This document shows, one piece after another, positions 1-29,835 of a DNA stretch of 29,835 bases. The stretch comes from a virus. How positions within the stretch are numbered: position 1 is the stretch's first letter; every line of letters begins with the position of its first letter. The stretch is from IMG/VR virus record IMGVR_UViG_3300020204_003390, positions 1 through 29,835 of that record, one strand, 5' to 3'. Under the pieces are notes generated by a model, which worked only from the letters and a program-made list of their open reading frames with translations, had not been told where the DNA came from and ran no database searches. A program made the position numbers and the translations under genes.

Positions 1-453
1 GAAGAAGTCACGACGAACAGAATTGTGTGCCTCATCGTAATAGACGGTATCCACATCAATACCTGCTTCGTTGATACGACGCAGAGAGTTGTAGGTAGTG
101 AAGATCAGTTGGTGAGTATTAGATGCCTTGCAGACAGCATCGTGACAACGGATCTCGTTGATCTTAGTGGTGCTGTTGCCCTCAATCTCGCCGCTGTGAA
201 CGTGAAGAGTACAAACATCAACCTTGCCATTCAACTCAGCAAAGAACTCTTCATACAACTGAACCGACAGCAGGATGCGAGGAGAGACCACTACGACAGT
301 CTGTGGGCGGTCTGCCTCTTGAAAGCGACGCAGACAGTCAAGGATCATAGGAAGCGTCTTGCCGCCGCCCGTGGGGCAGGTAACGCGACCTACAGCAGCA
401 GTCTGCAGAGCGTCAAGGATGCGCTGCTGGTGAGGGCGAAGGGTCAGGGTCAT
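1..453 (-). CDS. SF2 DEAD/DEAH-box helicase, N-terminal part (runs off the window)
   Basis: The first 151 codons of a superfamily 2 helicase are visible and the 3' end lies beyond base 1. The reading starts MTLTLRPHQQRIL, a Q-motif-like beginning. It is followed by Walker A CPTGGGKT near residues 27-34, motif Ia-like VVVVSPRILL, motif Ib-like FTTYNSLR and the Walker B box DEAH near residues 140-143. In this family the motifs couple ATP hydrolysis to translocation on or unwinding of nucleic acid. The helicase core begins almost at residue 1, without the N-terminal domain of T4 UvsW, so I do not call it uvsW. It may belong to the type III restriction/res-subunit-like helicases. The start is ATG at 451-453, with only a weak GAGACG ribosome site, downstream of a sigma70-like promoter at 476-504. 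G+C content is visibly higher than in the tail genes. Confidence 0.85.
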   Translation of the reverse strand, partial: MTLTLRPHQQRILDALQTAAVGRVTCPTGGGKTLPMILDCLRRFQEADRPQTVVVVSPRILLSVQLYEEFFAELNGKVDVCTLHVHSGEIEGNSTTKINEIRCHDAVCKASNTHQLIFTTYNSLRRINEAGIDVDTVYYDEAHNSVRRDFF

Positions 454-475
454 GGCGAAACGTCTCAATAAAGAT

Positions 476-504
476 AATATACAGCAAAAAGCAGGGATCG
501 TCAA
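476..504 (-). promoter_or_regulatory. sigma70-like promoter for the helicase gene
   Basis: On the minus strand, -35 TTGACG (499-504) is separated by exactly 17 nt from -10 TATATT (476-481). A second possible -10, TATTAT, overlaps it with a 19-nt spacing. The box lies about 23 nt upstream of the helicase ATG. The -35 lies in the loop of the terminator of the upstream gene, so one hairpin closes one unit and its loop helps open the next. It would be read by host RNA polymerase, which suggests early or middle expression. Confidence 0.65.
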
Positions 505-513
505 GACCCCTGC
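486..513 (-). terminator. Rho-independent terminator after the KTSC-like gene
   Basis: On the minus strand GCAGGG (508-513) pairs with CCCTGC (491-496) around a roughly 11-nt loop. A run of five T follows (486-490). It lies about 35 nt after the stop codon of the 81-aa gene and before the helicase. The stem is short (6-7 bp) but GC-rich. Confidence 0.7.
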
Positions 514-547
514 AATTAGTTATTTTTATGTGTTGTATTAGTGATAC

Positions 548-793
548 TTATTCAGCCAGCAGGGTCAGTTTACCCTCTGTCACTGCCGAGTTAATAAAAC
601 GTCCAACGGAAAAGTTTTCTTGATCATCAAACTCTGCCAGGAATTCTTTGTTGAATTCTGTAGCATTTTCTGTGGAATATTCATATTGCTTACCGTTACT
701 GGTATATTGTACCACAACGGTGTTACTTTCACTGTTCACAGTTACGCTTTTGATTGCAGAACTGGGCAGATTATCATAAACTTGGACAGTCAT
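548..793 (-). CDS. KTSC-domain-like small protein (81 aa)
   Basis: An 81-residue acidic protein without a signal peptide or membrane segment. Its pattern resembles the KTSC domain: an SSAIKSV segment near residues 11-17, alternating beta strands NTVVVQY, a turn containing NGK followed by YEYS, an aromatic-spaced helix (FNKEFLAEF) and SVGRFIN near residues 62-68. KTSC proteins are small, have no firmly known function and occur in bacteria and phages. The start ATG (791-793) has AAGGAA seven bases upstream. The gene has its own strong sigma70-like promoter (821-849) and a terminator (486-513), so it is a single-gene unit separate from the late tail operon. Domain assignment is by eye and moderate; function is unknown. 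Confidence 0.75.
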   Translation of the reverse strand: MTVQVYDNLPSSAIKSVTVNSESNTVVVQYTSNGKQYEYSTENATEFNKEFLAEFDDQENFSVGRFINSAVTEGKLTLLAE

Positions 794-820
794 CTTGTTC
801 CTTAAGTGTTGAACAGAGTA

Positions 821-849
821 ACTGTAGCACGATCCCTGCCGTCTGTCAA
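821..849 (-). promoter_or_regulatory. Strong sigma70-like promoter for the KTSC-like gene
   Basis: On the minus strand, -35 TTGACA (844-849, full consensus) is 17 nt from -10 TACAGT (821-826). The -35 lies nine bases past the TGA stop of the 385-aa gene. I see no terminator between them, so late read-through into this unit is possible. The leader to the ATG is about 20-25 nt and contains AAGGAA. Confidence 0.75.
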
Positions 850-857
850 GCCCCCGA

Positions 858-2015
858 TCAAAGTTTTTCTGGAGCTGCGGAGTTTTGTCCTAGATGATCA
901 CCAAGAATGCCATGCACCCACTTTAAATAATCACGAACTTTTTCTTCAATTCCTTCTACTGGAGTGATCGAAATTAAATCTTCATAAATTGGCATTACTG
1001 TTAGAAGATTTGCATCTTTAACTTTTTGTAGGCAAGCATCTTTATTCTGCTCAAAAAATTCTAGCATTTCTTCTTTTGACATAGGAGCATCTCTTCTGTA
1101 GATCTCTTTATGCAACAAATCAGAGTAAATTATAAATTCTAACTGCGGAAAATATGCCCATGCCAATTCTTGTCTGTTGTATTCAACCGCCATTTTACAC
1201 CAAACATTAGTAAGATCTGCAATTCTGTTCAGATCTTTCTTCTCAAATGCTTCCCAGATTTTAGGATATCCTAGCTTAAAATACAAGCAAAGTATTTTCG
1301 TGTGTAATTTACACGAAATTGAAGTAGGAATAACTAATAAAGGATCATTTGGATGATTAGGTCTTTCTACAGAAGCACAGAATGGAATTATATTTTCTTT
1401 ATCAATTAGATAATTTGCCTTTCTCCAAAAAGATCTTACCGCAGAATACCAGTTTTGCTGATAAGTTTGCAATCCTACATCTGGATTAAAAACATAATCA
1501 GTTTCTTTTAATTGATACTTAACAAAGTCCTGAAGATAAGCATACAATCTAAAATCGTTACCTTCATTAATTGTAATTCCTCCATACACAGGATCAGATC
1601 CTAATGAGGTTTCGTTACCATTTGTATGAATTGCAGATGGACTAGCCTCAGCCGACATTTGATTGAGCTGTTTCTTTAAAGCTTCTTCTTGCTCAAAAAT
1701 TCTTTCTTTTTCCGCGTCAAAAAACTCTCTACAAAGAGTTTTCATAAAATCTTTTAATTCTGAGGTCCAAATTTCAGTTGGAACATTATAATGCTCTAGC
1801 TTTTCTGTAACTGGGTTCCAACGAAATTTTTCAACCTCCACACGATTATCATAATCATACCAGCAGTGCAATCGATCATACTCACTATGAATTTGCTCGG
1901 GCAACCTTTCTACAAATTTATTCCATTCAATCGGGTGAAATTGAATATTATATCCATCCATAAAAATGGTCTGTCCTGCCATATTCACAGAAATATTTGG
2001 ATCAATTAACGACAT
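858..2015 (-). CDS. Unrecognised 385-aa protein at the end of the tail-fibre operon
   Basis: I do not recognise this protein. It is soluble and rich in Trp, Tyr and acidic residues, without a signal peptide or membrane segment. Residues about 95-125 form a charged, Glu/Lys-rich helix that could be a short coiled coil. A low-complexity Ser/Asn/Gly linker follows (about 122-145), then a mostly helical C-terminal half with many aromatic residues. ATG (2013-2015) has a strong AAGGAGA site that overlaps the TAA stop of the preceding oxygenase gene, so the two are probably translationally coupled. It is the last gene of the late unit. Its position behind fibre genes would fit a fibre-assembly chaperone or another virion factor, but this rests on context only. 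The last seven codons lie just upstream of the next gene's promoter. Confidence 0.85.
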   Translation of the reverse strand: MSLIDPNISVNMAGQTIFMDGYNIQFHPIEWNKFVERLPEQIHSEYDRLHCWYDYDNRVEVEKFRWNPVTEKLEHYNVPTEIWTSELKDFMKTLCREFFDAEKERIFEQEEALKKQLNQMSAEASPSAIHTNGNETSLGSDPVYGGITINEGNDFRLYAYLQDFVKYQLKETDYVFNPDVGLQTYQQNWYSAVRSFWRKANYLIDKENIIPFCASVERPNHPNDPLLVIPTSISCKLHTKILCLYFKLGYPKIWEAFEKKDLNRIADLTNVWCKMAVEYNRQELAWAYFPQLEFIIYSDLLHKEIYRRDAPMSKEEMLEFFEQNKDACLQKVKDANLLTVMPIYEDLISITPVEGIEEKVRDYLKWVHGILGDHLGQNSAAPEKL

Positions 2016-2025
2016 TTTTTTCTCC

Positions 2026-2637
2026 TTATGACGTAAATAAGTGATTATACCAACCTGTTATGATGTATTTAGTTTCTTTTAATGGTGGATTTCCTCTATG
2101 AGCATGAGTGAATGCAGCAGGCCAAATAACTACAGTTCCAGTAGTAGGAACAATTCTTTTGTGTTGATATAAAAATTCAGTTTCTCCACCATGTTCTACA
2201 TCATTTAAGTAAATAATCCAAGCTAAACATCTAGTGCAATATTGAAATGAATTATTTTCACCATGCCAAACATGATATCCTCCACCAGGATCAGTTTTCT
2301 GGACTTTAACTGTATACGAAACTAGTGGTTGATTTTTAATTATGTGATATTGATCACAATAATCTTGAATACATGCAGTCAAATATTGATTTACCTCTCG
2401 GGTCAAATCATCATTAATTTCTTGTAAGTTAATGGAGTAATCAGACCTTCCAAGTTTTCCATTTGGAAATTGAAAATTCCCACTGTAACATCCATCATTA
2501 TTTTCATATTTTTGATGAATATTAATTACTCGATTACATAAACTAGATGGAACAAAATTTTCCCAAGTTCCAATAAAATCTTCAAATTTTCCATCCATTA
2601 ATTCTAATGGACGAATAGGTATTGCATTAGTTTCCAT
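2026..2637 (-). CDS. 2OG-Fe(II) oxygenase, prolyl-4-hydroxylase-like
   Basis: A 203-aa protein with the double-stranded beta-helix signature of 2-oxoglutarate/Fe(II) dioxygenases. The proximal metal motif is HGE at residues 125-127 (HxE, where HxD is usual). The hydroxylase-type LNDVEHGGETEF segment is at about 144-155. A distal His lies in FTHAH (178 or 180), and a basic 2OG-binding residue lies in ETKYIITGWY (K190). The family hydroxylates proteins or small molecules using O2 and 2-oxoglutarate; the substrate here is unknown. Such genes are frequent in T4-like cyanophages. It sits 13 bases behind a tail-collar gene and 10 bases before the 385-aa gene, in one operon, so modification of a virion protein is possible but unproven. 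The start ATG (2635-2637) has a modest TGAGAA site. Confidence 0.85.
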   Translation of the reverse strand: METNAIPIRPLELMDGKFEDFIGTWENFVPSSLCNRVINIHQKYENNDGCYSGNFQFPNGKLGRSDYSINLQEINDDLTREVNQYLTACIQDYCDQYHIIKNQPLVSYTVKVQKTDPGGGYHVWHGENNSFQYCTRCLAWIIYLNDVEHGGETEFLYQHKRIVPTTGTVVIWPAAFTHAHRGNPPLKETKYIITGWYNHLFTS

Positions 2638-2650
2638 AAAATTCTCAAAA

Positions 2651-3685
2651 TTAAAATGCTTTAATTACCCAAAGTGAGTTTACAAACGGTGTTACCAAAT
2701 TGACAGTATCTGATGTATTGATGGATGCAGACACATTGTTCTGTGGTGTCCAACTATTTATTGTGGTGGTAACTGCGGTTGCAGAAACATAATCGATAGC
2801 TGCCCAGTTTTGAGATACATTTGATCCCCATTGAGAAGAATTTCCTTCAATAGTTGTACTTCCTTTGATGTCACTAGTTCTACTTCCTCTGGAAGCTCCA
2901 CCTTCATTGGCACTAAGCCAATGACTGTGCGTTCTGTTTGAACTAGCCATTGTAAATTCAGTCCCTGACTGAGATTGTTCATCCGAATTTGCAGTGTCAA
3001 ATGTTCTAGCATAATCAGGAGTACCAACATTATCAACATTTGCTTCATGAAAACTTGGTCCACCACCACCTCTAGAGCAATTTACATTTTTTGAATTAAC
3101 TTTCATCCATTGATAACCACCAACTCCAGCATTTTCTGGGTGATTGTGCTGAATTAATCCATGAGAAAATGAACTTGGTTCACTAGCAGTAAATCCAATA
3201 TTTCCAGATACTGTACTGTTTTGCTGCACTGATATTCCAGTGTGACCAGAAGCTGTTGTTGTAGATGCAAGAGAAAATGCACCAGAAATTGATGCACTGG
3301 TAATATTTGTTGCTCCTCCATGGTAATTTGCAGAAGTTATATTAGAAGCAGAATGAACTGCATTACTAACTCCTCCAGATCCTTGATCTTGTATTGGACC
3401 ATGACCGATTAACTTTCGTCCTCTATAATTTGGTAAATTAAAATTTCCAGAATATGTTTTAGTTGAAGTATTATATGACGCACTGCCTCCATAATCATTA
3501 CCAATAATGTCAAATAAAGCTGGATATTGAGAAGCACTCACTGAACTTCCATCACATACCAAATATCCATGTGGAATTTCATAATTTGACACAGAATTTC
3601 CAGTTCCCGTTTTCCATGTCAATGATAACACAGTTCCAATAGCTGTGCCATTTCTTTGCTTGTATGTGTTGTAGAATACTGACAT
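2651..3685 (-). CDS. Phage tail-collar domain protein (344 aa), probable short tail fibre/receptor-binding protein
   Basis: Residues about 15-96 form a phage tail-collar domain: GTVLSLTW, then GYLVCDGSSVSASQYPALF, a YGG turn, then FNLPNYRGRKLIG. The rest is Gly/Ser/Thr/Asn-rich beta sequence, as in trimeric fibres. It has paired His motifs (HNH near 180, HSH near 253) like the HxH metal-binding sites known in T4 gp12 and gp37. It ends LWVIKAF, similar to the C-termini of the two preceding collar proteins. The likely role is host-surface binding at the baseplate. ATG (3683-3685) is 15 bases after the previous stop, with AGGTAC upstream. It is the third of three consecutive collar-domain genes. 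Confidence 0.85.
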   Translation of the reverse strand: MSVFYNTYKQRNGTAIGTVLSLTWKTGTGNSVSNYEIPHGYLVCDGSSVSASQYPALFDIIGNDYGGSASYNTSTKTYSGNFNLPNYRGRKLIGHGPIQDQGSGGVSNAVHSASNITSANYHGGATNITSASISGAFSLASTTTASGHTGISVQQNSTVSGNIGFTASEPSSFSHGLIQHNHPENAGVGGYQWMKVNSKNVNCSRGGGGPSFHEANVDNVGTPDYARTFDTANSDEQSQSGTEFTMASSNRTHSHWLSANEGGASRGSRTSDIKGSTTIEGNSSQWGSNVSQNWAAIDYVSATAVTTTINSWTPQNNVSASINTSDTVNLVTPFVNSLWVIKAF

Positions 3686-3700
3686 GATTGAGTACCTATA

Positions 3701-4540
3701 TTAGTATTTAATCAAATAAAGAACAACTGCATATGGTTGTATTGTTGCAGTTGGAAATTCTGTCATAGAAGTAATTGCTGTCGTAGTAAATGCTTTTGTT
3801 AGATTAACTCCTGATGTGGAATAATTTTCTGCAGCAATACTAGCTGTAATATTATGTGATGCAGAACATGCAATATTGTGACTATGCGAATAACTGCTTG
3901 TATTACCAGCTTGTCCTACATTAATATTTTGTTTAGAAGTAGAAGCTCTTGCATTAGTATTACCATCAGCTTGAGTAGCAGGACTATTGTTTCCACTATC
4001 AAACTCTGCAGCGTATAACCAATTCAATCTATGGGTATGACTTCTAAAGTCAGCCACGCTAATACTATAATTACTAGTCGTATAATTACTAGTTGTCGCA
4101 CTTCCAGTAACTGCATAATTTCCTCCAGGAATTGATAAATTTCCTGTTAATGATGTGGTGATATTAGAACTAGGAATATCAGTTGTTCTTCTAGCAAATC
4201 TATTATCAGTTCTTTCATATAAGCTAAAGGTTCTTCCGCCAGCAGTTCCAGGAGATAATACAAATCTAGATCTTAAATTAGGAAGTTGTATTTGAGTGCT
4301 TGTTAAAGTCGTAGTGGACAACTTGTAAATACAGTTACTACCAATACCAATAACTTCCGCTAAAGCTGAATATTGAGTTGAACTTAATACAGATCCATCA
4401 CAAACTAAGTAACCAGCAGGAAGGTTTTCAAGATAATTGCTACTATCGATAACTTTTGGAAACGCAATAATAGTTCCCGTTGCACTTCCAACTCTACCCT
4501 TTTCAAATCCGTAATTTACAGTTCTATCTGCAAAAGCCAT
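3701..4540 (-). CDS. Phage tail-collar domain protein (279 aa)
   Basis: The protein begins MAFADRTVNYGFEKG. It then has a tail-collar domain: GTIIAFPK, PAGYLVCDGSVLSSTQYSAL, and QLPNLRSRFVLSPG around residues 90-105. A Ser/Thr/Asn-rich beta region follows, with HTH near 170 and HSH near 220, resembling the HxH metal sites of trimeric phage fibres. The C-terminus YAVVLYLIKY parallels the neighbouring collar proteins. I chose ATG 4538-4540 because AGGAG lies 6 bases upstream. The longer in-frame start (to 4591) would overlap the upstream gene and add 17 hydrophobic/basic residues without a ribosome site. It probably attaches to the baseplate or a fibre as an adhesin. Confidence 0.85.
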   Translation of the reverse strand: MAFADRTVNYGFEKGRVGSATGTIIAFPKVIDSSNYLENLPAGYLVCDGSVLSSTQYSALAEVIGIGSNCIYKLSTTTLTSTQIQLPNLRSRFVLSPGTAGGRTFSLYERTDNRFARRTTDIPSSNITTSLTGNLSIPGGNYAVTGSATTSNYTTSNYSISVADFRSHTHRLNWLYAAEFDSGNNSPATQADGNTNARASTSKQNINVGQAGNTSSYSHSHNIACSASHNITASIAAENYSTSGVNLTKAFTTTAITSMTEFPTATIQPYAVVLYLIKY

Positions 4541-4550
4541 CGTCTTACTC

Positions 4551-7500
4551 CTATTGTGCTTTGATAATATAATGAAGAGTAATATAAGCACTCAGTGGAT
4601 CTACAGTCATAGTTGCAACATCATTAATTGTAGCTGTTGCAATCGAAACTCCAGTAGATGAAATTGAAGTAGTAGTTCCTGGAGGAGTTAACGTAACTCC
4701 TGTTAAAGAAACTGTTCTCGTAAAAGATCCTCCATGATTATGTGGTTGTCCATTATCAGTTGGAGAACTCTGAGAACCACTCATAAAGTAACCTCTGATT
4801 GCTCCAGAAACTCCTTCACAACAACCACCAATTCCATTACAGTTCTGACAATTAGATCTACAACCATTTGCAGTGCAATTTCCACCTCTACATGTTACAC
4901 TATTAGAATTATTGGCATAATACTCTGCGGCATTTTGTACACTATGAGAGTGGGCAATAAATTCATCTTGACCAAAAGCTCTGCCAATAATATTTACAGT
5001 CGCCGATGGACTAGTTCTTGTTACTGTTCCTCCAGAACGAGTTCCAGAAATATTTGTAACTCCAGTATGTGTCCAAGTTGCATCACAATTTGCAGTGATA
5101 GAAGTATTATATGCAGATGGTGATGAAGTAACTGTTCCGCCAGGAGCATTTAAATATTTTGCTCTTAAATCAGGAACTCCAAAAGTTTTACTGCTAGCAG
5201 CATAAGGGAAAGGATCGCCCGCTACTACAGTTCCTCCATGAGTGTTGAGCAATACTTTTGCTAATCTAGGATATGTAGATGCTGGATGTGTAGATCCATT
5301 GCATAGCAACCATCCATCTGGAGGAGTATCTTCTCCCCAAACAACTATAGTGCCAACATCTAAATTATTCAATCCATTTACACTGTGGTAATACTTAGGA
5401 GCAGATACAAGTACCGTACCTGGAGGTAAAATAGATAATGTTGCTGGTGGATCTGAATTAGTTGTTACAGTTCCAGATGGATAATTTGGAGTGCTTACTC
5501 TTACTCTATATTTGTAATTATTTTGAGTAGCATTGATGCTTGATAGGGATAAATTCTGAGACGTTGCGCCGCTAATATTAAAGAAGTCACTGTTTGCGGT
5601 TCCTCCAGTAGATTCTTGCCACTGATAAGTAACAGTAGCACCATTATTTGCTACTGCAGTAGATTCAAATACCAATGGATTTGCATTAGTAATCTCAGCA
5701 ACAGTTTTTGCTGCGCTGACTGGTAAAGTTGTAAATGAAATTGAAATAGGATTTACAGTAAGTTTTGCTTGATTACTATAAGTTACTACATTTAGAGATC
5801 CATTTCCATATACAGCAGTGACTTTACATCTATAGACATAATTGTTCCATCCAGATTGAGCAGTGAATGCTAGCGAGTTTGTGAGTGCTCCACTAGTAAA
5901 TGATGCTGAATTTCCAATGTCAACGAACAATCCGTCAGCTAAAGGATTTGTTGCAGACCAAGTAGATGTAGCAGCTACTGTGCTCTGTTGCCACGAGAAT
6001 TGTAAGTCTTCTGCGTTTGTTGCAGATGCACTGACAATGAAGCTTCCAGATTGACCTGCAACCACTGCAGTATTTGATGGTTGTCCACTTATCGTAATAA
6101 CTGGTACTGGATAGATAAGAATATTAACTCTAATAACAGAAGAATATAATGTAGCAGCTCCTGGAGATGTAAGAACAACTTGATAGTATGCATCATCACC
6201 TGTTAATGGACCAGTAGCAGTAACACCATTTAATGTTAATGTTGGTGTTTGGGCTCCTGTACCACCACCAGATACTGTCCAAGAACCATTCTGAGCAATT
6301 GTAGTAATTGCAGGATCAATGTTCGTTACATACCAGTGAATAAATCTTCCGTTTGGATTTGTAGGAGAAACTGGTGCAGATGCATCCAAATCTTCTACTA
6401 AAAGCTCAAATTTAGTAATATTTGATGCTGAGAACCCAGATAGTGTCCAACTAATTGTAGGACTATCTCCTGCAGAAGCAGATGTAGATCCATACTGAGA
6501 AGGAATATCACCACCAAACGCCCAATATGGACTAGTAACAGTAATGGTTCTTCCCAGTCCAGCAGTATCTGTGGTTAATCCTGTTGGTATGCTAGGAGTA
6601 GGTTTAGTTCCACTACCAAAATATCCATAATAATATCCAGTTACTGTTCCATTACTTGTAAATGCTTTTACTCTAAATTGATAGAGATGTTTTTCACCAG
6701 CTGGAGGATTTGGACCATTCCATCCATTAGATCTATCTGCTGGGGATCCAGCAAATGATGTTTGATAGATAGTAGCAACAATTGCAGACGAAGTAGAATT
6801 AGCAATGTTTTGCCACGATGAACTGCTATTATTTGTTGCAGCTGCTACATCATATGTCTTTCTCCACTGATATGCTATTGCTCCTGGACCAGTAACACTT
6901 GCAGTGACACTTAATGTATTATTTGTCGAAATCGTAAATGATTGAGGTGATGTTGTAAGATTACTAATAAAAATTTGAGGAGCATTAACAGTAAGAATTG
7001 CAATCTGACTATTAATTGGAGTAATTCCAGAAGCAGATAATCTAACTCTATACTTAAAATTATTTTGTGCTGCAGTTATATTTGTTAGAGTTAATCCAGC
7101 GTTAATGGACCCAATCATATCTTGGAACCCATTGCCATCATTTTGATCAACTTGCCATTGATATAAAACTGTCGCGCCATTGCTGGCAATTGCAATAACG
7201 TCAATAGTAGTATTTTCTCCTACAGTAACCGTTGGACTTGTTACATTTTGAATAATACTAATGGTAGAAGCATTAACAGCAAGCTGGGCAACTTGCGAAA
7301 TAGTTACTGGAGCACCAGAAGCAGTAAGAACACAACGATAATTGTATCCAGAGAATTGTGTAGTTACACTAGATATTGTTAAAGTGGTTGTTCCTTGCCC
7401 AGAATAAGTGCTATCATTGATAATGGTCGTCCAATTTGTTCCACCGTCAATAGAAACTTCCCATGAATAATTAATTGTTACTGGAGCATTAGCAGCAATT

Positions 7501-10496
7501 GTGAATGTAGCGTTCGTCCCCGAAAATACATTTGTTGATTGTGGTTCTTGAGTAATAGTTAGAGCATTTGCGCTAATAGTTCCAGAAACAGTCCCAGAAA
7601 TTGCGGGTTTTGCATTTTCCTTTACATCTGTTACAATACATCTAAAATAATAATTTACATTAGTCAAGTTGGTGGGAAATACTGCACTATTAAGTCTTAA
7701 TGTATTTGTAGTTCCTGTTTTAACTATGGATGTAGTTCCACCTGGAACACTAACTTCAAGTAACTGCCAATTTAATTCCAAAGCTTCTCCCCATTGATCT
7801 TCTGTTGGAGGAGAAAATCCTTCAAAATACTGCCATCTATAACGAATATCTGCAGATGGTACAGTTGTAGTAACTCCAAGTGGGAAGAATAATTCTGATC
7901 CCAATAGTCCACTTTGATTTGGAGGAGTTTGTAAAGTAAATGTAGGAGCATCAGCTTCAGATGCTTTTAGTTGGTCCCAAATTAAAGTAGAAACAGTAGA
8001 TCCCAAACTTGGAAGAGGATGATACTTATCGGTTGTAACTAAACTATTCTGTAGTGTGGCAACATCTCCAACATTATCATGAACTAATTTTGTAAGATTT
8101 ATAAAACCAGTATCTTTATATCCAGCAGTCCATCTTGCATCAGAAACTTCTTTCATTGCTTCTGCTACTTGATCTATGTTAGCAGCATCATATGCATAGG
8201 TAGTAGTCGAATATGCACTTGATTGGAATAAAATATCAGCATTTTGTCTGGTAAAATCTGTAGGTTCATTTGTCAAATCAGCAGTTAATTGCTGCGACAA
8301 AGTTATAATATTACCAGAAATATTCGTAATCGTAGTGTTTGGTTGAATACCAATTCCAGATTGAGTTACCACGGACATTCCATTACTTAATCCATTTGTG
8401 TTATTAACTTCAATGGTATTTGTAAGGAGAAGTCCAGTAACATTTTTAGTTACCGTAGTAGAAATATTAGCAGATAATGATTGACTAATATTTACAGTTG
8501 TTCCAGAAATACTAGTTACTGTAGTTCCATTAGCAACTCCGTTTCCACTAACACTCATTCCCTGCACTAAGTTAGTGGTGTTATTAACTGTGATTGCAGT
8601 AGTTCCAGCAGTTCCACTTCCAGTCTTAGTTTCATTTACAGCAGGAAAATTATTAATAATTGGATTTGGATCTCGAATTTGATATGGAGAGACAAGTACA
8701 ATTTTTATAAAATCTGACGATGGAGCAAGTACAGTTCCTTCCGAAGTTGTTGTCTGGAATGTTATATTCCACGCAGAAGCAATCTTGTTGACTAAAGTTT
8801 CTAAATTTGTTTTAATTTGAGACTTTGTTCTTCCATTAATAACATCCTGAGCACCCAAACAAATGAATACTATGTTCCATCCAAAAACTTCAAAATAAGA
8901 ATTAAATGCAGATTGAGTGACTTGAGAATATTCTTGAATTGAAAGATTATCTCTTCCTATTCCATGAAGAATATTACCCTTCATTTGGTTGCCAGTAAAT
9001 ACTCTGTTCAACGCATTTCGATCAGAGTAAATTTGTACATGGGATAATCCAAATGTATCTTTTTCTGAGAATGAAATTGTTTTGACAAAAGATATGCTAG
9101 CAGCACTTAAAGAACCAGTAATAACTTTATCTAATTCTAATGTAAAGTAGTCTTGAGGACTTCCAGTAAAATCAAGATTTGCATTTTCAAAAGTAGAAAT
9201 ACCAACCAATGTAGTTGCAGATGGAATATTTGTTCCAGAAACTTCAAGTCCAGTGAACAATCCATCCGTATTCCCAGTAAATACTAAACTTCCTCCAGTT
9301 AGTGTTGATGTTGCTGTTGCGGTAGCTCCTGTATTATTTGGAGCAGATACAGTAATTGTAGGAGCAGATGTATATCCACTGCCAGGATTATTAACAGAAA
9401 ATCCAATTACGGTTTGACTATCTGGATCGATAATTGCAGTAACTTGTGCAGTTAATCCACCAGCAATTTGAGGAGCACTTACAGTAACATTTGGCGTAGT
9501 CGTATATCCAAGTCCAGCATTTGATATCAATACATTTGATACCGATTGACCTCCAGCAGAATATACAGTTTTATTGATATTAATAGAAGATGGAAGTTGT
9601 AATACAGATCCAAAATCATCTACCGATCCATCATCAATTACTGCGCCATCAACGTCTCTGAATGAATAAAGTTGCCATCCATTAGATGTAGTATTAATGT
9701 TATATGATCTACCCGAAGAATATAATCCAGCATTATTTAAATTCCTAACTTTATAACTTCCTGTAGAAAATGGAAGTAGTCTATCGTTTCTATGTAAAAA
9801 TATTCCTGTAGTTAATGTCTTTGCTGCTGGATTAGATACAGTTACTGCACCAGTAATTTGATTGGTTGGTGTAGATAATAGTGTAGAAACTGGACTATAT
9901 CCTACACCAGTATATTGTCCAAATACTCTGGGTGCTTTGAAAATCGTAACATCATTTGAGAAACTATATGTAGTTGCTGCTGATGGAGGAACAAGAGCAA
10001 CATAATCGCACATATGAGCAAAACCACTACCAAATGGGTGATTGCTCAATGTATTAGTAACGTTAGGATCTACTGGTTGGTTTGGGTCAATATATCCACT
10101 ATTAGTTGCGACTTGGTAAGTTCTTGGAGTATAACCAGTAAGAGTACTTGATAGTGATGGCACTTCAATATCAACACCAATTCTTGATGCGGCGTCAAGT
10201 GCAGCATTTTGAAATGTTGTTTGAGGATTACTGCCAGGAATTAAATCTGTGCTAGTATCCTTGATGTTTAACAAATAGTTTGCAGATACACCAGCTCCGA
10301 CCAAGAAAGTATTAGCGTCAGAGTTAAAATTCCAATTGACGAAATTATATGAGAAAAATCCACCATAGGGACGGTACAAAACACCATCCCCAATAAACAA
10401 AATTCTGTTATAAAAATAATTCGGAAGTTGATATCTGATCTTTAAAAATGCAGGGTGTAAATTTACCCTTGTCTGCGATGGTCCAGTAAATGCCAT
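4551..10496 (-). CDS. Giant multidomain tail fibre (1981 aa): SGNH-like, Ig-like, PEBP-like and collar modules
   Basis: Domains in order. Residues 30-845 have an SGNH-hydrolase-like layout: block I ILFIGDG at 32-38 (Gly where the nucleophile Ser is expected), block II-like GIGRDN near 512, block III CLGAQD at 546-551 and block V DKYH at 823-826. Long beta insertions interrupt it, including GYTTTP/GYTSAP repeats at 330-380 and a duplicated segment at 620-740. Residues 850-1170 hold about three Ig-like repeats with YxWxV...YKYRVR/YNYRC strands. A divergent Ig unit spans 1170-1295, a PEBP/YbhB-like domain 1316-1445, and two more Ig-like units 1465-1690. A tail-collar domain (DGWLLCNGS...FGVPDLRAKYL) covers 1714-1790, followed by a tip with seven Cys at 1869-1893. 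ATG is 3 bases after the upstream stop, with GGAGGT overlapping the end of the previous gene. The role is host adhesion; any enzymatic role is uncertain. Confidence 0.9.
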   Translation of the reverse strand: MAFTGPSQTRVNLHPAFLKIRYQLPNYFYNRILFIGDGVLYRPYGGFFSYNFVNWNFNSDANTFLVGAGVSANYLLNIKDTSTDLIPGSNPQTTFQNAALDAASRIGVDIEVPSLSSTLTGYTPRTYQVATNSGYIDPNQPVDPNVTNTLSNHPFGSGFAHMCDYVALVPPSAATTYSFSNDVTIFKAPRVFGQYTGVGYSPVSTLLSTPTNQITGAVTVSNPAAKTLTTGIFLHRNDRLLPFSTGSYKVRNLNNAGLYSSGRSYNINTTSNGWQLYSFRDVDGAVIDDGSVDDFGSVLQLPSSININKTVYSAGGQSVSNVLISNAGLGYTTTPNVTVSAPQIAGGLTAQVTAIIDPDSQTVIGFSVNNPGSGYTSAPTITVSAPNNTGATATATSTLTGGSLVFTGNTDGLFTGLEVSGTNIPSATTLVGISTFENANLDFTGSPQDYFTLELDKVITGSLSAASISFVKTISFSEKDTFGLSHVQIYSDRNALNRVFTGNQMKGNILHGIGRDNLSIQEYSQVTQSAFNSYFEVFGWNIVFICLGAQDVINGRTKSQIKTNLETLVNKIASAWNITFQTTTSEGTVLAPSSDFIKIVLVSPYQIRDPNPIINNFPAVNETKTGSGTAGTTAITVNNTTNLVQGMSVSGNGVANGTTVTSISGTTVNISQSLSANISTTVTKNVTGLLLTNTIEVNNTNGLSNGMSVVTQSGIGIQPNTTITNISGNIITLSQQLTADLTNEPTDFTRQNADILFQSSAYSTTTYAYDAANIDQVAEAMKEVSDARWTAGYKDTGFINLTKLVHDNVGDVATLQNSLVTTDKYHPLPSLGSTVSTLIWDQLKASEADAPTFTLQTPPNQSGLLGSELFFPLGVTTTVPSADIRYRWQYFEGFSPPTEDQWGEALELNWQLLEVSVPGGTTSIVKTGTTNTLRLNSAVFPTNLTNVNYYFRCIVTDVKENAKPAISGTVSGTISANALTITQEPQSTNVFSGTNATFTIAANAPVTINYSWEVSIDGGTNWTTIINDSTYSGQGTTTLTISSVTTQFSGYNYRCVLTASGAPVTISQVAQLAVNASTISIIQNVTSPTVTVGENTTIDVIAIASNGATVLYQWQVDQNDGNGFQDMIGSINAGLTLTNITAAQNNFKYRVRLSASGITPINSQIAILTVNAPQIFISNLTTSPQSFTISTNNTLSVTASVTGPGAIAYQWRKTYDVAAATNNSSSSWQNIANSTSSAIVATIYQTSFAGSPADRSNGWNGPNPPAGEKHLYQFRVKAFTSNGTVTGYYYGYFGSGTKPTPSIPTGLTTDTAGLGRTITVTSPYWAFGGDIPSQYGSTSASAGDSPTISWTLSGFSASNITKFELLVEDLDASAPVSPTNPNGRFIHWYVTNIDPAITTIAQNGSWTVSGGGTGAQTPTLTLNGVTATGPLTGDDAYYQVVLTSPGAATLYSSVIRVNILIYPVPVITISGQPSNTAVVAGQSGSFIVSASATNAEDLQFSWQQSTVAATSTWSATNPLADGLFVDIGNSASFTSGALTNSLAFTAQSGWNNYVYRCKVTAVYGNGSLNVVTYSNQAKLTVNPISISFTTLPVSAAKTVAEITNANPLVFESTAVANNGATVTYQWQESTGGTANSDFFNISGATSQNLSLSSINATQNNYKYRVRVSTPNYPSGTVTTNSDPPATLSILPPGTVLVSAPKYYHSVNGLNNLDVGTIVVWGEDTPPDGWLLCNGSTHPASTYPRLAKVLLNTHGGTVVAGDPFPYAASSKTFGVPDLRAKYLNAPGGTVTSSPSAYNTSITANCDATWTHTGVTNISGTRSGGTVTRTSPSATVNIIGRAFGQDEFIAHSHSVQNAAEYYANNSNSVTCRGGNCTANGCRSNCQNCNGIGGCCEGVSGAIRGYFMSGSQSSPTDNGQPHNHGGSFTRTVSLTGVTLTPPGTTTSISSTGVSIATATINDVATMTVDPLSAYITLHYIIKAQ

Positions 10497-10499
10497 CTA

Positions 10500-13400
10500 T
10501 TATACCTCCGTTAACCACCAACTTGGAGTTCCTGATGCTGGAACTATATATACAAGTCCGAAGGATGCGTTTGGCGTTTGAATAACCATTGGACCCGCAG
10601 CTCCTTGAATGTTTGCTCCTGCTTGAGGTTGAATTTTTAACTGAACAGTTGGGGATAGAGATCCACCGATATCCAAAATTCTAATCATATCACCGTGACT
10701 TGCAAGTGGTAAGTTAATTTGTCTTGTTCCCGAAGTAAAGTTGCTAGCATAGTTAATGTTTGCTGCTGCAGCATATGAACTTCCAGATCCACTGAATGAT
10801 GCAGATTCTAGAACAGTCCAAGGTCTACCACCAGTAGCAGTGAAGTAATTAGAGATGGTGTTCAATCTGATTGATCCATCGCTATTAACCTTAAATCTAG
10901 TGTTTGCACCAGATCTGACTTCAAGTTCGCCGCCCTTGACTAGTAATGTTCCCTTAGTAATTACATTGCCGTTGGAATCTACTTCTAGATTTAGATCTCC
11001 AGAAGTTCCTAGTTGTAATGTAGTTCCCGTTGCAGTTAGTGTACCAGCAACAAATAGATTTCCAGTAGTGTTTGTAAGAGTTAGTTTTGGAGTTGTGCCA
11101 TCGCTAGCATAAATGTTCAGGTTGCCACCATTTACTACGGTGTTTCCATTTGCACTGTCAACTTGGAACTTAGTTGCGGGAGTTGATGCACCATCATTAA
11201 TAACAAATAGTTCAGTGTTTGGTGTAGTTGATCCAGTAAGAGTAATGCTTTTTCTTACTTCTAATGTGCCAAGAATTGTTGTATTTCCTGTCGATGGAGC
11301 AACATTAAACAGTGAAGTTGGTGATGCTCCTGGAGTTGTAACGTTCAGAGATCCTCTGATTGTTGCTACACCAGCAGTAGTAACTGTCATCAATTCAGTT
11401 GTTCCGTCAACCAAGCGTAGAGCACCTCCAACACTTAGTTTGTAGTTAGTATCAACTGCAGATAGACCAATTGAAGTAAATGAATTTGCATCAGATTGAA
11501 TACCAGCATTTGGATCACCAATCTTAAATGACTTATCACTATTGATAAGTAATCTTGTGCTTGTTGTTGCTCCAATTCTAAGATTTTGTCCCTCAAATGT
11601 AATGGTATTATTTACATCTGATGGTTGATCAGCAACAATCTCAAATTTCTTGGTCTTCGCGGTTTCATTATTATTGATGGTTAATTTACCACCATTGATA
11701 ATTTCTTCACCATCAATAGTTAAGTTACCAGTTCCACCAGCATCAACCTTAACTTTGAGATTACCCTTGATAATAAATCCTGGATTAGATCCAATATCAG
11801 TATCAGTTAGTTCGGAATCAGTAATATTAATACCACCTCTCTTAGAAGTGCTACTCATTCTAAAGGCAGCATTACTGGTCGCAGAAGTATTAATACCTCC
11901 AACCAAAATATTCTTAGAAATTCTTGCTTCACCCTCTACATCTAGAGTTGATTGTGGTTGTCTGGTTCCAGATCTTGTATTTCTTAGGTTAATACCTACT
12001 CTGAAATCTGTACCAAATAGTCCACCTTCAACTGGAGTTGTGTTTGTAGGACCAGTAGTGTAGGTTGTGATAGCTTCAGCACCGATCAATCCAAATTCTT
12101 TCCATCCATATGTTGAACCAGTATAGATCCATCCTAGGCTGGTGTTATCAGTAGCAGACGATTGAGCAGCAACTGTGTTGGCACGATAAATCATCGTACC
12201 AGTTTCCTTATATGGTGTTCCAGCGACTGTTGGAGCTAAAGATTCTGTATGAACCTTCATCTCATAGTTTACGGAACCACCTCTACTATTAAACTTATAG
12301 ACAGCAGCCTTGATGGTATTTGGCTGACTTTCATTAATTGTTAAATTAGTTCCTTCAAGAGATTGATCTCCCGTTGAAGTATATCTGTTTGACTTAAACA
12401 GAACTGCAGCATTTTGGTTTTTAGATGCTCTTGCTGGAGATACGTTGATTTCAATTGGAGATAGAATAAAGTTCGTAGAGTTGCTATTATCAAGAGTGAT
12501 GCTAGCATTATCACGGAACGAAACTGGTTGGGTAAATGTAGTAGTTACCGCACCGCTTTCATCTTTACTACCAGAAATCTTAAGTACGCTATCACTAACC
12601 TTTGTAGTTTCACCAGTAATAGCATTAATTCTCTGGTTACCTACAAATAGATCTCCATTTGAGTTTAGACCAGAGTAGAATACAACACCAGCATTCTGTT
12701 TCTTAGACTGAGAGAAAATTACTTGACTATCTTCAAGCACATTTTCTTGTCTTGATGGGAATGCAGTTGAATAGTTACCAGGACCAAATCCAGTATATTC
12801 AAATGTATGGTTACCAGATCTAGCAACAGAAGGTCTACGTAATTCGCAATATACTTTTGAATTTGCAGCGATACCACTATTTCCTTCAATAGGAATTAAA
12901 CGATCTTCTCTGCTGCTTGTTGCTCTTCCTTCTTGTGCTGCTAATGTAATGTTTGTTCTGTAGATGTTGTTTTGATCAAGAAGATTTAGCATCGATTCTC
13001 TAGTTATGCTATTCTTCTGATCATCAAGACTTACCTTTCCATGAATGTAGTTATCTGCTACAGAAATTGCAGCTGGTGGATCCTTTAGATTTGGATTAAT
13101 AATTTTAAACCAAATTGGATCGTCTAGATACAATTCTGGATACAGATTTTCTGGATCTTGTCCAAATTGAAAAGTATTAAACTTAGTTAGATTATTTTGC
13201 GAAGTGCTATTTAAGTTCGGTGAAATATTTCCCTTAAGTAGTGTGAGATAGTAAATACCGTCTTGCTGTTGATATATTCTCTTTTTAATTGTTTCTACTT
13301 TATAAATGTAGAAAGTATCAGTGAAATCTGGGGCATCAGCAACACTTTCGATAGTATACTCATATCCATTAGTTCCATCATCAACAATTTTATCACCAGG

Positions 13401-16400
13401 AGTTAACGTATAAAGAGAAGATCCTTCATTAACATAAATGTAGTTTGGATCTTTGAGATCACTTCTACCGCCGTTTGGCTTCTCTGCCAAAGTTCCGCTA
13501 GCAGATACAGATCCAGCAGTTGATTGTGTGAACGTAGTTGCATTCAGAGCATCATATGAAATCAAACCAAGATTTACATTTTTAACAAGTAAATATACAT
13601 TGGTTCCAGAAACTGTGACTGAATGCAATTCAGCAGTTCCCTGACCCGCAGGACCATTCCAATTAATATCTCTAACTGTACTGCCAGAGGTAGGTACGAA
13701 TGTTCCTGTTGCTGAAGAAAGTTTAATTTGTGTTAGAGTTACGCCGCTAGTTAAAAAAGTTCCAAGTGCGCTGTCATAGTTTACTGCATGATCAAATACT
13801 CTTAACTTAACTTTATTAGTTGTAGCGTCATATACTGCAGATTGTACAGTGAACTTACAACCACTCTTAGTATTAATTACTTTTTTATTATTTACACTGT
13901 ATGCATCATAATTAAAATCATTTTCGATTTTTGTTCTAACTGCTTTTGTAATTTCTGATGGAGAATAGAACTCAGCTGGAGCAGTTACACTAGTTGGAGG
14001 AGTTAATACAATATCTTGTGGTAGTAACTTTCTAGTTTCATCAGTTCTTAGCTTAAGAACAAAACCGAACAATGGTTCTCTTACGTTCTGACCATCAGTA
14101 AGTTCCTTAGGAATTACATATCGTACACGATAGATGCGATCAGAGTTTCTTCTTTGGTCTTCAACACGCTTGATATAACTATTATCTGTGTTGTCTAACT
14201 TATCCTGAGAATAATCAATCAGGTTTGTGTTAGAAAGTTGCGAATAAATTTCATTTGGTTCGCCAGATGATACATTATTTTTTACAGTTAGATACCAGTT
14301 TCCTTTCTTATCGGTTGTGGTTGCACTAGGATCATAACGTAGAGGATGCCTGTTGTGATAAGCATAGACATAGAAAGTACCTGTTCCATTTGAACTGAAT
14401 GAAACAATATCAGTTCCGTTGATTGCTCCAGTTGAAGTTGGAGAAATTTGGAACTGAGTAGCTCCATGAACATTAGATAGATAACGAACATAAAATTCTT
14501 GGTTCTTGTTTAAGAAACCAGCGTTATCTTTTGCATTGATGTTAGTAGTAGTTGGCAGCAGATCGACCGTTTCATCAGCAACTCTAAAGAATACTTTCGT
14601 TGGTTCAATACTACCAAATCCAGCATCAAATACGTGAGGAGATTCTGCAGTGAAAACGTTATTGCTGAGTGTTACTTTGTATCTCTTTAGATCAGGAATA
14701 ATATCGAAAACGTATTGATACAATTTGATAGTAACATCAGGATCTGCTACTGCTTGTTCAACATAAATTGCAGTACCAGCTGCAGCGTCTTCGATACTCG
14801 CAGCTAACTGGAACTTTGAGCTGTCGTTGATAGGCAGCGCACCGTTTACTGGACTGGTAAATCTACCAGGAGCAATAATGTAGTAAACAGTATTTGTAGA
14901 TAGTCCCTTTGGAAGGCGTACCTTACTATCAGCAACTGAAGAGTTTGCTTTTGTAGGAACTAAACGAACTGGTGTTCCAGTCTCAAGTCCATGAATAGTT
15001 GTAGTAGTAAATGTAGTTGTCTTAAATGTAGTTGTTCCTACAGTTTGCGACACTCTAGCAAAACTTGAAATTGTAAACTCCAAGAAACCAGATGGACTAA
15101 TTACAGCACTCTTCTCTACCGTACCAGATTCTCCAGCGGCAGGATCGCCAACTAGTTTTACAAATAATTTATCATCTTTTTTTGATCCGAGCTTATATCC
15201 ATTAATGTTATACGATGGAGTTACATCTGGAAGATCAATTTCATCTTTTTCTCCATACAGATATACTCTGGTAGAAGAAGGAGTATCGTTGCTCTTCTTA
15301 ATATCTACTGGGTAATACTGTACCTTTGTTTCAACATCTTCAATTTCTTGAGGTGGAATAATATCTGTAATATATCCATGCTTATCCTGGAAGAATGCAA
15401 ATCCTTTATAACCAACACCTTGGATAGCAGTATTACCAAAGTTGGAGTTTGAGTTAGTAATGGAAATATCACCACCACTTTCTACTAGGAAGTGATCTGC
15501 GTAACCAACAGCGAACACAGAAACTGCCTGAATGAAAGCATCATTAGAAACTCTGATGTGAAATGTTCTCCAATCATTCTTAAAGTAAGCAAATCCATCT
15601 GAGTGAAGTGCAGAACTATCAAAACTAGAATTGTTGTTTGCAGTAGATACAAACAATTCTGTATTGGTGTCAAATTTTACAAATGAACGGTCATCTTTTT
15701 GCAGAGATACCCCAGTAAACTGGGCAACAACCATTGATCTAAATCCAGTGGTTCTAGATCCATCTGCGTGCATACCGCAGAGACCCCACACAGACCTCAA
15801 GGAACAGTTAAACACATAAGGAGAGGCACTGTCTACAGTATCAATTTCTGCCTCAACCAGAGCGTTCTGGGATAGTGCTGGTGTGGTTGATGTGGTGTAT
15901 GTAAAATTATTGTTTAAGTTAATGTTTGCAAGTAATGTTGCGGTTGGAACTTCGTAGTAAAATATACTGGTATTTGTAGTGGAAATTCTTGATACTGGGA
16001 ATGCTCCATGGAATAAATTATTCAGACCCGTATCAGAGATAGAAACAAATTGACCGACGAAGTAATTATGCGGAGATTTAGTCGTTACTTCAAGTTCAAT
16101 CGCATTATTCAATTGAACTAATTTAATAGAACTAATAGACTTCTTATCAGATAGTGGTCCTACAATTCTATTTTCTTGCTCTCTTGGAGCAATTTCATTA
16201 GAAATACTAATATTGTTTACTACACCACTATATCCAGTGGAGATTTTTTTGTAGTAAAGAACAAGATCATCTGACTTTGCAAATTCAAATGTTACTACTT
16301 TGTGGTGAGAATATTCGGGTGCTTTTGTATTTGTCGTTGTTGGATCATAATAAACACTTCCCTGTCCATCAAACAAGGAAAATTGCCAGAAGTAACAACC

Positions 16401-16913
16401 ACCAGTTACCTTGAAAATTGATGTCTGAGGTAATGTTGAGGTTGGTTCAGGAACATACTTAGGGCGAATTTTAGTTTTTCTAAGATCAACACCAACTAGA
16501 GATGTACCTCTTGGAACAATAACTCCACCTTCTGTACTATTGAATTTGTATAGAACATTATTAGGATTGTTTAGATCAAAATTACTATTGTCATCTAAAA
16601 CAGGAGTAAACAGAGCTGGTGTTAGAGAACCAGATGGTGCAGCAGTTGCATTAACAACTCCAGGTCTGTTATCAATAAAGTGATCGCCAGGAGAAAGAAT
16701 GATAGAAAATTGGTCGAAACGATCATTTCCTGTGCTTGGAACGTAGGAAAATCTCGATACTTCTAGAAATGCTCTCTGAATTGAAACGAAAGGTCTTGTG
16801 GGTGAATTGCCTCTATTGTCAATAGAATCTGAGGCGTTAAAATCATCGGGAGCAACATAAAGGAAACGACCAGTTTTGCTCGCAATAAGATTCTCTAATC
16901 TGGTGATAGGCAT
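10500..16913 (-). CDS. Giant tail fibre/baseplate-attached structural protein (2137 aa)
   Basis: The N-terminus (residues 1-105) looks like the start of a right-handed beta-helix: DDFNASDSIDNRG, TRPFVSIQRAF and SIILSPGDHFIDN resemble pectate-lyase-like phage proteins. Near 275-330 there is a motif SPHNYFVGQFVSISD followed by FPVSRIS, a beta module common in large cyanophage tail proteins. The last third (about 1700-2030) is built of roughly 30-40-residue repeats of the form 'F-x-V-N/D-x-x-G-N...G-T-L-x-V', typical of trimeric fibre shafts, then a distinct C-terminal tip ending WWLTEV. No transmembrane segment or catalytic motif was recognised. It starts at ATG 16911-16913, 40 nt after a T4-type late promoter box, and is the first gene of the fibre unit. 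I assign it as a fibre or baseplate-wedge-associated protein by composition, size and context. Confidence 0.85.
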   Translation of the reverse strand: MPITRLENLIASKTGRFLYVAPDDFNASDSIDNRGNSPTRPFVSIQRAFLEVSRFSYVPSTGNDRFDQFSIILSPGDHFIDNRPGVVNATAAPSGSLTPALFTPVLDDNSNFDLNNPNNVLYKFNSTEGGVIVPRGTSLVGVDLRKTKIRPKYVPEPTSTLPQTSIFKVTGGCYFWQFSLFDGQGSVYYDPTTTNTKAPEYSHHKVVTFEFAKSDDLVLYYKKISTGYSGVVNNISISNEIAPREQENRIVGPLSDKKSISSIKLVQLNNAIELEVTTKSPHNYFVGQFVSISDTGLNNLFHGAFPVSRISTTNTSIFYYEVPTATLLANINLNNNFTYTTSTTPALSQNALVEAEIDTVDSASPYVFNCSLRSVWGLCGMHADGSRTTGFRSMVVAQFTGVSLQKDDRSFVKFDTNTELFVSTANNNSSFDSSALHSDGFAYFKNDWRTFHIRVSNDAFIQAVSVFAVGYADHFLVESGGDISITNSNSNFGNTAIQGVGYKGFAFFQDKHGYITDIIPPQEIEDVETKVQYYPVDIKKSNDTPSSTRVYLYGEKDEIDLPDVTPSYNINGYKLGSKKDDKLFVKLVGDPAAGESGTVEKSAVISPSGFLEFTISSFARVSQTVGTTTFKTTTFTTTTIHGLETGTPVRLVPTKANSSVADSKVRLPKGLSTNTVYYIIAPGRFTSPVNGALPINDSSKFQLAASIEDAAAGTAIYVEQAVADPDVTIKLYQYVFDIIPDLKRYKVTLSNNVFTAESPHVFDAGFGSIEPTKVFFRVADETVDLLPTTTNINAKDNAGFLNKNQEFYVRYLSNVHGATQFQISPTSTGAINGTDIVSFSSNGTGTFYVYAYHNRHPLRYDPSATTTDKKGNWYLTVKNNVSSGEPNEIYSQLSNTNLIDYSQDKLDNTDNSYIKRVEDQRRNSDRIYRVRYVIPKELTDGQNVREPLFGFVLKLRTDETRKLLPQDIVLTPPTSVTAPAEFYSPSEITKAVRTKIENDFNYDAYSVNNKKVINTKSGCKFTVQSAVYDATTNKVKLRVFDHAVNYDSALGTFLTSGVTLTQIKLSSATGTFVPTSGSTVRDINWNGPAGQGTAELHSVTVSGTNVYLLVKNVNLGLISYDALNATTFTQSTAGSVSASGTLAEKPNGGRSDLKDPNYIYVNEGSSLYTLTPGDKIVDDGTNGYEYTIESVADAPDFTDTFYIYKVETIKKRIYQQQDGIYYLTLLKGNISPNLNSTSQNNLTKFNTFQFGQDPENLYPELYLDDPIWFKIINPNLKDPPAAISVADNYIHGKVSLDDQKNSITRESMLNLLDQNNIYRTNITLAAQEGRATSSREDRLIPIEGNSGIAANSKVYCELRRPSVARSGNHTFEYTGFGPGNYSTAFPSRQENVLEDSQVIFSQSKKQNAGVVFYSGLNSNGDLFVGNQRINAITGETTKVSDSVLKISGSKDESGAVTTTFTQPVSFRDNASITLDNSNSTNFILSPIEINVSPARASKNQNAAVLFKSNRYTSTGDQSLEGTNLTINESQPNTIKAAVYKFNSRGGSVNYEMKVHTESLAPTVAGTPYKETGTMIYRANTVAAQSSATDNTSLGWIYTGSTYGWKEFGLIGAEAITTYTTGPTNTTPVEGGLFGTDFRVGINLRNTRSGTRQPQSTLDVEGEARISKNILVGGINTSATSNAAFRMSSTSKRGGINITDSELTDTDIGSNPGFIIKGNLKVKVDAGGTGNLTIDGEEIINGGKLTINNNETAKTKKFEIVADQPSDVNNTITFEGQNLRIGATTSTRLLINSDKSFKIGDPNAGIQSDANSFTSIGLSAVDTNYKLSVGGALRLVDGTTELMTVTTAGVATIRGSLNVTTPGASPTSLFNVAPSTGNTTILGTLEVRKSITLTGSTTPNTELFVINDGASTPATKFQVDSANGNTVVNGGNLNIYASDGTTPKLTLTNTTGNLFVAGTLTATGTTLQLGTSGDLNLEVDSNGNVITKGTLLVKGGELEVRSGANTRFKVNSDGSIRLNTISNYFTATGGRPWTVLESASFSGSGSSYAAAANINYASNFTSGTRQINLPLASHGDMIRILDIGGSLSPTVQLKIQPQAGANIQGAAGPMVIQTPNASFGLVYIVPASGTPSWWLTEV

Positions 16914-16952
16914 TGTATTTTCTTACCCTTACAAGGTTTATTCTTCTTTGGT

Positions 16953-16960
16953 TATTTATA
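16953..16960 (-). promoter_or_regulatory. T4-type late promoter (TATAAATA)
   Basis: The minus strand reads TATAAATA exactly, the consensus -10 box of T4-type late promoters, which is used by the phage sigma factor gp55 with the sliding clamp. The box is 40 nt upstream of the 2137-aa fibre gene ATG and directly follows the T-tract of the tRNA-unit terminator. No sigma70 -35 is needed or seen. It would restart late transcription after the terminator. Confidence 0.75.
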
Positions 16961-16961
16961 C

Positions 16962-16990
16962 AAAAAAACCCCAGGAGATCCTGAGGTTTT
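16962..16990 (-). terminator. Rho-independent terminator closing the tRNA mini-operon
   Basis: On the minus strand AAAACCTCAGG (16980-16990) pairs with CCTGGGGTTTT (16965-16975) around a 4-nt loop, with one G-U pair, and a run of T continues to 16962. The A-rich left arm makes the hairpin potentially bidirectional. It lies 57 nt past the 3' end of tRNA-Thr and immediately before a late promoter. Confidence 0.85.
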
Positions 16991-17047
16991 GATAAGCACA
17001 AATGGCTTCTTTCACACGGAAGGGATTTCATGGCGATTGCTCGCCAA

Positions 17048-17121
17048 AGCCCACGGTCGGACTTGAACCGACGACCTACGGTTTACAAAACCGTTGCTCT
17101 ATCCAGCTGAGCTACGGAGGC
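17048..17121 (-). tRNA. tRNA-Thr (anticodon UGU)
   Basis: A full cloverleaf can be drawn on the minus strand. The acceptor is GCCTCCG with CGTGGGC, containing one C-U mismatch and one G-U pair. The D arm is GCTC...GAGC, the anticodon stem ACGGT/ACCGT with loop TTTGTAA (anticodon TGT, reading ACA), the variable loop AGGTC, and the T stem GTCGG/CCGAC with loop TTCAAGT. CCA is not encoded and the discriminator is U, so the host must add CCA. It begins one base after the stop codon of the 88-aa ORF, so processing must release it from a co-transcript. Confidence 0.93.
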
Positions 17122-17122
17122 A

Positions 17123-17389
17123 TTAATCGTCTTTAGGAAGCAATTCAGGATTTTCAACTTCTATATCATACATTAAAGGATGCATTCCCTCCATGACAAG
17201 ATAGTTAGAATATCTGAATAAATCCTCATCATCAAAGTCATGGTGTTGAAGTGCTTCCAATTGTACTGAGGGGTGATCTTGTATAATCTGAGGTAATTCG
17301 TCAAACGTATATGGAACACCTTGAATGAAATACATTCTCACGACCTGTCCCATGTAGAAACAATATGATTGAGATAATGTGTATTTCAT
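17123..17389 (-). CDS. Small unrecognised protein (88 aa) between two tRNA genes
   Basis: An acidic 88-residue protein beginning MKYTLSQSYCFYMGQVVRMYF. It contains VPYTFDELPQIIQDHP, a DFDDEDLFRYS acidic stretch and a C-terminal PELLPKDD. It has no signal peptide and no recognised domain. The open frame continues upstream through tRNA-Leu, so I chose the ATG at 17387-17389, the first after the tRNA; a GGGAAA lies just upstream, a weak ribosome site. It sits between tRNA-Leu (36 bases upstream) and tRNA-Thr (1 base downstream) in a unit headed by a consensus sigma70 promoter. This suggests early expression, unlike its structural neighbours. The function is unknown. Confidence 0.7.
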   Translation of the reverse strand: MKYTLSQSYCFYMGQVVRMYFIQGVPYTFDELPQIIQDHPSVQLEALQHHDFDDEDLFRYSNYLVMEGMHPLMYDIEVENPELLPKDD

Positions 17390-17425
17390 AACATTTCCCG
17401 ATACCTTTTTATTTAGTAACGAGAA

Positions 17426-17509
17426 TAGGGCGAGGGGGACTTGAACCCCCACGGGATTGCTCCCAACAGATTTTAAGTCTGGTGTGTCTACCACTTCCAC
17501 CACCGCCCC
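17426..17509 (-). tRNA. tRNA-Leu (anticodon UAA)
   Basis: A class II tRNA on the minus strand. The acceptor is GGGGCGG with TCGCCCT (terminal G-U pairs) and the discriminator is A, as expected for Leu. The D stem is GTG/CAC with GAAGTGGTAGA loop. The anticodon arm is CCAGA/TCTGT with loop CTTAAAA (anticodon TAA, reading UUA), with one C-U mismatch at the first pair. The long variable arm is GGGA/TCCC, and the T stem is GGGGG/CCCCC with TTCAAGT loop. CCA is not encoded. The 5' end is only 13 nt downstream of a perfect -10 box. Confidence 0.93.
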
Positions 17510-17522
17510 GTGGTATGCAGTA

Positions 17523-17551
17523 ATTATACCATGTGCCCAGCACCGTGTCAA
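17523..17551 (-). promoter_or_regulatory. Perfect-consensus sigma70 promoter of the tRNA unit
   Basis: The minus strand carries TTGACA (17546-17551), a 17-nt spacer and TATAAT (17523-17528), the ideal sigma70 promoter. The TGA inside the -35 box is the stop codon of the upstream beta-helix spike gene. Initiation would fall about 6 nt before tRNA-Leu. The unit then reads tRNA-Leu, the 88-aa ORF, tRNA-Thr and the terminator. Host polymerase could transcribe it from the start of infection, independently of late transcription. Confidence 0.92.
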
Positions 17552-18768
17552 GGAGCTGGGGTCTCGGCAGGAGCGGTTGGCGAAGTAACCTCTGTTGGTA
17601 CGTTTGGTGCTACAGCACCACCAACAATCATTTGACCAATTTGACCAGCAACGTATGTAGATGGTCCAGAGGGTCCAATAGCTACATCGTTCACTTGAAC
17701 AAATGAAGGGGATCTCAACACTCCAACTAGATCGATAAAGTTTCCTGTCAAACTAATTTGGGAAGATGCACTAATACTAATAGCAGCACCAGATTTAATA
17801 GACAGAACTCCAGTGGAATTAATTCCAACATCAGTACCAAACATTTTCAGTTTGTTTAGAGATTGAATTTGAGTTTCTAATGTACTCTTTGTCGTAATCT
17901 TTCCTACTGCCGTAGCATTAATATCTTTAGTTGCCTTCATATCAATACCCAAACCAGCAGTTTCTATAATAGATCCTGCGGTAGCAGTAGTGGTATGCGA
18001 TCCCTTTGCAATTGTGGTTGTTACGGATCCAGCAGCCACAGTGGTGTTTATATCTCCAACTGTAACTACAACATTCTTGCCAGCAGCTTTGCTACTATCG
18101 ACACCTATAGTCTCCGAATAAGTAAACGGAACAGTAACCACAGGAATTGACACTGGAAGACCAGAAACAATCAGTTGCTTTTTACCAGATATAGTTTCAA
18201 CTACATCACCTACAGTATACTTACTATAGGAACCAAATGCAACATCTCCTTGACTTCCCTGAGGTTTATATTGAGAAAATTGAAACTCTCCTAAAGTATC
18301 AATATAGTAATTACCAGCAACATTAGTTGTTTTTGTGGTAGTGGTTTCATCAACTCTAGGAGCATTCATCACCAATTTTCCAGTGGATGTAATTGATGTT
18401 TGCATTCCACTATTCACAATCGCATTGGTAGTAGCATTAATTGTTACTGTGCCAGCGTTAAGATTTAGATACTCCCCACCATCTATAATTAACTTTTTAT
18501 AAGCTTTTATTCTGATCTCTGGAGCATTGACACATAGAACACCATCAATGGTTTCCACTGTCATATTGCCCGAAGCAACTAAATCAAAAAATCCTTCTTC
18601 AGCATTTTCACTGTGCTCTCGTGATGCACGAACAAAAATACCTCTGTCAGTAACTATAATACCAGAACCAAATTGTCTTAACCATCCCGTAGCATAAGAA
18701 CCTTCGATATAATCGGTTCCATACTTAGAAATTCGTTCTTGTTCAAAAGCTCTACTAAGTGGTTCCAT
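17548..18768 (-). CDS. Baseplate spike-like beta-helix protein (406 aa), gp5 C-terminal-like
   Basis: Residues 15-50 contain GSYATGWLRQFGSGIIVTDRGIF, followed by a beta-rich region of short V/T/I-rich strands separated by Gly and Asn. At 238-267 glycines recur every nine residues with Thr-rich strands between (GDINTTVAA, GSVTTTIAK, GSHTTTATA). This is like the triple-stranded beta-helix of T4 gp5 C-terminus and VgrG spikes. The end is Pro/Ala/Thr-rich and flexible (about 378-406). The role is probably the membrane-piercing spike or its shaft at the hub, but a needle-tip metal-binding PAAR motif is not visible. The gene starts 6 bases after the stop of the gp5-like OB-fold protein without a clear Shine-Dalgarno sequence, so translational coupling is likely. 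Its stop codon overlaps the -35 box of the tRNA promoter. Confidence 0.75.
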   Translation of the reverse strand: MEPLSRAFEQERISKYGTDYIEGSYATGWLRQFGSGIIVTDRGIFVRASREHSENAEEGFFDLVASGNMTVETIDGVLCVNAPEIRIKAYKKLIIDGGEYLNLNAGTVTINATTNAIVNSGMQTSITSTGKLVMNAPRVDETTTTKTTNVAGNYYIDTLGEFQFSQYKPQGSQGDVAFGSYSKYTVGDVVETISGKKQLIVSGLPVSIPVVTVPFTYSETIGVDSSKAAGKNVVVTVGDINTTVAAGSVTTTIAKGSHTTTATAGSIIETAGLGIDMKATKDINATAVGKITTKSTLETQIQSLNKLKMFGTDVGINSTGVLSIKSGAAISISASSQISLTGNFIDLVGVLRSPSFVQVNDVAIGPSGPSTYVAGQIGQMIVGGAVAPNVPTEVTSPTAPAETPAP

Positions 18769-18774
18769 AGTTTA

Positions 18775-21700
18775 TCAGGGGCAATCAACGTATTTAGCGG
18801 CTGGCGCAGTTCTTGCTTTTTCAGTAATTACAACACCTGTCTCTTCTCTAGGAACACAACTCAACTGACCTATTGCTCGTGCTCCAGAACCAGCATTCTC
18901 ATCAATGATTTGAATTGCTGGTATTGTATCGTAATCAAATGTGTCATCAATCACTTCGATGCCAGTTATATATCCATTCTCAACAATAGCAGATGCTACC
19001 TTTGAATTGCCATCAACGTAAACTTTTGGATTAGTATATTTTGCTCCAGGAGTTAAAACAATAATTTCAATTAATTTGCAATAATATAATTCATCTTTCT
19101 GAATATCTCCAGTATATGAAAGACCAGGATCTAATACTTGAACTTCAGTCAATTTTCCTCTGTTATCAATAACAGTTTTAACTGTTGCTCCAAATCCATC
19201 ACCTTCGATCAATGCAACTGGAGGACGTTCATATAGAAAATCTCCTGGGGTTACAGGAATATTAATAATTCTACCAAATCGATCAACAATTATTTGTGCT
19301 GATGGAGGAATTGGTTTTGGAAAACTAACCTGCGACGGAACAACTATCTGTGGAGTAGTAGATGGAGCATCAATTAAAACTGTTGTAGATACTCCAGTTG
19401 CTACTAAAGTAAAGACTAAAGTTTCGTCTGCTTCTAAATCATCACCATCATCGGCAATTGTAATTGGAACTACTCCCTGGTTGTTGTTAATTGTCACCAA
19501 ACCAGACAATGCACCGCCAACAATATCATTAGAGGTAATGTTAGCACCAGATATGCTATACGAAAATACCGTTCCGTCTGGAATATTTGTAGTGTAAATA
19601 TTAACATCAAAACTCTCGCCTTCTACAACTTTTTGCTTGCTTGGCACTAATGCATATGTTGGAGATGTGCTTATTGGTGTAACTGGTGCGGGCACACTAT
19701 TTCCTACGTCAGTAATAGGAACACTTCTTGACACAGTATTTCCATTGGGAAGATTAACTAAAGTAATTGTAATATATTCATTTTCAGATAGACTATCCGA
19801 GGCAATCACAAAAGGAATTGTTGCCGAATTGCTACTAATACTAACCGATCCATTGAAACTAGTAAGACCAACTACATCTGCTAGATTATCAATTCCGCTA
19901 ACCTGATAATCTATGATCGTTCCGTCTGGAACATTAGTAGTGATAACACTAAAAGTAACCGCATCACCCTCTTTTACTGAACTTTTATCTGCAAATAAAC
20001 TAAAGGAAGAAGCAGAAGCTGCTGCAGCCAAAGCAGGTGCAATGGGAACTACTGGGGCAACAACTGCAGCGCCCCCACCAGGAGCAACTGCTGGACTAAA
20101 CGCCTGAATGTAAATTACACCATCGCTATTATCTACTACTCCATATGCATCATTAGATGTAATTCTAACATAAAATTCTTCTTGAGTGCTAGTTCCATTA
20201 GCTAAAGTTTGAACCGAGATAGTTTTACTAACCTCTCCAACTGAAAATCCTAGTGTTCCATTTGTCGAAGTATAATCTCCCCCAATAGATGATGCAGTGC
20301 CATCACTAGTTGTATACTGTAGGGAAGAAATATTGTCCGCTACTCCAGGACCATAACGAGTTACAGTAAGAGTAGCAAGGTCTCCTTCAGTAACTGTTGT
20401 ACTGTTAATTGAATATCTAACTTCTTGTGAAGTAGTTGGAGATCCAATAATTGTCAGGGTTGTTCCTGTTGCTGGATCTGTAATCGGATTAGTATATGCC
20501 TCATCGCAAAATGCGGTTGGTGTTGCTTGCGGATTTGACGACAGAGAATTTATAATCGAATCCAAAGTATCGTATCCTGGAGGTTGTTTTTCCTTTTTAG
20601 ATTTAAATGGATCTAAACAAACAGCTTCATACTCATCACAAGCTTCTGCTCCTGGATCAGTACAAGATATACCTAAAAGTTTCAGTCCAGCACCAAAAGC
20701 TGCCTGCAAAGGATCAAGACCAGCATTCAATCCAGATAAAATCGATGAAGTAAATGATAATACTTGTGTTGTTATTTGCGAAGTTAATCCCGATAAAAAT
20801 CCAAGAATACTATTAACAATATTATTGATAGCACAAATTGCTGGGTTTAAAATTTGATCTAGTAAATCACGAACCAATGATTGCAAATAATCCGTAAGTT
20901 GCTCCTGCAATGACATCATTGAACACCCAACAGAATCTAAAAGTTGATCAAAAGTTTTGACTAAACTCTTCAATACACCAGTTTTTGGATTGAGAAGTAA
21001 ATCGACAAGATCTTTAATTCCAGCATCAATCTTTGCATACAAATAACCAAATACGGAACTGTATGCAAGATTTATAATGGAAGAGATTTTGTCAATGTAA
21101 CCAGTTGCAATGGCAGTAGCTTTGTAAATTTTATTCGTAATGGGACTTAGTAATCTATCTCCAGCTGGTTGTCCACTTGATACCGCATAAAATAATTGTT
21201 TTAACTGATATGTTAACGTTCTCCTTAGTTTATCTTCTGGTTTACAATCACTAGCCATCTCTTGACAGCGTGATAATCCAGCATCATTGCCGCCTAAACT
21301 CCATGGAGCTTTACAAACACCAGTCATGAATGGTGTTAGTCTTTCATCTCTACTTGTTTTATCTTGTTTATTGCCTGGCGTTCTTCCCTTTGGAGCTGGT
21401 TGTTCTTCAGCATACTGATGCTTATGTGGTAATGAATTTGGAGAAAGATACGTGTTAAATTCTAGTTCAGTTTGGTCTGGGTTTTGGTTGTTTCGTAAAT
21501 CTTCGGTCTGCGAAAGTGCAGTTCTATTCACAGACCCAATAACTAGGGGCTGCTGCATTTCATCATCATCTAGATAAAAACCAACTACCCAATCTCCCTC
21601 TTGCAAGGCACAAGTAGATGATCCACCACCAACACTTTGCTCTACGTTGGTTGGAGATAATACATGTGCATAAGGAAGATCTACAGTTTTAAGTTTAGTA

Positions 21701-21852
21701 GCAGCTGCTGGATGCCTTCCAACAATTCTAACCTTAACTCGGTTAGAAGTTTTACCATCTTTATCTGCTGGCTGCTCAACCTGACCAATCCACCACTTAA
21801 ATCCATCGTTTCCGATGCTATGTGTTTTACCAAAAAAACTAGTATCTAACAT
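18775..21852 (-). CDS. 5: gp5-like baseplate hub protein with OB fold, helical insert and Calx-beta-like repeats (1025 aa)
   Basis: Residues 15-110 form a gp5/VgrG-type OB-fold: WWIGQVEQ, then NRVKVRIVGRHP, LPYAHVLSPT and EGDWVVGFYLDDDEMQQPLVIGSV. In T4 this domain is followed by a lysozyme. Here I see no lysozyme catalytic pattern; residues 205-400 are instead long amphipathic helices. Three Calx-beta-like modules follow at about 475-585, 615-715 and 730-830, each with an EGD/EGE acidic start and a strand pattern ending in an E-rich turn. Then comes a beta-rich C-terminal part (850-1000) with GxG/VLDPGLSYTG motifs. The protein should join the gp27-like ring and guide the spike. ATG 21850-21852 is 5 bases after the CP12-like stop. 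The symbol refers to the T4 counterpart of the N-terminal domain only; overall architecture differs. Confidence 0.8.
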   Translation of the reverse strand: MLDTSFFGKTHSIGNDGFKWWIGQVEQPADKDGKTSNRVKVRIVGRHPAAATKLKTVDLPYAHVLSPTNVEQSVGGGSSTCALQEGDWVVGFYLDDDEMQQPLVIGSVNRTALSQTEDLRNNQNPDQTELEFNTYLSPNSLPHKHQYAEEQPAPKGRTPGNKQDKTSRDERLTPFMTGVCKAPWSLGGNDAGLSRCQEMASDCKPEDKLRRTLTYQLKQLFYAVSSGQPAGDRLLSPITNKIYKATAIATGYIDKISSIINLAYSSVFGYLYAKIDAGIKDLVDLLLNPKTGVLKSLVKTFDQLLDSVGCSMMSLQEQLTDYLQSLVRDLLDQILNPAICAINNIVNSILGFLSGLTSQITTQVLSFTSSILSGLNAGLDPLQAAFGAGLKLLGISCTDPGAEACDEYEAVCLDPFKSKKEKQPPGYDTLDSIINSLSSNPQATPTAFCDEAYTNPITDPATGTTLTIIGSPTTSQEVRYSINSTTVTEGDLATLTVTRYGPGVADNISSLQYTTSDGTASSIGGDYTSTNGTLGFSVGEVSKTISVQTLANGTSTQEEFYVRITSNDAYGVVDNSDGVIYIQAFSPAVAPGGGAAVVAPVVPIAPALAAAASASSFSLFADKSSVKEGDAVTFSVITTNVPDGTIIDYQVSGIDNLADVVGLTSFNGSVSISSNSATIPFVIASDSLSENEYITITLVNLPNGNTVSRSVPITDVGNSVPAPVTPISTSPTYALVPSKQKVVEGESFDVNIYTTNIPDGTVFSYSISGANITSNDIVGGALSGLVTINNNQGVVPITIADDGDDLEADETLVFTLVATGVSTTVLIDAPSTTPQIVVPSQVSFPKPIPPSAQIIVDRFGRIINIPVTPGDFLYERPPVALIEGDGFGATVKTVIDNRGKLTEVQVLDPGLSYTGDIQKDELYYCKLIEIIVLTPGAKYTNPKVYVDGNSKVASAIVENGYITGIEVIDDTFDYDTIPAIQIIDENAGSGARAIGQLSCVPREETGVVITEKARTAPAAKYVDCP

Positions 21853-21857
21853 GTTGT

Positions 21858-22067
21858 TCAGTCTTCGTAAATTTTACATTCAGCAGCGTCTGGATGATCA
21901 TCACAAAATAATTCTAGAGGTGTAGGATCATGTTCATCTTGTGGATGTCTGTCATGATACCTTTTTAATCTTTCTAGCTCGTCTTCAATATGACGACGAC
22001 GTTGAGAATTGATATTAGGATCGTCAAGTTCGTTACGATCTCTTTCGATGTGATCTTTAATAGACAT
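21858..22067 (-). CDS. cp12: CP12-like small protein (69 aa) in the baseplate operon
   Basis: The C-terminus PLELFCDDHPDAAECKIYED matches the CP12 signature, in which PLE..CD..P...EC..Y.D contains the C-terminal redox cysteine pair. Here Cys55 and Cys64 have the canonical spacing of eight residues. The upstream charged helix has IEDELERL near 27-34, resembling the EEL helix of CP12 but without Ala-Trp-Asp and without the N-terminal cysteine pair. Host CP12 inhibits GAPDH and PRK to close the Calvin cycle, and cyanophages are known to carry cp12 genes. ATG 22065-22067 has AGGAGA 10 bases upstream, overlapping the end of the gp27-like gene. Its position between two hub genes means late co-expression, which is odd for a metabolic gene. 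A structural or chaperone role cannot be excluded. Confidence 0.75.
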   Translation of the reverse strand: MSIKDHIERDRNELDDPNINSQRRRHIEDELERLKRYHDRHPQDEHDPTPLELFCDDHPDAAECKIYED

Positions 22068-22079
22068 TTAATTAGTCTC

Positions 22080-23549
22080 CTAAGTGTTTGGTACTGAATT
22101 ACCAGTCATACCATAAGAATCTCTCATAGCTTCAATGATACATGTGCTTTCAAATGGATTTCTACTAAAATTATAACACACAGATCCAACTAAATATGCT
22201 CCACTGTGAATTCTATCAATTGGGTCTGCTTGTTTTTGTTCGTCGTTATCGTATGTCATTTTTGGTATCATTATATTTATTTTACTACCAGCGCGAATTG
22301 TTAGATTTCCAGGCACAATTACACTGAGTTTTTGCGATTCTAATAGTTTTTTCCTAGTAAGAGTTTGCGACATGTACTCTTTCTGCCAATCCAGAAACTG
22401 CCCACCCCCAGAAGTAGTAGTTGATGATCCATCACTAGGTCTTGCTGGTTCATCGGTTCCAGTAAACCACGCCTCATCATTTACTACTTTTGACATAATA
22501 CGAGTAGGGTATTTTGCAAGTTCCCTATGTATTTCTGGAATTCCTGAAGCAGATCCAATATGACCCATTTTAGAATAAGTATCTGGCAATCTGTATATTT
22601 GTTCAGAATATTTTCCAGTATTAATATCAAAGAAGCATATAACACTAGACAAAGTTCCAAATCTCAGTTTGTGTGCTAAGTCTAAATCAGAAAGATATGA
22701 ATAGTTTAAAATTCTATACTGATCATCATTTGCAGTTTTAGAGTTGGCAAGAGAATATGAATAAGTAGCCACTGGATCTTCTCCCTTAAACCCAGATGCA
22801 GACCCAGAAGCAGATGCTCTTAAAGATAATAAGGTATCAATTGATTTGAATACAAATTTATCATATGTCTCAAAAAATAGATATCCAGCCGTCCCAGATC
22901 CTTGCAAAACTTTCTCGGGGTTTTGTCCTATATCAGTGCCAGAATCTGCTGTGGCAGATCCACCACTTGATGTTTTTGCTGCATTAGGAATTGCTCGGTT
23001 TGCGTACATTCCAATCAATTCATATGGTCGCTTCATCATTCCATTGATCTGCTGGTTATACTTACTAGTTTCAAAATCAATGGTTTTTGTAGTAACTTTA
23101 AGGTATTCTTTAAGAATTTTATCGACTGCAGCTTCTGCTTTTCCTTTTATAGCAATTCCTACTCTAACTCCTTCATTAATAAATGATTCTGCTGTGCATA
23201 AATGAATTGTGTATACTTGTGAATTATTGTTGACAACTCTATTTGTTATTTTGTAAACGTAAAATGTGTAAGAATATACTTTAACATCAGTAAATAATGT
23301 TTTTAATTTGAAGGTCACTTTTTCATATCCATGAATAGGCAACGAAGAAATCATATTCTTACCAGAATCTACTACGTCAATCTGTGCCGTCATGAATGGC
23401 ATATAGACACTTTCATATATTCTAATACCAGTATAAATTTCTTTTATGTCTAACGGAGCAGCATAAGAAGACCCACTAAGAGGATATAGTTTTAACTCCT
23501 CCAATTCGTAAGATTTTTGTGATCCATGTCCCGAAGTTTCGTTAGCCAT
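22080..23549 (-). CDS. 27: gp27-like baseplate hub protein (489 aa)
   Basis: The protein has no signal peptide and a tail-hub pattern. An N-terminal domain with LDIKEIYTGIRIYESVYMPF and AQIDVVDSGKN (33-65) is followed by paired beta strands VTFKLKTL and YTFYVYKITNR. Next comes the C-terminal motif of LTRKKLLESQKLSVIVPG, then RAGSKINIMIP and the SGAYLVGSVCYNFSRNPFEST ending. This resembles T4 gp27 and P2/VgrG hub rings, which connect the tail tube to the OB-fold of gp5. ATG 23547-23549 lies 1 base after the upstream stop with no clear Shine-Dalgarno sequence, suggesting coupling. It lies directly before the CP12-like and gp5-like genes. The symbol is given by structural analogy, and confidence in exact orthology is moderate. 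Confidence 0.7.
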   Translation of the reverse strand: MANETSGHGSQKSYELEELKLYPLSGSSYAAPLDIKEIYTGIRIYESVYMPFMTAQIDVVDSGKNMISSLPIHGYEKVTFKLKTLFTDVKVYSYTFYVYKITNRVVNNNSQVYTIHLCTAESFINEGVRVGIAIKGKAEAAVDKILKEYLKVTTKTIDFETSKYNQQINGMMKRPYELIGMYANRAIPNAAKTSSGGSATADSGTDIGQNPEKVLQGSGTAGYLFFETYDKFVFKSIDTLLSLRASASGSASGFKGEDPVATYSYSLANSKTANDDQYRILNYSYLSDLDLAHKLRFGTLSSVICFFDINTGKYSEQIYRLPDTYSKMGHIGSASGIPEIHRELAKYPTRIMSKVVNDEAWFTGTDEPARPSDGSSTTTSGGGQFLDWQKEYMSQTLTRKKLLESQKLSVIVPGNLTIRAGSKINIMIPKMTYDNDEQKQADPIDRIHSGAYLVGSVCYNFSRNPFESTCIIEAMRDSYGMTGNSVPNT

Positions 23550-23550
23550 T

Positions 23551-26500
23551 CTAGATTATAACATAAGGAATAATTCTGCTGTAATCAACAAACTGCTGCC
23601 CTTGTGATGGTGCAGTTGTTGTTATTGGTTGTTGTGCAATAATAATTTGAGTTTGCGCTACTTGCTTTGCTGTTTCTTTATTTTTTCCTACAGGAGGTTT
23701 AGCACTTCCTGATTGCGGTGCTGCTGGTTTTGCTGGTTTTGGAGAAGTAGCTGGTTCAATAGTAGCATCGTCTTCTTTATTTAACAGTCCAAGCATTTGT
23801 TTTACTGGGAGAATAGCACCCTCAGCTGCTGTTGCTAAATTACGAAACTCTGCCTCTGCTGCAGCTGTTTTTTCCTCTGGACTTTGTTGTGCAGATGGTT
23901 CTGCAGAAGTTGGTGCTGCAGTTGAAAGTGGATTTGCTGATGGCGAAACATTCTTTCCATATGTAGAATAATTTGGATGCAATCCATCAGTAGAAGGAAA
24001 CCCTCCCATAAACGCAAATCCATACCTAGGAACCTCAGAAGAAAGCTTAACGTTGATATTCTTCAGTGCTGGTTGATATGGTTTTGTATTTGGAGATGTT
24101 GCTGTTCCCGCAACAGATACTTTTGCATTTACAGATTTCAAATAATCAAACTGTTTCTTAACATTAGCAAAGTCTCCTCCACTAGAATATGCGTTAGTTG
24201 CTCCTGTAGATAAAATAACATTTGCTCCACTGATTTTTGATTTACTAATTTCTTTTAAAAATCCCAAGACTTCAGATGGTTGTGCTCCAACCATGCTACT
24301 TCCTCTAGTATCAGTAGTTTTTTGTCTGTTTTTCCCACTCCTTCCAGCAATACCAGAAGCAATACTGTCTCCAATAATATAACTACCCTTTTGGTATCCT
24401 CCTATTGCTTGTGGTGTATTCCCAGCAATTTTTCTTGGATGCAAATCAAAGTTAATTCTATCAAAGAATGGAACACCCAATGCTGCGACAGCATCTCTGT
24501 TGACAATGTATTCACCCTTTTCTAGATCAGCTTCAACAGTATCACCAGTAGTTTCTCCAGTCTTAATATGCATTCCAGATCTTGTTTGATCAAGACTTAG
24601 TTTATATGGTTGACCACCTTCTTGTAGTTGCTTCACTCCAAATGGAGAATACATTTGATTAATGTTTAGATTTTTTTGATCCTCTGCGTTAATATCTCTC
24701 AAGTATTTTGTTCTAGATCTACCAGAAGTTTTTGTATCAACAATTTTTCTACTCTTTAATTGAACAGAAGCAACTGGAGCAGACTGTAGGGTTGCAGCGA
24801 CAACATTACCATCAGGTTTCTTGTAGAAATCTAGATTAACTGCACCAAGTGCACTCTGTGGAGATGGAATACCTCGTGATATTTCATCTTGAGTTGCTCG
24901 TACCAGTTTTTTATTCTCCTCATCAATTTTATACATATTACCAAGCATGTCATGATAATACTGTGTTGCAGATTGATTTTCGGCATTTCTAACCTGAGAA
25001 AGATTGTTTCCTTCTGGAACTAATCTTGTACTATTTTTTGGACCCTGTTCTTCCTTCAATTTAGTAGTTTGTATTTGCTTCGCAGCAAACTCATCAGCAG
25101 TTAATCTCTTTGCGGGATCTGTTGCTGTTGGTGAAGCATCAGGAGATGGAGGAGTTGGTTGTGTGGTAGGTGTTGTGGTAGGTGTTGTGGTAGGTGTTGT
25201 GGTAGAAGTTGTAGATCTCTTAGAACTCAAAGATGTATTAGTTGTAGAAATAGATGTTTTAGTAGAATTAACTACATCTTTAAAATATGCTAATGGATCT
25301 TTTCCATCTGCATATAATCCCTTCAACATAGTAGAAGGAAATCCCATAACTTCAAGCAGAGAAGTAATTGGTCCAACTAGAAGTGGTTTGAATATTCCTC
25401 CAATTGGTCCCAAAGAATTTAAGAATGTACTTGCAATGCCAAATATTGCACCACCAGCAATCTTAAATGGTAGTTGCATAACATCAGCTAGTGGTTGAGC
25501 AAATCCCATTGCTTCTCCACCACGCATTCCTCCATACCCAACTGCTTTTGCTGTAGAATTATTATCACCTAAAAGTTTTTGAGCTGGATTTGAATGTAGT
25601 GGTAAGATATTGTTTCTAGATCCACCAACAATTCCACCTGATGCTAATTGAGGTGTTGCCCCTGGTTTAGCAATTCCTCCTGGTGCATCTTCTGCCTTAT
25701 AAAGTTCTCCAGGTCGTACTCCAGTCTTTTGCTGATAACTTTCTGCAGCGGCTTCTTGTCCTGAAGTATCTAGAATTGTATCTGCAGCAAGAAAAGGTAA
25801 TGATGCTTTACCAAATAATCTTGCCAAAGGAGCTCCTTTCTTAATAATATTAAGAGCTTGCCCTTTACCAGTTTTCAAAAATTTTGTAAGATTTTGAAGT
25901 CCCTTTTTGCCAAATAGTTTTAATCCAGAACGCTTAAAAAATCTTACAAATCCTCGTCTTCCCAAAGAAGAAAATATCTTTACAATGTCAAGTAATCTTT
26001 TAAAATTACCAAACAAACTTCCCAAAAATTTTGTTTTATCTTCACCTTCTTCCTCTTGATCATAAGGACTTTTAATACCTAAAGTACCAGCAGCATCTTG
26101 CTTATTTTCTAATTGCTCTTCTGCTGCTGCAAGTTCAGCTTTCTCTAACTGCTCTTTCTGCAATTCAAATTGCTGCTTGTTTACATCTAGAATTTGCTTA
26201 TTAATTGTAACTAATTTAAGCAAAATACTATTTTGTATTTCGATGTCAGCAGACACCTTTTTCATCTCATCAGAATTTTTCTTGAAAGTATTAACTAACT
26301 TATTAGTTACAGAAACAATATCAGTAAATCCCCTCTCAGTTTGTTTTTGCTCTTTTTCTTTTTCTTTACGATCATTTAATCCTAATGGATTTTTAACTCC
26401 CATAGAATTAAATCTATCAATATATTTTCCACTAAATTCATATCCTAATCCTTTAGCAAAAAGACTACCAGATTTAGGAAGTTCTTTTCCCTCTTTTTGC

Positions 26501-26613
26501 ATTTCTTCGCGCTTTTGCTTTGCAGCATCAGCAGCACTCTTAATTTTTCCTCCCAACCACTCAGCCATTCCTCCTGACTGTGGTAATGATACCGATGTTG
26601 TTCCAGCTGCCAT
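23551..26613 (-). CDS. Tape-measure/hub-like protein with SGNH hydrolase domain (1020 aa)
   Basis: N-terminal charged helices (20-180, Lys/Glu-rich coiled-coil-like) are followed by a Gly/Lys-rich hydrophobic region (195-300) and a GGIVGG-type tape-measure motif (about 326-331). A helical stretch (370-440) and a Thr/Pro-rich linker of three 12-base repeats come next. Residues 745-885 form an SGNH hydrolase: IIGDSIASG (Ser750), a Gly-containing block II near 771, STGATN (Asn807) and DGLHP (Asp876, His879). These are the four conserved blocks of esterases, acetyl-xylan esterases and lysophospholipases. The C-terminus carries an A/P-rich linker with exact similarity to the next paralog. ATG 26611-26613 has AGGAG upstream, overlapping the previous stop. 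It is likely a tail-inner or hub protein (gp29 analogue). The substrate of the hydrolase is unknown. Confidence 0.8.
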   Translation of the reverse strand: MAAGTTSVSLPQSGGMAEWLGGKIKSAADAAKQKREEMQKEGKELPKSGSLFAKGLGYEFSGKYIDRFNSMGVKNPLGLNDRKEKEKEQKQTERGFTDIVSVTNKLVNTFKKNSDEMKKVSADIEIQNSILLKLVTINKQILDVNKQQFELQKEQLEKAELAAAEEQLENKQDAAGTLGIKSPYDQEEEGEDKTKFLGSLFGNFKRLLDIVKIFSSLGRRGFVRFFKRSGLKLFGKKGLQNLTKFLKTGKGQALNIIKKGAPLARLFGKASLPFLAADTILDTSGQEAAAESYQQKTGVRPGELYKAEDAPGGIAKPGATPQLASGGIVGGSRNNILPLHSNPAQKLLGDNNSTAKAVGYGGMRGGEAMGFAQPLADVMQLPFKIAGGAIFGIASTFLNSLGPIGGIFKPLLVGPITSLLEVMGFPSTMLKGLYADGKDPLAYFKDVVNSTKTSISTTNTSLSSKRSTTSTTTPTTTPTTTPTTQPTPPSPDASPTATDPAKRLTADEFAAKQIQTTKLKEEQGPKNSTRLVPEGNNLSQVRNAENQSATQYYHDMLGNMYKIDEENKKLVRATQDEISRGIPSPQSALGAVNLDFYKKPDGNVVAATLQSAPVASVQLKSRKIVDTKTSGRSRTKYLRDINAEDQKNLNINQMYSPFGVKQLQEGGQPYKLSLDQTRSGMHIKTGETTGDTVEADLEKGEYIVNRDAVAALGVPFFDRINFDLHPRKIAGNTPQAIGGYQKGSYIIGDSIASGIAGRSGKNRQKTTDTRGSSMVGAQPSEVLGFLKEISKSKISGANVILSTGATNAYSSGGDFANVKKQFDYLKSVNAKVSVAGTATSPNTKPYQPALKNINVKLSSEVPRYGFAFMGGFPSTDGLHPNYSTYGKNVSPSANPLSTAAPTSAEPSAQQSPEEKTAAAEAEFRNLATAAEGAILPVKQMLGLLNKEDDATIEPATSPKPAKPAAPQSGSAKPPVGKNKETAKQVAQTQIIIAQQPITTTAPSQGQQFVDYSRIIPYVII
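23696..23739. repeat. 44-bp perfect direct repeat, copy 1
   Basis: Identical over 44 bases, in the same orientation, to 26794-26837. It encodes a KPAAPQSGSAKPP linker near the C-terminus of the 1020-aa protein. The identity is at DNA level, with both flanking bases different, so this is a recent duplication or gene-conversion tract rather than only protein conservation. Confidence 0.95.
25163..25210 (-). repeat. 12-bp tandem repeat encoding a Thr/Pro linker
   Basis: The plus strand has GTGGTAGGTGTT three times and then a fourth diverged unit, GTGGTAGAAGTT. It encodes a TTTP-type linker in the 1020-aa protein at about residues 470-485. Copy number may vary by slippage, changing linker length by four residues per unit. 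Confidence 0.9.
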
Positions 26614-26624
26614 GATCTATTCTC

Positions 26625-29600
26625 CTAATTATTTGCAAAAATTTGATGAGTAGATAGAGCCCATGGTTCCAAGTTTTTAGCGGATCCGCCATAACTAGGA
26701 TTTTTACTATCAGCACTAATTGGGGGTAAACTAGTAGTAATGATAGATGGTTGTGCAGTTACTTGTGATGAAGATGGTTTATTCTCCACTGGTGGTTTAG
26801 CACTTCCTGATTGCGGTGCTGCTGGTTTTGCTGGTTTAACTGCGGGCGCAGATGGTTTAACTGGAGCTGGTTTTGCTGGAGGATTGCCAACATTTTGCAA
26901 TCTTCTTCGCTCAGCTTCAAATCTATTCCCACCTCTAATATCTGCTACTGGTTTTGGTCTCCCAGAACTTTGATCATATTGTCTCAAATCAGCAGGATTA
27001 TAACGTCCACCTTCTTTAGAGGGAATATTACCTACTTTAGGTTTTGGTTTTTGAGTTAGTTTTTTAAACAACTCTATAGGTCCAGGAAGTAAAGTTGGCA
27101 ATCCAAATGGACCTCCTGCGGGACCAGTTGGTTTTGCTGGAGATGTTGCAGCAGGTTCAGTTCCTTCAGTAGCAGCAACTGGAGGATTAAATGATTGTAC
27201 TACTGCTTGAACTGAACTCATTGCTGGATTTGCTAAATTCATGAAGTCAGTTTTTGCTGCTTCAATTCTCTGCTCTGGAGTTGCATCTGGAGGTAATGCA
27301 GCAAGTGCAGATGTTGGGGCGGGAGATGATGGAGAAGATGGGGAACTGCCAGGAGGGGATGCATCTACTCCATCTCCTGGTTGAGGTTTTCCTGTAAATG
27401 GTGTCATATAATTATAACGACTTAATGGATCTATCCTTCCTGGATGCCCTTTAGGTCTTCCAGTGTCATTAGGATTTGCTGCCATCTCCCAATGTAAATG
27501 TGGTCCAGTAGATCTTCCTGCGCCTGGTGTTCCTGGTTCACCTCCAACTGCTCCTAATATTTTCCCCTTTTTGAAAGATAAACTCTTCTTAACTCCCTTT
27601 CCAAAAGCTGACATATGTGCATAAAGATGCCCCCATCCTTTACTGTCTGTCCAATAAACACTATTGCCATATCCTCCTGTTGTGCGTATATCTGTTACTT
27701 TACCGTCGTGAAAAGCATATAATGGAGTTCCCTGTGGAGCAGCAATATCAGTTCCTTCATGAAGATCTGATACTCCATTGATAGTTCGCGGTCCTTTTCT
27801 TGATGTAACAACAATTCCTCCCTTTGCCATCTGAGGATTTTTTTTCAGCGCATCTCTTGCTTTATCAATGTGCTGGTTCATTTTATCAGGATATGTTGTC
27901 CATGCGCCAAAATTTGATCCTCCAGACAATTTGTAAGCTATCTCTGCATTTGTAGCTGGATCAAATAAATCTTCATTTGATTTCAATCCGAATTTTTTTC
28001 TTCGCTCTTCGCCAAGCTTATAATCTGGTTTATCAATCATATTAATTTGCCATAAACCATAAGAGTTGTCCCCACCACCTCTCAAATAGTTGTCATTGTG
28101 TGCTCTAGGATTTCCTGTAGATTCTGCATATGCAACAGCCGCAGCCTTTGCAGCATTATCACCTTTAAATCCTGCTCCTTGTGCTATAGCAACTAATTCT
28201 TCTAGTTTCTTTTCTCCTCCAGGCACAGATCCACGACTTGATGGTTTTGAAGGGGGTTCTTGTGTTGCCTCTTCTTTTTCTGATGAACCAAGCATTCCAG
28301 CAATCATTCCTCCACCAGGAACTAATGCTTTCAATAAAATTTTTAAAAATTGAACACTTTGTTTTTTACTGTTTGCATCAGATCCACTTCCTCTGATTGC
28401 ACCACCAATATCAAATTTAACCAAACTTCCAGGAACGCCAAAAGTTTTTTCTAATGGACCAATCATTGCTCCCAACACTGGAGCAATAGCAGATCCAACT
28501 GGTCCCAATGCTTTAATAAATTGCCCCGAAATCGCAAGAATAGATCCTCCAATTGATTTCATCGGAAGAGACATTAAATCTTGCATTTGCGTTCCCATCA
28601 TATTAGTTTCACCTTTAGGTTCACTTTTAAATCCAGGAACCATAGATCCAAGACCAGTATCCATCAATTTAGATAGTGGCATTACAAGTTCTGGACCTGC
28701 TTCACCAGCTCTAAAGGTTGTAGGATTATCAACAATCCCACCTTCTGCCATTTGAGGAGTTCCACCTTTCGTGAGATCTCTACCCAATAAAGCAGCATCA
28801 ATTCCTAATGAAATGCCAGTTCCCAATCCAGGAACAGTAGAAGCAGCGCCAGAAGCGAATTCACCAGCAGCACCCAACCAATCTCCCTGCATTGCTCGTT
28901 GGATACCAAATCCAACACCAGCAATTGCACCTAAAATAGGTATTTTTTTAATAAGAGATTTTCCAGCACCTTTTGCTACTGCACCACCTGCCTTTGCACC
29001 TATTTTGGGTGCTAATTTTCCAACTCCACGTTGTATAGATTTAGGTACTATCTTTGAGGCAAGTCCCAATCCAGCACCGCCTAACGTTTTTGCAAGTGGC
29101 GATAATATCTTTCCACCAATCTTTCCTATTTGATTGGTTGCCTTCAACCCCCTCTTACCAAAAGCTGCAGCTGCTAATCTTCCTGGTGCTCTACCTAATC
29201 CTCTCGCAAAAACTTTAGAAGCAAAGTTTTTTATTCCAAAAATTCCGCCTCCTCCTCGTTTGTTATCGTTTTCTTCGTCTTGTTCGTATGGACTTTTTAC
29301 CTTTAGAATGTCAGCAGCATCTTGCTTTTCTTCTAAAGATTTTTCTATATCGCTATATTCTTGTGCTGCAAGTTGATCACGATTAACTTCTAAAATACTA
29401 CTACTAATTTTCAGAAGAGAATTATTAATAGTAACAATACTCTGAAGTAATTGATTACTATTTTGTAAACTTCCGCTCTGAACGGATAAAATTTTATTCT
29501 GTGTGCTGGCAATTCCCACCAGCGCATTTGTATTATTTACAATCGCACCTAATGAACCCGATAAAGTTTTAGGTTTTCTCTTTGGAGCATCTCCAGAAGG

Positions 29601-29835
29601 CAAAGCAGGAGCAGAAGACTTAGGTTTTCTAAGCGGTGTCTTCTTTAATTCTAAGGGGTTCTTAACTCCAGAAGAGGATAATTTATCTTGATATTTTCCG
29701 CTAAATTGATAACCAAGACCCTGCGAAAACAGAGATCCTGGTTTACCCTTGTACTCTTCTCCTTTATCGGCAGCTTCTTTTTGCAGTTCTTCACGCTTAG
29801 CTTTCGCTTGATCTGCAGCGGTCTTAATTTTTTTA
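26625..29835 (-). CDS. Tape-measure/tail-lysin protein with transglycosylase and M23 peptidase domains (5' end outside window)
   Basis: The open frame is visible to the window edge (1069 codons plus stop), and its beginning lies beyond 29835. Visible N-terminal segments KIKTAADQAKAKREELQKE and LGYQFSGKYQDK match the paralog 23551-26613. Next come Ala/Gly/Lys-rich hydrophobic helices and the tape-measure motif GGIVDNPTTFRAGEAGPELVMPL. A lysozyme-like SLT domain (28211-27800) has catalytic Glu in AYAES and NSYGLWQI. An M23/LytM domain (27810-27399) has HEGTD, HLYAH and GPHLHWE zinc/catalytic motifs. Both domains cut peptidoglycan, glycan and peptide bonds respectively. A long Pro/Ala/Ser-rich linker and tail follow, containing the 44-bp repeat. 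The likely role is tail tape measure or inner hub protein that opens the host wall, replacing the lysozyme missing from the gp5-like protein. The open frame extends past the TTG at 29601-29603, so that is not the start. Confidence 0.85.
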   Translation of the reverse strand, partial: KKIKTAADQAKAKREELQKEAADKGEEYKGKPGSLFSQGLGYQFSGKYQDKLSSSGVKNPLELKKTPLRKPKSSAPALPSGDAPKRKPKTLSGSLGAIVNNTNALVGIASTQNKILSVQSGSLQNSNQLLQSIVTINNSLLKISSSILEVNRDQLAAQEYSDIEKSLEEKQDAADILKVKSPYEQDEENDNKRGGGGIFGIKNFASKVFARGLGRAPGRLAAAAFGKRGLKATNQIGKIGGKILSPLAKTLGGAGLGLASKIVPKSIQRGVGKLAPKIGAKAGGAVAKGAGKSLIKKIPILGAIAGVGFGIQRAMQGDWLGAAGEFASGAASTVPGLGTGISLGIDAALLGRDLTKGGTPQMAEGGIVDNPTTFRAGEAGPELVMPLSKLMDTGLGSMVPGFKSEPKGETNMMGTQMQDLMSLPMKSIGGSILAISGQFIKALGPVGSAIAPVLGAMIGPLEKTFGVPGSLVKFDIGGAIRGSGSDANSKKQSVQFLKILLKALVPGGGMIAGMLGSSEKEEATQEPPSKPSSRGSVPGGEKKLEELVAIAQGAGFKGDNAAKAAAVAYAESTGNPRAHNDNYLRGGGDNSYGLWQINMIDKPDYKLGEERRKKFGLKSNEDLFDPATNAEIAYKLSGGSNFGAWTTYPDKMNQHIDKARDALKKNPQMAKGGIVVTSRKGPRTINGVSDLHEGTDIAAPQGTPLYAFHDGKVTDIRTTGGYGNSVYWTDSKGWGHLYAHMSAFGKGVKKSLSFKKGKILGAVGGEPGTPGAGRSTGPHLHWEMAANPNDTGRPKGHPGRIDPLSRYNYMTPFTGKPQPGDGVDASPPGSSPSSPSSPAPTSALAALPPDATPEQRIEAAKTDFMNLANPAMSSVQAVVQSFNPPVAATEGTEPAATSPAKPTGPAGGPFGLPTLLPGPIELFKKLTQKPKPKVGNIPSKEGGRYNPADLRQYDQSSGRPKPVADIRGGNRFEAERRRLQNVGNPPAKPAPVKPSAPAVKPAKPAAPQSGSAKPPVENKPSSSQVTAQPSIITTSLPPISADSKNPSYGGSAKNLEPWALSTHQIFANN
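26794..26837. repeat. 44-bp perfect direct repeat, copy 2
   Basis: The second copy of the tract at 23696-23739, placed in the C-terminal linker of the larger paralog. The copies are about 3.1 kb apart in the same orientation, which could support recombination removing or swapping the intervening gene portion. Confidence 0.95.

Follow-up and report, generated by a model that had tools for sequence, protein, structure and literature searches.

A full-length CP12 gene of picocyanobacterial type between the gp27-like and gp5-like hub genes of a cyanophage

The window analysed here is a stretch of 29,835 nucleotides, positions 1 to 29,835 of IMG/VR virus record IMGVR_UViG_3300020204_003390. At positions 21858-22067, on the minus strand, it carries an open reading frame, cp12, which encodes a protein of 69 residues, MSIKDHIERDRNELDDPNINSQRRRHIEDELERLKRYHDRHPQDEHDPTPLELFCDDHPDAAECKIYED, and matches the family phrog_627 (E 1.5e-24). 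Directly upstream lies a gene for a gp27-like tail/hub protein (22080-23549, minus strand; phrog_350 'tail protein', E 1e-99) and directly downstream a gp5-like baseplate hub gene (18775-21852, minus strand; phrog_1922, annotated 'baseplate hub subunit and tail lysozyme', E 7e-141, with Gp5_OB below cut-off). The three genes share one strand and are tightly packed, with 12 nt between the gp27-like stop and the cp12 start and 5 nt between the end of cp12 and the gp5-like start; cp12 and the hub genes probably share a transcript. The Pfam and PHROG matches confirm the sequence-only reading of this DNA, which had placed a CP12-like gene between gp27-like and gp5-like hub genes at these same coordinates.

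Other genes of the window were characterized alongside. In the gp5-like protein, which has 1025 residues, residues 486-567 match a Calx-beta domain at 39.7 bits (cut-off 27). This domain is of a receptor or adhesion type and is unexpected for T4 gp5. Upstream of the hub genes, the product of 26625-29603 (minus strand) combines an M23 peptidase with an SLT_3 lysozyme-like domain in one protein and is probably a tail-borne cell-wall enzyme. The 1981-residue product of 4551-10496 (minus strand) carries a Collar domain together with an Ig domain and, at residues 1331-1416, a phosphatidylethanolamine-binding protein domain (PF01161). A tRNA-Leu gene (anticodon taa) was found at 17426-17509 (minus strand), within ORF 17123-17551 (phrog_4134), the true start of which is therefore probably further downstream; this region matches the tRNA clusters of S-CAM1, S-RSM4 and S-H9-1.

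The 69-residue protein belongs to the CP12 family: it scores 52.5 bits against the Pfam CP12 profile (PF02672, cut-off 22.7, E 9e-14) and covers profile positions 2-70 of 70. Against a profile built from the CP12s of picocyanobacterial hosts it reaches 77.5 bits, compared with 9.9 bits at most for 2,000 shuffled versions of its sequence, and it is 45-48% identical to host CP12 over its length. Its C-terminal part reads TPLELFCDDHPDAAECKIYED and holds the cysteine pair Cys55/Cys64 with the C-x8-C spacing of the GAPDH-binding segment. Neither a third cysteine nor any tryptophan occurs anywhere in the 69 residues, so that both the N-terminal cysteine pair and the AWD_VEE core motif, the traits of canonical, green-lineage CP12 (PMC3906501), are absent. 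The protein thus fits the C-only class, forms of which are already known from cyanobacteria and cyanophages (reviewed in PMC3906501). The same absences characterize the hosts: all 65 distinct CP12s of Prochlorococcus and marine Synechococcus possess the C-terminal cysteine pair, and all 65 lack the N-terminal pair and AWD_VEE.

The sequence-only reading had described a C-terminal CP12 signature with exact cysteine spacing and no N-terminal cysteine or tryptophan motif, which is correct, but it had confined the likeness to the C-terminus. When scored separately against the host profile, residues 1-48 reach 39.1 bits and residues 49-69 reach 29.5 bits. The suggestion of a repurposed 'CP12 tail' was accordingly rejected, because the N-terminal half is itself homologous to host CP12 and the picocyanobacterial hosts lack the same features. 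The gene encodes a full-length CP12 of picocyanobacterial type, and its phylogenetic link to CP12, which that reading had proposed to check, is clear.

A short ORF whose relatives many annotators have left as 'hypothetical protein' could in principle be a chance reading frame or a decaying remnant. The gap between 77.5 bits and the best shuffle, together with homologues across 384 phage records, refutes this, and so does the pattern of substitution. The nearest IMG/VR relative encodes a protein 91% identical to the window CP12, and the comparison of the two genes yields a dN of 0.036 and a dS of 1.12, hence a dN/dS of about 0.03, so that purifying selection on the protein is strong. We regard a chance or decaying ORF as practically out of the question.

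The segment that would contact GAPDH was compared with known complexes. Residues 49-69, encoded at 21861-21923 (minus strand), align by phmmer with the CP12 of the cyanobacterial GAPDH complexes 3zdf and 6gfo; in the alignment to 3zdf, TPLELFCDDHPDAAECKIYED of the window protein faces TSFQQYCDDNPDAAECRIYDD. A structure model computed from 37 aligned sequences shows three helices with a mean pLDDT of 93. Its top three Foldseek matches are all CP12 chains from GAPDH complexes of cyanobacteria (6ghr, 6ghl and 6gfq_C), with weak E values of 0.05 to 0.85. The model superimposes on the bound tail of 6gfq_C with a deviation of 1.3 Å over 22 columns, at 59% identity. VIA-align Z values were low throughout (2.4 for the CP12 chain 6kez_M), as expected because the protein is short and helical.

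Compared with the CP12s of isolated cyanophages (T4-GC 337/63, PMC3037559; phrog_627), such as those of S-RIM4, S-T4, Syn9 and S-SSM5, the window protein shares the family, the length, the C-terminal residues and the place downstream of a gp27-like gene. Its identity to isolate proteins does not exceed 65%, however, and in the window neither cpeT nor tRNA cargo separates cp12 from gp5. Homology to picocyanobacterial host CP12 extends over the whole length, although most host proteins have 72 residues and a middle loop two residues longer than that of the window CP12. With the canonical plant and cyanobacterial CP12s (6gfo/3zdf, 6kez) it has the C-terminal GAPDH-binding segment in common, whereas their N-terminal cysteine pair and AWD_VEE core are found in neither the window protein nor the host ones. 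The sequence is thus new, while the gene is an ordinary cyanophage cp12, whose kind and 'near gp5' site have been known since 2010 (PMC3037559).

The genomic position of cp12 was surveyed in other viruses. By tblastn, the window CP12 matched 384 phage records, at one place per record, whose names are those of Synechococcus and Prochlorococcus phages, cyanophages and marine viruses (7). Among 204 virus loci, which were fetched with three related queries, partly share contigs and had their starts called mechanically, a gp27-like gene lies within 300 nt upstream of cp12 in 170, and in 169 of these gp5 also follows downstream. In 141 of the 172 loci with gp5, the start of this gene is at most 15 nt away from the cp12 stop; other cargo intervenes in the remaining 31, and in isolates this cargo includes cpeT, tRNA-Val, a 2OG oxygenase and small genes. 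The order gp27-like, cp12, gp5 is therefore a conserved synteny and the commonest arrangement in the fetched virus loci. It is not universal. In P-HM1 the gene lies beside talC, and in S-TIM5 talC, ptoX and gnd are close by; S-SRM01 and S-SKS1 have it among small genes, and in P-TIM68 it precedes a baseplate wedge gene. Variable positions, near psbA or 'near gp5', were already reported by Sullivan et al. (2010, PMC3037559), who found cp12 in 15 of 16 T4-like cyanophages.

In a tree of 88 CP12 sequences, which rests on 70 columns and leaves many forks unsettled, the host proteins group in a single clade of their own (100/100) and the phage addresses are mixed, the hub label changing 12 times, at least 4 of which are forced by the starred branches. 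A division into two CP12 lineages, one hub-sited and one metabolic, was rejected, as there is one place per phage record and the addresses are mixed on the tree. The C-terminal residues are equally conserved in hub-sited (121), other-sited (27) and host (65) CP12s.

These data make it very probable that the window gene is a cyanophage cp12, a host-derived auxiliary metabolic gene encoding a GAPDH-binding inhibitor of the Calvin cycle, and that its place between the gp27-like and gp5-like genes reflects the commonest cp12 site of T4-like cyanophages, not membership of the hub. The sequence-only reading had also considered a CP12 acting in the virion, and the recurrent position in 169 of 204 loci, with gp5 so close behind, could be taken to mean that the protein has been repurposed as a virion or hub-assembly part that binds the gp27-like or the gp5-like protein and no longer acts on GAPDH. 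This was not supported. In P-HM1 the gp27-like gene (PHM1_021, T4-GC 15) overlaps gp5 (PHM1_022) with no gene between them, which shows that the hub needs no adjacent CP12 in that phage. Moreover, hub-sited and other-sited copies, intermixed on the tree, keep the host-type residues alike. While T4-GC15 is a virion protein found experimentally, CP12 is classed under carbon metabolism (PMC3037559).

The phage S-SZBM1, in which the gene order is gp27-like, cp12, 2OG oxygenase, cpeT, gp5, has a published table of 30 virion proteins that includes the gp27-like SSZBM1_65 and a protein of 87 residues but not CP12 (PMC9146016). The negative is weak, since the same table omits gp5, which the text calls detected (PMC9146016), and S-SZBM1 is a different phage from that of the window; a small protein may also escape virion proteomics. 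Similarly, the S-SCSM1 record marks gp5 and not CP12 as a virion protein, with the same reservation for small proteins. Altogether we judge a virion or hub-assembly role for CP12 highly improbable. We give as little credence to a variant in which CP12, made together with the hub proteins, is packaged in low copy number and injected, so that the next infection would impair host carbon fixation from its first minutes.

Binding to GAPDH and PRK and inhibition of the Calvin cycle are attributed to the window CP12 by homology and from published work, in which phage cp12 is described as a Calvin-cycle inhibitor expressed during infection (PMC3037559; PMC5082946; PMC9723779). As is proposed for picocyanobacterial CP12, the C-terminal helix and the Cys-Cys loop would most likely bind Calvin-cycle GAPDH, perhaps with PRK joining GAPDH. 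Carbon fixation would then be slowed and carbon directed through the pentose phosphate pathway, the flux of which would supply NADPH and pentoses for phage nucleotides. Binding of PRK in particular may be weak or absent in a protein with neither N-terminal cysteines nor an AWD_VEE core.

The position of cp12 among late-type genes raises the question of its timing. Late expression is plausible judging from gene order, but it would be odd for a metabolic switch, as cp12 of the measured relative P-HM2 belongs to the middle transcription cluster and is highly expressed in the light (PMC5082946). This is the only cp12 timing found in the accessible literature, and P-HM1, a close relative of P-HM2, has its cp12 next to talC and not at the hub. 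S-SSM5, in which cp12 is hub-sited, expresses the gene in infection (PMC9723779).

We searched the window for the cyanomyovirus late promoter motif, NATAAATA (PMC2984593). A candidate of this type, AATAAATA, lies inside the gp27-like gene at 22274-22281 (minus strand), 207 nt upstream of cp12. The exact heptamer ATAAATA is depleted in the window, with 3 occurrences, all on the coding strand, for 11.3 expected on both strands; one is located 46 nt ahead of the tail-fibre gene (2,137 aa) and another about 207 nt ahead of cp12. Scarcity of the heptamer away from promoter-like positions would agree with a genuine late promoter signal. The site at 22274 also encodes conserved protein sequence, however, and is only suggestive of a late promoter. 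No late-type motif occurs close upstream of cp12 in the window; a scan allowing one mismatch was near chance, and a sigma-70 promoter scan was uninformative (27 sites for 30.6 expected). Elsewhere, a late-type motif is present within 100 nt upstream of cp12 in 34 of 127 hub-sited loci, compared with 0-10 in control tiles, an enrichment that is only suggestive because these loci are related; by sequence cluster the count is 9 of 31.

A tentative reading of these patterns is that the same CP12 function is used late, together with the hub genes, so that carbon fixation is suppressed only as infection reaches its final phase and the hub site has been selected for its timing. The tight same-strand spacing, the candidate site in the gp27-like gene and the motif enrichment at other hub-sited copies are consistent with it. 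On the other hand, the measured phage gene is middle, separate promoters may exist in phages whose cp12 is hub-sited, most clusters do not carry the motif, and that of the window lies at a distance in conserved coding sequence. We consider late use quite possible, though less likely than not; it does not conflict with a GAPDH-binding Calvin-cycle inhibitor. Phage CP12 is one of the proteins believed to shut down the carbon fixation of picocyanobacteria during infection, and the place and time of its synthesis thus bear on models of carbon flux in the ocean. The survey finds the commonest cp12 address between two late-type hub genes, whereas the 'middle' timing comes from P-HM2, whose relative P-HM1 is talC-sited. 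Whether hub-sited copies keep the middle timing is a question that is cheap to test.

The survey also returned loci outside phage records. An assembly of Nonlabens xiamenensis (Bacteroidota; NZ_RMVE01000006.1) bears a cyanophage-type gp27-like, cp12, cpeT region on one contig (L054), probably owing to phage contamination of the culture or the assembly, and two contigs of 'Euryarchaeota' MAGs (L063 and L123) resemble this case. Lastly, S-RIM44 and P-SSM5 encode very divergent CP12-like proteins (L292, 3857-4087; L293, 4833-5099), in which mainly the C-terminal part is recognizable and whose genes lie beside thyX or among small genes. These proteins would suit the idea of a 'CP12 tail' joined to a new N-terminus better than the window CP12 does.
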